Below are positions 1 to 64,000 of a DNA stretch of 64,000 nucleotides, one piece after another. Origin of the DNA: Porphyromonadaceae bacterium (GTDB taxonomy: Bacteria; Bacteroidota; Bacteroidia; Bacteroidales; UBA12481); the NCBI GenBank assembly GCA_007280905.1, contig QYQM01000039.1:1-64000 (forward strand), in the 5' to 3' direction. The position numbers and the translations under genes were made by a program. The number at the start of each line of letters is the position of its first letter. The first letter of the stretch is position 1. Below the pieces are notes generated by a model. That model was not told the origin of the DNA, searched no databases, and saw only the letters and a list, made by a program, of their open reading frames with translations.

Positions 1-970
1 CTGTATAAACTGATTTTTCAATATCCGGACGTTGGGCTTTTGGCATAAACTGCACCATCAGCGCCAGAACCGCGATGGCCGCCAGCACAGCATAGAAAAC
101 CGAAGCTGTTCCGTCGCCCTTCATCATCGAACCTTTTCCCGTAACCACCAGGCTTAACAGCATCGTTGCAACAAGCACCAATACAGGGATGATGACGAGA
201 AGACTGTGAGACTTTAAGACTGGAAGACCTTGAGATGGTTGTCGGTGGTCCGTTGTCGGTGGTCCGTTGTCAGTGGTTCGCGGTACGTCGACTGCCGACT
301 GCCGACTGCCTACTGCGTACTTTTTCATCGCTCCCAAATTCCATCCGAATACCATGGTGAGAACGATCATAATCAGGCTGGTGATGCAGTAAAAGTTCAT
401 GGGCATAGCGCTGACGACCACGCGGAAGGGATTTTGGATTCCCTGGCCGGCAAGGAGAGTCATATAAAAAGCTCCCCAGCTGTTGAATACGATGATGGCC
501 ACCCAGTTGATGCTGATTGAATGGAGAAAATAGGCCAGCTTGGCTCGCGGGATCCCGAGCCGGTCATACAGGCTTCCGACTGTGGTGCCATTGACCATGA
601 TATTGGAGTAATTCTCCAGGATCATCAGGAGCCCGATGGCCCAGGTCAATAGGAATACCGGCCGTTTGGTGCGGATATTCATTGATTCGAGCAGTTGGAT
701 CATCCCTTTAAAACCGCCGGAGTTTTCCATCAGTTTGATCAGTCCGCCGACTAAAACACCGAACAGGATCAGCTGCAGGTTCCCGCGGTTACCGGTGACC
801 CGGATTACCCTCTCGAGGTAATCCACGATAAAGGCCCATTTCGATACCGATAAAAGCAGCGCCGCTGCCAGTCCTCCGACCAGCAAGGCCGGGATGATCT
901 TTTTCTTCCACAGCGCCAAACCAAGGGCGATGAGGGGAGGGAGGATACTTAGGAGACCGAGGTTTGTCAT
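1..970 (-). CDS. Na+/H+ antiporter, NhaC-like family (3' end cut by window start)
   Basis: Minus-strand reading from ATG at 970 stays open to the window edge: MTNLGLLSILPPLIALGLALWKKKIIPALLVGG...GVLVGGLIKLMENSGG...ILENYSNIMVNGTTVGSLYDRLGIPRAKLAYFLHSISINWVAII. Not in the ORF track because it runs off the edge. Confidence 0.8.
   Translation of the reverse strand, partial: MTNLGLLSILPPLIALGLALWKKKIIPALLVGGLAAALLLSVSKWAFIVDYLERVIRVTGNRGNLQLILFGVLVGGLIKLMENSGGFKGMIQLLESMNIRTKRPVFLLTWAIGLLMILENYSNIMVNGTTVGSLYDRLGIPRAKLAYFLHSISINWVAIIVFNSWGAFYMTLLAGQGIQNPFRVVVSAMPMNFYCITSLIMIVLTMVFGWNLGAMKKYAVGSRQSAVDVPRTTDNGPPTTDHRQPSQGLPVLKSHSLLVIIPVLVLVATMLLSLVVTGKGSMMKGDGTASVFYAVLAAIAVLALMVQFMPKAQRPDIEKSVYT
218..325. 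repeat. Degenerate heptamer-type repeat (GTTGTCG/ACTGCCG units) inside the NhaC-like CDS
   Basis: gttgtcggtggtccgttgtcggtggtccgttgtcagtgg ... actgccgactgccgactgcc; on the minus strand it encodes YAVGSRQSAVDVPRTTDNGPPTTDHRQPSQGLPVLKSHS in frame. Confidence 0.8.
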
Positions 971-1052
971 ATTTGTCGGTTATCGGTTGTCGGTTATGAG
1001 AGTTGTGATTGTTGTGAGAGTTGTGATTGTTGTCGGTTGTCAGTTATGAGTA
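963..1052. repeat. Heptamer-type intergenic repeat (GTCGGTT/ATCGGTT) plus 18-bp tandem AGAGTTGTGATTGTTGTG
   Basis: tttgtcggttatcggttgtcggttatgagagttgtgattgttgtgagagttgtgattgttgtcggttgtcagttatgag. Confidence 0.75.
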
Positions 1053-1113
1053 AAGGGAGTAAAAATTAAAGATTCGAAGACCAGTTTTGAATCCCTAAAT
1101 TCATCCTTTCTTC

Positions 1114-2340
1114 CTATTCATTCTTCGTCTTCAACTTCACTATCATCAAAACCGGATTGTCATCTTCGCGAAGCCGGTCGACCAATTTAAAAAGTTTTTC
1201 CCGAAGTTCAGGCCTGACTAAAGGTAACTCTGATTTTGGATGATTTTTGAATTTAGCGATGAGTTCAAATGGAGATAAAAGGCTGACATAATAATCTCCC
1301 TGGGCGCCCGTAAGTATTGTCGACCTCATGGGTATTCCCCCGTCAAGATCGTTGACCACGGTTTCCATATTCAGACTGTCCTCAGTGATCATACCCGGCA
1401 TCCAATGGCCTGCTAAAGTCATCTTATCATATATGACAATGCCAAATTTTTCTTTTTTCTCCCCCTCGAAAAACAGATAACGGGATGATTCAGAATTAAT
1501 CATAACCGATGTAAAATCATTGCGCTCCGCTTCCCACCGGTCAAGGTTCAGCCCAACTTCACGGGGCATTTTATTGGAACCGATTTTGGGAATCCAAAGA
1601 GGTTTCCAGGCATGGTCATCCGCCAGATAATGAAGGGTGTCGAAAGGCCATTCAGCAAAAACGAGCTTTTTTTGGTTCCAATATAGCCTTGCTGCAATTA
1701 ACCAGGTATCTCCTCCGTCCTTCGGTCGTCCAACATAAAGCGGGATCGATTTTATCAATTTCCCCTCTTCATTGATCCATTCAAAACGTGCGGTATCTTT
1801 AATATCCTGATCCCATGGAAGGTACATCACTCCGATTCTGCCGGATTCATCCCTCGTGATTATTGCAGCATGGTCTGCGATTCTGATATCTCTGATAAAC
1901 TCACCGGTAATCCGGTAAGAAACCACCCGGTCCCGATCGCTATCAAGGATATCAACCCTTCCATTCTTTTCATCGATAACGTATTCCCCGGAACTGAAAT
2001 ACTCCTGAGGCCCCTTGCCTATCCGGCCAATGGTGCGGAGATATTTACCCTGCCGGTCAAACAGCCGCAGCCCTTTTGAGCTGACTGCAATATGATTGTC
2101 CAGGACGGTAAACCTGAGGTTTTGCGGTTCCCCCAGCAGGCAGTCAGTCGTAGTTTCGAGCGGAATGTATTCGATATCCGTGGCGATAAAAGAAAGCAAT
2201 ATTTCCTCCGGTTTATCCCAAATCCCTGAGAGGTCAATAACCCCCGCAGTCGTCGGTTGCGTCTGCCTTCCGGCACAGGCAAAGAGGAGGATGCCGAGGA
2301 TCATCAGTACCGGGGAGATGAATTTGTTAAACACGGGCAA
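1114..2340 (-). CDS. 6-bladed beta-propeller lipoprotein
   Basis: Signal/lipobox LLFACAG; IEYIPLETTTDCLLGEPQNLRF...HIAVSSKGLRLFDRQGKYLRTIGRIGKGPQEY is typical of Bacteroidota 6-bladed propeller proteins. Confidence 0.8.
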   Translation of the reverse strand: MPVFNKFISPVLMILGILLFACAGRQTQPTTAGVIDLSGIWDKPEEILLSFIATDIEYIPLETTTDCLLGEPQNLRFTVLDNHIAVSSKGLRLFDRQGKYLRTIGRIGKGPQEYFSSGEYVIDEKNGRVDILDSDRDRVVSYRITGEFIRDIRIADHAAIITRDESGRIGVMYLPWDQDIKDTARFEWINEEGKLIKSIPLYVGRPKDGGDTWLIAARLYWNQKKLVFAEWPFDTLHYLADDHAWKPLWIPKIGSNKMPREVGLNLDRWEAERNDFTSVMINSESSRYLFFEGEKKEKFGIVIYDKMTLAGHWMPGMITEDSLNMETVVNDLDGGIPMRSTILTGAQGDYYVSLLSPFELIAKFKNHPKSELPLVRPELREKLFKLVDRLREDDNPVLMIVKLKTKNE

Positions 2341-2391
2341 GGGAGGTTAGAGGTAAGAGGTTAATAGGTTGTCGGTTATCGGTTGAGCCTT

Positions 2392-3360
2392 CTACTGGAA
2401 AAGGTTGATTAGCCCCCCGGTATGCCAAAAAAGCACCCGGTCGGTAGGTTTGAAGAGCCCTTTACGGGCATAGGCAATCAGAGCCGCGGCGGCCTTGGCG
2501 GTGTAGGTTTGGTCGAGGAGGATGCCTTCGGTATCGGCAAAGATTTTCTCGGCTTCAAGCGATTGGTCCGACGGGATGCCATAGCCTGGCCCGATAAACC
2601 CGGTTTCCACGCGGATCTCATCGGGATTAATCAGGTCCCTCATTTTTAGCCTTTCCTGGATCGGCCCGGCGGCGGCCATGATCTCACCACGGATCTCCGC
2701 CACCGAATTATCGGCGCTCACCCCGATGATCTGCGCGTTCACCCCGAACAGGCGCTTGCCCACCTCCAGTCCGGCCTGCGTGCCGCCGGATGAACTGCCG
2801 TGAAAGAGGTAATCGAACCGGAGTCCCATGGCCTCCTCCTGGTTATGTAACTCCTCCATGGCTTTCACAAAGCCCAGTGAACCAATCTCATCCGAGGCTC
2901 CCAGCGGGATCGCATATACTTTTTTTCCCGATTTCTCAAGCTCCTCCTGCACCACCTGCATCTTTACAGAACGTTCCTGGCGCGAACTCACGTAATAGAT
3001 CTTAACGCTCATCTTGCTGTTGATCAGTAGGTTGGCCGTTGGTTTTGCCGGGATCACCCCATTTAGAACCAGTACCACCTCAAAGCCGAACCGCCGGGCC
3101 GTTTGGGCTGTGATGCGGGCGTGGTTCGACTGGATCCCGCCGCAGGTTATCAACGTATCGGCACCCAACCGCTGAGCCTCAGCGTAGCAGTATTCAAGCT
3201 TTCGGACTTTGTTACCCCAAACGAGGGAGCCAATGTAATCGTCATGTTTGACATAAATTTCCGGCATACCTGCTACTGCACGCTGCAATCTTTCGCACCG
3301 CTCCACCGGCGTATCCAGCGGAGCGATCGGAAGGCGTGGAATGGAAGAAAATTTTACCAT
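2392..3360 (-). CDS. PLP-dependent D-cysteine desulfhydrase / ACC deaminase family protein
   Basis: PLP fold motifs: KHDDYIGSLVWGNKVRKLEY, CGGIQSNHAR, HGSSSGGTQAGLEVG, FWHTGGLINLF. Confidence 0.85.
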   Translation of the reverse strand: MVKFSSIPRLPIAPLDTPVERCERLQRAVAGMPEIYVKHDDYIGSLVWGNKVRKLEYCYAEAQRLGADTLITCGGIQSNHARITAQTARRFGFEVVLVLNGVIPAKPTANLLINSKMSVKIYYVSSRQERSVKMQVVQEELEKSGKKVYAIPLGASDEIGSLGFVKAMEELHNQEEAMGLRFDYLFHGSSSGGTQAGLEVGKRLFGVNAQIIGVSADNSVAEIRGEIMAAAGPIQERLKMRDLINPDEIRVETGFIGPGYGIPSDQSLEAEKIFADTEGILLDQTYTAKAAAALIAYARKGLFKPTDRVLFWHTGGLINLFQ

Positions 3361-3440
3361 TTTGCCATATCTTTACTGGAATCTCCTTCTTCAAAATTCA
3401 GAATTCTCAATTGGTCTTCAACCTTGGTCTTCAACTTTCC

Positions 3441-3881
3441 TTACCTGTTTTTAATAAAGCTCTCAATCCATCGCTTTGCTTCGTCAAGACCTTCGTAAAC
3501 GACGGTAACGATCCCATGTGAACCGGAAATCATTCCCGATAAGATCTTGTCTTCATTTTTACGATACAGACAAAGGATCGGTTTGCCCATTTCAACAGCC
3601 CTGCCAAGCTCATAGCCTACCCCGAGGCTGGGGGTTGTGACCTCTGCAATAATCACATCGCATGATTTCAGCCAGGTAATGTCGCGGTCATGAATCTGGC
3701 AAGGCGGAATCTCCCTTTCGTCCACCAGATCCAGGTGGCCTATACGTTCAGTTAGCACTGTTCCAAAGGTTTTCAGATATTTAATCAAATCATGATACAC
3801 TTGAGCATCATTCCTCCCTCCCCGAATGGAGCCGCAAAAATAGATTTTCAGGGAACTGGAGCCGGCCATGGGATCCTTCAT
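3441..3881 (-). CDS. 2-deoxynucleoside 5-phosphate N-hydrolase (DNPH1/RCL-like)
   Basis: IYFCGSIRGGRNDAQVYHDLIKYLKTFGTVLTERIG...DITWLKSCDVIIAEVTTPSLGVGYELGRAVEMGKPILCLYR matches the DNPH1/RCL motif pattern. Confidence 0.85.
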   Translation of the reverse strand: MKDPMAGSSSLKIYFCGSIRGGRNDAQVYHDLIKYLKTFGTVLTERIGHLDLVDEREIPPCQIHDRDITWLKSCDVIIAEVTTPSLGVGYELGRAVEMGKPILCLYRKNEDKILSGMISGSHGIVTVVYEGLDEAKRWIESFIKNR

Positions 3882-3945
3882 ATTTCTTTAGTATTAGGTT
3901 CCCCGGAAAAATAGAACTATTTATTTAATCTTTCAATGACGGCGG

Positions 3946-5058
3946 TCAGTTTAATGTCCGGAGCCTGAACTCCGTGGGTGTGGTGCCCGTATATTTCCGG
4001 AATGCAGTTTGGAAAGAACTCTTGGAATTAAACCCCACATTATACATTACTTCAAGGATAGTAAGCTCTTTACGTACCGTGCCAGCCATCAGCCGTTTGG
4101 CCTCCTCGATGCGGTAATGATTGATGTAATCAAAAAAATTCTGATTGAACTTCGAGTTAATAACCTGAGACAAATACCTGGGCGAAATACCAGTTTTATC
4201 AGAGAGCTCTTTCAGACTGATCTCCGGATCAAGGTAGAGCTTCTCCTTTTCCATAATCATTCGGATCTTTTGTGCATACTCTTCACTTTCCTTATCCGTT
4301 AGCCCGCTGCCCGAATAACGGGTGGATTCAATGATTCCTGTTTGTTCCCAGGATTGCTCCATACTCCTGTAAACCAATATCGTAGCAAAAATAAAATTGA
4401 TAGCGATGGAAACCAGGGTAAGCGTCCGGAAGAAGCCGGGATCATCAATCTTCAACCATCCGGCAACGGTTGAAGTAAAATCGGTCAGCCACATCAGGGT
4501 AAAAGCCACCAGAATAAAAAGCAGCCAGTTCAAAATGACATGCCTGACTTCGGCAAAGTGGTTTCTGATCTCTTTGCGGTATTGATAAAAAACCAAAAAT
4601 ATATTGGTCATGTAACAGACAATCTGCAGATTCAGGAAAATCGATGAGATTTTCGATTCCATGCGTAATTGCCTTGCGTATTCGGGAGGTCCGTCGGAAA
4701 GGCTGAGCCGGGAAACAAGGAAGAGGATGAAATAGGCAAATACAATCAAAAATGGTACAACATGAATCAGATGAACCCGTTTAAACTTGAAGGATTGAAA
4801 CAGGAGCGATTTGACATACAGGTAAAGCAGGGGAGCCAGTAAAAAGTAAAAAGGTGTGACTCCAACTCTGATTGATTTTATCTGATTGAACAGTTCAAAC
4901 TGAACCAGCAACAGAACATTGGCAAGAAGGAAAGCAGCCAGTAATCGCTGATTAAGTTTCCCTGGCCTGCGCGAAGTCAGGATTACCGCACCCAGCAATA
5001 AAAGCTGAAACGCCGTAACAATCGAGAGAATATCAGTGAGGCTCCACGGTTCCATCAT
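3946..5058 (-). CDS. AraC family transcriptional regulator with N-terminal multi-pass membrane domain
   Basis: Several N-terminal TM helices; C-terminal LKELSDKTGISPRYLSQVINSKFNQNFFDYINHYRIEEAKRLM...ILEVMYNVGFNSKSSFQTAFRKYTGTTPTEFR. Confidence 0.9.
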   Translation of the reverse strand: MMEPWSLTDILSIVTAFQLLLLGAVILTSRRPGKLNQRLLAAFLLANVLLLVQFELFNQIKSIRVGVTPFYFLLAPLLYLYVKSLLFQSFKFKRVHLIHVVPFLIVFAYFILFLVSRLSLSDGPPEYARQLRMESKISSIFLNLQIVCYMTNIFLVFYQYRKEIRNHFAEVRHVILNWLLFILVAFTLMWLTDFTSTVAGWLKIDDPGFFRTLTLVSIAINFIFATILVYRSMEQSWEQTGIIESTRYSGSGLTDKESEEYAQKIRMIMEKEKLYLDPEISLKELSDKTGISPRYLSQVINSKFNQNFFDYINHYRIEEAKRLMAGTVRKELTILEVMYNVGFNSKSSFQTAFRKYTGTTPTEFRLRTLN

Positions 5059-5088
5059 TGATTATTATGTTTCCATAAATATACTCAT

Positions 5089-6519
5089 TCATCTTACAAC
5101 CATCATTTGCCGCACCAACCTTTGCTCCCGTGCTTCCAGACAATATAGATAGTTCCCTTGCTGCAGGCCCGAAACATCCAATTGAAACTGATGCAACCCG
5201 GGTAAAGTTAACCCAACCGGAAAATTGGATACGATCCGGCCCGAAAAGTCGGTTACCTTCAATACAACCGATTCCGCCTGAGGTAGGCTGTAGGTAATGG
5301 TAGTATAAACAGATGCCGGATTCGGATAGTTCTGCAGTAACTGTGGTGTATCCGGGATCATGGCCGATGGGATTCCGGAAGGGATGCCCGACCGGATATA
5401 ACCGGTGACCGAAGCTCTGGCTCCTCCATAGGCACCCATATCATTCCGGACGGTTCCCCTGGCCGGATATTTTGCCATTCCGGTATGCAGAGGCTCTTCA
5501 GGATCATTGTACACGACGGTTGAATCCCCTTTATCGACACAGGGAGATAACCCGGTCAACTGAAAACTGTCGGCACCCATCAGCGGATCCAGGTTGATGT
5601 TACCCTTCCCTGCCAGTCCGTTCTGCACATCGCAATAGGTTGCCTGAACCGTGCCACCCTCGGCGTTAAGCGTTTGTTTGGATGCCGGCTTGTTCCCCCA
5701 TATGATGTTGTTGCGCAGGATCAGTTTGCAGCTGTATGCCAGAACACCTCCGGTTCCGGTGGTAGCTTCATTATTCACTATCGTATTGTTTTCGATAATC
5801 CGCTCATCAGTGCCATGCACATTATAAGTCCAGATTGCTGAACCTCCATAAAACTGACTGCTTCCGGTATTATTGGCGATCAGATTATTTCTGATGGTTA
5901 CACCGGTATAATTCAGCACGATACCGGCCCCGTATTTTCCCTGGTTGTATGCGATTATATTGTTCAATATCTGAGGATTGCCATCTCCGATCCGGATACC
6001 GCCCCCACCGGCACTTTCGACTCCACCGGTTGTACCAGTTGCCTTATTGTATACAATTATATTATACCGGATGACCGGCGACGACAGTTCGATGAGGATA
6101 CCGCCACCTTCGCGGTAGGATAGTCCGTTATGTATATCGCGCCATTTGGTTCCCTTGCCACCGCGTAGGGTGAATCCCTGCAAAATGGTTGAAGCATCCT
6201 CACCGTGAGAGAAAATCACACAACTCGCCGAATCCGGCTGAAGAGGCTGACTGCCGTTGATGATGGTAGTCCGGATAAAGGAAGTATCCCGGTCGAGATA
6301 CCACAAACTCGTGAGCACGATCTTTTTGCCCCGGAAATTCAGGTTCTCAAAATATTCCCCCGGAGATACCTCAACGGTGTCGCCATTTGATGAAGCCTGA
6401 ATTCCATCACGGATGGTCGTTTGGTCGGTAGGGACCCTGATGATTCGTGCAAAAGAAAAATGGAACGAACCTGATACAATCAGGAAAACCAGGATCAGTT
6501 TTAAAATAGTCGTTTTCAT
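5089..6519 (-). CDS. Right-handed parallel beta-helix protein with T9SS type A sorting domain
   Basis: Repeated IRNNLIANNT/IENNTIVNNE/LRNNIIWGN rungs; C-terminal QNYPNPASVYTTITYSLPQAESVVLKVTDFSGR...QMMVVR. Confidence 0.88.
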   Translation of the reverse strand: MKTTILKLILVFLIVSGSFHFSFARIIRVPTDQTTIRDGIQASSNGDTVEVSPGEYFENLNFRGKKIVLTSLWYLDRDTSFIRTTIINGSQPLQPDSASCVIFSHGEDASTILQGFTLRGGKGTKWRDIHNGLSYREGGGILIELSSPVIRYNIIVYNKATGTTGGVESAGGGGIRIGDGNPQILNNIIAYNQGKYGAGIVLNYTGVTIRNNLIANNTGSSQFYGGSAIWTYNVHGTDERIIENNTIVNNEATTGTGGVLAYSCKLILRNNIIWGNKPASKQTLNAEGGTVQATYCDVQNGLAGKGNINLDPLMGADSFQLTGLSPCVDKGDSTVVYNDPEEPLHTGMAKYPARGTVRNDMGAYGGARASVTGYIRSGIPSGIPSAMIPDTPQLLQNYPNPASVYTTITYSLPQAESVVLKVTDFSGRIVSNFPVGLTLPGLHQFQLDVSGLQQGNYLYCLEAREQRLVRQMMVVR

Positions 6520-6610
6520 GTTTTATTCTTTTTATCGGAACAAATATCCGTTGGCCGATTGACCCAAACGACCGACTGCATGAAAACGAACCTTTTTCTT
6601 CATGCCCCGA

Positions 6611-6644
6611 TAGAGTTGTCAACTTTATAGAGTTGTCAACTTTT
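6611..6644. repeat. 17-bp tandem repeat TAGAGTTGTCAACTTTA x2 with AGTTGTCAACT palindrome
   Basis: tagagttgtcaacttta tagagttgtcaactttt in the 5' leader of the 6698 gene. Confidence 0.8.
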
Positions 6645-6697
6645 ATTTTAATAATTTTTGTTCTATATTTAGAAGTGTTAAACAAACAATTATTCTG

Positions 6698-8623
6698 ATG
6701 AAAAAAACACCTACACTTTTACTCGTTTTATGCCTTATTTCACAGGCATTTGCGCAGGTTAGCCAACCCGTAACTCCTGGCCTGAAAGGAAACGGTCAGG
6801 TATTCTATCTCGAAACTTTCGGCTGGGAAAACCCGGCTGATGCCAAAGGATGGACAGCTCCGGCTGGTTTTTATATGTCCGATCCTAAAGATATCGGTTA
6901 CAACTGGCACTGGTGGCCAAATGACAGTCTGGTTACATCCAGGTTGACCAAAGAACCCCCGATGCAGTCGACAACCGCTGCAAACGGTAACCTTTGCTTG
7001 TTCCTTGACCTGTACAACGATGGCAAAGATCCAAGGATTGACGTCGATAATTCGATTACTTTCCCGCCGATCGATTGCAGCTCACACTCTTCGGTTATCG
7101 TTAGCTATGAAACCTGTTTTATGGATTATAACGATTATATCTACTGGCAAATGCTTCTGGAAGTTTCAACGGATAACTGGGTCCACTCTGCCCAATATGA
7201 TGTAAGTTTTAAGGTTAAGCATAAAGGCCGGCCGAATAATACCTCCCCGGGTATACCCGCCATTTATGAAGCCAATATCTCTGACGTCGCCGCTGGTTCG
7301 CCAAATGTCCAGTTCAGATTCACCTGGAGAAACACCAGCCTCTACTTCTGGCAGATAGACGATTTCAAACTGTCCGAAGCATGGGACAATAACCTTCAGA
7401 TGAAATTCGCAGAGATGGAATGGAATGACGGAGATGACAACACGGCTATGTCGCCAATTTTCCTGATCCCGAAATCGCAGCTTGCCGGCGGCGGATCATT
7501 CACCAACTTTAAAAGCGCCGTTGTGAATTTTGGCGAATATGATCAGGAAGAGGCTTATTTCTCTGTCGACATTACAAAAAACAACACCAACGTTTTTCAC
7601 AAAGAAGGCGCCAAAAAGGATATCGCAACTTTAATCGTTGATACCACCCTGATTACCGATTCTTATGCACCGGTTGATTTTGGGCATTACAAGGTGACTT
7701 ATGAGTATAAGCAGAAACAAATTGATAATACCCCGATCGACAATAAAAAAGAAGTATTCTTTAACGTAAACGACAGCGTATATTCTCATGCTGATAATAC
7801 AGCGGAAGAAGCTTTTAACTGGGGAATTGAAGCTTATGGAACAGATGGACTTCCGATGCTCGGGCATCTTGTGGGAACAGCCTATAGCATTTTTGCAGAT
7901 TGCGAAGCAAGTTCCATATCTGCTTTTATTGCAGGTGGCAAGGCTGATGGCATGATCGATTTCGATTTCCGGCTTTTCCTGGTTCCAACCGAAGGAGATG
8001 ACCTGACCCCGATCGATCTGCTTACCACTTTAAACTTGGTTTATGACTCCACCATGATCGGGAAATGGATCACCCTCGGGTTAGAAAAAGATGGCGAATC
8101 TGAATTCCTCAAAGCTGGTGATAAGGTTTATGCCTGTCTTGAATACAACAACCAGCATACCGACATCATTTCCAAAAGGTACGAAAGTATAAAAATCGGA
8201 GCCGACTACAGCTTCAGGCTTCTCGATCCGGTTAGCGTTGCCCGCGGTGATGATTATTCCGCCTGGACAACAGGCGGATATCCGGGAGGCCGTAATATTA
8301 TGGTCCGCCTGAATATCAACGACCACTCAAACATCAATGATGGCGTTGATTTAACCCGTTCATCGGCAATGGTTGGACAAAACTATCCCAACCCGTTCAA
8401 CCGGACTACCGATATCTCCTATGAACTGGTTAACGACTCAGATGTTAGTATTACGGTTATGGACCTTACCGGCCGTGTAGTAATGAACGTGCAGAAAGGC
8501 TTCCAACTATCCGGAAAACATAATATCCAGCTTGATGCTTCGGGCCTGGATGCCGGTATTTATTTATATACCATGAAAGCAGGCGGTTTCACGGAAACCA
8601 AAAGAATGACAGTAAGTAAATAA
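6698..8623 (+). CDS. Secreted T9SS type A sorting domain protein; paralog of 46324..48237
   Basis: Signal peptide; GLKGNGQVFYLETFGWENPADAKGWTAPAGFY...; C-term QNYPNPFNRTTDISYELVNDSDVSITVMDLTGRVV...TKRMTVSK. Confidence 0.88.
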   Translation: MKKTPTLLLVLCLISQAFAQVSQPVTPGLKGNGQVFYLETFGWENPADAKGWTAPAGFYMSDPKDIGYNWHWWPNDSLVTSRLTKEPPMQSTTAANGNLCLFLDLYNDGKDPRIDVDNSITFPPIDCSSHSSVIVSYETCFMDYNDYIYWQMLLEVSTDNWVHSAQYDVSFKVKHKGRPNNTSPGIPAIYEANISDVAAGSPNVQFRFTWRNTSLYFWQIDDFKLSEAWDNNLQMKFAEMEWNDGDDNTAMSPIFLIPKSQLAGGGSFTNFKSAVVNFGEYDQEEAYFSVDITKNNTNVFHKEGAKKDIATLIVDTTLITDSYAPVDFGHYKVTYEYKQKQIDNTPIDNKKEVFFNVNDSVYSHADNTAEEAFNWGIEAYGTDGLPMLGHLVGTAYSIFADCEASSISAFIAGGKADGMIDFDFRLFLVPTEGDDLTPIDLLTTLNLVYDSTMIGKWITLGLEKDGESEFLKAGDKVYACLEYNNQHTDIISKRYESIKIGADYSFRLLDPVSVARGDDYSAWTTGGYPGGRNIMVRLNINDHSNINDGVDLTRSSAMVGQNYPNPFNRTTDISYELVNDSDVSITVMDLTGRVVMNVQKGFQLSGKHNIQLDASGLDAGIYLYTMKAGGFTETKRMTVSK

Positions 8624-8647
8624 GCCATACAACAGAGCTTTGCATTG

Positions 8648-8693
8648 AAAGAAGAGTTGACAACTTAAGGAAAAGTTGTCAACTCTTCTTTTT
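8648..8693 (+). terminator. Rho-independent terminator after the 6698..8623 gene
   Basis: Perfect 19-bp stem AAAGAAGAGTTGACAACTT-aaggaa-AAGTTGTCAACTCTTCTTT followed by T-tract. Confidence 0.88.
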
Positions 8694-8732
8694 GTATATA
8701 TTTACGGCATTAACCTAACCGATTGATGCTAC

Positions 8733-10256
8733 ATGATTAAAAAAGTACTTGTCGCAAACCGCGGCGAGATCGCTTTGCGGGTTATGCGTTCCTGCCGTGA
8801 GATGGGTATACAGACGGTAGCCGTATTTTCGACTGCCGACCGGACTTCACAGAATGTTCGCTATGCCGACGAAGCTTATCCGATCGGTCCTGCTCCCTCC
8901 AATGAATCCTATCTCAACATGGAAAAAATTCTGGAGGTAGCTAAAAGAAGCCAGGCTGATGCCATACACCCGGGATACGGATTCCTCTCAGAAAATGCAC
9001 AGTTCTCATCACGGTGCCGTGAAGAGGGAATCATCTTTATCGGCCCCACACCTGAGGTGATACACACCATGGGCGACAAGATCACTGCACGCGAAACCAT
9101 GGTAAAGTCAGGAATTCCGGTAGTACCCGGCACAAACGACAAACTGGTGACCGATGAACAGGCGCTTGAAGTAATCCACGCAATAGGCCTTCCTGTTATG
9201 ATCAAAGCGTCCGCAGGGGGCGGTGGTAAAGGAATGCGACTGGTAAAGGATGTTAAAGAAATCCTGCCTTCTCTTCGTGCTGCCCGGTCGGAAGCTAAAG
9301 CCGCCTTTGGTAACGATACCGTTTACGTTGAAAAATATATCGAGAACCCCCATCATATTGAATTTCAGATATTGGCCGACAAGTATGGCCATGTGATCCA
9401 TCTTTGTGAACGGGAGTGTTCCGTGCAACGCCGCCATCAAAAAATCGTTGAAGAAACACCCTCGCCTCTCATGACTCCTGAAATCCGGGAACAAATGGGT
9501 CGTCATGCCGTTCAGGCAGCCAAATCAGTCGGATATGAAGGGGCAGGAACGATCGAATTTCTGGTCGACAATAATCTGAATTACTATTTTCTTGAGATGA
9601 ATACCCGCCTTCAGGTTGAACATCCGATCACTGAGCGCGTGATTGGCGTCGATCTGGTGAAGGAACAGATTCTGATTGCTGCCGGTGAACATCTCAAAAT
9701 CAAACAGTCAGATGTTGTGCAGCAGGGGCATGCCATTGAATGCCGTATTTACGCGGAAGATCCGGACAACAACTTCATGCCCAGCCCGGGTAAAATCCGC
9801 CATCTGACCGAACCTCTCGGATCAGGCGTCAGAGTCGACGGTTACGTTTATGAAGGCTATGAAATACCTGTTTATTACGATCCGATGATCTCTAAACTGA
9901 TCGTTTGGGGCTCCAACCGATACGAAGCAATACAGGTGATGAAGCGTGCGCTCCATGAATACAAGATCACCGGCATTAAAACCTCGATACCGTTTCTAGA
10001 AAGGATCATGGAAGCTACCGATTTTATTCTTGGACAATACGATACCGGATTTATCGAGAATAACAGAGATACGCTTTTTAATGCTAAAGTGTGCAATCTG
10101 AGTTGCCAGGATGTTTCAATCATGGTTGCCTACGTGGACTATCTTAAAAGAAGGGAAAAGCAACCTGCTCCCTCAACAGCCGCTCCGGTAGAGTCAGCCT
10201 GGAAAAATACAGGAAGGAAGAACAACGTGAGGACGGGAGGGAGTGAAGCCCGATAA
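8733..10256 (+). CDS. accC: Acyl-CoA carboxylase biotin carboxylase subunit (AccC/PccA-like)
   Basis: MIKKVLVANRGEIALRVMRSCREMGI...IHPGYGFLSENAQF...KASAGGGGKGMRLV...FLEMNTRLQVEHPITE. Confidence 0.95.
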   Translation: MIKKVLVANRGEIALRVMRSCREMGIQTVAVFSTADRTSQNVRYADEAYPIGPAPSNESYLNMEKILEVAKRSQADAIHPGYGFLSENAQFSSRCREEGIIFIGPTPEVIHTMGDKITARETMVKSGIPVVPGTNDKLVTDEQALEVIHAIGLPVMIKASAGGGGKGMRLVKDVKEILPSLRAARSEAKAAFGNDTVYVEKYIENPHHIEFQILADKYGHVIHLCERECSVQRRHQKIVEETPSPLMTPEIREQMGRHAVQAAKSVGYEGAGTIEFLVDNNLNYYFLEMNTRLQVEHPITERVIGVDLVKEQILIAAGEHLKIKQSDVVQQGHAIECRIYAEDPDNNFMPSPGKIRHLTEPLGSGVRVDGYVYEGYEIPVYYDPMISKLIVWGSNRYEAIQVMKRALHEYKITGIKTSIPFLERIMEATDFILGQYDTGFIENNRDTLFNAKVCNLSCQDVSIMVAYVDYLKRREKQPAPSTAAPVESAWKNTGRKNNVRTGGSEAR

Positions 10257-10274
10257 TTAAATTGCAAATCGTAA

Positions 10275-10784
10275 ATGGAAATTGAACTACCCAAACAGGA
10301 CCGTATAGCCGAGGTTGAAATCCTCGGGCATGAAGGCAACCAATACGTTTTCAAAATTGATAACAAGATTTTTGAGATCGATCTTATTGAGGTTTCCAAA
10401 GGAATCTATTCTCTGCTGAACGAAGGTAAATCATTCAATGTCGAGGCGATCCCGGCTAACAGTCACACGAAATATACCGTAAATACATTCTTCCAGTCGT
10501 TTGATCTGGAGATTATAGATGCTCAAACAAAATACCTGCGGAGCCGTAATCAGGGCAAGGCTGCTGACACCGGAAATCTGATCCGCGTACCCATGCCGGG
10601 GAAAGTGGTAGATGTGTTTGTTGGAGAGGGCGATACTGTTAAGGCCGGCCAAACACTGGTTATCGTTTCGGCCATGAAAATGGAAAGTGAATACAAATCC
10701 GGTCGCGATGGCCAGATAAAAAAAGTCATGGTCAAACCGGGGGAAACAGTTGATAATGATCAGGTTATGATTGAATTGGAATAA
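10275..10784 (+). CDS. Biotin carboxyl carrier protein (biotin/lipoyl-binding domain)
   Basis: C-terminal [48 protein letters not shown] (AMKM biotinylation motif). Confidence 0.93.
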
Positions 10785-10794
10785 AAGAAAAACA

Positions 10795-12327
10795 ATGGCA
10801 TTACAGGACAAATTTGATAAACTCGAGAGGCAATCTAAAGCTGCCGAAATTGGTGGAGGCCAGGATCGTATTGACAAACAGCATCTGGCAGGCAAAAAAA
10901 CTGCACGCGAAAGAGTTCTTGCATTGCTCGATCCAGGATCATTTGTTGAAACGGATAAGCTGGTTATGCACCAGAATCATGATTTCGGAATGGAGGATAA
11001 GAAGATCCCGGGTGATGGCATGGTAACCGGATACGGCAAGATTGAAGGCCGGCTAATGTATGTTTTTGCTCAGGATTTCACCGTTTTCGGCGGAACCATG
11101 AGCCGATCGAATGCCAATAAGGTAGTGAAGGTAATGGATCTGGCTATGAAAATGGGTGCACCGGTGATCGGATTGAATGATTCAGGCGGAGCCCGCATCC
11201 AGGAAGGGGTGCAGAGTTTGGCCGGGTATGCCGATATATTTTTCCGGAATGTCCGGTCATCAGGTGTAATCCCGCAAATCTCAGCCATCCTTGGACCATG
11301 CGCCGGCGGCGCTGTATATTCTCCTGCCCTTACCGATTTTATCCTGATGGTGGAGGAATCCAGCTACATGTTTGTTACCGGTCCGGATGTGATTAAAACC
11401 GTCACCCACGAAGAAGTGACCAAAGAAGAACTGGGCGGGGCTATGACCCACAACGCCAGAAGCGGTGTGGCTCATTTGATGGCATCCAATGATGAGCAAG
11501 CCATGATGATGCTTCGTGAACTGATGTCGTTCCTGCCCTCAAACAACCTCGAAGATCCACCATACCATATCCCAAATGATCAGCCCGACCGGATTGACGC
11601 TGCTCTCCAGACTTTAGTCCCGGATGATCCGAATAAACCGTATGATATGAAAGAAATCATCACTTCTGTAGCTGATGATCATATCTTTCTGGAAATGCAA
11701 CCCTTTTTTGCCAAAAATATGATTATCGGGTTTGCCCGCCTTAATGGATACCCGGTGGGCATTGTCGCTAACCAGCCCGCTCACCTGGCTGGCTGCCTCG
11801 ATATCAATTCATCGGTAAAAGCAGCCCGGTTTGTGCGTTTTTGCGATGCTTTCAATTTCCCGCTGATCACCTTGGTTGATGTTCCGGGTTTCCTTCCCGG
11901 AACCGGTCAGGAACTCGGTGGAATCATTAAACACGGAGCCAAATTGCTGTATGCCTTCTCCGAAGCTACCGTACCGAAGATTACCCTCATTACCCGTAAA
12001 GCTTACGGCGGAGCTTATGATGTAATGTCAAGCAAACACATCGGCGCGGATATAAACTTTGCCTATCCCACTGCCGAAATCGCTGTCATGGGATCCGACG
12101 GTGCAGTAAATATTCTTTACCGCAATCTGGATGATGAGGGCAGGACATCAGCTATTGCCGATTACAAGGAACGATTTGCAAATCCCTTTAGTGCCGCTGA
12201 ATTAGGGTATATTGATGAGATCATATTCCCAAAAGATACCAGAATGAAACTTATTCAGGCACTGGACATGACCCGGAATAAGAGCTATTCAAACCCAAAG
12301 AAAAAGCACGGGAATATCCCGCTGTAG
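10795..12327 (+). CDS. Acyl-CoA carboxylase carboxyltransferase subunit (propionyl-CoA carboxylase beta / methylmalonyl-CoA decarboxylase alpha-like)
   Basis: [50 protein letters not shown]...[22 protein letters not shown]...[11 protein letters not shown] track begins at 10771, but MALQ at 10795 is the family-like start. Confidence 0.94.
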
Positions 12328-12365
12328 AGACGCATAACTATGCGCCTCTCCATTATGCGTCTCTT
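12324..12365. repeat. Palindromic GTAGAGACGCATAAYTATGCGYCTC element, copy 1
   Basis: gtagagacgcataactatgcgcctctccattatgcgtctctt; near-identical to 51018..51060. Confidence 0.85.
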
Positions 12366-12652
12366 GGCGGTATGGCTAAGAAACCTATTTGGCCATCCTC
12401 CAGGTGGCGCTGGAAAAGCTCTTTTTTCATAAAACCGAGCGATTTCAGCAAAATATTTACCCAATCAAGGATGTTTTTCCCTGATTTTCATCCCTCTTTT
12501 TTGCTGTTTTATCATACAGCAACTGCAAAGGCTCCAGGCTTTTGACTACTAAAAATGCTAAACAGCTAAAATTTAGAGTTGATTGGTCAAATAGACGATG
12601 AGTGTTGGTCAAACAGGAACTCCATCTGCTGATTCTTTGCTCTATAGTACCC
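12353..12652 (-). pseudogene. Open frame without early ATG; possible remnant C-terminus of an unknown protein
   Basis: Minus-strand stop-to-stop frame reads ...VVKSLEPLQLLYDKTAKKRDENQGKNILDWVNILLKSLGFMKKELFQRHLEDGQIGFLAIPPRDA*; protein-like composition but no recognised family. Confidence 0.3.
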
Positions 12653-12730
12653 TAAATTAGTATTGAGAAAATTATATCTCGCACTGATTATCAGGTATTT
12701 AGGACAATTTCAATTTTCGGAGGGATTTTT

Positions 12731-15700
12731 ATGAAAACCAGGGGTTTAGATTTATTAGTGGGGTTAAAAGGAGCTTTCAAAGTGCTCCGGATGACAAGAA
12801 TTTTCATCGCGGTTTTCGTTGTTACCTGTTTTTGCAATCTGTCACTGCAAGCCGCTTACCTGAAAAATGTTCCTCAGACTTTTACTCAGCCAGATGGTAC
12901 GATCCTTAAATGTTTTGCTACCGGTGACGAATATCATCACTGGCTCCATGATGCCAATAATTTTACGATTCTGCAAGACCCGGTAACGGGATTCTACGTA
13001 TATGCCATTAGATCAGGCAGCAAACTGGTACCTACTTCATTCATTGCCGGTAAAACTGATCCCGTCACGATAGGACTTCAGCCCGGCGTAAACCTCGATG
13101 CTCAGGAAGTTCAACTTAGGAGCAAGGACATGTTCAGGATACCTGCACTGAAGGGTTCATCAGAGGTGACTACTACCGGTACCATCAACAACATCGTAAT
13201 ATTTATCCGGTTTAATGATCAAGCCGAATACACTGATCCGATTACTAAATATAGTTTGGCATTTAATTCCACAGGATCGGTTTCGATGGGGGAGTATTTC
13301 AAAGAAGTATCGGGCTCCCAATTGACCGTCAACACTTCCCTTTTCCCGCAAACTGGTGGAGCCTCAGTAGTATCGTACCAGGATGCGATGACCAGGAATT
13401 ACTATTGCAAGTATAACTCAGTAACCAATCCTAACGGTTACCAAAATGATACCGAGAGATTCGACCGCGAAATGACCCTGTTGAAAAATGCTACTGAAGC
13501 AGTCAGGGCCCAGATTGAGTCAACCGGCCTGAATTATGATAATGACAACAACGGACAAATTGATAATGTGTGTTACATTATTCAGGGCTCTACAGATGGA
13601 TGGTCCGATTTGCTCTGGCCGCACATGTTTAAGCTGTATTCCTATAATGTGACCATCGGAAGCGCAAAGGTCTGGAATTACAACCTCCAGCTTTCAGAAA
13701 CATTCAGGGTGAATGTCCTGTGCCATGAGATGTCTCACTCGCTTGGTTTTCCAGATCTCTACCGTTATACCAATAATACGATCAATCCGGTTAGTTCCTG
13801 GGATGTTATGGCTTCAACTACCAATCCTCCGCAACATCCAAGTGTTTATCTCAAACAAAAGTATGGTAAATGGATTTCGAGCATTCCGGAAATCTCAACA
13901 AACGGAACGTATACCTTAAAACCTTTGTCTTCTGATCCTTTCGCCGGATATAAAATCAGCTCCCCTAACAGCACCTCGGAATATTTTATGGTAGAGTACC
14001 GGAAAACCACGGGCATTTTTGAATCACAATTGCTCGGATCAGGACTGATCATTTACAGGGTGAACCCCTCTCTCAACGGTAATAACTTTGGTCCTCCGGA
14101 TGAGGTTTACGTATTTAGACCTGATGGAACAACGACCGTTGACGGTAATCTTGCTCAGGCTAACTTTTCTTCCAATGAGAGCAGAACCTCTTTCGGCTCA
14201 AATAGCAATACCACCTGTTTTTTGAGTGATGGTTCACCGGGCGGATTTCAAATAACCAATATCGGAACAGCCGGAGAGACTATTTCTTTTTCAGTCAACT
14301 TTGGGAATACCCCGTCACCTAGCTTAACCCTCGAACCAGTCATCCGCGATGTAGCAGTTACCGCCGGCACTACTAATTTTACTGTCTCCAACACCGGCGG
14401 AGGTACATTGACCTGGACTGCTGATGTGACCACAGGCAGTAATTGGGCACACATTACTTCAGGCTTCAGCGGAAGCAATTCTGGTTCGATCCTGGTATCG
14501 GTTGATGCCAATACGGAAAGTACCCCGCGTAATGCCATTATCACCGTGACCGCTGCAGATGCCACAGGAAGTCCGAAAACACTAAACATCCTTCAGGCAG
14601 CCAACGAATCGATGCTGAACGTCGGCCCTGAAAACCAAGTCGTAGCTTTTACGGGTGCTACTACCACCTTCGCAGTTTCCAATTCTGGCGGAGGTATAAT
14701 GAGCTGGGTTGCTGATATAACCACAGGCAGTAACTGGGCACACATTAATTCAGGTTTCAGCGGAAACAATTCTGGTTCGATCCTGGTATCGGTTGATGCC
14801 AATACGGAAAATGACCCTCGCACTGCCGTCATCATGGTGACCGCTGCAGATGCTGCAGGAAGTCCGAAAACACTAAACATCGTTCAGGCAGCCAACCCAT
14901 CAGGGCTGAACGTCACCCCCGACTCGCGCAACTTACCATTTGGCAGCGGCATCGGTACTTTTACCGTCTCTAACACCGGCGGAGGTACAATGAGCTGGAT
15001 TGCTGCGGTAACCACAGGCAATAGCTGGGCACACATTAATTCAGGTTTCAGTGGAAACAATGGGGGTTCGATCCAGGTATCGGTTGATTTCAATCCGGAA
15101 AGTGCCCCACGTACTGCCGTCATCACAGTGACTGCTGCAGATGCTGCAGGAAGTCCGAAGACAATTAACGTCGTTCAGGCAGCCAACGGTTCGGTGCTGA
15201 ACGTCGGCCCTGAAAACCAAAACGTTGCCTTTGGAGGAGCTACCACCGACTTCACAGTTTCCAATATTGGCGGAGGTACGATGAGATGGTCTGCAGCGGT
15301 GACATCGGGCAGTTCCTGGGTAAAAATTATATCCGGAGCCAGTGGAAGTAATGACGGACGGATAACCGTGGCAATAGATGCGAATACCGGGGTTCCACGA
15401 ACTGCCATTATCACAGTAACATCAACAGATTCTATAGAAAGCCAGAAAACATTAACCATAATGCAGGATATCAGCAACGGCATCAATACCCTGAATATTG
15501 AAAATAAGCTTAACGTGTATCCTAACCCTGTAGATAAACAATGTACGGTTCAAATTGAAGAATTCAACGGAATTCCCCAAAAACTCGAAGTGTTCAATAT
15601 GATGGGGCAACTCGAATCTTCCCAATCATTAAATCAGGAACGGATGATCATTGACATGTCCACTTTGCCGCAAGGCATCTACCTGTTTCGCTTAACGTCA

Positions 15701-15742
15701 GAAACTAATATCCTGAGTCAAAGGAGAATAGTTAAAAACTAG
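12731..15742 (+). CDS. M6 family metalloprotease with four BACON/Ig-like repeats and T9SS sorting domain
   Basis: HExxH in VLCHEMSHSLGFPDLYR; DVMASTTNPPQHPSVYLKQKYGKW; four ~97-aa repeats; C-term LNVYPNPVDKQCTVQIEEF...SQRRIVKN. Confidence 0.9.
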   Translation: MKTRGLDLLVGLKGAFKVLRMTRIFIAVFVVTCFCNLSLQAAYLKNVPQTFTQPDGTILKCFATGDEYHHWLHDANNFTILQDPVTGFYVYAIRSGSKLVPTSFIAGKTDPVTIGLQPGVNLDAQEVQLRSKDMFRIPALKGSSEVTTTGTINNIVIFIRFNDQAEYTDPITKYSLAFNSTGSVSMGEYFKEVSGSQLTVNTSLFPQTGGASVVSYQDAMTRNYYCKYNSVTNPNGYQNDTERFDREMTLLKNATEAVRAQIESTGLNYDNDNNGQIDNVCYIIQGSTDGWSDLLWPHMFKLYSYNVTIGSAKVWNYNLQLSETFRVNVLCHEMSHSLGFPDLYRYTNNTINPVSSWDVMASTTNPPQHPSVYLKQKYGKWISSIPEISTNGTYTLKPLSSDPFAGYKISSPNSTSEYFMVEYRKTTGIFESQLLGSGLIIYRVNPSLNGNNFGPPDEVYVFRPDGTTTVDGNLAQANFSSNESRTSFGSNSNTTCFLSDGSPGGFQITNIGTAGETISFSVNFGNTPSPSLTLEPVIRDVAVTAGTTNFTVSNTGGGTLTWTADVTTGSNWAHITSGFSGSNSGSILVSVDANTESTPRNAIITVTAADATGSPKTLNILQAANESMLNVGPENQVVAFTGATTTFAVSNSGGGIMSWVADITTGSNWAHINSGFSGNNSGSILVSVDANTENDPRTAVIMVTAADAAGSPKTLNIVQAANPSGLNVTPDSRNLPFGSGIGTFTVSNTGGGTMSWIAAVTTGNSWAHINSGFSGNNGGSIQVSVDFNPESAPRTAVITVTAADAAGSPKTINVVQAANGSVLNVGPENQNVAFGGATTDFTVSNIGGGTMRWSAAVTSGSSWVKIISGASGSNDGRITVAIDANTGVPRTAIITVTSTDSIESQKTLTIMQDISNGINTLNIENKLNVYPNPVDKQCTVQIEEFNGIPQKLEVFNMMGQLESSQSLNQERMIIDMSTLPQGIYLFRLTSETNILSQRRIVKN
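14320..15475 (+). repeat. Four tandem ~291-bp coding repeats (BACON-like domains)
   Basis: The conserved GCAGCCAAC at unit junctions occurs at 14597, 14888 and 15179, exactly 291 bp apart. Confidence 0.88.
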
Positions 15743-15744
15743 TC

Positions 15745-15775
15745 TTGCTTCTTTCACGCTGCTTGTTTACCTTTG
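15745..15775 (+). promoter_or_regulatory. Bacteroidota-type promoter (-33 TTG, 20-bp spacer, -7 TACCTTTG)
   Basis: TTG at 15745-15747 and TACCTTTG (TAnnTTTG consensus) at 15768-15775, 17 bp before the 15793 start codon. Confidence 0.5.
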
Positions 15776-15792
15776 ATGTTTAAGCATTCTTA

Positions 15793-16329
15793 ATGGAATA
15801 CCAGAATAACATCAGCGAAGTAAAACAAGCAGTATTATTGCTCCGCGAACATATTGAAACCATCCGGATCAATCTCGAAATTCTTGAGTTACTGAAGCTG
15901 GACGGTAGGATTAAGGATACCGATAATCAGTATATCCAAATCTCAGAGCTCGATCGTAAAAATCGAAAATCCTTCCATGAATTCGTTCTTGCCGACCTTC
16001 CGGAGCTTATTGAGGCCGATTTGGAGTCCGGTAGCAAGTTGCTAAAAAAGTCCTTTCTGGATTGGGCAGCCGACCTTCATCTCAGCCTCAGCCATCTCGA
16101 CCGCATCATCAAAGATTATATGCATCGTGTTGCTGCGATTGATCAAAGTCTGAAAAAAAACATAAAAGATCTGGAAATCAAGGATAAACGATTCTGGAAA
16201 TTCGTCGATAGGGCAAAAGGTAAAACCAGAATTTTTGAAAGCTTTAAGGAACCCGGAAATGCAATTGGGCTAAATCAGGCTCCGGATCCTGAAGAAAAAA
16301 AAGAAGAGCAGCAACGAAAAGAAGAATAG
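15793..16329 (+). CDS. Hypothetical protein, helical, charged C-terminus
   Basis: 178-aa ORF with promoter-like upstream sequence; no family recognised. Confidence 0.7.
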   Translation: MEYQNNISEVKQAVLLLREHIETIRINLEILELLKLDGRIKDTDNQYIQISELDRKNRKSFHEFVLADLPELIEADLESGSKLLKKSFLDWAADLHLSLSHLDRIIKDYMHRVAAIDQSLKKNIKDLEIKDKRFWKFVDRAKGKTRIFESFKEPGNAIGLNQAPDPEEKKEEQQRKEE

Positions 16330-17280
16330 ATCCCTCATCCATCCCTTTCCCACTTTTAAAGCCCAGAATGTCATCAGATAACTCACCGGAATGATCAGTA
16401 GCCAGAGTACTTCCACCGAAACGGTTTCCAGGAAAACCGTCATTAATAGGATTGATAAAAATAATAAAAAATTGGCTTGAAACAATTGGCGCGACTGGAT
16501 TTTTGGATTTCGGTATTTCCATGAGGCGATTACGATCCAGATCAGGATTAGCCCGAACCAGGCTGCAATAAAGGGCTCTTTTGAAATAAATACGGGGAAA
16601 ATGGTGTGACGCAATTTGAACCAGGAGAAAAATGTAACAATCTCATAGTTAAGATCTCCCATCAGAAACCAAAAAACCGCCACAAGCAGGGCCGGCACCA
16701 CTATTCCCATCAGGCTAACCAACCAGTGTCGCCAGTTGGTGGTTACCATCAACAGAAGACCTATCAGAATGGCAGGAATAAGAAAACAAAACGGAGGGTA
16801 CAGCAGGATTGCGACTCCCCATGAGAATCCCATAGCAAAAACAATGGAATACCCTGTTTCTTCTTTATACAAATCCAATAGAAAACGGTAACTCAGTATC
16901 ATAAAATATCCCGCCAGCAACGCCGGATGAAATAGAAAAAAATGACCGTTAGAGGTCACCAGTAAAAGGAAAACGAAGGCAATAGCATAAGACCTGCTGC
17001 CCATAAGAAGGTTCTTCATATCGGTTCGTACCAGCAGCCAGGCAGTAAGAACCATTATCAGGCAGGAGGGAATCATCTGAGCCCAGAGGGGCAGGCGGGA
17101 CATACCCGTCCATAAGGGATACAACCAACCATCTGCCGGCTGATAAAAGAATCCGTTGCCATAAATATTACCGGGCTGGAGATTACCCGGAAGAAACCAG
17201 GCAATTACGAACAGGATCAATCCCAGTATCGGGATCATGACTTGGACCGTAAAACTGATCGATCGGATAAACCTAAACAT
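16270..17280 (-). CDS. DUF6427-like integral membrane protein
   Basis: Poly-TM protein beginning MFRFIRSISFTVQVMIPILGLILFVIAWFLPG, as in Bacteroidota DUF6427 proteins; converges on and overlaps the 15793 gene. Confidence 0.7.
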   Translation of the reverse strand: MFRFIRSISFTVQVMIPILGLILFVIAWFLPGNLQPGNIYGNGFFYQPADGWLYPLWTGMSRLPLWAQMIPSCLIMVLTAWLLVRTDMKNLLMGSRSYAIAFVFLLLVTSNGHFFLFHPALLAGYFMILSYRFLLDLYKEETGYSIVFAMGFSWGVAILLYPPFCFLIPAILIGLLLMVTTNWRHWLVSLMGIVVPALLVAVFWFLMGDLNYEIVTFFSWFKLRHTIFPVFISKEPFIAAWFGLILIWIVIASWKYRNPKIQSRQLFQANFLLFLSILLMTVFLETVSVEVLWLLIIPVSYLMTFWALKVGKGWMRDLFFFSLLLFFFFFRIRSLI

Positions 17281-17291
17281 AGCGCCCGGGA

Positions 17292-18572
17292 TTACAGATC
17301 AAAACCGATATCCCGGCGATAATACACACCTTCGAAGGTGATACCCTTAGCGGTTTTATATGATTTTTTGAGTGCTTTTTTCCAGGTGGTATCCAGGGAA
17401 GTGAGTGCCAGCACCCGGCCACCGTTGGTAACCATCTGTTTTTCGAGTATGGCAGTCCCGGCGTGAAAAACGATTCCATCAGTATCGGTTTCTAATCCTG
17501 AAATTGGAAATCCTTTTTGATAATCACCGGGATATCCGCCTGAAACCAGCATTACAGTAGTTGCCGATTCACCGGATATCTCAATTTGTTTCCCATTTAA
17601 CCGTCCGTCTGCGGTGGCAATGAAAAGCTCCAGCAAGTCGGATTTGATCCGCGGGATCACCACTTCACTCTCAGGATCACCCAACCTCACATTATATTCG
17701 ATAACAAAAGGTTCGCCTTTAACATTAATCAATCCAAAGAAAATAAACCCCTGATACCTGATACCCGAAACCTGTAACCCCTTAATCGTTGGCTCGATAA
17801 TCCTGGCCTTTACTTTTTCCATAAAGGCCGGGTTTGCAAACGCGACTGGGGAAACAGCTCCCATTCCCCCGGTATTCAATCCAGTATCACGCTCGCCGAT
17901 CCTTTTATAATCTTTTGCTTCCGGCAGTAGTAACCAGGAATCACCGTCGGTGAGGATAAATACGGAAAGCTCGATGCCGTCTAAAAACTCTTCAATCACC
18001 ACCTTTTTTCCTGCCGAGCCAAACTTGCCTGCAAACATTTCCCGGAGTTCGCTAATCGCTTCCTCCGGGTCATTTAAAATGACCACCCCTTTGCCGGCGG
18101 CAAGACCGTCAGCTTTAAGAACGTATGGCGGTTGCATCGACCCGATAAAGGCACTTGCCTCCTCGATGGAATCATTTCCCTTTCCCAATGTAAATGTGCT
18201 ATACCGGGCAGTTGGGATGCCGAACTTTTCCATAAACTGCTTGGCAAAATCCTTGCTTCCTTCCAGCCTGGCCCCTGCTGCAGATGGGCCGATAACTCCC
18301 ACCCAGCGCAGGTCGTCCTGCTCCTTGAAATAATCACTGATTCCTTTTACAAGCGGATCCTCCGGGCCAACCACCACCAGCTTGATCTTTTCGCTCCTCA
18401 CCAATTGCGCCAGAGCAGGAAAATTGTCCATAGCAATCGGCACATTGATCCCGCATAGGGCAGTTCCTGCATTTCCCGGAGCAATAAACAGTTTCGTCAA
18501 TAAGGGGCTCTGTGACAGTTTCCAGGCTATTGCATGTTCCCGTCCACCTGAGCCTATAAGCAATACATTCAT
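17292..18572 (-). CDS. purD: Phosphoribosylamine--glycine ligase
   Basis: MNVLLIGSGGREHAIAWKLSQSP...LKADGLAAGKGVVI...NTGGMGAVSPV...GFIFFGLI...EYNVRLGDPESEVV. Confidence 0.96.
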   Translation of the reverse strand: MNVLLIGSGGREHAIAWKLSQSPLLTKLFIAPGNAGTALCGINVPIAMDNFPALAQLVRSEKIKLVVVGPEDPLVKGISDYFKEQDDLRWVGVIGPSAAGARLEGSKDFAKQFMEKFGIPTARYSTFTLGKGNDSIEEASAFIGSMQPPYVLKADGLAAGKGVVILNDPEEAISELREMFAGKFGSAGKKVVIEEFLDGIELSVFILTDGDSWLLLPEAKDYKRIGERDTGLNTGGMGAVSPVAFANPAFMEKVKARIIEPTIKGLQVSGIRYQGFIFFGLINVKGEPFVIEYNVRLGDPESEVVIPRIKSDLLELFIATADGRLNGKQIEISGESATTVMLVSGGYPGDYQKGFPISGLETDTDGIVFHAGTAILEKQMVTNGGRVLALTSLDTTWKKALKKSYKTAKGITFEGVYYRRDIGFDL

Positions 18573-18638
18573 AGAAGTTCTTCTGGGTTAAATAAGAGGT
18601 GAAAGGTACTAACTTAAATGTGGTTCCTGAGAAGTTCT

Positions 18639-19295
18639 TTACTTCTTTAAAAAGTTTTCATCCAGTGCCAGGAACCTGTATCCCGCTCTGGAATAATGGT
18701 CCAAAACCCTGGGCAACGCGTATTCGAGGTTTTCCCGGGCCTTCGGGTTATCATGAAAAACGATGATACTCCCTGGCCGGGCTTTGGAAACCACATTGTA
18801 CATAACTATCCTGGGTTCCAGTTCTCGGTCATAATCCATGCTGAGTACATCCCACAGGATGATCCGGAAACGGGGCATCAGGATGCGGGCAGCCAATGGT
18901 CGGATTCGACCGTAAGGTGGCCTGAACAAACGGGAATCAATCACCTTCCGGGCTTTATAAATATCCTTCACATAACGTCTTAATCCAGTACGATAACTGT
19001 TCAGATGACTAAAGGTGTGGTTGCCTGCAGCATGCCCGGCGCCGAGAATTTTTGCGTATAACTCCGGATTTCCCCTGACATTCTCTCCGACACAGAAAAA
19101 AGTGGCCTTTGCCCCATATTTCTCCAACTCCTCCAAGATCCACTCAGTCAGCCCCGAAACCGGTCCATCATCGAAAGTAAGATAAAGAACAGGTTCTTCA
19201 ACCGGAATTCTCCAAACCATATTCGATGAAATTTTACGGATCCATCCGGGTGGCTTGACAAACAGCGAAATCCTGAGTTTTGTTCCTAACTTCAT
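18639..19295 (-). CDS. Polysaccharide deacetylase family protein
   Basis: LYLTFDDGPVSGLTEWILEELEKYGAKATFFCVGENV...GNHTFSHLNSYRT...RLFRPPYGRIRP (NodB homology motifs). Confidence 0.93.
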   Translation of the reverse strand: MKLGTKLRISLFVKPPGWIRKISSNMVWRIPVEEPVLYLTFDDGPVSGLTEWILEELEKYGAKATFFCVGENVRGNPELYAKILGAGHAAGNHTFSHLNSYRTGLRRYVKDIYKARKVIDSRLFRPPYGRIRPLAARILMPRFRIILWDVLSMDYDRELEPRIVMYNVVSKARPGSIIVFHDNPKARENLEYALPRVLDHYSRAGYRFLALDENFLKK

Positions 19296-21058
19296 GTGGC
19301 TTTAATTCCCAGTTGTTCAATTAATTTGTTAATCTCCTGCACTAACCCAACCTGGTTGTAGGTCTCAGCCATTCGCCTGATTTCTCCAAGCAGAGTGACA
19401 TTTCGCTGAGCATCATCAGACATCATAGCTCCAAATTTCTTTTCCACACTGATTATATACCTGAGATCCTGGTCAATATCCTTGAGATATCCTCTCAGCA
19501 AAGTATTACCCTTGTCAGTTGCTCCGATCTTGTAATACATTTCGGCCAATCCGGCTGTCAGCACATCATTCGGAAAGTTCTCCGAAGGCAGCAATTCTGT
19601 GACCCGGTCAACAACAGCCCTCGCCGAATCCGGTTTTCCCTCGGCGATCAGGGCATCGGCCAGATCGGCAAACCGCTGGCGGAGTCTGAGTATCAAAGTG
19701 GTCCGAAAAGTATTTGAATCGATAAAAACCGATTTATCATTTATGTTCCCCCATCGAAAGGTATTCATCAGGCGATCATATAAAATCCCGGTACTGATTG
19801 AGCCTGTTAACCCGGATTCATCGGTTTCACGTATCGGTACCAGCCGGTAGGCAAATCCTTCGAGACGGAAATATTGCTGCAATCCCAGGATATTTTCATG
19901 GCCCATTGAAGTAAAATAGATGGGCCGCTCCCAGTTATTATGCGCTATCAGGTCGAGGATCATCAGATCGTTTTTATATAAAGATGAACGGCGCAGTTCC
20001 CATATTATTTCGGGCACTATCAAACCGGCATCTTCCGGGGGAACCGTTCCATTGGCAAGAACTTTCTGACGGTCAACTGCTAACCTGAACTTACGCGTCG
20101 GGATGTAGTTCATTGATCCGCCACCCTGCAAAGGTACCGGATCAGAGAGCCATGCTTTACGCTTCATCTGGTCGATATACCAATCGGCGGCCAGGTAAGG
20201 CAGACAGATCACGCGGACATCGGCACGGATTCCTTCTACCTCCTGAGCATACCAGAGCGGGAAAGTATCATTATCGCCACTTGTAAACAGAATGTCGTTA
20301 GGAGCACAGGAATTCAGATAATTATAAGCAAAATCCCGTGCGATATAACGGTTCGAACGATCATGATCATCCCAGTTCTGGACCACCATCAGTATTGGTA
20401 TTCCCAACGCAAGAGCACTTGTCATCCCGGCGAAGGCCGGAACCCCTATCCTCGAAGCACCTCGCCCTGTCATTCCCGCGAAAGCGGGAACCTCTACCCT
20501 CAACGCTCTAACGCCCAATACCACCCAAAAATCTTTCGGCGACCGTTTGAACTGATAAGTCGCACCGGTTAATCCAAGAAGCAGAGGTAGCAGGAAATAC
20601 TTATTTCTGGATTTATTATTCCGTTCATGATCTGGCAAGGCTTCCTGCGGTCCGAGCCGGGCTTCATCGATAAATCCGATACCGCTGATCCAGTTACCGT
20701 TGCGGATACTTCCCTGACTTTCTGTATCATTACGGTGAGTTTCGCGAATTCCCCAACCCAAACAAACCACAACCACCACAACAAACACAACTAAACCTGA
20801 ATTAAACGGTAACCGGATCAGGTTGACCATTTTTGCAACATGTTCCGGGCCAGAAGCAAAGAAGGTAAAAAACCGGCCCAATAGCATAAACAGCGGAGCT
20901 CCAGGCGGATGCCCCACTTCCAGGCGGTAGGCTGAGGAGATAAATTCCCCGCAATCCCACCAGGATACTGAAGGCTCAAGACACAAGACGTAAGTAATAA
21001 GGGAAGTAAAAAGGACGAAAAGGCCGGCTAAAGGATGAAGAATACGCTGGTTGTTCAT
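19292..21058 (-). CDS. DUF2723 family membrane protein, internally deleted and carrying inserted repeats
   Basis: N-term TYVLCLEPSVSWWDCGEFISSAYRLEVGHPPGAPLFMLLGRFF and C-term half NWDDHDRSNRYIARDFAYNYLNSCAPNDILFTSGDNDTFPLWYAQEVEG are DUF2723-like, but the ORF is 588 aa and the middle is repeat/low-complexity sequence. Confidence 0.8.
   Translation of the reverse strand: MNNQRILHPLAGLFVLFTSLITYVLCLEPSVSWWDCGEFISSAYRLEVGHPPGAPLFMLLGRFFTFFASGPEHVAKMVNLIRLPFNSGLVVFVVVVVVCLGWGIRETHRNDTESQGSIRNGNWISGIGFIDEARLGPQEALPDHERNNKSRNKYFLLPLLLGLTGATYQFKRSPKDFWVVLGVRALRVEVPAFAGMTGRGASRIGVPAFAGMTSALALGIPILMVVQNWDDHDRSNRYIARDFAYNYLNSCAPNDILFTSGDNDTFPLWYAQEVEGIRADVRVICLPYLAADWYIDQMKRKAWLSDPVPLQGGGSMNYIPTRKFRLAVDRQKVLANGTVPPEDAGLIVPEIIWELRRSSLYKNDLMILDLIAHNNWERPIYFTSMGHENILGLQQYFRLEGFAYRLVPIRETDESGLTGSISTGILYDRLMNTFRWGNINDKSVFIDSNTFRTTLILRLRQRFADLADALIAEGKPDSARAVVDRVTELLPSENFPNDVLTAGLAEMYYKIGATDKGNTLLRGYLKDIDQDLRYIISVEKKFGAMMSDDAQRNVTLLGEIRRMAETYNQVGLVQEINKLIEQLGIKAT
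20421..20499. repeat. Two REP-like palindromic repeats (GTCATTCCCGCGAAAGCGGGAAC type)
   Basis: gtcatcccggcgaaggccggaacccctatcc (20421-20451) and gtcattcccgcgaaagcgggaacctctaccc (20469-20499); encode VPAFAGMT twice in frame on the minus strand. Confidence 0.88.
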
Positions 21059-21270
21059 TCGCGGAGCTATTAAATAATGAAAACAGCATCCAAATTTAAC
21101 AGTTTTGGGTATCGGTAAAACGAAAAACGAAGGATTAGACGGTGAGAGTTCGATTAGCTGATTTTTCCGGCTTCTCTATCTAAGTTTTCTCGGATCCTAC
21201 AAAAGTGGATAGATAGCTTGTAAAGAAAAAGTAAAATCCAGAATCGCTCAGAGTAAAGATTCTTTTTGGG

Positions 21271-21774
21271 CTAAATATCTTCTCCAATAAAAAAGTACTT
21301 TCTTGGAATATGAATAATTTGGTCTAATAATACTAATGATTCAGCCATTACCCCTTCGAATTCTGGCAGGAAAAGGATATGGCTAAGCCGTTGCTCCCTA
21401 ATTGTCTTAAAGTGATCATCCAAACTTTGGGGAGTTTTGGAAGAATATTTTCTTAATAATGCTTGGTATGACGAAAACGAGACCACCGGAGCATATAAAA
21501 TGTCCACTGACATGAGTCTATCGTGTAAGTAAAGGTCACAGGTATTTGAAATTATTATACCGTTCTTTTTACCAGAACTCATATCCGGAAGTGTTACAAA
21601 TTGCATTTCCCGGAAGCCATCACCCTGAAATACTTCTTTCTGGTCTTTAAGAGCAGTAGTATAAAAGGTTGATTTAGTCTCCAAAGTCTCAATGTACTGC
21701 ATTAAATCATCATATAGGGATGCATCACTACCTGGAGACAGGTATTTTGGTAAGAAAGCCTTAAAGGACTCAAT
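21271..21774 (-). CDS. Hypothetical protein, third gene of the TIGR04255 cassette (start uncertain; ORF track gives 21702)
   Basis: Frame is open upstream of the 21702 ATG to a stop at 21778-21780: (I)ESFKAFLPKYLSPGSDASLYDDLMQYIETLETK...NGIIISNTCDLYLHDRLMSVDILYAPVV. Only non-ATG starts exist upstream (e.g. ATT at 21772-21774). Confidence 0.6.
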   Translation of the reverse strand: MESFKAFLPKYLSPGSDASLYDDLMQYIETLETKSTFYTTALKDQKEVFQGDGFREMQFVTLPDMSSGKKNGIIISNTCDLYLHDRLMSVDILYAPVVSFSSYQALLRKYSSKTPQSLDDHFKTIREQRLSHILFLPEFEGVMAESLVLLDQIIHIPRKYFFIGEDI

Positions 21775-22088
21775 TAGTCAAGTTCCCAAAAATGGTCTGC
21801 AATAATTTCGGCGATCTCTGGATCAGGTTCGATAGGACAATCCAAGAGAATTTCTGCGAGTTTATTGAAGATTTCAACCTTTTGGTAATCCAAAAGGGAT
21901 CCTGGTAATCCAAGAGGAAAAGTCTGGCTCTCTGTAATCTGGGAAATCTGAGACATGGCTACAGCTTCAGTTTTTGGTGGTTGACTATATCCTGATGGAG
22001 CAATCCCAATGACAGAAGGACCTGCAACTCCAAACGTACCAATAAATGGTAAGACAAGGGTATAGATTTTATACGTAGAGTTTTCCAT
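21774..22088 (-). CDS. Hypothetical protein, second gene of the TIGR04255 cassette
   Basis: 104-aa ORF starting 3 nt after the TIGR04255 gene stop; tightly packed operon. Confidence 0.65.
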   Translation of the reverse strand: MENSTYKIYTLVLPFIGTFGVAGPSVIGIAPSGYSQPPKTEAVAMSQISQITESQTFPLGLPGSLLDYQKVEIFNKLAEILLDCPIEPDPEIAEIIADHFWELD

Positions 22089-22091
22089 CGA

Positions 22092-22808
22092 TTAAAATTC
22101 TGGGTTACGTGCCTTAATAATGCTTTCTCCTATCATCAGGAAAAATCGCTCCTTCTCAAGTTGGTGCCCTTTAAAAATCAGTGCCAAAACATCCTCGGGG
22201 TTGGTAAGTTGTTTGGTACAGCTCGTGTCAATATCCAAAATCCATCCTTTACCAACATTTTCTTTCCCCTTGATTAAGCTTGGTCCTGCAATATAAATTA
22301 TGTGAATAAAGTCCTCCTCTTCAATCTCACATCGAATCTGAGTTGAAACCGCATCGGGCGGATTCCCATTGATCAGGAACTTAACGTCAGCAAGCTCAAG
22401 GAGGTTTTCTTTGAAAAAGTTTACGTACCTTATGCCGATACGATCAAAGTGTTGTATGAATGTCGATTTTGCTACTTTGTGGAAGGCATCTTTTATGATC
22501 ACCCAAAACTGGTCCCACCCAACATAAGGATCTTTGCAAACGAATCCAATCATCCTTGGTCCAACTTGGAAAACAAATCGTGATGCATCAATTCGATATA
22601 TCGGCTGATATTTAAGATTAGGATCATTCTCTCTCAAATACTCAGGAAGTTGGTTTAAAGGTAACGCAACCGGAGTTCCCGTGAACAAGTCCTTGATCTC
22701 GTTATAAATCAATCCAAAAGCCGCACTACTCGGCACACTTGTTTCAAACCGTATCTCGACTATTGCTTCAATGATGGGATCGGTGTCTATTCTCTTTGGT
22801 ATTGGCAT
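22092..22808 (-). CDS. TIGR04255 family protein
   Basis: MPIPKRIDTDPIIEAIVEIRFETSVPSSAAFGLIYNEI...FDRIGIRYVNFF...KDAFHKVAK...HQLEKERFFLMIGE resembles TIGR04255. Confidence 0.8.
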   Translation of the reverse strand: MPIPKRIDTDPIIEAIVEIRFETSVPSSAAFGLIYNEIKDLFTGTPVALPLNQLPEYLRENDPNLKYQPIYRIDASRFVFQVGPRMIGFVCKDPYVGWDQFWVIIKDAFHKVAKSTFIQHFDRIGIRYVNFFKENLLELADVKFLINGNPPDAVSTQIRCEIEEEDFIHIIYIAGPSLIKGKENVGKGWILDIDTSCTKQLTNPEDVLALIFKGHQLEKERFFLMIGESIIKARNPEF

Positions 22809-23015
22809 TGGCGTTCTAGTCCTTTATCGAAAACGTTAACGATATGCCGGTATTGAAGGATTGCGGAACCGATCACCAATCCACAAGGACCTTCCTGTTG
22901 GCTGATTTCAACAAATATTTGAATGATATGTTACAAAATACAGAGTTGGTATTCTATACTTTTCCAGCAGAGAAATTAAGCATGGAAAGGGTTTAAAAAG
23001 TAACATTTTCAGACA

Positions 23016-25754
23016 ATGATCAGAGCAATAGCAGTTATAATTATTCTAAGTCTTGTCGTATCCTGCAACCGGCCAAAAGATGAAATCTCCCTGTCCGGTA
23101 AATGGACCTTAAGCCTGGATTCCATAAGCGATCCCGATAATACATATCCGCAATTGCTTGATTACAACCTGTCTGTTACTCTTCCTTCAACACTGGACTC
23201 TGCCGGCATCGGAACGTCTATTCATGTTGAACCCAGGCTCAAACGTGAAGTTATGCTTCACCTTCGAAGGAAAGTCTCCTATATCGGGCCGGCTTACTAC
23301 CGGAAAGAGATTGTTATCCCCCTTAGCTGGGAAGGCAGGCATATAAGCTTAAAACTCGATAGGGTGCTTTGGGAGTCGGTTGTCTGGATTGACGGCAGGA
23401 AGGCCGGTAATAATAACAGCCTTTCCACACCGCATTACTATGACCTTTCCGCATACCTTACCCCAGGTAAGCATACCATAACGATCTGCATCGATAATTC
23501 AAGAAAGTTTGTTCTTAATCGCAACGATTTAGCCCATGCGTATACTGAAGAAACACAAATCAAATGGAATGGTATTCTTGGGGAAATCTCGCTGAGAGCC
23601 GGCAATGCCGCTCATATTTCCGGTCTTGCAGTCTATCCTGATTATGCGGGTAAAAGCCTTGCCGGGGAAGTTAAATCAATTCTGACAGGCAAAGATCCAT
23701 ACAACCTGAAAGTCCAGGTAGTGGACGGGAATAATAGTATAATTGGCAATACAATGACCGCAGTAACCGGGGATAATACCCGCTTTCAGCTAAATCTCAG
23801 CTGTGAATTAAAACCATGGGACGAGTTTTCGCCCTGTTTGTACAAAGTTGTTGTATCGCTTCTGGATAAAGAGCAGAACATTAAAGATGTTCGCACTGAC
23901 AGATTTGGTTTTCGTGACCTTGAGGCAAGAGACAGAAAATTCTATCTCAACGGCAAACAAATTTTCCTGCGAGGAACTCTTGAATGCTGTATTTTTCCGC
24001 TAACAGGTCATCCCCCGACAGACCAGGGAAGCTGGGAAAAAGTATTAATAACAGCCAGGGAATACGGGCTGAATCACCTGAGATTCCATTCATGGTGCCC
24101 TCCCGAAGCAGCTTTCGAAGCAGCTGATAAGGTTGGCATGTACCTGCAGGTTGAACTGCCAAACTGGAGCCTGGATTTTGGAACCGATATGGCTTTGGTC
24201 GATTTCATTTATGGTGAAGCAGATAAAATTATCACTGAATATGGTAATCATCCGTCTTTTCTATTGATGTCTATGGGAAATGAACTGGAAGGCAATTTTG
24301 ATTTTCTTACCGGCCTGGTTACAAAACTTAAAAACAGGGACCGGCGTCATCTTTATACGACTACCACCTATTCCTTCCAGAAAGGACATGGATTGTCCCC
24401 TGAACCGGTTGATGATTATTACATAACACAAAATACAGAGAAAGGATGGGTAAGGGGACAGGGAGTTTTTGACCAGTTTATTCCCGATTTCAAAACGGAT
24501 TATACCAAATTTATTGACCATTTGACCATTCCTGTAGTATCCCATGAGATCGGGCAATACACGGTGTTTCCCGACATCAGGGAAATTGAGGAGTACAGGG
24601 GTGTATTGTCTCCTGTTAACTTTATGGCCGTAAAAAACGACCTGGAAAATAAAGGATTAACGGGAATAGCTGAAAAATACACCCAGGCTACTGGAAAATT
24701 TGCCACGCTGTTATATAAGGAAGAAATAGAAAGAGCTCTTAAAACACTGGGGTTGGGTGGTTTTCAGTTACTCGACCTGCATGACTTTCCTGGTCAGGGA
24801 ACTGCGCTGGTAGGCATTCTGAACGCATTCTGGAAACTGAAAGGTTTTGTCAGCAGCAAAGAATGGCGAATGTTCTGTTCCGAGGTGGTTCCTCTCCTAT
24901 GGTATGAAAAGGCTGTCTGCACCACCGATGAAACATTCTCAGCAGAATTCGGATTGGCAAATTATTATAAAGATTTCAATAACGTAAGTTTGCATTGGAA
25001 AATATCAGGGAATAATGGGATTACAATCAGGGCGGATTCAATTCGGATTGTTAAAATTTTAAAAGGGAGCACATCTAAACTGGGGGGGATCAGCCTACCA
25101 CTTGCCGGTTTTTCAACTCCGGCAAAATATACAATCGAAGTATCCCTGGAGGGAAGTATATATAAAAATCAATGGAATATCTGGGTTTACAGCAAAAGTA
25201 TCGAAATGCCGGATTCAGGTATATTGGCAACAAACTCATTTAATGAAGCCATAAATGCTCTAAAGAATGGTCAAAAAGTATTTCTTAATCCTGATATTCA
25301 GGATATCAATGGTATAACAGGAAAGTTTGTGCCTGTATTCTGGAGTCCGGTCCATTTCCCTGACCAACCTGGCACCATGGGAATCCTTGTAGATCCAAAA
25401 CACGCTGCATTCCGGAATTTCCCCACCGATATTCATTCCAACTGGCAATGGTGGGACCTTTGTAAAAATTCAAAAACTTTTTTATTAGATAGTCTTGTAG
25501 TAGATCCCATTGTAACTGTAATAGATAATTTTTTCAAGAACCGGAGACTGGGAAATATTTTTGAAGCAAAAGTGGGTGAGGGTAAACTGATATTCACCTC
25601 GATTGACTTGCACTCCAGCCTTGAATCCAGGCCGGTAGCCAGACAACTGAAATACAGCTTGCTTAAATATATGAACAGTGCTGACTTTAACCCTTCATCC
25701 TCCATTAAAGCAGAGGAGATTTTATCATTGTATTCAAAGCCGAACTATCATTGA
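23016..25754 (+). CDS. Glycoside hydrolase family 2 lipoprotein
   Basis: SLVVSCNRPKDEISLSGKWTLSLDSI...GPAYYRKEIVIPLSWEGRHISLKLDRVLWESVVWIDG...FLRGTLECCIFPLTGHPP...LLMSMGNELEG (acid/base), PVVSHEIGQY. Confidence 0.88.
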   Translation: MIRAIAVIIILSLVVSCNRPKDEISLSGKWTLSLDSISDPDNTYPQLLDYNLSVTLPSTLDSAGIGTSIHVEPRLKREVMLHLRRKVSYIGPAYYRKEIVIPLSWEGRHISLKLDRVLWESVVWIDGRKAGNNNSLSTPHYYDLSAYLTPGKHTITICIDNSRKFVLNRNDLAHAYTEETQIKWNGILGEISLRAGNAAHISGLAVYPDYAGKSLAGEVKSILTGKDPYNLKVQVVDGNNSIIGNTMTAVTGDNTRFQLNLSCELKPWDEFSPCLYKVVVSLLDKEQNIKDVRTDRFGFRDLEARDRKFYLNGKQIFLRGTLECCIFPLTGHPPTDQGSWEKVLITAREYGLNHLRFHSWCPPEAAFEAADKVGMYLQVELPNWSLDFGTDMALVDFIYGEADKIITEYGNHPSFLLMSMGNELEGNFDFLTGLVTKLKNRDRRHLYTTTTYSFQKGHGLSPEPVDDYYITQNTEKGWVRGQGVFDQFIPDFKTDYTKFIDHLTIPVVSHEIGQYTVFPDIREIEEYRGVLSPVNFMAVKNDLENKGLTGIAEKYTQATGKFATLLYKEEIERALKTLGLGGFQLLDLHDFPGQGTALVGILNAFWKLKGFVSSKEWRMFCSEVVPLLWYEKAVCTTDETFSAEFGLANYYKDFNNVSLHWKISGNNGITIRADSIRIVKILKGSTSKLGGISLPLAGFSTPAKYTIEVSLEGSIYKNQWNIWVYSKSIEMPDSGILATNSFNEAINALKNGQKVFLNPDIQDINGITGKFVPVFWSPVHFPDQPGTMGILVDPKHAAFRNFPTDIHSNWQWWDLCKNSKTFLLDSLVVDPIVTVIDNFFKNRRLGNIFEAKVGEGKLIFTSIDLHSSLESRPVARQLKYSLLKYMNSADFNPSSSIKAEEILSLYSKPNYH

Positions 25755-25795
25755 ATTTGACTCCAATGATATTCCTTTTTTTTAAAATCTTGAAA

Positions 25796-28700
25796 TTAAT
25801 CCGTAAAAGGATCGATGCTTACTTTTTTGTTTCTCAGGTAAAATGCCGGGTTAAGTCTGGCTTTTGTCCTGTATTTTTTTGGGCTCATTCCAAACTGCTT
25901 TTTAAATGACTTACAAAAATAACTCAAATCATTGAAACCAGAGGCGTACGCAGCTTCCGACACATTTGCTCCTTCTTTGACCATCATGATTTCAGCCGAT
26001 TGCAGACGGATGTACCGAATAAATTCAACAGGAGACATACCGGTAAGGCTGGTAATTTTACGGTAAAGATTTGAAGTACTCATTCCGATTTCTTTACTAA
26101 GGGCCAGAACATTTATTTCTGTATTCATAATCTTCGACTCGATGATCGATTTGATATTATGAAGAAATTTTTCATCCAGAGCAGAAATCTCATTTGCTTC
26201 GGAAGCTGGCATACTTCCATGTGAATACCTCTTAATTAGTTTTTCCCTTTGTTCCAGAAGTGATTCTACTCTGGTATAAAGGGTTCTCACATCTACAGGT
26301 TTGGATATATAGGAGTCCGCATTTGCGAGGTAACTTTCATACCGGGTTTCCTCATCAATTTTGGCCGTGAGCAGGATTACAATAATATGGCTGGTTTCGA
26401 TGTTATTTTTGATCTTTTTACACATTTCGATACCATTTAAAACAGGCATCATCATATCAGTAATCACCAGGTCGGGCTGTTTATTCAGGCAAATATCATA
26501 ACCCATTTCACCATTGTCTGCTTCAAGGGTGTTGTAATAATTTGAAAGATGTTTTTTCAAAAGTTTGCGAAAATCGGAATTATCCTCCACAATAAGGATA
26601 GTTTTCTTCCCGTCTGATTCTATCTCGCCGGTATATTCTTCCTCAACAGGCATGAGTGAATCATCATGGTCAATTATAAAATTCCTCGACTGGTAATTAA
26701 TCTCCTCATATCTGATTTCATCCTTACTGTAAGCTTCAGCAGATACCGGGATGTTAACGGAAAATTTAGCTCCGAGGTTTTCTTCATTCTGAACCGTAAT
26801 AAATCCTTTATGGTTTTCTACAAGGTTTTTAGCCAGAGCAAGCCCGATACCCGCTCCAAAAGTTTTTCCTGTAACAGATTTAACCTGGTAAAATCTTTCA
26901 AATACCTGATCCAACTTTTCGGGTTCGATACCTTTACCGGAATCAATAACATCCAGCTTTAGCCAGCTAATATTTTCCTTATCAAACAACTGGTAGTTAA
27001 TGACGATTTTCCCATTCTCGGGTGTATACCGTAAGGCATTCGATAACAGGTTACAAACGATCTTATCCATTTTATCCGGATCAAAATAGATGGTCTGATC
27101 TCCATTCCCATTGACAATTACAGAAATATTCTTTTTTTCAGCCAGTGGTTTCAGGTTAATACAGATCTGTTCGATGAAAATATCTATTCTTCCAGACGAC
27201 ACCACGGGCATCATACTTCCACTCTCAACTTTTCTAAAGTCCAGGAGCTGGGAAATGAGATGCATAATACGGTTTACATTCCGCTCCATTATCTGCAGGC
27301 GCGGTTTATCCAGTACCATTTTGGAAATGAGGTCTTCAACAGCAAAGGAAAGAACAGACAATGGCGTCAGCAGCTCGTGTGAAATATTAGTGAAAAACCT
27401 GAATTTGAACTGATTTATGTTCTCTTCCTTTTTCCTTTCAATTTTTTCAATTTCATAAGCCTGCTTAATCTTAATATCATTGATAAGAAATAAATAAATC
27501 GTAATAAGAATCGCGATAAAGACTATGGAATAAATCACAATTGCCCACCATGACATCGCCGGATGCGGTTTTACCCGGATGGATATAGCCACAGGAGCCT
27601 CATTCCATAAATCACTACTGTTGGACGCTTTTAACCTGAGTGTATAATATCCCGGGGGAATATGAGAGTAACTCACCGCCCTTCCTTCAAAATTTGTCAT
27701 GTTCCATCCCGCATCCAGCCCATCCATCATATATGCATATTTATTCTTGCCGGGCTGGGAAAATGAAAGTGCTGAAAACTCTACAATAATGCTATTCTGA
27801 TTATTTTTCAGGTTAAGTCCGTTTTCCAGGGCTTCATATACATTGATCTGTTCGTTTGAAACCCAAATACCGGTAACCACAACCGGAGGAATGTATGTGT
27901 TGCTCAATAAGTTGTAGGTTTCGAATACGTTAAAACCATAGTATCCTCCCACGAAAATCCTGCCATCCTTTGATTTAAAGGATGCCCCGTCGATGAAGAC
28001 ATTACTGAGAAGACCATCCTCAGTTGTGAAAATCTCCACCTGTTGCTCCTCTGGTGTCCTTTGCCTGAACCTGACCAGCCCGTTGTTGGTTGTAAGCCAT
28101 AAGTTATCCCCTTCCTCAATGATATCAAAAACCGCATCCCCTCTCAGTCCGGCTTCCCTTGTAAAATGAGTGAATGTTTCATTGTCCGGGTTATACAATG
28201 CAATTCCTGCGGTCCCTGTGCCAATCCATATCTGCTGATGCCTATCTTCCAGGATGGCATAGACAATATTGCTCCTGATGGATCCGGGATTGCCTCTGTC
28301 GGTGAAATAATGCTTAAAACTCAAGGGATAATGGTGCCCGTCAATATTCTTCACTTTATTAAGGGCGCCACCGACTGTGCCAATCCAGATGTTTGAATCT
28401 GAATCTTCGAAAATAGCGCTTACATATTCACCTGCAATAGAATTCGGATTACCGTTCTCAGGCAAATAACGGTAAATCCGGTATGTAAATTCTTTATCAT
28501 CCCCAACAAATTTAAAAAGCCCGTTGTTTGTCCCAACCCAAATATTTCTGAACTGGTCCTCATAAATTGCATTGATCATTCTGCTTCGGTCACCGGTAAC
28601 AGAATCATATTGCAAAAAATGATCTGTCTTACCGGTAATTGCAGATATTATGAATAATCCGTTATACCTGGTACCAATCCAGAGGCCTCCGAACTTATCC

Positions 28701-30049
28701 AAATAAAAACAGGTTGCAGCATTAAGCTCTTTGGGAATATCCTTAAACCTCGGAAGATCCGTGAAGGGAATAAACCTCTTTTCTGACATAATATATTTCC
28801 CAAAACCTAAACCATTAACACCAACAAGTAATGATGAATCAATATCAACAATGAATGACCTGATGGACTGTGTCTCACGGAATTCAATTATTTTCGGAAT
28901 AGTAAAGGCATCTATCTTTCGCAAACCCGGGTCAATTTTATCCAGTCCTCCTCCCCCGGTTGCTATCCAAATGATCCCGGAGCGGTCCTCAAGGATCGAG
29001 AAAAGATCGTTGTTAGAAATGCTGCCGGAGCTGTCACCGCTCTGAATTAAGTGAACCTCCGGTTTATTTGTTTCATGATTCTGAATTATGTTTAATCCAT
29101 ACGGAGTACCTGCCCAGATTGAACCTTCATTATCTTCATACAGGCAATAAATAATATTGCTTGAGAGCGAAAAACCCCCTCCGTCATTCTGCGAGTAATG
29201 CTGCAAAATCTCAAGCGATTTATAATCATGAATACGTACCTTGAAAAGACCTCCCTCCCACGTTCCAAGCCAATAATTTCCCAAGCGGTCTTCCAGAATT
29301 CTCACCACCCGGTTGGTGGAATCGTTCAATCTTGATTCCTCACCCATGAGAAGGTGTTGAAAATCATCCTTTTCTTCATCATAGATAAAAAGACCATTAC
29401 CCCACGTTCCGATAAGGACCCTTCCATTCCTGTCTTCATATGTGTATGAAATGGTACCGAAAGGATTATTTTTACCCGGACGTTCAGTGTCTGAGAATGA
29501 AACCATCTTACCTCGTTCAGGATAATAAAGATTCAACCCTCCAAATGAAGAAATCCAGATCCTTCCCCTGGAATCACAGAAGATATGGTTAATATTATTG
29601 TCCATGATTGCGAGACCGGATGGGTCATTACGGTCGATAATAGTAACAGCTTGCGTCTGCTTGTTAAGGACATTGATGCCGGAATGATCTGTCCCAAACC
29701 ATAAATTGCCCGCCTTATCCTCAGCAATGCAATTGAAATCTACCGAGTTAAAGCTTTTCTCTTTATCATATTCGGGTTTATAAATGGTTGTCTTGTAACC
29801 GTCAAACCGGTTTATCCCGTTATCGGAGGCGATCCACAGGTAACCCTCCCCATCCTGCCACAGAGCTTTCAGATTATCAGAAGAGAGTCCGGAGTTAATA
29901 TTGAACCGCTGAATAATATACCTATTCCCGTCAAAAGGACCTGCAAGAAGACTCCCTGCAGCTATGAGCAAGCAGACAATTGAAGCCCTCAAGTTTCTGT
30001 CAGTCAATATGCGGAACAATTCTTTCATCCTGATAACCTTTGTTGGCAA
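25796..30049 (-). CDS. Hybrid two-component system sensor/regulator (propeller, HisKA/HATPase, REC, AraC HTH)
   Basis: Multiple GLWIGT/NIWIGT propeller motifs; FFTNISHELLTPLSVL; GAGIGLALAKNLVENHKG; ILIVEDNSDFRKLL...DLVITDMMMPVLNG; C-terminal AraC domain. Confidence 0.96.
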   Translation of the reverse strand: MPTKVIRMKELFRILTDRNLRASIVCLLIAAGSLLAGPFDGNRYIIQRFNINSGLSSDNLKALWQDGEGYLWIASDNGINRFDGYKTTIYKPEYDKEKSFNSVDFNCIAEDKAGNLWFGTDHSGINVLNKQTQAVTIIDRNDPSGLAIMDNNINHIFCDSRGRIWISSFGGLNLYYPERGKMVSFSDTERPGKNNPFGTISYTYEDRNGRVLIGTWGNGLFIYDEEKDDFQHLLMGEESRLNDSTNRVVRILEDRLGNYWLGTWEGGLFKVRIHDYKSLEILQHYSQNDGGGFSLSSNIIYCLYEDNEGSIWAGTPYGLNIIQNHETNKPEVHLIQSGDSSGSISNNDLFSILEDRSGIIWIATGGGGLDKIDPGLRKIDAFTIPKIIEFRETQSIRSFIVDIDSSLLVGVNGLGFGKYIMSEKRFIPFTDLPRFKDIPKELNAATCFYLDKFGGLWIGTRYNGLFIISAITGKTDHFLQYDSVTGDRSRMINAIYEDQFRNIWVGTNNGLFKFVGDDKEFTYRIYRYLPENGNPNSIAGEYVSAIFEDSDSNIWIGTVGGALNKVKNIDGHHYPLSFKHYFTDRGNPGSIRSNIVYAILEDRHQQIWIGTGTAGIALYNPDNETFTHFTREAGLRGDAVFDIIEEGDNLWLTTNNGLVRFRQRTPEEQQVEIFTTEDGLLSNVFIDGASFKSKDGRIFVGGYYGFNVFETYNLLSNTYIPPVVVTGIWVSNEQINVYEALENGLNLKNNQNSIIVEFSALSFSQPGKNKYAYMMDGLDAGWNMTNFEGRAVSYSHIPPGYYTLRLKASNSSDLWNEAPVAISIRVKPHPAMSWWAIVIYSIVFIAILITIYLFLINDIKIKQAYEIEKIERKKEENINQFKFRFFTNISHELLTPLSVLSFAVEDLISKMVLDKPRLQIMERNVNRIMHLISQLLDFRKVESGSMMPVVSSGRIDIFIEQICINLKPLAEKKNISVIVNGNGDQTIYFDPDKMDKIVCNLLSNALRYTPENGKIVINYQLFDKENISWLKLDVIDSGKGIEPEKLDQVFERFYQVKSVTGKTFGAGIGLALAKNLVENHKGFITVQNEENLGAKFSVNIPVSAEAYSKDEIRYEEINYQSRNFIIDHDDSLMPVEEEYTGEIESDGKKTILIVEDNSDFRKLLKKHLSNYYNTLEADNGEMGYDICLNKQPDLVITDMMMPVLNGIEMCKKIKNNIETSHIIVILLTAKIDEETRYESYLANADSYISKPVDVRTLYTRVESLLEQREKLIKRYSHGSMPASEANEISALDEKFLHNIKSIIESKIMNTEINVLALSKEIGMSTSNLYRKITSLTGMSPVEFIRYIRLQSAEIMMVKEGANVSEAAYASGFNDLSYFCKSFKKQFGMSPKKYRTKARLNPAFYLRNKKVSIDPFTD

Positions 30050-30182
30050 AGTTTAACATTTCAGCAAAGATAGGAATCCATAGGTTTGAAAAAACATGCA
30101 TGATTTAACCCAAAAATTGAACTATTTGTTACACTCACTCTACAAGTATATTTCATAATTTGGAACGATGCAGCAATACAAA

Positions 30183-32342
30183 ATGAAAAGAATCAGGAGC
30201 ATATTTTTAATCGTTCTCACAGCAGGCATGCTTCACCCTGTTTTTGCACAATCTGTATTGATTGATCCTGCAGTACGGTACCAGGTTGTCGATGGCTGGG
30301 GAGGATCTTTGTGCTGGTGGGCTAATATTATGGGCGGATATAGTGATATTGATGTTTTGAAAATAGGTGATTGGGTTACAGATCCCCAGGGCCTCAATAT
30401 GAATATCTTCAGGTTCAACATTGGCGGAGGCGATGCCCTTGACCATACTCATATGCGTGGTGACGGTGGCAATATGCCCGGTTACAAAATATCGGCATCA
30501 AGCCCTTACGACTGGTCCCGGGATGTCAATCAGCGAAGGATACTGCAGCAGCTTATTCAATCCCGAATCAGTCAGACCGGTGTAAACGATATCATTGTGG
30601 AGGCATTTTCCAATTCACCACCCTGGTGGATGACCCGCAGCGGTTGCTCTTCAGGTAGTGTTGAAGGGAATGTCACAAATCTGAAGTCAGATATGTTCGA
30701 TGATTTTGCCGTTTATCTTACCGATATCGTAGAATATTATCATGACAGTTTAGGAATTACCTTCCAGACCATTGAACCTTTTAACGAACCATTTTCCAAC
30801 TGGTGGAAAGCTTACGGAGGACAGGAAGGATGTTATTTCGGACAGGCCAACCAGGAAAAGATGATCCGGGAACTATACACTCAGTTGCAAACAAAAGATA
30901 TGCTGGGATATTGCGGTATTACTGCGATGGATTCCAATACCCTGGATGAATGTTTTAACGGCATCACCGCTTATAAATCAGCAGGAGATGTTCTGCCGAA
31001 AATCATAAAAATCAATACGCACAGCTATTTCGGAAGTGTAAATTCAAGGATCAACCTCGCCACTTTTAGCCATACGAATACTATCAGGCTTTGGCAGTCC
31101 GAGTCAGGACCATTGAATATGTCAGGTACCGCAGAGGAATTGATCCTCTCAATGGCAGCAAGGATCATTAAAGACATAAAAGAAATGAAATGTGAAGCAT
31201 GGATTGACTGGCAGATTGCTGCTGACCAGAGTCCTGTATGGGGATTGATCGTTGGTAAATATTCAGATATAATGCACCCGGTTTCGAAGGATGATGGCTA
31301 CTATATACGCTCACAGTTCTCCCGTTTTATTAAACCCGGCTATTCTATCATTGACTGCAAAGATCCGAATACTCTTACAGCTATCAGTGTTGATGAATCC
31401 GAGCTTGTAATTGTTATTTGTAACGAATCAGCTGTTGAAACCGGCCATAGTTATGACCTGGGAGCTTTTAAATCGGTCGGGCCGAATGTTCAGAGGTTCA
31501 GGTCAGGGAAGGTGAATGATTCCTATACTGAAAAACTGGTAAAAAGTAATATCTCCCTGACATCTGATATACTGGATTATACTGCACCCAAATATTCAGT
31601 CACCACTTTCGTTATCCCGGTTGAGATTTCGGCTTCTTCAATTTCCGAAGGAAGGTATTACATCAAAAATAAAGCCGGCGGTAAGTATGTTGGGATTCAG
31701 GGAGCATCCACCAACCTGGGAGGATTACTGGTGGTTACCGGAGATTCGCCCCAGAGCAATTCCTCATTTGACATAAGCATGGATGTGATCAACGGTGGTT
31801 ATATGATTAAACCCGCACACAATGCACCTGCACAAAATTATGTGCTCGATGTGGAAGGCGTCTCCAACCTCGACAGGGCGAATATCATGCAATACTCAGA
31901 TTGGGGAGGTGAAAACCAGCGGTTTCATTTCGTTCACCTCGAAAAAGATTATTATAAAATCATTATCCATAAAAGCATGAAATGCTGGAGCATCCCTGGT
32001 AATATGTATGATCCTGGAACGCCGGTATTGCAGATGACCTGGGATTACGGAGATAATTCAATCTGGGAGATTCTCCAATTCCCCACATCAATCATGGGTA
32101 ACGAAATTAAAACCGGGTTAAAAGTTTTCTATAACGCAGGTATACTGAATATCCGGTCAATCGACGGCATGATGCTTGCAGATCTGTTTGTCTTTAATGT
32201 TTTGGGGGAAATTATCAGGTATGCACAAAACATCGGGAACTCCGATTATTCTTTCCCAATAGATATTGATCCGGGGATTTACTTTGTAAAGGCCACAATG
32301 GCTGACGGAGTAACTGCCAATAACAAATTTGTCAGATTATAA
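30183..32342 (+). CDS. GH30 family hydrolase (endo-beta-1,6-galactanase-like) with RICIN-like domain and C-terminal sorting region
   Basis: VDGWGGSLCWWANIMGGYSD...NMNIFRFNIGGGD...SNSPPWWMTRSGCSSG...TIEPFNEPFSNWWKAYGGQEGCYFG...RLWQSESGP; RICIN-like YYIKNKAGGKYVGIQGASTNLGG. ATG at 30183 preferred over the 30168 ORF-track start. Confidence 0.85.
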   Translation: MKRIRSIFLIVLTAGMLHPVFAQSVLIDPAVRYQVVDGWGGSLCWWANIMGGYSDIDVLKIGDWVTDPQGLNMNIFRFNIGGGDALDHTHMRGDGGNMPGYKISASSPYDWSRDVNQRRILQQLIQSRISQTGVNDIIVEAFSNSPPWWMTRSGCSSGSVEGNVTNLKSDMFDDFAVYLTDIVEYYHDSLGITFQTIEPFNEPFSNWWKAYGGQEGCYFGQANQEKMIRELYTQLQTKDMLGYCGITAMDSNTLDECFNGITAYKSAGDVLPKIIKINTHSYFGSVNSRINLATFSHTNTIRLWQSESGPLNMSGTAEELILSMAARIIKDIKEMKCEAWIDWQIAADQSPVWGLIVGKYSDIMHPVSKDDGYYIRSQFSRFIKPGYSIIDCKDPNTLTAISVDESELVIVICNESAVETGHSYDLGAFKSVGPNVQRFRSGKVNDSYTEKLVKSNISLTSDILDYTAPKYSVTTFVIPVEISASSISEGRYYIKNKAGGKYVGIQGASTNLGGLLVVTGDSPQSNSSFDISMDVINGGYMIKPAHNAPAQNYVLDVEGVSNLDRANIMQYSDWGGENQRFHFVHLEKDYYKIIIHKSMKCWSIPGNMYDPGTPVLQMTWDYGDNSIWEILQFPTSIMGNEIKTGLKVFYNAGILNIRSIDGMMLADLFVFNVLGEIIRYAQNIGNSDYSFPIDIDPGIYFVKATMADGVTANNKFVRL

Positions 32343-32406
32343 ACAATTTAAATAGGTTGATATTGACTGCCATTAAAATTCATTTTACTAATTAAAACAA
32401 TTCATT

Positions 32407-34395
32407 ATGAAAAAAATCTCTACTATTCTGGTCTTTCTGCTAGGCACAAGTTTTTTTGCCTCAGCTCAAGAAACCCTGTGGACAGGTGAAACAACACCCG
32501 AAGCGATAACCTATTACGATATGGTTGGGTGGACGAAAACTGATCCTGGCCTTGCCGGAAAATATTTCAATTTTGGAACAGCGGAAGCAATTTCCTATTC
32601 ATCTATTGTAGATAATCCGCAAAAAACGGGTATGAACAAATCAAATAAAGCTCTGATTCTAAAATCATTAATGGGCAAATCATGGTGGCCCGATTTTTTT
32701 CTTTTTAGTTTAGCAGCTCCCGTTTCTATCACCTCAACCAACAGATATTTACATATTTTGCATTACAGACAAAATCTGAATCAAGGTTATAGTGTAAATA
32801 TCAATAAACAACAAACGTGGGAAGATGCCGATAAAGGAACCAAAAGATTTGATGGAAATCTTGAAAAAGCCAGCCAGTGGGAAGACATTGTTATTGACCT
32901 TGTATGGTTTAAGGACAATGCCGAGTCTTTGAAAGAAATTTGTGTCTTGATGGACAAAAACTGGGGTGGCGGAGCTGAAGACCCAACCGATTATTATTTT
33001 GATGAGGTTGTACTGAACAATGATCCTATTCAAAGGGGTGTCACTAACTTGCTTACGGGTGAAAAAACTCCTGAGGCTATCACTTACTACGACTTTGTGG
33101 AATGGGCGATTGCTGACGCAGCACAAATTCCTGCCTGGTATGTTGACTTTGGTGGCGGAAAGTATACCACATTTGTTGATAACCCGGAAACAGCGGGAAT
33201 CAATAAAACAGCTAAAAGCCTGTATATGGCTACTACAAAAGGAGTTGACTGGTGGGGGAATTTCCTTAATTTCAGGTTGGGAACACCGATCACCATCACT
33301 GAAGACACCCGTTACCTGCATATGTTCCATTACAGGGAAATCCTGAATAATGGCTGGAGTGTGAGCCTGAATGTGAATGAACCGCTGCAGGATGCCGACA
33401 AAGGCAAACTCAGGTTTGACGGCAATAATTCAGCAACAGGTAAGTGGGAAGATATTGTGATCGACCTTAAATACCTGATCGACAATTCTGTCCCCCTGGA
33501 AAAGATGTGTATTATTGTGGATAAGGACTGGGATGGACCAAGGGATAATCCAGCTACCAAATATTATTTTGATGAGATCGTTCTGAGTAATGATCCTCTT
33601 CAACGTGGTGTAACTATTCTTGCAGGAACTGACCTCCTCAATTGTCAGGATCAATCCCAGATCGACGCACTGACATTCGATACTCAGAATGCTACCAATA
33701 CCTACGAAATTATCGATAATCCATTCACAACCAGTACGGTTGATTCCGACGGAAAAGTTCTGAAGTTTCATAAGAGTGTTGATGCTTCCTGGTGGCAGGG
33801 TATGAAAGTATCCTTCCCTGGAATCCACATGATCACTTATGGTGAAAAACAGTATCTGCATGTGTTTGTGCGCACTGATACTATCTGCAATATCCAGTTG
33901 CATATGATTGACAACGCTGATGTTGAGCATACTGAAATGTTTGTTTATCCTAAAGATGAGATCGATGGGGATTGGTTCGACCTGGTTTGGGATTTGAGCA
34001 GTTACATTGCTGTAAAAGCCATTACCGTAAGATTCGACGTGCGGGTGGATGCAAGTCAGAACTGGATCAACAATACACCTGCCAGGGATTTCTATATGGA
34101 TGACGTTACCCTCGATGCTAATCCGGACCAGCGTGAAAATACCTCATCCATTGGCATTGAACTGTCGAAAATGGCCGAGATGCTGGTGTACTCAATGAAC
34201 AAGACCATTTATTTCTCATTACCGAATGCTTCCCGCGCTTATATATATGACCTGTCAGGAAGAAATGTTGTTTCACAAACACTGAATGGAGGTTCTGATT
34301 TGAATGCAATCTCCGTTCCTGATAACGGTATATATATACTCAAAGTTGGAACAAAGGACGGGAAAGTGTCTACTGTTAAAATCTTTGTAAAGTAA
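32407..34395 (+). CDS. Secreted T9SS protein made of three ~200-aa repeat modules (candidate carbohydrate-binding)
   Basis: Signal peptide; repeats LWTGETTPEAITYYDMVGW.../LLTGEKTPEAITYYDFVEW.../LLNCQDQSQIDALTFD..., each ending YYFDEVVLNNDPIQRGV / YYFDEIVLSNDPLQRGV / FYMDDVTLDANPDQREN; T9SS-type tail. Confidence 0.8.
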   Translation: MKKISTILVFLLGTSFFASAQETLWTGETTPEAITYYDMVGWTKTDPGLAGKYFNFGTAEAISYSSIVDNPQKTGMNKSNKALILKSLMGKSWWPDFFLFSLAAPVSITSTNRYLHILHYRQNLNQGYSVNINKQQTWEDADKGTKRFDGNLEKASQWEDIVIDLVWFKDNAESLKEICVLMDKNWGGGAEDPTDYYFDEVVLNNDPIQRGVTNLLTGEKTPEAITYYDFVEWAIADAAQIPAWYVDFGGGKYTTFVDNPETAGINKTAKSLYMATTKGVDWWGNFLNFRLGTPITITEDTRYLHMFHYREILNNGWSVSLNVNEPLQDADKGKLRFDGNNSATGKWEDIVIDLKYLIDNSVPLEKMCIIVDKDWDGPRDNPATKYYFDEIVLSNDPLQRGVTILAGTDLLNCQDQSQIDALTFDTQNATNTYEIIDNPFTTSTVDSDGKVLKFHKSVDASWWQGMKVSFPGIHMITYGEKQYLHVFVRTDTICNIQLHMIDNADVEHTEMFVYPKDEIDGDWFDLVWDLSSYIAVKAITVRFDVRVDASQNWINNTPARDFYMDDVTLDANPDQRENTSSIGIELSKMAEMLVYSMNKTIYFSLPNASRAYIYDLSGRNVVSQTLNGGSDLNAISVPDNGIYILKVGTKDGKVSTVKIFVK

Positions 34396-34404
34396 ATTAA
34401 TGTT

Positions 34405-34455
34405 AATAAGGATGTCTCAAAAGCTGGTTTGAATTTTTTGAGACATCCTTATTTT
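34405..34455 (+). terminator. Rho-independent terminator after the 32407 gene
   Basis: AATAAGGATGTCTCAAAA - loop - TTTTGAGACATCCTTATT followed by TTC; long perfect stem. Confidence 0.88.
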
Positions 34456-34509
34456 CTTAAAAATGACAGGCCTTCCGGTTGTTTTTACCTGATAATTAAT
34501 TCTTATCGA

Positions 34510-34914
34510 ATGAAAGCAGTTGCTTTAAAAGTATTAACGCTTTGTATACTCACTTTAGTTGCATTTTCCTGCAACAAAGAAGACCCGGGCATTGCGGATC
34601 AGTTAATTGGCAAATGGACTCTGACTGACAAAACGGTCGGCAATGATCCGGTTATACTCAGTGATTGCGAGAAGCGAAGTACCATTGAATTCCAGGTGAA
34701 TAATTTCTGCCTGCTGTACGATGCCTGTACTGGTGACACAACAAATTCAGGCTGGAACTATAAATATGAGATGCTGAATATATCGGTACACCTGCCGGCA
34801 GCATACTATATAGAACAACTCGATAATACTGACCTGAAAGTCAGAAGAAACGATATTTCCCCTTCGGGGGACCTGCAGGTTACTGTTCTTTCCTATTCAA
34901 AAGAACTTAAATAA
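34510..34914 (+). CDS. Lipocalin-like lipoprotein
   Basis: MKAVALKVLTLCILTLVAFSCNKEDPGIADQLIGKWTL. ORF-track start at 34429 lies in the terminator, so ATG at 34510 is preferred. Confidence 0.75.
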   Translation: MKAVALKVLTLCILTLVAFSCNKEDPGIADQLIGKWTLTDKTVGNDPVILSDCEKRSTIEFQVNNFCLLYDACTGDTTNSGWNYKYEMLNISVHLPAAYYIEQLDNTDLKVRRNDISPSGDLQVTVLSYSKELK

Positions 34915-34956
34915 TCGATTCTGATCCTATAAAATCGAGTAAAATCCGAACGATAT

Positions 34957-35472
34957 ATGAACAAGTTGATTTTTCTCTTTCTGATGTTTATCCTGGCTCT
35001 TCCCCCTGGATGTGAAAAAGATGCGGGTTATCCGGATCTGATTTCCGGTTTTTGGGCGCAGGAAGCCATCCTGGAAGATGGCACTGCGGTGGAGATGTCT
35101 ACCTGCGAACAAAGTACCAGGCTATTGATTGAACAGAACGGGGTTTACCGACTGTACAGTTCCTGCGATGTTTTAGAAAGATCCGGAACCTGGATCATAA
35201 CGAATGAAACCATGCTCGACCTGTCGATGGATCGCTGGAACGGGAGCAACAAATATGAACCTTACCCGGTTCGGTTCACCATTATAAAGCTATCAGCCAC
35301 TGAATTGGAGATCAGGATAAGAACTTTTATCGGCGACCGTAAAAAAATTGTTTTGTTCACCCCGGTAGCACAGGATAATCTTGCGGGTATGACCCCCGGG
35401 GAGCTGCTTGAACTGGACCGGTACAATAAAACCCTCAGGACGTATATCTATAGATTCGTAAAACATGAATAA
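34957..35472 (+). CDS. Lipocalin-like lipoprotein
   Basis: MNKLIFLFLMFILALPPGCEKDAGYPDLISGFWAQEA...; overlaps the SusC start by 8 nt. Confidence 0.72.
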   Translation: MNKLIFLFLMFILALPPGCEKDAGYPDLISGFWAQEAILEDGTAVEMSTCEQSTRLLIEQNGVYRLYSSCDVLERSGTWIITNETMLDLSMDRWNGSNKYEPYPVRFTIIKLSATELEIRIRTFIGDRKKIVLFTPVAQDNLAGMTPGELLELDRYNKTLRTYIYRFVKHE

Positions 35473-38400
35473 AATTCAACTCAGGCTTTTAATCCTGTTC
35501 CTTCTGACTATTCTGCCCACCCTGAGTGGTTTCGGACAGCAAAGCCACAGGGTGGCCGGCATGATCAGTGATGCCAGGACCGGTGAACCCCTGATCGGTG
35601 TGAATATAATCATTAAAGGAACCTTCACCGGAACAACAAGCGCCACCGACGGAAGCTACCGGATCGATGTTCCGGACCCGAGTGGTACCCTTCAATTCTC
35701 CTATATTGGGTATCAGCCCCGTGAAGAGGCCATTGGCGGAAGAACGGTGATCAATGTGGTATTGAGCCCGGACACTAAGGTCATTGATGAGGTTGTAGTG
35801 GTTGGGTACGGAGTGCAGCGGAAAGAATCTGTTGTAGGTGCCATATCTTCAATTAATACTAAGGCCATTGTTTCCATTCCTGTATCCAACATCACCCAGT
35901 CGATTGCAGGCAAGCTTTCCGGTGTTCAGGTAGTGCAAACATCCGGTGAAATCGGCCGCGACGAAGCCGATATTTTCATACGTGGTCAGGCTACCTATGG
36001 CAATGCAAATCCGCTGATCGTGGTGGATGGTATCATCCGTGACGGATTTGCACAGATCGACCCGAACGAGATCCAAAGCATGAGCATCCTCAAGGATGCG
36101 TCTGCCACTGCGGTTTTCGGTGTTAAAGGAGCCAACGGGGTTATCATAATTACCACTAAACGCGGTATGGAAGGAAAACCGCAGATTTCCTTTACCACTC
36201 AAACCGCTATAACAATGCCTACAAGGATCCCGCAACCGCTCGATTCTTACCGTTCGGCCCTCCTGTCTAACCTTTTTAAAGTAGGCGGATCAAAAGAAGC
36301 AGCCCCGTTTAACAACCAGGATATGCTCAACTTCCGCACGGGCGCATTCCCTTTTACCAATCCCGATTATTCCTGGGTGGATGTTATGATGAAGGACCAT
36401 TCAACCCTTACGCAGTATAACATTAACGTCAGCGGGGGGACAAAAACAATAAAATATTTTATCTCCGGGGGTTATCTGACACAAGATGGAGTTTACAACT
36501 ATGATCCCTATACCAATTTCTCCAGAATTAACTTTCGGTCAAACTTCGATATTAATGTTTCCAAAAACTTCAGCGCCTCTATTAACCTGGGTACCCGGAT
36601 CGAGGAAAGAACCAATTCTGCCGCCGCCTGGTACGGAAGCTGGGAGATCTATCGTGCATCCTTTGCCCTTGGTGGAAGATTTACGCCGGTATTCAATCCT
36701 GATGGCTCCCTGGCCGGAAACAGCAATCGTACCAATCTGATCGGTACGGTCCGTAACAGGGGCTTCTTCAAGGAAATACGCAGTGTTATGGAATTGGGCG
36801 TTAATCTCAACTATAAACTCGATTACATCACACCGGGGTTATCGGTACGGGGACAGCTTGCGTTTGACGATAACGGATCGATGAACCGCAATTATGAACA
36901 GGCATTTTCGGTTTACCAATATGATCTGAAAAACAATTCATACACTGAATTTGGTGAAAACAGGCCCCTGTATTACTCCTGGGGAAATGTTTACGATACC
37001 CGTAAAACCTATTATGAGGTAAGCCTGAACTACATCAGGGAATTTGGGCGCCACAGCATTACCGGGCTCCTCCTGGCGAACCGTGACCTGAAGTTCATCG
37101 ATGACCAGACCCCGTTTGCCACTGAAGGGCTTGTCGGCCGCTTTACCTATGATTATAATAAACGATACCTGGCAGAAATCAATGTGGGATTCAATGGCTC
37201 AGAGAACTTCACTCCCGGTAAGAGATACGGTTTATTTCCGGCTTTTGCCGTGGGGTGGGTAGTAACCAATGAGCCATTTTTGCAAAATACAGGCTTTAAA
37301 AAGGTGGTCAGCGGCCTAAAGCTGCGCGGATCCATTGGCTGGGTGGGCAATGATAAAATCGGTGACAACCGGTTCATTTACCTGCAGCAGTACGAGGAAA
37401 TCGGTGGAGCCATGTTTGGTACCGGCGATAATTGGTTCCAGGGCATCCGGCAGGGTACCATTGCTAACCTGAATGTGCAATGGGAAGTTGCCAGAAAACA
37501 GAATATAGGCTTTGAATCGGATTTCTTTAATGGCCTGTTCGGTATCAATTTTGACTATTTTTATGAATACCGCGACAAAATTCTAACGACGATCACTAAT
37601 ACAAGCCCATCCTACATTGGGGCAACTTTAAGTGCAGCAAATATCGGGATCGTTAAAAACGAGGGATTCGAAATTGAACTCCGCCACAATAAGTCCTTAG
37701 CAAAATATTTCTCCTACTATCTCCGCGGCAACTTCTCGTATGCCCATAATACGGTCCTTCAAAAGGATGATGCATATATGACCCTCGATTACCAGAAAGA
37801 GGAGGGTTACCCCATCGGCACTCCCTTGAAATACATCACCATTGGAATTTTTCAAAGTTATGATGAGATATACAACAGCCCTCCACAAATATCCCAGCTT
37901 GGTGGCATAGCCGGCAATAATATTTTATATCCGGGCGACCTGAAGTTCATGGATGTGAATAACGACGGGGTTATCAACCGTTTCGACCAGGTAAGGACCG
38001 GCTATTCCTATGTGCCTGAAATTGCTTATGGTGCCACACTGGGTATCAACATCGGGAACTTCGACATTTCGGCCCTGCTGCAGGGCGTTGCCAGAGCTTC
38101 TTTTGAGAAAAACTGGGAAATTATGTGGCACTTCTCCAATAATGAAAACGTATTTCCCAAACACTGGAATTACTGGACACCGGAAACTGCCGGATCAGAG
38201 GAATACGTAAGGCTTTACGGACCTTACCAAAACAACGAAGCCGGGAGTACTTACAGTCTTGGATCGGGGCAGTATCTCAGGCTGAAAAATGCAGAGATCA
38301 GCTATACGCTCCCAAAATCGATTCTTAAAAAATTCAAGGCTGAATCTCTCAGGATCTATATTTCAGGCGTTAACCTGATTCTCTGGGCTCAGGAACCATA

Positions 38401-38485
38401 CATTGATCCGGATAACAGGAACCAGCGGGGCGGAAATATGCCTCCGTTGAAATCAATTAACATCGGGATCAAACTTAACTTCTAA
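35465..38485 (+). CDS. SusC/RagA family TonB-linked outer membrane protein
   Basis: Carboxypeptidase-like N-domain, DEVVVVGYGVQRKESVVGAISSI, PLIVVDGIIRDGFAQIDPNEIQSMSILKDASATAVFGVKGANGVIIITTKRG. Confidence 0.96.
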   Translation: MNKIQLRLLILFLLTILPTLSGFGQQSHRVAGMISDARTGEPLIGVNIIIKGTFTGTTSATDGSYRIDVPDPSGTLQFSYIGYQPREEAIGGRTVINVVLSPDTKVIDEVVVVGYGVQRKESVVGAISSINTKAIVSIPVSNITQSIAGKLSGVQVVQTSGEIGRDEADIFIRGQATYGNANPLIVVDGIIRDGFAQIDPNEIQSMSILKDASATAVFGVKGANGVIIITTKRGMEGKPQISFTTQTAITMPTRIPQPLDSYRSALLSNLFKVGGSKEAAPFNNQDMLNFRTGAFPFTNPDYSWVDVMMKDHSTLTQYNINVSGGTKTIKYFISGGYLTQDGVYNYDPYTNFSRINFRSNFDINVSKNFSASINLGTRIEERTNSAAAWYGSWEIYRASFALGGRFTPVFNPDGSLAGNSNRTNLIGTVRNRGFFKEIRSVMELGVNLNYKLDYITPGLSVRGQLAFDDNGSMNRNYEQAFSVYQYDLKNNSYTEFGENRPLYYSWGNVYDTRKTYYEVSLNYIREFGRHSITGLLLANRDLKFIDDQTPFATEGLVGRFTYDYNKRYLAEINVGFNGSENFTPGKRYGLFPAFAVGWVVTNEPFLQNTGFKKVVSGLKLRGSIGWVGNDKIGDNRFIYLQQYEEIGGAMFGTGDNWFQGIRQGTIANLNVQWEVARKQNIGFESDFFNGLFGINFDYFYEYRDKILTTITNTSPSYIGATLSAANIGIVKNEGFEIELRHNKSLAKYFSYYLRGNFSYAHNTVLQKDDAYMTLDYQKEEGYPIGTPLKYITIGIFQSYDEIYNSPPQISQLGGIAGNNILYPGDLKFMDVNNDGVINRFDQVRTGYSYVPEIAYGATLGINIGNFDISALLQGVARASFEKNWEIMWHFSNNENVFPKHWNYWTPETAGSEEYVRLYGPYQNNEAGSTYSLGSGQYLRLKNAEISYTLPKSILKKFKAESLRIYISGVNLILWAQEPYIDPDNRNQRGGNMPPLKSINIGIKLNF

Positions 38486-38487
38486 AA

Positions 38488-40173
38488 ATGCGGAATATGA
38501 AATTGAAAAATTGGATATTTTTAGCATTAGCTTCATTATCAGTGATTTCCTGCGAGGACGATTTTCTAGACCGCGCTCCGGGATTGAATCTTGATGAGGT
38601 AAAAGTATTTACCATTTTCGAAAATGCCCAGCGTTTTCATGCTGATATTTACAGCCATTTGCAGGATGGGTTTAATCGCCTGGGGAATTATCAGCCGGTA
38701 CCAATGTCGTCGGCTTCAGATGAATCGGATTCCTACATGGGCTACCATGGAACACAGACGCTTAATTTCGGCAGCTACGACGGAGTTGACGACCAGCTCT
38801 TTAATTATTATTCAGGTATCCGAAAAGCAAATATTTTCCTTTCAAAACTGGATGTGATACCCTTCCCTGATCAGAAAGCACGTGATGCAATGGTAGGCGA
38901 GGTATACTTCCTGCGTGCCTTTTATTTCTTCGAGATCATCAAGCGATATGGCGGCATGCCCATCATTGAGCAGGTTCTCTTACCGGGAGATAACCTGATG
39001 TACCCCAGGAATTCATACAAAGAGTGCGTCGATTACATTCTGACTGATTGTGAGCAGGCCATAAACCTGTTACCGGTTTCCAGGCCCGACAATGAACTCG
39101 GGCGGGCCGCAAAAGGTGCGGCCATGGCATTAAAGGCACGGATGTTAATGTATGCGGCCAGCCCTCTCTGGAACCTGGAAATCACCAATCCGGATAAATG
39201 GCAGCTGGCTGCCGACGCAGTTAAAGCGGTGATCGAACTGAAGAATGAAAGCGGCAGCCCCGCATATGAATTATACTCAAAGGGCAATGGGGCCAAGGAT
39301 TATGAACGCCTTTTCTTTACCAGGCCCAATAATGGGAATAAGGAAGTAATATTCTATAAGCACCAGGGTACCGTAGATTTTAATAACCAGCAGATTTTTG
39401 TCTGGGCCCCAAAAGGTGATGGATTTGAAGGAGCGGGCGCAGTTGCACCCACTCAGAATTTTGTGGATCTTTTTGAAATGAGCAATGGGAAGACCATCAA
39501 CGAGCCAGGTTCGGGATATGATCCGGATAATCCCTATCTCAACAGAGAGCCACGGTTTTATAAGATCATTTTATATAATGGCACTGTTTGGCAGAATGTT
39601 ACCGTAGAAACATTCCTTTCTCCCGATCTTAACCCTTCCTCCAACGGAAAACACAGGAAAATCCTTGCTGAATATACCAGCACAGGGTATTATGTGCGCA
39701 AATACCTCCCTGAAGAGGTTCAAACAAAAACCACGGTGAGGGCTTATCACGACTGGATCTATTTCCGCCTGGCGGAGATGTACCTGAACTATGCGGAAGC
39801 GATGAATGAAGTATCCGGACCTACTCAGGAAGTTTATGCAGCCCTCAATATGGTCCGGTCGCGTTCAGGGGTAATTGATATGCCTGCCGGACTTGACCAG
39901 GATCAGATGCGTAAGCGCATTATGAATGAAAGAGCCATTGAACTTTCGTTTGAGGAACACCGCTGGTGGGATGCCCGCAGGTGGAAAAAAGGAGCCGAAT
40001 GGTTTGGCGGGGAGATGAATGAGATGTACATCACAAAAGATGCACAGGGAAGGCTGACTTATACTAAAAAACCCTTTGAAACCAGGGTTTACAGGGATTA
40101 TATGGACCTCTATCCCATTCCGATCTCTGAGATGAATAAGAATCCCTTATTACAGCAAAATCCAGGCTGGTAA
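38488..40173 (+). CDS. SusD/RagB family nutrient-binding lipoprotein
   Basis: SVISCEDDFLDRAPG...EVYFLRAFYFFEIIKRYGGMPI...RLAEMYLNYAEAMNEV...RRWKKGAEWF...NPLLQQNPGW. Confidence 0.96.
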   Translation: MRNMKLKNWIFLALASLSVISCEDDFLDRAPGLNLDEVKVFTIFENAQRFHADIYSHLQDGFNRLGNYQPVPMSSASDESDSYMGYHGTQTLNFGSYDGVDDQLFNYYSGIRKANIFLSKLDVIPFPDQKARDAMVGEVYFLRAFYFFEIIKRYGGMPIIEQVLLPGDNLMYPRNSYKECVDYILTDCEQAINLLPVSRPDNELGRAAKGAAMALKARMLMYAASPLWNLEITNPDKWQLAADAVKAVIELKNESGSPAYELYSKGNGAKDYERLFFTRPNNGNKEVIFYKHQGTVDFNNQQIFVWAPKGDGFEGAGAVAPTQNFVDLFEMSNGKTINEPGSGYDPDNPYLNREPRFYKIILYNGTVWQNVTVETFLSPDLNPSSNGKHRKILAEYTSTGYYVRKYLPEEVQTKTTVRAYHDWIYFRLAEMYLNYAEAMNEVSGPTQEVYAALNMVRSRSGVIDMPAGLDQDQMRKRIMNERAIELSFEEHRWWDARRWKKGAEWFGGEMNEMYITKDAQGRLTYTKKPFETRVYRDYMDLYPIPISEMNKNPLLQQNPGW

Positions 40174-40202
40174 ATTTGATATAACTGTTTAAGTATAAAC
40201 CT

Positions 40203-43200
40203 ATGCGACGAATGATACCTTATATGAAGTTATTCTGCTTCCTTCTGTTCATTGCGCTTGCAGGATTAAATCCTCTCCCTGCCCAGGAAATAAGTGGCAA
40301 AACAATAACAGGCATAGTAAATGATACCGGCGGAAAACCTGTTCCCGACGTCAATGTATCTGTACTGGATGAATTTGTGCAGACCTTTACTGACCAGGAA
40401 GGAAGGTTCTCCATTGTTGTAAGTGCTGGTAAAACCTTGTATTTCAGCAAACAGGGATATACCGCCGTGAAGATAAACCTGTTATCTGGTTCTGACAGAC
40501 TGGTTGTTACCCTCGAACCTGCCGATAAGGAAAAAATAATCGATGTATCTTACGGTACCCGAACCCAATCAGAACTGACACACGCTATATCATCCATCAG
40601 CGCTGGGAGCCTCGAGAAAACACCGGTGCCTAATCTGTCAAATGCCATCGTGGGAAGAACAACCGGCCTGACGGTAATTAAATCGACCGGTGATGAGCCG
40701 GGTTATGACAACTCAGCCATTTACGTCCGGGGGATCGGAACATTCAATAGTTATGTTTCACCGCTTATCCTGGTTGATAATGTTGAGCGCAATTTTGCTC
40801 AGTTCGATCCGATGGAAATCGAATCGTTTTCCGTATTAAAAGATGCTGCAGCTACCGTACAATATGGAATCCGTGGTGCAAACGGGGTAATCAATGTAAA
40901 AACCAAACGAGGATTCACCGGAAAATCCGAAATCAATTTTATCGCTCAAACAGGATTCCAGGCCCCATCAACCCTGCCTGAATATCTTGGCTCGGCAGAG
41001 TATGTGACCTTATATAACAAGGCTCTCCGGAACGACGGGTTGCCGCTGCCGGTTGACAGTAAATTTGATCCCTCCATGTACTATGGTACCGGTGATCCAT
41101 TCCGGTATCCTGATGTGGATTGGTATGGAGATTTTTTAAAGCCGGCTGCTCCGCAATCACAGTATAAGTTATCACTGCGCGGAGGAACAACCGCCATCCG
41201 CTACTTTGTGTTCATGGGAGCTACAAGCCAGGATGGCATCTATAAGTTAACGGATGTTAATCCCCAATATAACACCAACCCCAAGTATTCGAGATATAAT
41301 CTGCGCTCCAATGTAGATGTGGATGTAACAAAAACGCTGCAAGTGTTTGTGGATCTCGCTGCCCGGGTTGAGAACCGGCATGTGCCCAATTCAAGTGCCG
41401 CATCTATCTTTTCCACCCTTTCGCAACTCCCTCCCAATGCAATGCCCGTAAACAACCGCGACAGCTCCATTGCCGGGACATCCGTATACCGGAATAACCC
41501 GTTGGGAATGATATCCAAAACCGGTTACCGGGATAATTACCAACGGATCATGCTAGGCAATGTGGGAGCCACCCAAAAACTGGACTTCCTGCTAAAAGGG
41601 CTTTCTGCCAATTTAATGGTGGGCCTCGATGGAACGAATTACTACTCGCTCGGACGGAGCCAGACCTATGCTGTTTATCAGGAATATACATCAGGGGATT
41701 CCACCGAATACCTGAAATATGGTGACAACAGCGATATCAGCATTAATACAGAGAAATTTGATGATGGATTCGCTTATATGCTGACCACCCTTGGAGGACT
41801 TTCCTATTCCTTGAATACCGGAGCCAGTTCTCTGTCGGCGGACCTTAATTATATGCAGTCGAAGTATTTCCAGAACGGCGATAACCTGGCCTATTCCAAT
41901 CAGGGAATTTCCGGCAGGGCGACTTACGGATTCAGAAAAAAATACTTTACAGAATTCGGATTTGCGTATAACGGATCCGAAGACTTCAGAAAAGGAAACC
42001 GCTTTGGTTTTTTCCCGGCTGTGTCGGCAGCATGGATTGTATCCAATGAATCATTTCTTCAGGGAAATTCCACCATCTCATTCCTGAAAGTAAGGGGATC
42101 ATACGGAAAGGTAGGTAATGGCAAACTGGGGCTGGAAAGATTCCCTTTTGAACAAAAATATTACAGTGGCGGCGGGTATATTTTTGGTTCCGGTTTCGGA
42201 AACACCGATGGCTCATACGAAGGTAGGATCCCAAATCCCAATATCCGATGGGAGGAATCGCTGAATGCCAATATCGGAATCGATCTGGAAATGAAGAATA
42301 TACTTAATTTTTCTATTGATTTTTTCAATAATTACAGGGATAATATTATTACGACCAGTACCAATATTACACCCGGAATTATTGGCCAACTCCTCCCGTA
42401 TGAGAATAACGGCACCGTCGTTAACAGGGGCTTCGAAGCCATGATCAGTCATAATCATCAGAAAAAAAACTGGGGTTATTCCATTCAGGGAAATGTTTCC
42501 TATGCCTGCAATAAAATACTGAGCATGCAAGAGGTTAGCGGATTACCCGACTATCAATACAAGCAGGGGAAATCGGCCTCAGCTATATGGGGCCTTGAAG
42601 CCATTGGGTTTTTCCGGGATGAAGAAGATATTGCGAACAGCCCCTATCAGTCATTTGAAGCCGTGCAACCCGGAGATGTTAAATTCAAAGATCAGAATAA
42701 CGACAATATCATCGATAACCAGGATCAGATAGTGATAGGCGATCAGATCCCCCAATGGAACTTCGGTTTGCTGGGAGCAGTTAACTATAAAGGCTTCGAT
42801 CTGCATTTTGTCCTCAGCGGTATACTGGGCAGAACCGTGCTCCTGACCAATAACAGTGTCTGGGTTTTGCAAAACAACTCGAAAGTGACTGACATTGCTT
42901 ATAATGCTTGGGAAAAGGGAGTCAATGAAGATAATGCAACTTATCCGAGGCTGACAACCCTGAATAATAAGAATAACTACAACAATTCGACCCTCTGGGC
43001 ACGCAGTGGCAACTATCTTAAAGTCACTAACCTGGAAATCGGCTACAGCCTTCCTGGCAAATGGCTGACTAAAATCAATGTGAAAGAGGTCAGGTTATTC
43101 CTGAATACCTACAACCTCATGAGTTTTGATTCCATCAGTGAATACCATCTCGATGCTGAAGTTCCTGATGCAGGTGTCTCCGGTTATCCGATAATGAGAG

Positions 43201-43232
43201 TTTACAACACAGGTATAAGTGTGAAATTTTAA
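40203..43232 (+). CDS. SusC/RagA family TonB-linked outer membrane protein (second copy)
   Basis: ITGIVNDTGGKPVPDVNVSV; SPLILVDNVERNFAQFDPMEIESFSVLKDAAATVQYGIRGANGVINVKTKRG. Confidence 0.95.
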   Translation: MRRMIPYMKLFCFLLFIALAGLNPLPAQEISGKTITGIVNDTGGKPVPDVNVSVLDEFVQTFTDQEGRFSIVVSAGKTLYFSKQGYTAVKINLLSGSDRLVVTLEPADKEKIIDVSYGTRTQSELTHAISSISAGSLEKTPVPNLSNAIVGRTTGLTVIKSTGDEPGYDNSAIYVRGIGTFNSYVSPLILVDNVERNFAQFDPMEIESFSVLKDAAATVQYGIRGANGVINVKTKRGFTGKSEINFIAQTGFQAPSTLPEYLGSAEYVTLYNKALRNDGLPLPVDSKFDPSMYYGTGDPFRYPDVDWYGDFLKPAAPQSQYKLSLRGGTTAIRYFVFMGATSQDGIYKLTDVNPQYNTNPKYSRYNLRSNVDVDVTKTLQVFVDLAARVENRHVPNSSAASIFSTLSQLPPNAMPVNNRDSSIAGTSVYRNNPLGMISKTGYRDNYQRIMLGNVGATQKLDFLLKGLSANLMVGLDGTNYYSLGRSQTYAVYQEYTSGDSTEYLKYGDNSDISINTEKFDDGFAYMLTTLGGLSYSLNTGASSLSADLNYMQSKYFQNGDNLAYSNQGISGRATYGFRKKYFTEFGFAYNGSEDFRKGNRFGFFPAVSAAWIVSNESFLQGNSTISFLKVRGSYGKVGNGKLGLERFPFEQKYYSGGGYIFGSGFGNTDGSYEGRIPNPNIRWEESLNANIGIDLEMKNILNFSIDFFNNYRDNIITTSTNITPGIIGQLLPYENNGTVVNRGFEAMISHNHQKKNWGYSIQGNVSYACNKILSMQEVSGLPDYQYKQGKSASAIWGLEAIGFFRDEEDIANSPYQSFEAVQPGDVKFKDQNNDNIIDNQDQIVIGDQIPQWNFGLLGAVNYKGFDLHFVLSGILGRTVLLTNNSVWVLQNNSKVTDIAYNAWEKGVNEDNATYPRLTTLNNKNNYNNSTLWARSGNYLKVTNLEIGYSLPGKWLTKINVKEVRLFLNTYNLMSFDSISEYHLDAEVPDAGVSGYPIMRVYNTGISVKF

Positions 43233-43245
43233 TCTTAATTCAGAA

Positions 43246-44874
43246 ATGGATATGAAAAGGATCGTCTACTTGATATCGTTGGGGTTGTCGTCGCTGGTTT
43301 TAAATTCATGCGAGGATTTTCTGGATAAGGAAGTTGATATCAATTTAACCGAGGACAAGATTTTTTCAGATGTGCATTATGCCCCTGGATTCCTCAATAA
43401 TATCTATAATGACCTGCTTACAGGATTCAACCGTTACGACGGGGCTATGCTTGCTTGCGGATGCGATGAAGCAAAAAACTCTTACTCCGGTTCTCTGGTC
43501 CAGATATTTAACAATGGAGCTGTAAATTCATCCCTTAATCCGGATGAAATATGGGACAAGATGTATGGAGGGATCCGTAAGACGAATATTTTCCTCGAAA
43601 AACTGAACACCACTATTAAAGAGACAAACAGTATACCAGAAAAGGACCGGCCACGAATGAAAGGCGAGGCATTTTTCCTCAGGGCCATGTTCCATTTTGA
43701 ACTCGTAAAACGTTATGGAAGGATTCCTTATGTGGATAAAGTGTTAACGGTTGAGAATGCCGGTAATGTGCCACAAATAACCTTTGATGAAATGGTTGAG
43801 CGCATTGTTAATGACTGTGATACTTCATTTGTCTATTTATCCGAATCAAATGACGATGCAAATAAAGGCAGAGCGGTTAAAGCTTCGGCAATGGCGTTGA
43901 AATCACGAATTTTGCTTTATGCGGCAAGTCCCTTAAATAATACCGGTAACGACCTGTCGAAGTGGGACAGGGCGGCGCAGGCTGCCTTACTCCTGTTAAA
44001 TATGCGGGGAGCTACAATCGGCCTGGAATCGAAATATGAGTATGTATTCAATACACCGTTTTCAAAGGAAGTCCTTCTTGCCACACAACCCGTAAATACA
44101 AATGAGTTTGAGAAAGCAAATTTCCCGTTGAGTTATGGCGGAACGGGACTGACAAATCCTACACAGAACCTGGTGGATGCCTTTGATACAAAATGGGGAA
44201 AACCAATTACAGAAGATTTAAACTATAATTCCTCCAAACCCTATGAAAACCGGGATGACCGATTCTACTCAGTAATTCTGTATAATGGAGCCGTTTTCAA
44301 ATCCCGCCAGGTCGAAACTTACATCGGTGGGAAAGATGGGCTTCTGTCAGCTTCTACTGCAACGAAAACAGGCTATTACCTGAAGAAATTTGTCGATTCT
44401 TCGGTTGATCTGGATAAAGGGACCACCGTAAGGAAGCCGTGGATCATTTTCCGTTTCGCTGAAGCATATCTCAACTATGCAGAAGCCTTAAATGAGGCAG
44501 CCGGACCAGTACAGCAGGTTTATGATGCAGTGTATGAGTTACGTAAACGAAATTACGTTATTACAAGCAGAGCGCGTTATCCGGCAGGCTTGTCGCAAAG
44601 CCAGATGCGTGAACGCCTTAAAAAGGAACGCCAGGTTGAATTAGCATTCGAAGAACATCGTTTCTGGGACCTTCGCCGTTGGAAGGATGCTGAAGATATA
44701 CTGAATAAACCTGCAATGGGAATGAGAATTACATTAAATCAAGCTGATACAACATTCTCATACCAGAATTTCGAGGTGGAAAACCGAATTTTCAATTCCA
44801 GGTTTTACTGGTATCCAATACCACGAAAGGAGGTTCTGAAAGGCTATGTGAAACAGAATCCGGGTTGGGAGTAA
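43246..44874 (+). CDS. SusD/RagB family nutrient-binding lipoprotein (second copy)
   Basis: VLNSCEDFLDKEVDINL...EAFFLRAMFHFELVKRYGRIPYVDKV...FAEAYLNYAEALNEAAG...KQNPGWE. Confidence 0.95.
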   Translation: MDMKRIVYLISLGLSSLVLNSCEDFLDKEVDINLTEDKIFSDVHYAPGFLNNIYNDLLTGFNRYDGAMLACGCDEAKNSYSGSLVQIFNNGAVNSSLNPDEIWDKMYGGIRKTNIFLEKLNTTIKETNSIPEKDRPRMKGEAFFLRAMFHFELVKRYGRIPYVDKVLTVENAGNVPQITFDEMVERIVNDCDTSFVYLSESNDDANKGRAVKASAMALKSRILLYAASPLNNTGNDLSKWDRAAQAALLLLNMRGATIGLESKYEYVFNTPFSKEVLLATQPVNTNEFEKANFPLSYGGTGLTNPTQNLVDAFDTKWGKPITEDLNYNSSKPYENRDDRFYSVILYNGAVFKSRQVETYIGGKDGLLSASTATKTGYYLKKFVDSSVDLDKGTTVRKPWIIFRFAEAYLNYAEALNEAAGPVQQVYDAVYELRKRNYVITSRARYPAGLSQSQMRERLKKERQVELAFEEHRFWDLRRWKDAEDILNKPAMGMRITLNQADTTFSYQNFEVENRIFNSRFYWYPIPRKEVLKGYVKQNPGWE

Positions 44875-44904
44875 ATCTTTAAAATATCTAATACGAAAAG
44901 AATT

Positions 44905-45348
44905 ATGAAAATTGCATGGATAGTTGTTTCATTGTCGGTCTTGCTTTTAACGGCTTGTGAATCAACCGAAGATGTTTTAAACAGCATCGACCATACGGTT
45001 CCCTCGGTGCAGTTCAACCCGGACACCCTTGAAGTTACAGCGGGTGAAAATGTAACACTTAATGCCGTTGTTGAAGATGAATCAGGACTTCAACGAATCG
45101 AATTCACCTATGGTGACTGGAGAATAAATGAAATAATTGACCTTAGCGATGATTCTAACACTGTTACATACCCGTTTTCACTTGATATTAAAGTTCCAGC
45201 AGATGCATTAAAGGAATGGGAAGAAAATTCTTACTTCAACGATGGATCTTCAATAAAAATCATTCAGCAGTATCATAAACTGGCTCTCAGTGCATGGGAC
45301 AAAAACAAAAACCTTAATACAAGTTATTGTTATGTAAAAGTGAAATAA
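44905..45348 (+). CDS. Small lipoprotein, Ig-like; candidate surface glycan-binding protein
   Basis: LLLTACESTEDVLNSIDHTVPSVQFNPDTLEVTAGENVTLNAVVEDESGLQRIEF; directly follows the second SusD. Confidence 0.7.
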   Translation: MKIAWIVVSLSVLLLTACESTEDVLNSIDHTVPSVQFNPDTLEVTAGENVTLNAVVEDESGLQRIEFTYGDWRINEIIDLSDDSNTVTYPFSLDIKVPADALKEWEENSYFNDGSSIKIIQQYHKLALSAWDKNKNLNTSYCYVKVK

Positions 45349-45369
45349 AAATTATACTCATCGAATTAG

Positions 45370-45442
45370 TTGTCCGACCAAGGCTCGAACTTGGACTCTT
45401 CTGAACCAAAATCAGATGTGTTGCCAATTACACCATCGGACA
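45370..45442 (-). tRNA. tRNA-Gln (TTG)
   Basis: Minus strand TGTCCGATGGTGTAATTGGCAACACATCTGATTTTGGTTCAGAAGAGTCCAAGTTCGAGCCTTGGTCGGACA: 7-bp acceptor TGTCCGA/TCGGACA, anticodon loop TTTTGGT, T-loop GTTCGAGCC. Confidence 0.93.
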
Positions 45443-45469
45443 AAGCGGCGCAAAGATAGAAAAAAAGTG

Positions 45470-45540
45470 ACAAGTGACGAGTGACAAGTGACGGAAAACT
45501 CGTGACACGAAACGCGTCACGCGTCACGTGTCACGTTTGG
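45470..45540. repeat. Heptamer inverted-repeat element (GTGACAA x4 / CGTCACG x3)
   Basis: gtgacaagtgacgagtgacaagtgacgg aaaactcgtgacacgaaac gcgtcacgcgtcacgtgtcacg. Confidence 0.82.
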
Positions 45541-46153
45541 CTCGTTTCTTCATGACTGCTTTCACTATCAGGTAAATAACAAACAATAATCCGACTAAAA
45601 CAACTCCCCACTTTAATTCCTCGTAATACTTTTTAAGCAAATCCTGCTGCGAATAGAAAAAATATCCAAGTAGTGCAAGGATGATATTCCAGATACCTGC
45701 GCCGATGAAGGTCCATAACATGAAGGTTTGAAGCGGCATTTTGGCCAATCCGGCAGGTATTGATATGAGATGACGCACACCGGGCACCAAACGGCCGATC
45801 AGTGTGGAAGTTTTTCCGTTTTTGATAAAGAAATTCTCGGCTTTTTCCACCTTCTCCCTCGTTATAAATATCATATGAGCCCATTTTGTATCAGCAAGGG
45901 CATAAACAATTTTCCGGCCCAGGGTGAATGATATTACATAATTGATGAGCGAACCAGTTAATGCACCTGCGGTTCCCGACAGAATCACCAGGAAGATATT
46001 TAAATCACCTTTAGCGGCAAGATAGGCGGCAGGTGGGATCACCAATTCAGAAGGCATTGGTAAAACTGTACTCTCAATCATCATCAGCAAGAATATCGTC
46101 AGGTAGCTGGTATTCTGCATGTACCAATCAATCACTTGTTGGATGAATTCCAT
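45524..46153 (-). CDS. DedA family (VTT/SNARE-associated) membrane protein
   Basis: SELVIPPAAYLAAKGDLNIFLVILSGTAGALTGSLINYVISFTLGRKI...IGRLVPGVRHLISIPAGLAKM. Confidence 0.9.
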   Translation of the reverse strand: MEFIQQVIDWYMQNTSYLTIFLLMMIESTVLPMPSELVIPPAAYLAAKGDLNIFLVILSGTAGALTGSLINYVISFTLGRKIVYALADTKWAHMIFITREKVEKAENFFIKNGKTSTLIGRLVPGVRHLISIPAGLAKMPLQTFMLWTFIGAGIWNIILALLGYFFYSQQDLLKKYYEELKWGVVLVGLLFVIYLIVKAVMKKRAKRDT

Positions 46154-46205
46154 TTAAACCCAGTTATTTTCGGTAAAACTAGTGAAAATCAGTAAGCGGT
46201 GATGG

Positions 46206-46263
46206 TTATCAGTTGTCGGTTATCGGTTATCGCAGTCAACTGACAACTGACAACTGACAACCG
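46206..46263. repeat. Heptamer inverted-repeat element (GTTRTCR x4 / CTGACAA x3)
   Basis: gttatcagttgtcggttatcggttatcg cagtcaa ctgacaactgacaactgacaaccg. Confidence 0.82.
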
Positions 46264-46274
46264 TTTTCGGTAAA

Positions 46275-46308
46275 TAAAAAAAGGCCGCCCCGAGGGGCAG
46301 CCCTTTTC
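46275..46308 (-). terminator. Rho-independent terminator after the 46324..48237 gene
   Basis: Minus strand AAAAGGGCTGCCCCTCGGGGCGGCCTTTTTTT. Confidence 0.85.
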
Positions 46309-46323
46309 TGAAAAGACACTCTA

Positions 46324-48237
46324 TTATTCAACAATCACCATTTGCTTGGTTTGAACAAAACTACCTGCCTTCAGGGTATAGAAATAAACTCCTGGATCCA
46401 GATTATTGGTTTCCAGGGTAAAAGTATGTTTACCTGCAGGCATCATACCTTTATTAACTTCCATAACCTTGCGGCCGGTAAGATCCATTACTTCAAATGA
46501 TACTTCCGATCCGTTGGTGAGCTCATAGGCAATTTCCGTACTGCGGCTGAATGGGTTGGGGAAGTTCTGCCCCAGGTTGGCAAGTGCCGGGTTCAGATCA
46601 ACTCCGTCAATGCGGTTCCCATGATCGTTCAGGTTCAGGCGGCACATCACGTTTCGTTTTCCGAAATAGTCACCAACACCCGTTCTAATACTACCGTCAT
46701 AGATAGCAACTGACGCAGATTCGGTAAGTGTAACCGAGTTGTCGGTTCCGATTTCCAACCCTTGATTTCTGCGAAGCAGATACTCCGCATTCGTATTATC
46801 GAATTGGATACCGGCATAAACGAGGTCTCCCTTTTTCAAAAATTCAGATTCACCGTCCTTTTCCAATGGCATGGTAACCCAGGTATTAAAGTCAGCTGAA
46901 TCCAGTTGAATCATTTCGGTGGTCAGGAGTTCAAACGGTGTTTCATCTTCCTGTCCGATCGGAACAAAAAACATTGTGAACCGGTAATTGAGATACTGAT
47001 CGGCTTTACCGCCCGTGATAAAGGTGGAAATAGAACTTACTTCACAGTCATTAAAAATCGGGAAAATAGAACCTATAAAATGATTAAGATTTTCCGTGGC
47101 TGGAGTATTGTATGCTTCTTTACTCATTGACCAGCTCAAATTATTGATATTACCCGAACGGGAATAAACACTGTCGGTGACATTAAAGAAAACCTCACGT
47201 TTATTATCATCTGGCAGGTCATCAGCTTCTTTAGCCTTGAATTCCCAGCCAATTTTGTAATGGCCGTAATCAACCGGAGAATATTTATCAGCGATATCTG
47301 CCGTATCTACTGTTAAGATGGAGACATCTACCGGCGCTGACATCTTGTGGAAGACACTGCTACCGTTTTTAGTAACATCAACATCCAGGTAAACACTTTC
47401 CTGATCATATTCACCAAAGTTTAACGTACTCGATTGAAAATTCAAAAAGCCTCCGGTGCCATCCAACTGGGATTTAGGAATGTTGTGAATCCAGGCCATA
47501 GCGGTGTTTGCATTACCATCGTCCCACTCCATTTTTACATAGTTCATCTTTAAATCGTTGTTATAAGCTTCTGACAACTTGAAATCATCAAATGCCCAAT
47601 AATAGAGGCGGGTATCAATCCAGTGCAACCTCATCTTAACGTTTGGCATCCCGGCTGCCACATCTGTAATATTGGCCTGGAAAAGTGCCGGTTCTCCTTT
47701 AGGTTTATCCATCGGGCGGTCTTTATGACCGGCACCAAAGGCAGTACTGTAAGTAGCTGAGTGAACCCAATCGTCGACGGATATTTCGAGCCACATATGG
47801 GCAACACTATAGGCCATGAAATGAGTTTCAAAACTGACCACAACCGTTGAGTGCTGACTGCAGTCAAAAGTCGGGAAGCCAACTGAGTTATCAACACCTA
47901 TGTCAAGCATCACCCCCGTCATATAGTTGTACGCCTCAATGAAGTTCGCAATGCACCCGTTGTCCTTGGTAGTGGAATTCAGCGGAGGATCCTGTGTGTA
48001 CAGGCTGACAAAGCCGAGCCCTGCCGGCCACCAGACAAAGTTAAACCCGGTATCCGTCGGATCGAGAAAATAGTAGCCGGTAGCAGCGGTCCAGCCTTTG
48101 TCATCTGCAGGGTTCTCCCAACCGAAAGTCTCAGAATAGAAAACCTGCCCGTTGCCCTTGGTGCCAGGGGTCTGAGCTTGTGCCGAAGCTGCTGCAAACA
48201 GCCCGGCAAGTGCAAGAAGAAGTGTAAATTTTCTCAT
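46324..48237 (-). CDS. Secreted T9SS type A sorting domain protein; paralog of 6698..8623
   Basis: TPGTKGNGQVFYSETFGWENPADDKGWTAATGYYF...KMEWDDGNANTAMAWIHNIPKSQLDGTGGFLNFQSSTLNFGEYDQE; C-term QNFPNPFSRSTEIAYELTNGSEVSFEVMDLTGRKV. Confidence 0.88.
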   Translation of the reverse strand: MRKFTLLLALAGLFAAASAQAQTPGTKGNGQVFYSETFGWENPADDKGWTAATGYYFLDPTDTGFNFVWWPAGLGFVSLYTQDPPLNSTTKDNGCIANFIEAYNYMTGVMLDIGVDNSVGFPTFDCSQHSTVVVSFETHFMAYSVAHMWLEISVDDWVHSATYSTAFGAGHKDRPMDKPKGEPALFQANITDVAAGMPNVKMRLHWIDTRLYYWAFDDFKLSEAYNNDLKMNYVKMEWDDGNANTAMAWIHNIPKSQLDGTGGFLNFQSSTLNFGEYDQESVYLDVDVTKNGSSVFHKMSAPVDVSILTVDTADIADKYSPVDYGHYKIGWEFKAKEADDLPDDNKREVFFNVTDSVYSRSGNINNLSWSMSKEAYNTPATENLNHFIGSIFPIFNDCEVSSISTFITGGKADQYLNYRFTMFFVPIGQEDETPFELLTTEMIQLDSADFNTWVTMPLEKDGESEFLKKGDLVYAGIQFDNTNAEYLLRRNQGLEIGTDNSVTLTESASVAIYDGSIRTGVGDYFGKRNVMCRLNLNDHGNRIDGVDLNPALANLGQNFPNPFSRSTEIAYELTNGSEVSFEVMDLTGRKVMEVNKGMMPAGKHTFTLETNNLDPGVYFYTLKAGSFVQTKQMVIVE

Positions 48238-48394
48238 AAGCGTTCCCTCTTTCGTTAAATAATGTTATAATTTCCCGATAAATATAAACCCCAAAATCAT
48301 CTTTCCAAAGAAAATTCTCACTTATTGTTAAAAATAACCCAAATACTGTGAATCTGCGCACATTTAACTGTTCATTACAAAAATTGCATCTATC

Positions 48395-48419
48395 TTGAAG
48401 TGTTAAATCAACACTTCAA
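48395..48419. promoter_or_regulatory. 10-bp perfect inverted repeat TTGAAGTGTT-AAATC-AACACTTCAA before the 48422 start codon
   Basis: Arms 48395-48404 and 48410-48419, spacer 5 nt, adjacent to a TATCTTG -7-like box. Confidence 0.6.
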
Positions 48420-48421
48420 AA

Positions 48422-50257
48422 ATGAAAAAATGGCATTTGCTTGCATTTATCCTGCTTGTGACCTTTTTGGTTTTTTCGCCTGTACTGAAAAGCGACTTCG
48501 TAAACTGGGATGATGATGTAAACGTTACGATAAATCCAAACGTTAAAAAACTTAATACTGGCAGCATTATAGACATGTTCACCCATACGGTGGTTGGTGG
48601 CTATACGCCGCTGACTACCCTCAGTTTTGCCGTTGAAAACCACTTCTTCGGAATGAAGCCCGGAGTTTTTCATTTCAATAACCTCCTTCTGCATTTGCTG
48701 TGTACTATGCTGGTTTTTGTTTTAATGAGGAAACTGGAAACAAACCTGTTTGTCTCTTTTGTGGTAACGTTCCTTTTTGGAATTCATCCCATGCGGGTAG
48801 AGTCGGTGGCTTGGATAACCGAACGGAAAGACGTACTGTACAGTTTTTTTTACCTCCTTTCCCTGATTTCTTACATTACTTTTTATAAAAGTAAGAGACT
48901 GATTTTTTATTTTTTAGCGTTATTAGCCTTCATTTTTGCTCTGCTGTCAAAAATTCAGGCAGTTTCGTTACCCCTGATCTTATTGCTTATAGATTACTTC
49001 TTCGAGAAAAAGTTCCAGTTCAAACACGTTTTGGATAAAATCCCTTTTTTCATTTTATCATTGGTAACAGGGTTGACTGGCATCTATTTTCTTGGGCACG
49101 AAGGAACCCTGGAAACAAGCACTGTTCTTCCTTTTATCCAGCGAATTTTTATTGGCACCTATTCCTTCTGCGTGTATCTCATAAAATCTGTGTTGCCTTA
49201 CCAATTGTCGGCCATTTACCCTAATCCGGTGAAGCTATCTTTACTTTATTATGCAAGTGCACTGCTGGTTATTCTTTTAGCACTTCTTATTTATAAATCA
49301 GGAAAGTACCGAAAAGTTTTGATTTTTGGCTCCTTGTTTTTTTTGTTTAATGTAATGTTTATGCTTCAGATTGTTGGCGCCGGACAAGCTTTCATTGCTG
49401 ACAGATTTACTTATATTGCTTACATCGGTTTGTTTTTTCTGATAGCCTGGGCCCTAAACTTTCTTTTTATCAGTAAATGGAAAACTTATGTCATTTTTTT
49501 GGGAGTGATTTATCTGGCTGTTTTGGCAACAGCAACCTGGAACAGAACACAGGTATGGAAAAATACGGAGACACTTTTTTCTGATGTGATTCGAAAGTAT
49601 CCAAAATTTGCAATTGCCTTTAATAATCTCGGGTTATATTACCGCGAGCAAAATCAGTATGAGAAGGCAATGGCAGCTTATGGAAAGTCGATTGAGATAA
49701 ACCCTGAGGGATACCTTAGTTACAGTAACCGGGGTGAAACCTATTTCGACCGGGGAGAAATTGACAAAGCCTTGGAGGATATGAATATGGCCATTAAGCT
49801 AAAGCCGGATTACAGCAAAGCATGGAGTAACCGGGGCGCAGTTTTTGGATCCAAGAAGGAGTTTGCCCTTGCCCTAAAAGACCTCGACAAAGCTATAGCC
49901 TTGGATGCTAAGAATCTGAAAGCCTACACCAACCGTTCATTGGTATATTATTCTCTGGGTAACTTTGAAAAAGCAAGCCAGGATGTTACTTCCTATTTGC
50001 AAATCAAACGCGACGATGCGGATATTTTAAATTTGCGTGGTTTATGTTTCAGCCGATTGAATAAAAACCAGGAAGCACTCGCCGATTTCAATAAGTCCAT
50101 CCAGCTTAATCCAAAGGCGGGAGCATTTTTTCAAAACCGGTCTTCTCTATTATACAAGATGGGGGATACCAAAGGGGCCTTAATAGACATCCTAAAAGCT
50201 CAGGAGCTTGGTGTTCAAGTAAATCCGGGTTATTTGCAGATGTTGAAAACCAAGTGA
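48422..50257 (+). CDS. Multi-pass membrane glycosyltransferase-like (TMTC/GT-C-like) protein with C-terminal TPR repeats
   Basis: N-term SDFVNWDDDVNVTINPNVK...GGYTPLTTLSFAVENHFFGMKPGVFHFNNLLLHLL...FGIHPMRVESVAWITERKDVLYSFFYLLSL (TMTC-like), then TPR motifs EKAMAAYGKSIEINPEGYLSYSNRGETYFDRGEIDKALEDM. Confidence 0.85.
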   Translation: MKKWHLLAFILLVTFLVFSPVLKSDFVNWDDDVNVTINPNVKKLNTGSIIDMFTHTVVGGYTPLTTLSFAVENHFFGMKPGVFHFNNLLLHLLCTMLVFVLMRKLETNLFVSFVVTFLFGIHPMRVESVAWITERKDVLYSFFYLLSLISYITFYKSKRLIFYFLALLAFIFALLSKIQAVSLPLILLLIDYFFEKKFQFKHVLDKIPFFILSLVTGLTGIYFLGHEGTLETSTVLPFIQRIFIGTYSFCVYLIKSVLPYQLSAIYPNPVKLSLLYYASALLVILLALLIYKSGKYRKVLIFGSLFFLFNVMFMLQIVGAGQAFIADRFTYIAYIGLFFLIAWALNFLFISKWKTYVIFLGVIYLAVLATATWNRTQVWKNTETLFSDVIRKYPKFAIAFNNLGLYYREQNQYEKAMAAYGKSIEINPEGYLSYSNRGETYFDRGEIDKALEDMNMAIKLKPDYSKAWSNRGAVFGSKKEFALALKDLDKAIALDAKNLKAYTNRSLVYYSLGNFEKASQDVTSYLQIKRDDADILNLRGLCFSRLNKNQEALADFNKSIQLNPKAGAFFQNRSSLLYKMGDTKGALIDILKAQELGVQVNPGYLQMLKTK

Positions 50258-50264
50258 GAATCTT

Positions 50265-50978
50265 TCATTTACTAAAAATATTGTATTTGATAATGCAATA
50301 AATGGCCCTGAATCCGTCTTTCCAATTGATTTTTTTCCCTTCGGTATAAGTTCGGCCATAGTATGAAATGCCTATTTCATAAATTCTTATGTTTGGGATG
50401 CGGCTGATCTTAGCCGTTACTTCCGCTTCAAAGCCGAAGCGGTCCTCTATCAGGTTAATATTTTTTATAATCCCGGACTTGAAAAGCTTGTAACCGGTTT
50501 CCAAATCCGAAATGTTGATATTGGTAAGCAGGTTCGAAAGGAAAGTAAGGAATCGGTTACCGATTGAATGAAAGAAGAACAACACCCTGTGGGGCTTGCT
50601 TCCAACAAACCTGCTTCCATATACTACATCGGCAAATCCGTCCAGAAGGGGTTGTAATAAAAGATTGAATTCCCTGGGGTCATACTCCAGGTCGGCATCC
50701 TGAACAACGATAAAATCACCGGTAGCTGATAGTATGCCTGTTCGCAGGGCTGCACCTTTACCGCGGTTCACCTCATGCTTCTGATAATTGATCAAGATCC
50801 CTGGATTTTCGCTCCGGAAGCGGTATAATTCAGCTTCTGTATCATCTTTCGAACAATCGTTAACAACAACCAACTCCTTTTCCATGCCTTGAATCAGTTC
50901 AACAGAACTAACCCTTTGAAGGATGCTGTAAATAGTAGCCTGCTCGTTATAGGCAGGGATAATCACAGATAGTATCAT
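50265..50978 (-). CDS. Glycosyltransferase family 2 (dolichol-phosphate mannosyltransferase/polyprenyl-P sugar synthase-like)
   Basis: MILSVIIPAYNEQATIYSILQRV...VVNDCSKDDTEAEL...NRGKGAALRTGILSATGDFIVVQDADLEYDPREF...VVYGSRF. ORF-track start (51029) extends into a repeat. Confidence 0.92.
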   Translation of the reverse strand: MILSVIIPAYNEQATIYSILQRVSSVELIQGMEKELVVVNDCSKDDTEAELYRFRSENPGILINYQKHEVNRGKGAALRTGILSATGDFIVVQDADLEYDPREFNLLLQPLLDGFADVVYGSRFVGSKPHRVLFFFHSIGNRFLTFLSNLLTNINISDLETGYKLFKSGIIKNINLIEDRFGFEAEVTAKISRIPNIRIYEIGISYYGRTYTEGKKINWKDGFRAIYCIIKYNIFSK

Positions 50979-51017
50979 TATTTCATAACCATTTCCGAAA
51001 TGTCGCAGAAGCGTGTT

Positions 51018-51060
51018 GTAGAGACGCATAATTATGCGTCTCTTAATTATGCGTCTCTAC
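51018..51060. repeat. Palindromic GTAGAGACGCATAATTATGCGTCTC element, copy 2
   Basis: gtagagacgcataattatgcgtctcttaattatgcgtctctac. Confidence 0.88.
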
Positions 51061-51069
51061 GGTATCGTA

Positions 51070-53472
51070 TTATCTAACAACCCATTCCTGCACCCCGGTC
51101 GAAAACTCATCAGGCTGCCTGATATCGAGTTTCAATCCGGTTGTGGTGACCGGCTCAAATTCCAGAACATTGTACTGATCTCTTTTCGTTCCATAGGCAC
51201 CCTTAGCCTTCACTTCAACCCAGGAATTGCCTTTTTTATAAAGCAGTTTCCAGGATTTGGGAACCCGGCAACCGGCATTAAGATCTTCATCATCGAACCA
51301 GAAAACATCAACAGCAGAAACCTTTTCGGGTTTGGCAAAGTCATATTGCACCCATTCGCTGGTGGCTTTCGTTGGCCACCAATGAATATGACCAAACTCA
51401 CCGTTGCTGGATTTCTCCGGGCATTGCTGATCATGAACGGTTTCAGGCGATCCGGAGCATTTTGAGGCAGTAACCACTGCCAGGGAAGCAATCGTAGGAG
51501 CCGGCAACGGAGTGGCATATTTTGCATCTTCAGGGATCCAGACGGTCATTTCACCACGGCCACGGTTAGCCCATGCATAGTAAGGAATTGCCTTAAGATC
51601 AACCTTAGTTTTTTCAATGGTCCCATCCAAATGCGACTTCAATGAGTACCCTTTTCCGGAAATAATCCCCACTCCTTTTAACAGATTGGCGTTGAATGAC
51701 CAGGTAAAACCGGGCTCTTCGGCCAACACCAGGTTCAGCGCTTTCTGATCTGCCTGATCGGCCCATTCGAGGGTGTACATCAGTGGTCCACGCTGCAATG
51801 CAACCTGACCCCTGTCAGCTTCCACCTTATCATTGGCCTGAACCCTGCGAATATCCATCCGCATTTCGATCTCAACCTGATCACCGGCTTTCCAGGATCG
51901 TGCGAGAATGGCAAATCCGTTTTCTGATTTATAGCTCACTGATTTACCATTTATTTTAATTGTCACCGGATTGGTTTCCGGATCTTTATAACGATACAGG
52001 TCGCTTGGCACCACCTGACTGCCGGTCCAGCCCGGGATGCGGATCATCAGGTTAAAGCGGCCCTTCTTATCCGGATTGATGGCAAGTTTCACTAATCCAT
52101 TCCATGGATAATCTGATACCTGATGTATGATTACCTTCCTGGATCCAAGTTTAACTTCAGCTTCACTTTGCACAAACAAGTTCACAAACAGGTCGTTATC
52201 CTTTACGGCATAGATGTAGCCAGGTACCGACGGGATGAACCGGCACAGGTTGCTCGGGCAGCAGGCGCAGCCAAACCAGGCACTGCGTTCATGCTGTCCC
52301 TTTGACCGAAGAACGTTCGAATAGAAAAAACGGTCGCCCGATAAGCCCAAACCGCTCGGTACACCATTATATAAACTGCGTTCGAGCACATCCATATATT
52401 TGGCATCTCCGTGAAGGAGGAACATCCTGTAATTCCAGAAAACATTGGCAATATTGGCACAGGTTTCACAATAGGCGCTCATATTAGGTAGCTGATAATC
52501 AATGCCATATGCTTCCCCTGCTCCGGTAGCACCCACTCCTCCTGTGATGTAGAGTTTTTTCCCGACCACATTTTTCCAGATGGTATCAATGGCTTTCAGA
52601 TAGGCCTGATCGCCTGTCAACGCTGCCACATCTGCCATACCTGAGAACATATAGTTGGCGCGGACCGCGTGACCAACAGCTTCGGTCTGGTCAACCACTT
52701 TTTTATTAGCCTGGTTATAAACTTCTCCACCCGGACCGCGTACATCGAGGAAAAATTTGGCCAGTTCGAGGTATTCCTTTTTGCCGGTAACCCGATATAG
52801 CTTGGTCAGGCCGATTTCCACCTCCTGATGGCCAGGATAGTTTTCACACTTGCCCCATCCGAAATCCTTAACGATCAGATCGGCTGCCTTTATGGCAATA
52901 TCAAGCATGGTTTTTTTCCCGGTGGCCTGATAATGAGCTACAGAAGCTTCAAATAAATGGCCCAGGTTGTATAGTTCGTGACTGTTCTCGCTTTCGAGTT
53001 CCCACCGCTTTTTACCGGCCCATGGATGAGCGCTGTCGCCCATGATGGTACGGTTGGTATACAGATACCCGTCGGGCTCCTGAGCGGCACCGATCCGTGC
53101 AATCAGCTGATCGAGATACGCATCGAGTGTAGGATCCGGAACGGTTTGGAGCGAATAGGATGCTCCTTCGATGATTTTGTAAACATCCGAGTCATCGAAT
53201 GGATACATACTGCAGAACGAACCTTTTTCCACTCCGGCAGCAATATCGAAATTTTTGATTCGCCCGGTTTCTTCACTCTGTTTAAAAGCATAAGGTATAG
53301 TCAATTCCGCATTCAGTTTTACCCTTGGTGCCCAAAAAGAATCCTCGAGTTTAACCTGATTGAATGCCACCGGCTGTATCGGGTAATCGCCCGATACTTT
53401 TTTACTTTCAGTACACCCGGCCAATGCGATAAGGACTACCGGGAAAATCTGTAACCATTTGTAATTCTGCAT
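51070..53472 (-). CDS. GH127 family beta-L-arabinofuranosidase-like lipoprotein with C-terminal extension
   Basis: FNQVKLEDSFWAPRVKLNAELTIPYAF...ESENSHELYNLGHLFEASVAHYQATGKK...FGCACCPSNLCRFIPSVPGYIYA; lipobox ALAGCT. Confidence 0.92.
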   Translation of the reverse strand: MQNYKWLQIFPVVLIALAGCTESKKVSGDYPIQPVAFNQVKLEDSFWAPRVKLNAELTIPYAFKQSEETGRIKNFDIAAGVEKGSFCSMYPFDDSDVYKIIEGASYSLQTVPDPTLDAYLDQLIARIGAAQEPDGYLYTNRTIMGDSAHPWAGKKRWELESENSHELYNLGHLFEASVAHYQATGKKTMLDIAIKAADLIVKDFGWGKCENYPGHQEVEIGLTKLYRVTGKKEYLELAKFFLDVRGPGGEVYNQANKKVVDQTEAVGHAVRANYMFSGMADVAALTGDQAYLKAIDTIWKNVVGKKLYITGGVGATGAGEAYGIDYQLPNMSAYCETCANIANVFWNYRMFLLHGDAKYMDVLERSLYNGVPSGLGLSGDRFFYSNVLRSKGQHERSAWFGCACCPSNLCRFIPSVPGYIYAVKDNDLFVNLFVQSEAEVKLGSRKVIIHQVSDYPWNGLVKLAINPDKKGRFNLMIRIPGWTGSQVVPSDLYRYKDPETNPVTIKINGKSVSYKSENGFAILARSWKAGDQVEIEMRMDIRRVQANDKVEADRGQVALQRGPLMYTLEWADQADQKALNLVLAEEPGFTWSFNANLLKGVGIISGKGYSLKSHLDGTIEKTKVDLKAIPYYAWANRGRGEMTVWIPEDAKYATPLPAPTIASLAVVTASKCSGSPETVHDQQCPEKSSNGEFGHIHWWPTKATSEWVQYDFAKPEKVSAVDVFWFDDEDLNAGCRVPKSWKLLYKKGNSWVEVKAKGAYGTKRDQYNVLEFEPVTTTGLKLDIRQPDEFSTGVQEWVVR

Positions 53473-53500
53473 ATTAATAATTATTAATTTTAATTACTCA

Positions 53501-53590
53501 CCACGGAGGCACGGAGAACACGGAGTTCCACTGAGATCAATCAAAACGCCAAATAAACGATAAAAAAATCATCTCTGTGTCTCCGTAGTT
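53501..53590. repeat. Inverted repeat CCACGGAGGCACGGAGAACACGGAG ... TCTCTGTGTCTCCGTAG
   Basis: Left arm 53501-53525, right arm 53572-53590; between GH127 and araD. Confidence 0.75.
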
Positions 53591-53612
53591 TTTCTTTTAA
53601 TGCTGAAAAGTT

Positions 53613-54311
53613 TCAATGCGGTTTTTCCTGTCCATAATAGGCATCCGGCCCATGTTTTCTCAGATAGTGTTTTTCGAGCAGGGCCGGCTGAACCGGATTG
53701 TCCTTACCAAGCACGACTGTCCTGAAGGCCATTTTGGCAATCTCTTCAAGGATAATTGCATGTTTCACGGCATCGGCCGGCGTTTTGCCCCAGCAGAATG
53801 GGCCATGTTCTGCGACCAGTACACCCGGAACCCCGATCGGATTAATATCAAGGAATTTTTCCTGAATAACCTGACCGGTAGCCAGTTCATATTGTCCCTG
53901 GATTTCAGCCGGGGTCAATAACCGTGTACAGGGAACAGAGCCATAAAAATGATCAGCATGGGTAGTTCCGAGGCAAGGCATGTCGCGGCAGGCCTGTGCC
54001 CAGGAGGTTGCCCACTCGGAATGGGTGTGAACGATGCCGCCTATTTCCGGAAAAGCCTGATACAAAAACAGATGTGTTGGAGTATCAGAAGAGGGTTTCA
54101 GTTTGCTTTCCACCACATTACCCTGGAGATCCAATACTACCATATCATCAGGGGTCATTTCATCGTATGGAATGCCGCTTGGTTTGATCACAATAAGACC
54201 CTTTTGCCTGTCGATCCCGGATGCATTTCCCCATGTCAGTTTCACCAATCCTTCCTTAACCAGAGTCAGGTTGGCTTCGAATACTGCCTGTTTAAGATTT
54301 GTTAGTCGCAT
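53613..54311 (-). CDS. araD: L-ribulose-5-phosphate 4-epimerase
   Basis: LTWGNASGIDRQKGLIVIKPSGIPYDEMTPDDMVVLDLQGNVVE...GGIVHTHSEWATSWAQACRDMPCLGTTHADHFYG...LVAEHGPFCWG. Confidence 0.95.
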   Translation of the reverse strand: MRLTNLKQAVFEANLTLVKEGLVKLTWGNASGIDRQKGLIVIKPSGIPYDEMTPDDMVVLDLQGNVVESKLKPSSDTPTHLFLYQAFPEIGGIVHTHSEWATSWAQACRDMPCLGTTHADHFYGSVPCTRLLTPAEIQGQYELATGQVIQEKFLDINPIGVPGVLVAEHGPFCWGKTPADAVKHAIILEEIAKMAFRTVVLGKDNPVQPALLEKHYLRKHGPDAYYGQEKPH

Positions 54312-54336
54312 GTTGGTTGCTGGTTAATAATCACTG

Positions 54337-55032
54337 CTATACATCTACTGAAAAATAGAATCCCTTCGACACCAGTTCCTGGTATTTTTCAGGATTGAAC
54401 CGATACAGGAAGGCTCCTTTTTTAGATGAGGATTTATCTTTCTCGTCCAATTTATCCAGGAGATCCATTGATATGATTTTCTTACAGAAATTCCTCTTAT
54501 CCAGGTCTTTCTGGTAAATAGCTTCGTAAAGGCTCTGCAATTGCGGCATGGTAAACTTTTCAGGCAGCAATTCAAATCCGATCGGCTGAATCCGGGCACG
54601 CCTGCGCAATCTTTTCAGCGCTTTATCGACCATCTCGCGATGGTCAAAAACCAGGTCAGGAATGTCACTCACGGGCCTCCAATGTGCATTATTCTCTTTT
54701 ACCAGATCTTTATCATAATCTTCAATTTTGATGAGGGAATAATAGGCGACGGAAACCACCCGCTCACCTGGATCACGATCAACATCTCCATAGGCAAATA
54801 ACTGCTCCAGGTAAACATTTTGCAACCCGGTCAACTGTTTCAAAACTCTTTCGGCAGCCTGGTAAAGCCCCTCATTCTGTTTTGAAAAACCTCCCATGAG
54901 CGACCACATTCCCTTGCCGGGTTCCATGTTTCGTTTGATCAGCAATAGTTTAAGTTCATGATTGTCAAAACCGTAAATCACACAATCCACAGCCAGTAAT
55001 TGTCGGTCTTCCAGAGGGGAATACAAGCTCAT
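54337..55032 (-). CDS. Nudix-domain winged-helix transcriptional regulator, AraR-like
   Basis: LAVDCVIYGFDNHELKLLLIKRNMEPGKGMWSLMGGFSKQNEGLYQAAERVLKQLTGLQNVYLEQLFAYGDVDRDPGERVVSVAYYSLI...ALKRLRRRARIQPIGFELLPEKFTMPQLQSLYEAIYQKDLDKRNFCKKI; adjacent to araD. Confidence 0.88.
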   Translation of the reverse strand: MSLYSPLEDRQLLAVDCVIYGFDNHELKLLLIKRNMEPGKGMWSLMGGFSKQNEGLYQAAERVLKQLTGLQNVYLEQLFAYGDVDRDPGERVVSVAYYSLIKIEDYDKDLVKENNAHWRPVSDIPDLVFDHREMVDKALKRLRRRARIQPIGFELLPEKFTMPQLQSLYEAIYQKDLDKRNFCKKIISMDLLDKLDEKDKSSSKKGAFLYRFNPEKYQELVSKGFYFSVDV

Positions 55033-55044
55033 ACAATTATATTT

Positions 55045-55063
55045 AAGTGTTAAAATTACACTT
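55045..55063. promoter_or_regulatory. 19-bp palindrome AAGTGT-TAAAATT-ACACTT upstream of the AraR-like gene; candidate operator
   Basis: Inverted repeat arms 55045-55050 and 55058-55063; 13 bp upstream of the start codon. Confidence 0.5.
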
Positions 55064-55171
55064 TAGTTTAGACTTTAAAAAATCAGATTCTTAAATTATT
55101 CAACCCCATAAAGAACACCTGATTTTGAAATCCGTTTTTGTATTTTTCACCTTTAACAATTTTCAATTATT

Positions 55172-57577
55172 ATGAGAACCAGATTTATTTACAGCTTATT
55201 GATAATGGCTGGTCTTACGTCATCGATTTACAGCCAGGTCGAGAATCGTTCACCGCTTAACATCAAGGATTTTATGGCGCTGAATTACCAAGGTCAGTCT
55301 CCTACCCAGTTCCAATGGTCGCCAGATGGGAAATACCTGTATTTTCAGTGGAATGCTGATAATAAGCCATCTGATTCAGCGTATCGGATCGATCCGGCCA
55401 ATCCGGTTTTGCAAAAGGTTTCCCGCAGTGAATTGCAGAAGATCAGGACTGTAAATAAGGAGTATAATGCGGATAAAAGTATGGAACTGATCAATAAAAA
55501 CGGAGATGTCTACCTGGTTAACTGCAAGAAAAAAGATACGGTACTAACCTTCAGTACCAGCATGCCTGTATCAGAATTATCCTTTACTCATTCCGGTAAA
55601 AAACTGGTTTTAACGATAAACAACAATTTATATCTGCTTGATCCGGTTAATGGTCAATTCAGGCAACTCACCAATTTTCTGGCTGAAAAGCCCGAAACTC
55701 CCAATCGTCCGGCACCCCAGAAGGAGAAGCTAAATGCACGGGATCAATGGCTTACGCAGGACCAGGTGCGTCTGTTTCCGAAAGTTGCAGGCTCAGGTGG
55801 AGGCGGCCGCAGGGGTGGAATGCCCTATTACGGGATGGGCATGAGGCCTCAGAACAGTGGCAAGGCAGGTGGCCCGGAGCCCGTTTACTTGGAAGGATAT
55901 ACGGTTTCTGGATTTGAGCTCACGCCGGATGAGAAGTATGTCACTTTTACAAAATCCTGGCCGGGCGAGAATCCGAAGCCCACCATCATGCCTGCTTATG
56001 TCACCCGCTCGGGCTATACCGAAACCATCAACACCCGCGGAAAAGTCGGGGAGATCGGGGGAAAGAGGGTTTTGGGGATACTGAACCTTGACAAAGATTC
56101 GATCTATGAACTGAAAGTAGATCAGATACCCGGAATTACTGACCTTCCTGATTATGTGAAAGATTATCCCATTAAATATAAAGACCGCCAAGCTGAAGTT
56201 CGCCCCGTCAGGATCATGGGACCCACATGGGCTCCCGATGGACGATTCGGAGTGATTGAAGCACAATCGGATGATAACAAAGATCGCTGGCTCCTGATTT
56301 TCAACCCCGAAGATGGATCGGTAAAGCTGCTCGACCGGCAGCGTGATGAAGCCTGGATTGCAGGACCGGGGATTGGCTATGGTCAGGGGACCGGCTGGAT
56401 GCCGGATGGCAAACGATTATGGTTCCAGTCCGAAGCATCGGGGTATTCGCATTTGTATTGGGTAAATGTGGAAACAGGCGAGAAAAAGGCCCTCACTTCA
56501 GGCAAGTTCGAGGTGTACAGCCCCGAAATTTCAAAAGACAAAAAATGGTGGTATTTCACTTCTAATGAAGTACATCCGGGTGAACACCACTTCTACCGTA
56601 TGCCGGTTGAAGGGGGCCTGCGGGAAAAAATCACCTCAATGACCGGTGGTAATGCGGTTACCCTCTCGCCCGATGAAAAATGGCTGGCTATTGAATTTTC
56701 TACAGCCAACCGGCCTCCGGAATTATATTTTCAGAAAAACCAGGCTGGTGCTCAGGCTATTGCCATTACAGATTCAAGGAGCGATGCCTTTAAAGCTTAC
56801 AACTGGCGGCTGCCCGAGTATATCAGTTTTACTGCATCAGATGGCGCAACGGTTTATGCACGCCTCTACAAACCAGCTTCAGGCCAGGCCAATAAAGCCG
56901 CAGTGATGTTTGTTCATGGTGCCGGTTATCTGCAAAATGCACACAAATGGTGGTCGATCTATTATCATGAATATATGTTCAATAATATGCTGGTGGACAA
57001 TGGCTATACGGTTCTGGACATTGATTACCGCGGCAGTTCGGGCTATGGCCGCGATTGCCGAACCGGCATATACCGCCACATGGGCGGCAAAGACCTGTCA
57101 GATCATGTTGACGGGGCTAAATACCTCGTTGCGAATTGCGGTGTCGATCCCAAACGAATCGGTTTGTACGGCGGTTCCTACGGCGGATTCCTGACCCTGA
57201 TGGCACTTTTTACTGCCCCGGATGTTTTTGCTTCCGGTGCTGCATTGCGTTCGGTTACCGACTGGGCACACTATAACCACGGCTATACAACCAGCATCCT
57301 GAATACTCCTGTGGAAGACAGCCTGGCTTATGCCAGAAGTTCGCCTATCAACTTTGCTGAAGGTCTCAAGGGCAACCTCCTGATGTGCCATGGGGTAATG
57401 GACGATAATGTTCATTTTCAGGATATTGTTCGTCTATCCGAAAGGCTCATCGACCTGGGCAAGGACAATTGGGAATTGGCCATCTATCCGCTTGAACATC
57501 ATAGCTTTGTTGATCCCGACTGCTGGACCGACGAGTATAAAAGGATTTTTAAACTTTTTCAATCGACCCTGAAGTAA
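55172..57577 (+). CDS. S9 family peptidase (DPP-IV/prolyl oligopeptidase-like)
   Basis: N-terminal WD/propeller, C-terminal DYRGSSGYGRDCRTGIYRHMGGKDLSDHVDGAKYL...IGLYGGSYGGFLTLMALF (GxSYGG nucleophile), DDNVHF, EHHSF. Confidence 0.94.
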   Translation: MRTRFIYSLLIMAGLTSSIYSQVENRSPLNIKDFMALNYQGQSPTQFQWSPDGKYLYFQWNADNKPSDSAYRIDPANPVLQKVSRSELQKIRTVNKEYNADKSMELINKNGDVYLVNCKKKDTVLTFSTSMPVSELSFTHSGKKLVLTINNNLYLLDPVNGQFRQLTNFLAEKPETPNRPAPQKEKLNARDQWLTQDQVRLFPKVAGSGGGGRRGGMPYYGMGMRPQNSGKAGGPEPVYLEGYTVSGFELTPDEKYVTFTKSWPGENPKPTIMPAYVTRSGYTETINTRGKVGEIGGKRVLGILNLDKDSIYELKVDQIPGITDLPDYVKDYPIKYKDRQAEVRPVRIMGPTWAPDGRFGVIEAQSDDNKDRWLLIFNPEDGSVKLLDRQRDEAWIAGPGIGYGQGTGWMPDGKRLWFQSEASGYSHLYWVNVETGEKKALTSGKFEVYSPEISKDKKWWYFTSNEVHPGEHHFYRMPVEGGLREKITSMTGGNAVTLSPDEKWLAIEFSTANRPPELYFQKNQAGAQAIAITDSRSDAFKAYNWRLPEYISFTASDGATVYARLYKPASGQANKAAVMFVHGAGYLQNAHKWWSIYYHEYMFNNMLVDNGYTVLDIDYRGSSGYGRDCRTGIYRHMGGKDLSDHVDGAKYLVANCGVDPKRIGLYGGSYGGFLTLMALFTAPDVFASGAALRSVTDWAHYNHGYTTSILNTPVEDSLAYARSSPINFAEGLKGNLLMCHGVMDDNVHFQDIVRLSERLIDLGKDNWELAIYPLEHHSFVDPDCWTDEYKRIFKLFQSTLK

Positions 57578-57641
57578 CCCTAACCACTCAGTCCAATTAG
57601 CCCGAAGGGCATAATTAGCAACCGAAGGGAGCATTTTTACA

Positions 57642-57649
57642 TATCTTTG
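57642..57649 (+). promoter_or_regulatory. -7 box TATCTTTG (TAnnTTTG consensus) upstream of the TolC-like gene
   Basis: TATCTTTG 20 bp before the 57670-region start; no clear -33 TTG at ideal spacing. Confidence 0.35.
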
Positions 57650-57662
57650 CACCCAAATTCAT

Positions 57663-59015
57663 TTGTCTATGAGTTCAATTCGGATTTTCACAGCCCTGAT
57701 GCTGGTGATTCTGGTTCGTGGTACGGTTGCCGCACAGGAACCCTGGACCCTCACCGGTTGTATTTCTTATGCCTTTGAGAACAATATCCGGCTGAAACAA
57801 CAGTCGCTGAGTGTAGATGTGGCCAAAAACAATTTGGACCAATCCAAGATTAAGCTTTTGCCGTCGCTGAATTCCGGCATGTCGGAATCGTTCCGGTTTG
57901 GCCGCTCGGTAGATCCCCTCACCTATCAGTTCACTACTGAAAACTCCACCGGTGCCAGTGTTTATGCAAGCGCCGATATGGACCTTTTCAAAGGATTGCA
58001 AAACTGGAATACCATCCGGAGAAATCAGATCGATCTGAAGAAAAATCTCACCGATCTTGATAAAGCCAAAAATGATTTGGCTTTGAATATTGCCCGCCTG
58101 TATCTGCAAATCCTTTTTAATGAGGAACTTCATGATATCACTGTTCAGCAGTTGAATATCACGCGACAGCAAGTCGACCGGACCCGCATTCTGGTAGATG
58201 CCGGTTCGCTTCCTAAAGGCGATTATCTTGAAATTCAGGCCCAGATGGCCAATGAAGAGTTGAACGAGGTCAACTCCCGGAACCAGCTTACCATGTCATA
58301 CCTCGATCTGGCGCAATTGCTCGATCTGAAAAGTCCTGAAAATTTCCGCGTTCAACGTCCCACCTTCGAATCCATCAAGGTGATGGACAACCTGGGTACA
58401 GCGGATGAAGTTTATCAATCAGCTATCCTGACCCTGCCCCAGGTAAAAAGTGCAGAACTGGACTTACAGTCACTTGAAAAAGATCTCCTGATCACCAGAG
58501 GCCGCCTGAGCCCTTCATTGTCAATGAGTTCTTCGTATGGAACCGGGTATTCTGACCGGTTAAAAGATTTCCAGACGGGTAAAACCATGGTATTAAAGGA
58601 TCAATTAGATTTTACGAGTCAAACCAGTCTCGGTTTCAGTTTAAGTATACCGATCTTCAATGGCTGGAGCACCAGAACAAGCATCAAGAATGCCCGGATT
58701 TCCGTAACAAACGGAAAGTATCAACTGGAATTAGTTCGCAATCAATTATTAAAGGAAATTCAGCAGGCGTTTGCCGATGCATCTGCTTCTCTTGAAAGAT
58801 TTAAGGCCACCACTAAATCGGTATCGGCACTTGAAGAAGCTTTCCGGTATGCCGAGCAAAAATTCAATGTGGGGATTCTCACTTCGCTGGATTATAATGT
58901 CGCTAAAAACAACCTGACCAAAGCCCGGTCGGAGCTCCTTCAGGCGAAATACAATTATATTTTTAATACCCGGATTCTTGATTTCTACCGCGGAATTCCA
59001 ATCGATCTTAAATAA
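57663..59015 (+). CDS. TolC family outer membrane efflux protein
   Basis: EPWTLTGCISYAFENNIRLKQQSLSVDVAKNNLDQSKIKLLPSLNSGMSESFRFGRSVDPLTYQF...; tandem OEP domain. Confidence 0.93.
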   Translation: MSMSSIRIFTALMLVILVRGTVAAQEPWTLTGCISYAFENNIRLKQQSLSVDVAKNNLDQSKIKLLPSLNSGMSESFRFGRSVDPLTYQFTTENSTGASVYASADMDLFKGLQNWNTIRRNQIDLKKNLTDLDKAKNDLALNIARLYLQILFNEELHDITVQQLNITRQQVDRTRILVDAGSLPKGDYLEIQAQMANEELNEVNSRNQLTMSYLDLAQLLDLKSPENFRVQRPTFESIKVMDNLGTADEVYQSAILTLPQVKSAELDLQSLEKDLLITRGRLSPSLSMSSSYGTGYSDRLKDFQTGKTMVLKDQLDFTSQTSLGFSLSIPIFNGWSTRTSIKNARISVTNGKYQLELVRNQLLKEIQQAFADASASLERFKATTKSVSALEEAFRYAEQKFNVGILTSLDYNVAKNNLTKARSELLQAKYNYIFNTRILDFYRGIPIDLK

Positions 59016-59023
59016 AACCTGAT

Positions 59024-60385
59024 ATGAAACGTAATAAAGTATTACGATACCTACTGCTCGCTGCAGGTGTGCTGATTATTTTCGCCATTGTTGGCAAAAA
59101 AGCCGGATGGTTCGGAACAGGCCCGGCAACCAAGATAGCTGTTGAGACAGCCCAGAAACGCACCATAATTGAAACCATAACTGCCAACGGCCGCATTCAG
59201 CCGGAAACCGAAGTCAAGCTTAGTCCCGATGTTTCCGGAGAGATCGTTGAAATGGATGTCCGCGAAGGTGATTCCGTTAAAAAGGGCGATCTTCTGGTGA
59301 AAATCAAGCAGGATTTTTACCTCTCGAGCCGCGACCGGGTAAATGCCGGACTCAACTCGGCCAGGGCAAACCTGTCGAATGCCAAAGCTTCACAAACTCA
59401 GGCAGAAGCACAATTCAGGCAGCAGGAATTGTCGTTTAAACGAAGCAAGCAATTGCACGATCAGGGAGTTTTATCAGATTCCGACTTTGAAACAGCGAAA
59501 ACACAATACGATGTTGCCGCAGCCCAGGTGGATGCTGCCAAGCAAACGGTTTCAGCTGCGTCCTTTACGGTGAAAAGTACAGAGGCCTCGGTGAAGGAAG
59601 CCGAGGAAAATCTGAGGAAAACCACCATTTATGCCCCGATAGACGGGATCATATACGGCAGGCGGGTTGAGCAGGGTGAACGGGTTGTAGGTACCGGTCA
59701 GATGGCTGGTACAGAGATGCTCAGGATTGCCGATCTCAGCCGGATGGAAGTTCAGGTGGAGGTCAATGAAAACGATATCGTTAATGTTAATGTAGGTGAT
59801 ACTGCTTCGATTGAGATCGACTCTTATCTCGGTAGCCGGTTCCGCGGATTGGTCACCGAAATTGCCAATTCAGCAAATACCACCGGTGCATCCCTTGATC
59901 AGGTAACCAGTTTCAATGTTAAAATTCTGATCCTTACCAATTCATACGCTTCGCTTATTGCTTCGGGAAAAGCAGGAAAATATCCTTTCCGTCCCGGTAT
60001 GACAGCAACAGTCGAGATTGAGACTCAAACCAAACCGGATATTCTTTCAATTGCAATCCAGGCAGTTACCACCCGTATTGATTCCACCAGGCTGCAAACG
60101 TTGAAGGATCCAACCCGTCCGGGAGCCGAAGAAGAGGGCGCTGATCAGGCATCACGTGACGAGATGATGGAGGTTCTTTTCTCGGTAGATAAAGGTGTTG
60201 TGTCGCAACGAAAAATCAAAACCGGTATTCAGGACAAAAATTTTATCGAAATCCTTTCGGGCATCAGCGAGAATGAAACTATCGTTGTTGCACCCTACAA
60301 TGCTATCTCCAAAAAGCTGAAAGATGGTGATATGGTTCAGGTGGTGCCAAAAGAAGAACTATTCCGGGAGCCTAAAAAGAAGTAA
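59024..60385 (+). CDS. HlyD/RND-type efflux periplasmic adaptor subunit
   Basis: TANGRIQPETEVKLSPDVSGEIVEMDVREGDSVKKGDLLVKI...TTIYAPIDGIIYGRRVEQGERVVGTGQMAGTEMLRIADLSRMEVQVEVNENDI. Confidence 0.94.
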   Translation: MKRNKVLRYLLLAAGVLIIFAIVGKKAGWFGTGPATKIAVETAQKRTIIETITANGRIQPETEVKLSPDVSGEIVEMDVREGDSVKKGDLLVKIKQDFYLSSRDRVNAGLNSARANLSNAKASQTQAEAQFRQQELSFKRSKQLHDQGVLSDSDFETAKTQYDVAAAQVDAAKQTVSAASFTVKSTEASVKEAEENLRKTTIYAPIDGIIYGRRVEQGERVVGTGQMAGTEMLRIADLSRMEVQVEVNENDIVNVNVGDTASIEIDSYLGSRFRGLVTEIANSANTTGASLDQVTSFNVKILILTNSYASLIASGKAGKYPFRPGMTATVEIETQTKPDILSIAIQAVTTRIDSTRLQTLKDPTRPGAEEEGADQASRDEMMEVLFSVDKGVVSQRKIKTGIQDKNFIEILSGISENETIVVAPYNAISKKLKDGDMVQVVPKEELFREPKKK

Positions 60386-60395
60386 GAGTACATAA

Positions 60396-61112
60396 ATGGC
60401 CTTGATACTCAACCTCGAAACTGCCTCACCGGTTTGCTCGGTTGCGCTTAGCCGTGATGGACAGCTGCTCGGTTTCCGGGAATCGACCGAAGATAAATCC
60501 CACGCCACCCGCCTGACCTTGTTTATTCAGGAATTGTTAGGGAAAAACCATCTTGCAGCCGATGATCTGGATGCCATCTCGCTGAGTATAGGACCCGGAT
60601 CTTATACCGGACTGAGAATAGGTGCTTCTGTAGCGAAAGGATTGGCTTATGGATCAGGCTTACCGGTGATCGGAATCCCAACGCTAAAAGCACTGGCCAA
60701 CGGATTTTCCTTAAGCCACCCAACGGAAATTACTCTTTCAGGCCCTAACCATCCGGTTCTTTTTTGTCCGATGCTCGATGCCAGGAGAATGGAAGTTTAT
60801 TCAGCTCTTTATGATACCAGCCTGAATGAGATTAATCCGGTTGAGGCAATTATTCTGGAGCCCCAATCTTTTAGCATCTTGCTGAATAAACAGGTGATTT
60901 GTTTTTTTGGTACCGGAAGCATCAAGGCAGCTGAAATTATCGATCATCCCAATGCCCGTTTTTTTCCTGATATTGAACTATCTGCTGCTTTTCAATCGGA
61001 GCCTGCCGAATCCTTGTACAATCGCGGCGAATTTTTAGACACTGCTTACTTCGAACCTCATTACCTGAAGGAGTTCATTGCCAGTATACCCAAAAACAAA
61101 GTACCACGCTAA
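60396..61112 (+). CDS. tsaB: tRNA threonylcarbamoyladenosine biosynthesis protein TsaB
   Basis: MALILNLETASPVCSVALSRDGQLLGFRES...LSIGPGSYTGLRIGASVAKGLAYGSGLPVIGIPTLKAL. Confidence 0.95.
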   Translation: MALILNLETASPVCSVALSRDGQLLGFRESTEDKSHATRLTLFIQELLGKNHLAADDLDAISLSIGPGSYTGLRIGASVAKGLAYGSGLPVIGIPTLKALANGFSLSHPTEITLSGPNHPVLFCPMLDARRMEVYSALYDTSLNEINPVEAIILEPQSFSILLNKQVICFFGTGSIKAAEIIDHPNARFFPDIELSAAFQSEPAESLYNRGEFLDTAYFEPHYLKEFIASIPKNKVPR

Positions 61113-61155
61113 TCAGGTTAAACTCCTACCTATTAGGTATTTTCATCTTTTCAAC

Positions 61156-61163
61156 TAATTTTG
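61156..61163 (+). promoter_or_regulatory. -7 box TAATTTTG upstream of efp
   Basis: TAATTTTG matches TAnnTTTG, 22 bp before the efp ATG. Confidence 0.4.
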
Positions 61164-61185
61164 CACCACATTTTAAAACGAATTT

Positions 61186-61752
61186 ATGGCAACGACATCA
61201 GACATCCGTAATGGCATGTGTATTGAACACAACGATCAGTTATTCACCATTATCTCTTTCCAGCATGTTAAACCCGGGAAAGGCCCGGCTTTTGTCCGTA
61301 CCAAGCTCAAAAACATCACGACCGGAAAAGTAATCGAAGTAACCTATACTTCCGGCCATAAGATAAATGAAACCCGGGTAGAACGCAGGCCCTATCAGTT
61401 TCTCTATAAAGATGATATGGGATATCATTTCATGCATAACGAGACCTATGAACAGATCAGCATTGATGAAGAGCTGATCAATAATGTTGGCCTCCTGAAA
61501 GAGGGCGGCGTTGTGGAAATGGTTGTTCATGCTGACACTGAAACAGCATTATATGCAGAATTGCTTCCTTCAGTTGTTATGGAGATCACTTATACTGAAC
61601 CTGGTGTCAGGGGCGATTCATCTTCCACCTCCTCACTGAAACAAGCTACAATAGAAACCGGTGCAACCATCATGGTTCCGTTGTTTTGCGTAACCGGTGA
61701 TAAAATCAGGATAAACACTACCGATAATTCGTATCAGGAACGGGTGAAGTAG
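61186..61752 (+). CDS. efp: Translation elongation factor P
   Basis: MATTSDIRNGMCIEHNDQLFTIISFQHVKPGKGPAFVRTKLKNITTGKVIEVTYTSGHKI; three-domain EF-P length. Confidence 0.97.
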   Translation: MATTSDIRNGMCIEHNDQLFTIISFQHVKPGKGPAFVRTKLKNITTGKVIEVTYTSGHKINETRVERRPYQFLYKDDMGYHFMHNETYEQISIDEELINNVGLLKEGGVVEMVVHADTETALYAELLPSVVMEITYTEPGVRGDSSSTSSLKQATIETGATIMVPLFCVTGDKIRINTTDNSYQERVK

Positions 61753-61769
61753 GGCTGTGCGGCTCTGTT

Positions 61770-63242
61770 TCAGTTTAGCTCCTTCTTTCTGTCCAACGCC
61801 ACCAGGATCGCCATAAAGCCCCAGACTCCGGCTGACGCTTTATCGGTATCCAGAAAATTATTCATGGTAACATGGAGGTAATAGGTAATCAGTCCGACAA
61901 GAACGGTTAGAGCAACCATTTTTAATTCGGCATCAGTTTGCTTATGATAAGCCCTGATTCCGACCACGATGCTGGCAATCACCAACAGCAACATCAGTGC
62001 TCCGCCCAGGAATCCTTCCTCGCTGAGCGGCCCGAGATATTCGGAATGAGCGTTGCCGCCATCCGCCGCATTGGTGCTGATTATTGTCCGTTCAGAAGAT
62101 TTCTGGTACGGGGCATATTGAAACATATAGGTCCCCGGCCCGAATCCAAAAACCGGTTTCTCCTCGAACATCCGGATGGCACAGCTCCAGCGGTTCAAAC
62201 GTTCGAGATTGGAAGCATCGGTGGAAATATTTGAAATAGATTCTATATGCTTGCCGAGGTTATTAGACGAATCCTGGTTGTTGCCTTCCATTTTCATCAG
62301 TATCGTTTTTCCGAAAACCAGAAACCCCACCACGAGGATGGCAAACCCTAGCAGAACGGTTCGTCCAGGAACCTTGAACAGGATGATCAGGAGAGCGATA
62401 ATTCCCCCTGCCACACTGATCCAGGCAGCACGGGAATAGGAAAAAACCAGTCCGGCTATAAGGAGAGACAAAACGATAAAAGCTCCCGCTTTCATCCAAA
62501 CCTTAAAAGGCGACTGGATCACATAACCCGCTGCTACAGGCAGAAACAGTGACAAAACTGCTCCATAGAGTGTATGGTCATTAAAAAAGGGGTCAACTGC
62601 AGGATTGGAAGCCTTCTGATCAAACAAACCGATCGACGCATGCTTCAAGGTAATCACTATAATAATTCCTGCCAGAGGCACCATCAAAGTCCATAGAAAC
62701 CGTCTGATATTGAGTGGATTCTTGAAAAACTGTATCGCCAGGAAATAAAAGACTGTCAGAAACCATAAACGGGATAACAGGAATTTGACAGATACAATCG
62801 GCATCGTGGATGTAATCGAGGTAATCAGGATCCAGACGACCTGAAGCAAAATGATCCGCGTGACAGGATGGCGTAATACAGAACGGTCATATCCTCCGTC
62901 CAAAGCAAGTCTTAAAAGAAAAATAATCATCATCCCGGCGAGAATAGGCTCAGTCGGGAGAAACATGTTGATGTCCAGGCCGATAGAAAATTCTTTCAAA
63001 GGTACGGATAGGGGGACAAGGAACAGTACCATCCAAAATAACCAATGGAATCGATAAATGGCTATCAAAATGAAAGCCAGTCCAATGGGCAGGGCTGCCA
63101 GTACATACTTATCCTTGGTAATCAGGTAGGAATTGGCCAAAACAAATCCCAGGCTGATCAGGTAGACCAACCCTGCTTGCACCCGCTTGTCGCGAAGCAG
63201 GTTAGATGGATTTAGTATTGTTGCGATTTTCGATAACACCAA
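61770..63242 (-). CDS. O-antigen ligase family protein
   Basis: Poly-TM with ...FGFGPGTYMFQYAPYQKSSERTIISTNAADGGNAHSEYLGPLSEEGFLGGALMLLLVIA (Wzy_C/O-antigen ligase signature). Confidence 0.92.
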   Translation of the reverse strand: MVLSKIATILNPSNLLRDKRVQAGLVYLISLGFVLANSYLITKDKYVLAALPIGLAFILIAIYRFHWLFWMVLFLVPLSVPLKEFSIGLDINMFLPTEPILAGMMIIFLLRLALDGGYDRSVLRHPVTRIILLQVVWILITSITSTMPIVSVKFLLSRLWFLTVFYFLAIQFFKNPLNIRRFLWTLMVPLAGIIIVITLKHASIGLFDQKASNPAVDPFFNDHTLYGAVLSLFLPVAAGYVIQSPFKVWMKAGAFIVLSLLIAGLVFSYSRAAWISVAGGIIALLIILFKVPGRTVLLGFAILVVGFLVFGKTILMKMEGNNQDSSNNLGKHIESISNISTDASNLERLNRWSCAIRMFEEKPVFGFGPGTYMFQYAPYQKSSERTIISTNAADGGNAHSEYLGPLSEEGFLGGALMLLLVIASIVVGIRAYHKQTDAELKMVALTVLVGLITYYLHVTMNNFLDTDKASAGVWGFMAILVALDRKKELN

Positions 63243-64000
63243 TAACGACCATTGCCATCATGAGGGTAAAAATCACTGACATCAGCACAATGACCGAGCG
63301 TATCGGCCAGTCTTTCTTATCGGCAGGATAGGGAGGGGTAACCACAACAGAATAGGTAATTACTTTGTTAAGCTCACGGTATGCATCATCGCATAACTTC
63401 TGGACTTCAATTACCCGCATCGAGCAGCCCTCAACTCTGAGCATCAGGCTACGGGCTTCCGGGCTCTTTGAGGCCACATTGGTGAAATAGTCTTTCAGGG
63501 TCTGGTTGTCCTTTCCATTTGCAACAGCTTGAAAATAAGCGGTAGAGATCCCTTCCGACTGACCGGTAATCTCCATTACGCCATATTTCCTGCCAAGTTC
63601 GCTCAGGCAATTGGTGATGCTATCCATTTCCTTTTTCAGCCGCTCAAGTTCGAGTGTTCTGATATTCAATTCTTCAGCAACTTTAATCCGGTGCAGGGAC
63701 TGTACTTTTTGGTCATAGAACTTTCGTATCGAATCGACCATGGCACAAGCCATCAAGGGATCCGTATCAAGAACCTGGATTTTTACTGCCTCATTTTCCG
63801 TCTTCCTGAAAGAGATTTCCTCAGCGTACTTTCCGTAAAGAGCGGTTTTAAAATACTTATACAGCGGTGAGATTTTGTAATGCTCATCCAGTTTGAAGGC
63901 GGCAATTATCTGATCCCGGATATCACCGGAATTCAGGATTTCGAGCATTTGCTCGGTATAGCTCTCCTCGGAGTATTTACCCATATTAACAGGATAAACA
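63202..64000 (-). CDS. Wzz-like chain length determinant protein (5' end beyond window)
   Basis: Frame remains open upstream of the 63984 ATG (VYPVNMGKYSEES...); central coiled coil, C-term VVVTPPYPADKKDWPIRSVIVLMSVIFTLMMAMVVIGVIENR. Confidence 0.78.
   Translation of the reverse strand, partial: VYPVNMGKYSEESYTEQMLEILNSGDIRDQIIAAFKLDEHYKISPLYKYFKTALYGKYAEEISFRKTENEAVKIQVLDTDPLMACAMVDSIRKFYDQKVQSLHRIKVAEELNIRTLELERLKKEMDSITNCLSELGRKYGVMEITGQSEGISTAYFQAVANGKDNQTLKDYFTNVASKSPEARSLMLRVEGCSMRVIEVQKLCDDAYRELNKVITYSVVVTPPYPADKKDWPIRSVIVLMSVIFTLMMAMVVIGVIENRNNTKSI

Follow-up and report, generated by a model that had tools for sequence, protein, structure and literature searches.

The Antiporter Locus

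The window, the whole 64,000-nt stretch of DNA analyzed, opened with the ORF of a NhaC-like Na+/H+ antiporter (Table 1). The gene was incomplete, truncated by the assembly, because contig C33 begins at base 1 of the window; its remainder lay on contig C49. No Pfam match was obtained at 1e-3, and NCBIfam gave a weak match to antiporter models of the Tet(35)/ArcD type, that to Tet(35) falling far below cutoff; the NhaC-like label rests on this match together with membrane topology. The AlphaFold model of the protein had a mean pLDDT of 40.7 and was too poor for use.

Positions 200-321 combined repeats of 8, 14 and 7 nt, in frame within the antiporter. The initial annotation, that a heptamer repeat of intergenic type runs in frame through this gene, was borne out, with the ORF open throughout and the second allele on C49 showing the same, while the single repeat type it had assumed proved to be three. 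In the sampled part of the genome (about 2.29 Mb of 4.39 Mb), the word GTCTTAAAGTCT of the period-8 array recurred 24 times, 19 of them intergenic, and GCAGTAGGCAGT from the period-7 array had 10 more copies, all intergenic. Related arrays between genes elsewhere in the window were found upstream of the antiporter and as two inverted pairs (Table 1); the upstream array and the pair at 46203-46268 had also been annotated earlier.

TABLE 1. Antiporter gene, its repeat-derived loop and intergenic arrays in the window.
Feature	Positions	Strand	Basis and remarks
NhaC-like Na+/H+ antiporter ORF, 323 aa	2-970	-	List of ORFs; ATG at 970-968
Loop residues 218-256 from repeat material, peptide YAVGSRQSAVDVPRTTDNGPPTTDHRQPSQGLPVLKSHS	203-319	-	ORF translation, homolog alignment, hydropathy minimum; between two predicted TM helices
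Period-8 array, AAGACTGT on + strand, AGTCTTAA on sense strand	200-228	-	Tandem Repeats Finder
Period-14 array GTTGTCGGTGGTCC x2.9, degenerate double heptamer	238-277	-	Tandem Repeats Finder; 96% matches
Period-7 array CGACTGC/GGCAGTC x4	289-321	-	Tandem Repeats Finder (span 289-316)
Heptamer array TTGTCGGTTATCGG	973-1000		Directly upstream of antiporter start codon
Period-9/18 array GTTGTGATT / GTTGTGAGAGTTGTGATT	997-1033		Tandem Repeats Finder
Intergenic inverted heptamer pair, AAGTGAC then ACGCGTC	45461-45542		Adjoins tRNA gene
Intergenic inverted heptamer pair, GGTTATC then CAACTGA	46203-46268		Tandem Repeats Finder; flanking genes of unrelated families

Homologs in genomes of the same family were 67-70% identical to the antiporter, and those of full length (~460 aa) 68-70%. 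Between the same helices, the same-family Bacteroidales homologs had a non-repeat loop of 31-33 residues, compared with 45 here, and Clostridia homologs (25-27% identity) had ~40 residues at the site, again of non-repeat sequence. The clean insertion of ~40 aa proposed initially was rejected because homologs possess a loop of their own at this site, hydrophilic, variable and made up of 31-40 non-repeat residues; the net gain was ~5-14 residues. The site is therefore best described as a hydrophilic loop tolerant of change, in which arrays have replaced the earlier sequence and added to its length. Two Bacteroidales MAG records (L207, L208) carried the same antiporter homolog proteins. The homolog of genome G006 (L112:1054-2436; also JAAYIP010000303.1, L207) had an in-frame TAA after residue 269, and is either a pseudogene or affected by a sequence error.

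Contig C49 started within the same antiporter gene, and its first 402 bases aligned without gaps to C33 at ~93% identity. In this allele, the repeat was open and in frame and differed from C33 by substitutions with no indels, the frame running on to a stop near base 849. At the period-14 site it read AACTGATAACCGACAACCGACA, a plain heptamer, where C33 had the degenerate double heptamer. Judging from the overlap, the two contigs look like adjoining pieces carrying different strain alleles. Between them, the repeat held 6 nonsynonymous and 5 synonymous differences (pN/pS 0.069/0.164), and the following C-terminal flank 2 and 15 (pN/pS 0.014/0.282). These numbers, which are small and come from one allele pair with few sites, suggest that the loop is under relaxed constraint, and on the same footing the array is probably a neutral spacer.

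Genome-Wide Distribution of the Arrays

The sampled 2.29 Mb held 119 period-7 arrays, compared with none in order-3 Markov sequence of equal length at the same threshold; array densities in the sample are skewed upward because about 20 stretches were picked for holding the repeat. Among the sampled arrays, periods of 14 and 21 were multiples of the basic unit, and periods of 8 and 9 occurred in smaller numbers. The commonest consensus units were AAGGCTC, AACCGAC, AACCGAT and AACTGAC, and no array in the scanned loci matched Rfam.

By gene calls from a simple codon-usage script rather than a standard caller, 25 of the 119 arrays (21%) lay wholly within genes and a further 33 only partly overlapped a gene call. 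With a coding fraction of 84%, arrays were thus depleted inside genes, yet present there. The intragenic arrays were in the reading frame in all cases checked, and the suggestion that such repeats can enter genes without breaking them held for about two dozen other arrays in the genome. Within this genome-wide pattern, the antiporter copy is unexceptional.

That the ORFs contain no in-frame stops follows in part from how ORFs are defined. On the same ground, a phase-specific bias against T where it would create a stop codon (24 C : 0 T at the first codon position) was discarded as circular. Arrays splitting one gene out of frame were sought among pairs of same-strand flanking genes, and none of the 30 pairs represented a single split family, although cases may have been missed among 22 further same-strand arrays and among pairs lacking a family match.

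Array density seemed higher in the DNA separating convergent genes (17 arrays in 38.8 kb) than in that separating divergent genes (8 in 62 kb), a preference similar to that of REP-type repeats. Contigs C33, C49, C10, C6, C18 and C43 had ends at or near repeat arrays; with several contigs beginning there, the repeats are a probable cause of breaks in the assembly.

Arrays Inside Conserved Enzymes

Arrays lay within genes for TsaD, GltX, IspG, UxaC, MtnA, GH92 and a phosphodiesterase, usually as insertions relative to solved homologs. The array coincided with an insertion of ~11 aa in TsaD, ~15 aa in GltX, 18 aa in IspG, 20 aa in UxaC and 16 aa in the phosphodiesterase; the MtnA array region aligned poorly and adjoined an insertion. 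IspG had a second insertion, of 16 residues, derived from a different repeat, GVPAFAGMTSAS. Ten arrays were each enclosed by one Pfam domain match. Heptamers took the place of native residues in GH92 and at the first UxaC array, leaving the length unchanged or nearly so, which fits copying better than cut-and-paste. In gltX, an inverted array pair flanked native coding sequence, and the pair is therefore not simply both ends of a mobile unit.

In TsaD, a peptide spanning repeat-encoded residues is TDNRQPITDNFQP. In-frame 9-nt arrays adjoined heptamer arrays as NNH repeats in an M3 peptidase and as QQS repeats in UxaC (L101:18116-19999, L150:1506-3002).

Folding and Inverted Pairs

The antiporter repeat RNA folded no better than shuffled sequences (z = +1.07; C49 allele, z = -1.2), and the arrays within TsaD (z = +0.8) and IspG (z = +2.39) showed no stable hairpin either. 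A hairpin of the type found in Rickettsia palindromic elements (RPEs) was thereby rejected for the intragenic arrays folded. Inverted arrangements accounted for 18 of 27 neighboring array pairs and were common in intergenic DNA, and the three intergenic inverted pairs that were folded formed hairpins with z from -7.8 to -9.5.

At L106:5868-5958, L109:4085-4202 and L049:11113-11203, inverted heptamer arrays formed very strong intergenic hairpins whose short loop contained GGCTGACTAC or a similar sequence. Inverted AAGGCTC pairs 54-124 nt apart, with inner ends AAGTAAGT, occurred at L048:3839-4029, L147:21-284 and L173:3056-3249. The core between the arms was nearly identical in the L147 and L173 pairs, which together with this core are possibly a small mobile element.

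Repeat Families in Related Genomes

Three consecutive AACYGAY units were found in 163 copies in this genome, 26 in G001 and 0-3 in the other relatives, with none for reversed controls. The corresponding AAGGCKC triplet occurred in 205 copies here, 86 in G010, 20 in G004 and 18 in G008. These unequal counts indicate that amplification was lineage-specific. In G004, which belongs to another genus, an AAGGCTC array (C29:6990-7017) lay in an open IspG frame (C29:6749-8056) at about residue 83, roughly the position of the other IspG repeat insertion of this genome. The same G004 frame had ~40 extra residues near the heptamer site. For TsaD, judged by match lengths alone, matches in same-genus relatives were longer by 21 nt in G008, G009 and G011 and by 42 nt in G005, steps that equal 3 and 6 heptamers.

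Comparison with Known Repeat Systems

The nearest counterpart already described is the TAACTGA heptamer family, direct repeats reported from Beggiatoaceae, Cyanobacteria and some Bacteroidetes (MacGregor, 2015; PMC4679880), with RPEs as a functional parallel. TAACTGA is itself one member of the YAACYGA family found here. The arrays of this genome had a 7-nt period far above chance, were mostly intergenic, and had TAACTGA or a close variant as unit. Both systems have mixed heptamers, are largely intergenic with a few reverse-oriented intragenic sets, and are patchy among relatives. The TAACTGA repeats lie mostly just 5' of start codons, with a few reverse-oriented sets in ORFs, mainly at the ends of proteins or within small hypothetical ones (PMC4679880), whereas many copies here lay mid-way in conserved enzymes, and degenerate units (CCGACAA etc.) permitted the stop-prone orientation as well (14 vs 5).

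Rickettsia is the best-known case of non-coding repeats spreading in frame into conserved genes. RPEs have been described as discrete palindromes of ~150 bp that encode a conserved peptide and are tolerated in frame in unrelated metabolic genes (Ogata 2000, 2002, reviewed in PMC10969869). The likeness to RPEs drawn in the initial annotation held for in-frame insertion, here too tolerated in unrelated metabolic genes, and failed for the palindrome. The arrays here, by contrast, were variable tandems of several sequence families with no palindrome within genes. A discrete unit of RPE length with a conserved peptide was likewise not found, as a 135-nt query from the antiporter repeat matched the genome, beyond the C49 allele, over spans of only 19-47 nt. 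The Bacteroidota case involves a different, non-palindromic repeat, and its hosts include essential enzymes, among them TsaD, glutamyl-tRNA synthetase and IspG.

Two further systems are the GGGAATC heptameric G4 repeats of Xanthomonas and Nostoc (PMC4692102) and long simple sequence repeats (Mrazek 2007, as cited in PMC4679880). In the accounts consulted, these too comprise over-represented heptamers, mainly non-coding, with some intragenic and inverted copies; they differ in sequence, and in-frame use in core genes is not among the features those accounts describe.

Related genomes holding the same repeat families in differing numbers offer a natural series for following entry into genes, tolerant sites and any gained function. 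Structure prediction and annotation call for caution, in that such loops may be repeat-derived.

Proposed Origin of the Intragenic Arrays

We consider it most probable, at roughly 0.6, that arrays spread or grow regardless of frame and that selection spares just those copies that keep the frame, lack stops and lie in tolerant loops. The genome would carry degenerate heptamer families amplified in its lineage (YAACYGA, AAGGCTC, GGCAGTC, ACGCGTC) along with related 8-, 9- and 14-mers. Arrays would grow or be copied through slippage, template switching or recombination between arrays, ignoring gene borders and frame, and most would settle between genes, often as inverted pairs with strong hairpins. 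Within genes, purifying selection would purge copies that bring a frameshift, an in-frame stop or a disturbed fold, a filter that the data support. The survivors would be mostly of a single orientation and hairpin-free, with a net length divisible by three, and would sit in presumed tolerant surface loops. In the antiporter, three arrays placed end to end would have replaced the original sequence of a hydrophilic loop between the membrane helices, one that varies naturally, and added a little to its length.

The main rival, which we regard as unlikely, is an RPE-like mobile element that relies on a transposase or RAYT-like protein acting in trans to insert discrete units, some of which fall in frame. 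Recurrence of the repeat types at numerous loci would be expected of such an element, as would different repeats at corresponding IspG regions in two genera and intergenic copies forming palindromic pairs with long hairpins. The arrays, however, had no fixed unit, boundaries or length; the intragenic copies were non-palindromic, the gltX pair enclosed native coding sequence and no cargo, and GH92 was overwritten, not inserted into.

A role as contingency loci, with gain or loss of a 7-nt unit shifting the frame and toggling the gene off and on, is very improbable. Hypermutable repeats switch genes this way in pathogens, and because 7 is not a multiple of three, slippage by one unit would indeed toggle a gene. 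Phase variation is nevertheless unlikely here because the hosts are core enzymes (TsaD, GltX, IspG), whose switching off should kill or burden the cell, and because the observed lengths keep the frame, with TsaD differing in relatives by 21 and 42 nt. The degenerate units should also slow slippage, and the antiporter alleles differed by substitutions alone. An artefact or coincidence (a misassembly ~200 nt from a contig end, or a native low-complexity loop of the kind homologs have at this site anyway) is scarcely credible, given that two contigs hold the repeat in frame with allele differences, that the loop words recur in intergenic arrays, and that many unrelated genes show the same where order-3 Markov simulation gives none.

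Beyond frame-blind spread followed by selection, one may tentatively go further and propose that an active process generates repeats and continues to place heptamer arrays in core genes, returning to the same sites and giving essential enzymes new in-frame loops. This stronger proposal is doubtful; were it true, such ongoing addition would supply raw material for protein evolution.

A Second In-Frame Repeat

A dRS3-like repeat, CCCGCYTTCGCGGG, read as GVPAFAGMT, SRLRGND or SREGGN, was in frame inside genes in 8 of 24 sampled copies. Gene copies included L161:6747-7925 (IspG), L075:13749-15401, L149:10503-11945, L150:9977-11326 and L153:3666-6710. Within the window, a minus-strand ORF of ~589 codons at 19292-21058 contained two dRS3-like copies (VPAFAGMT) and a 9-nt array at 20765-20795.
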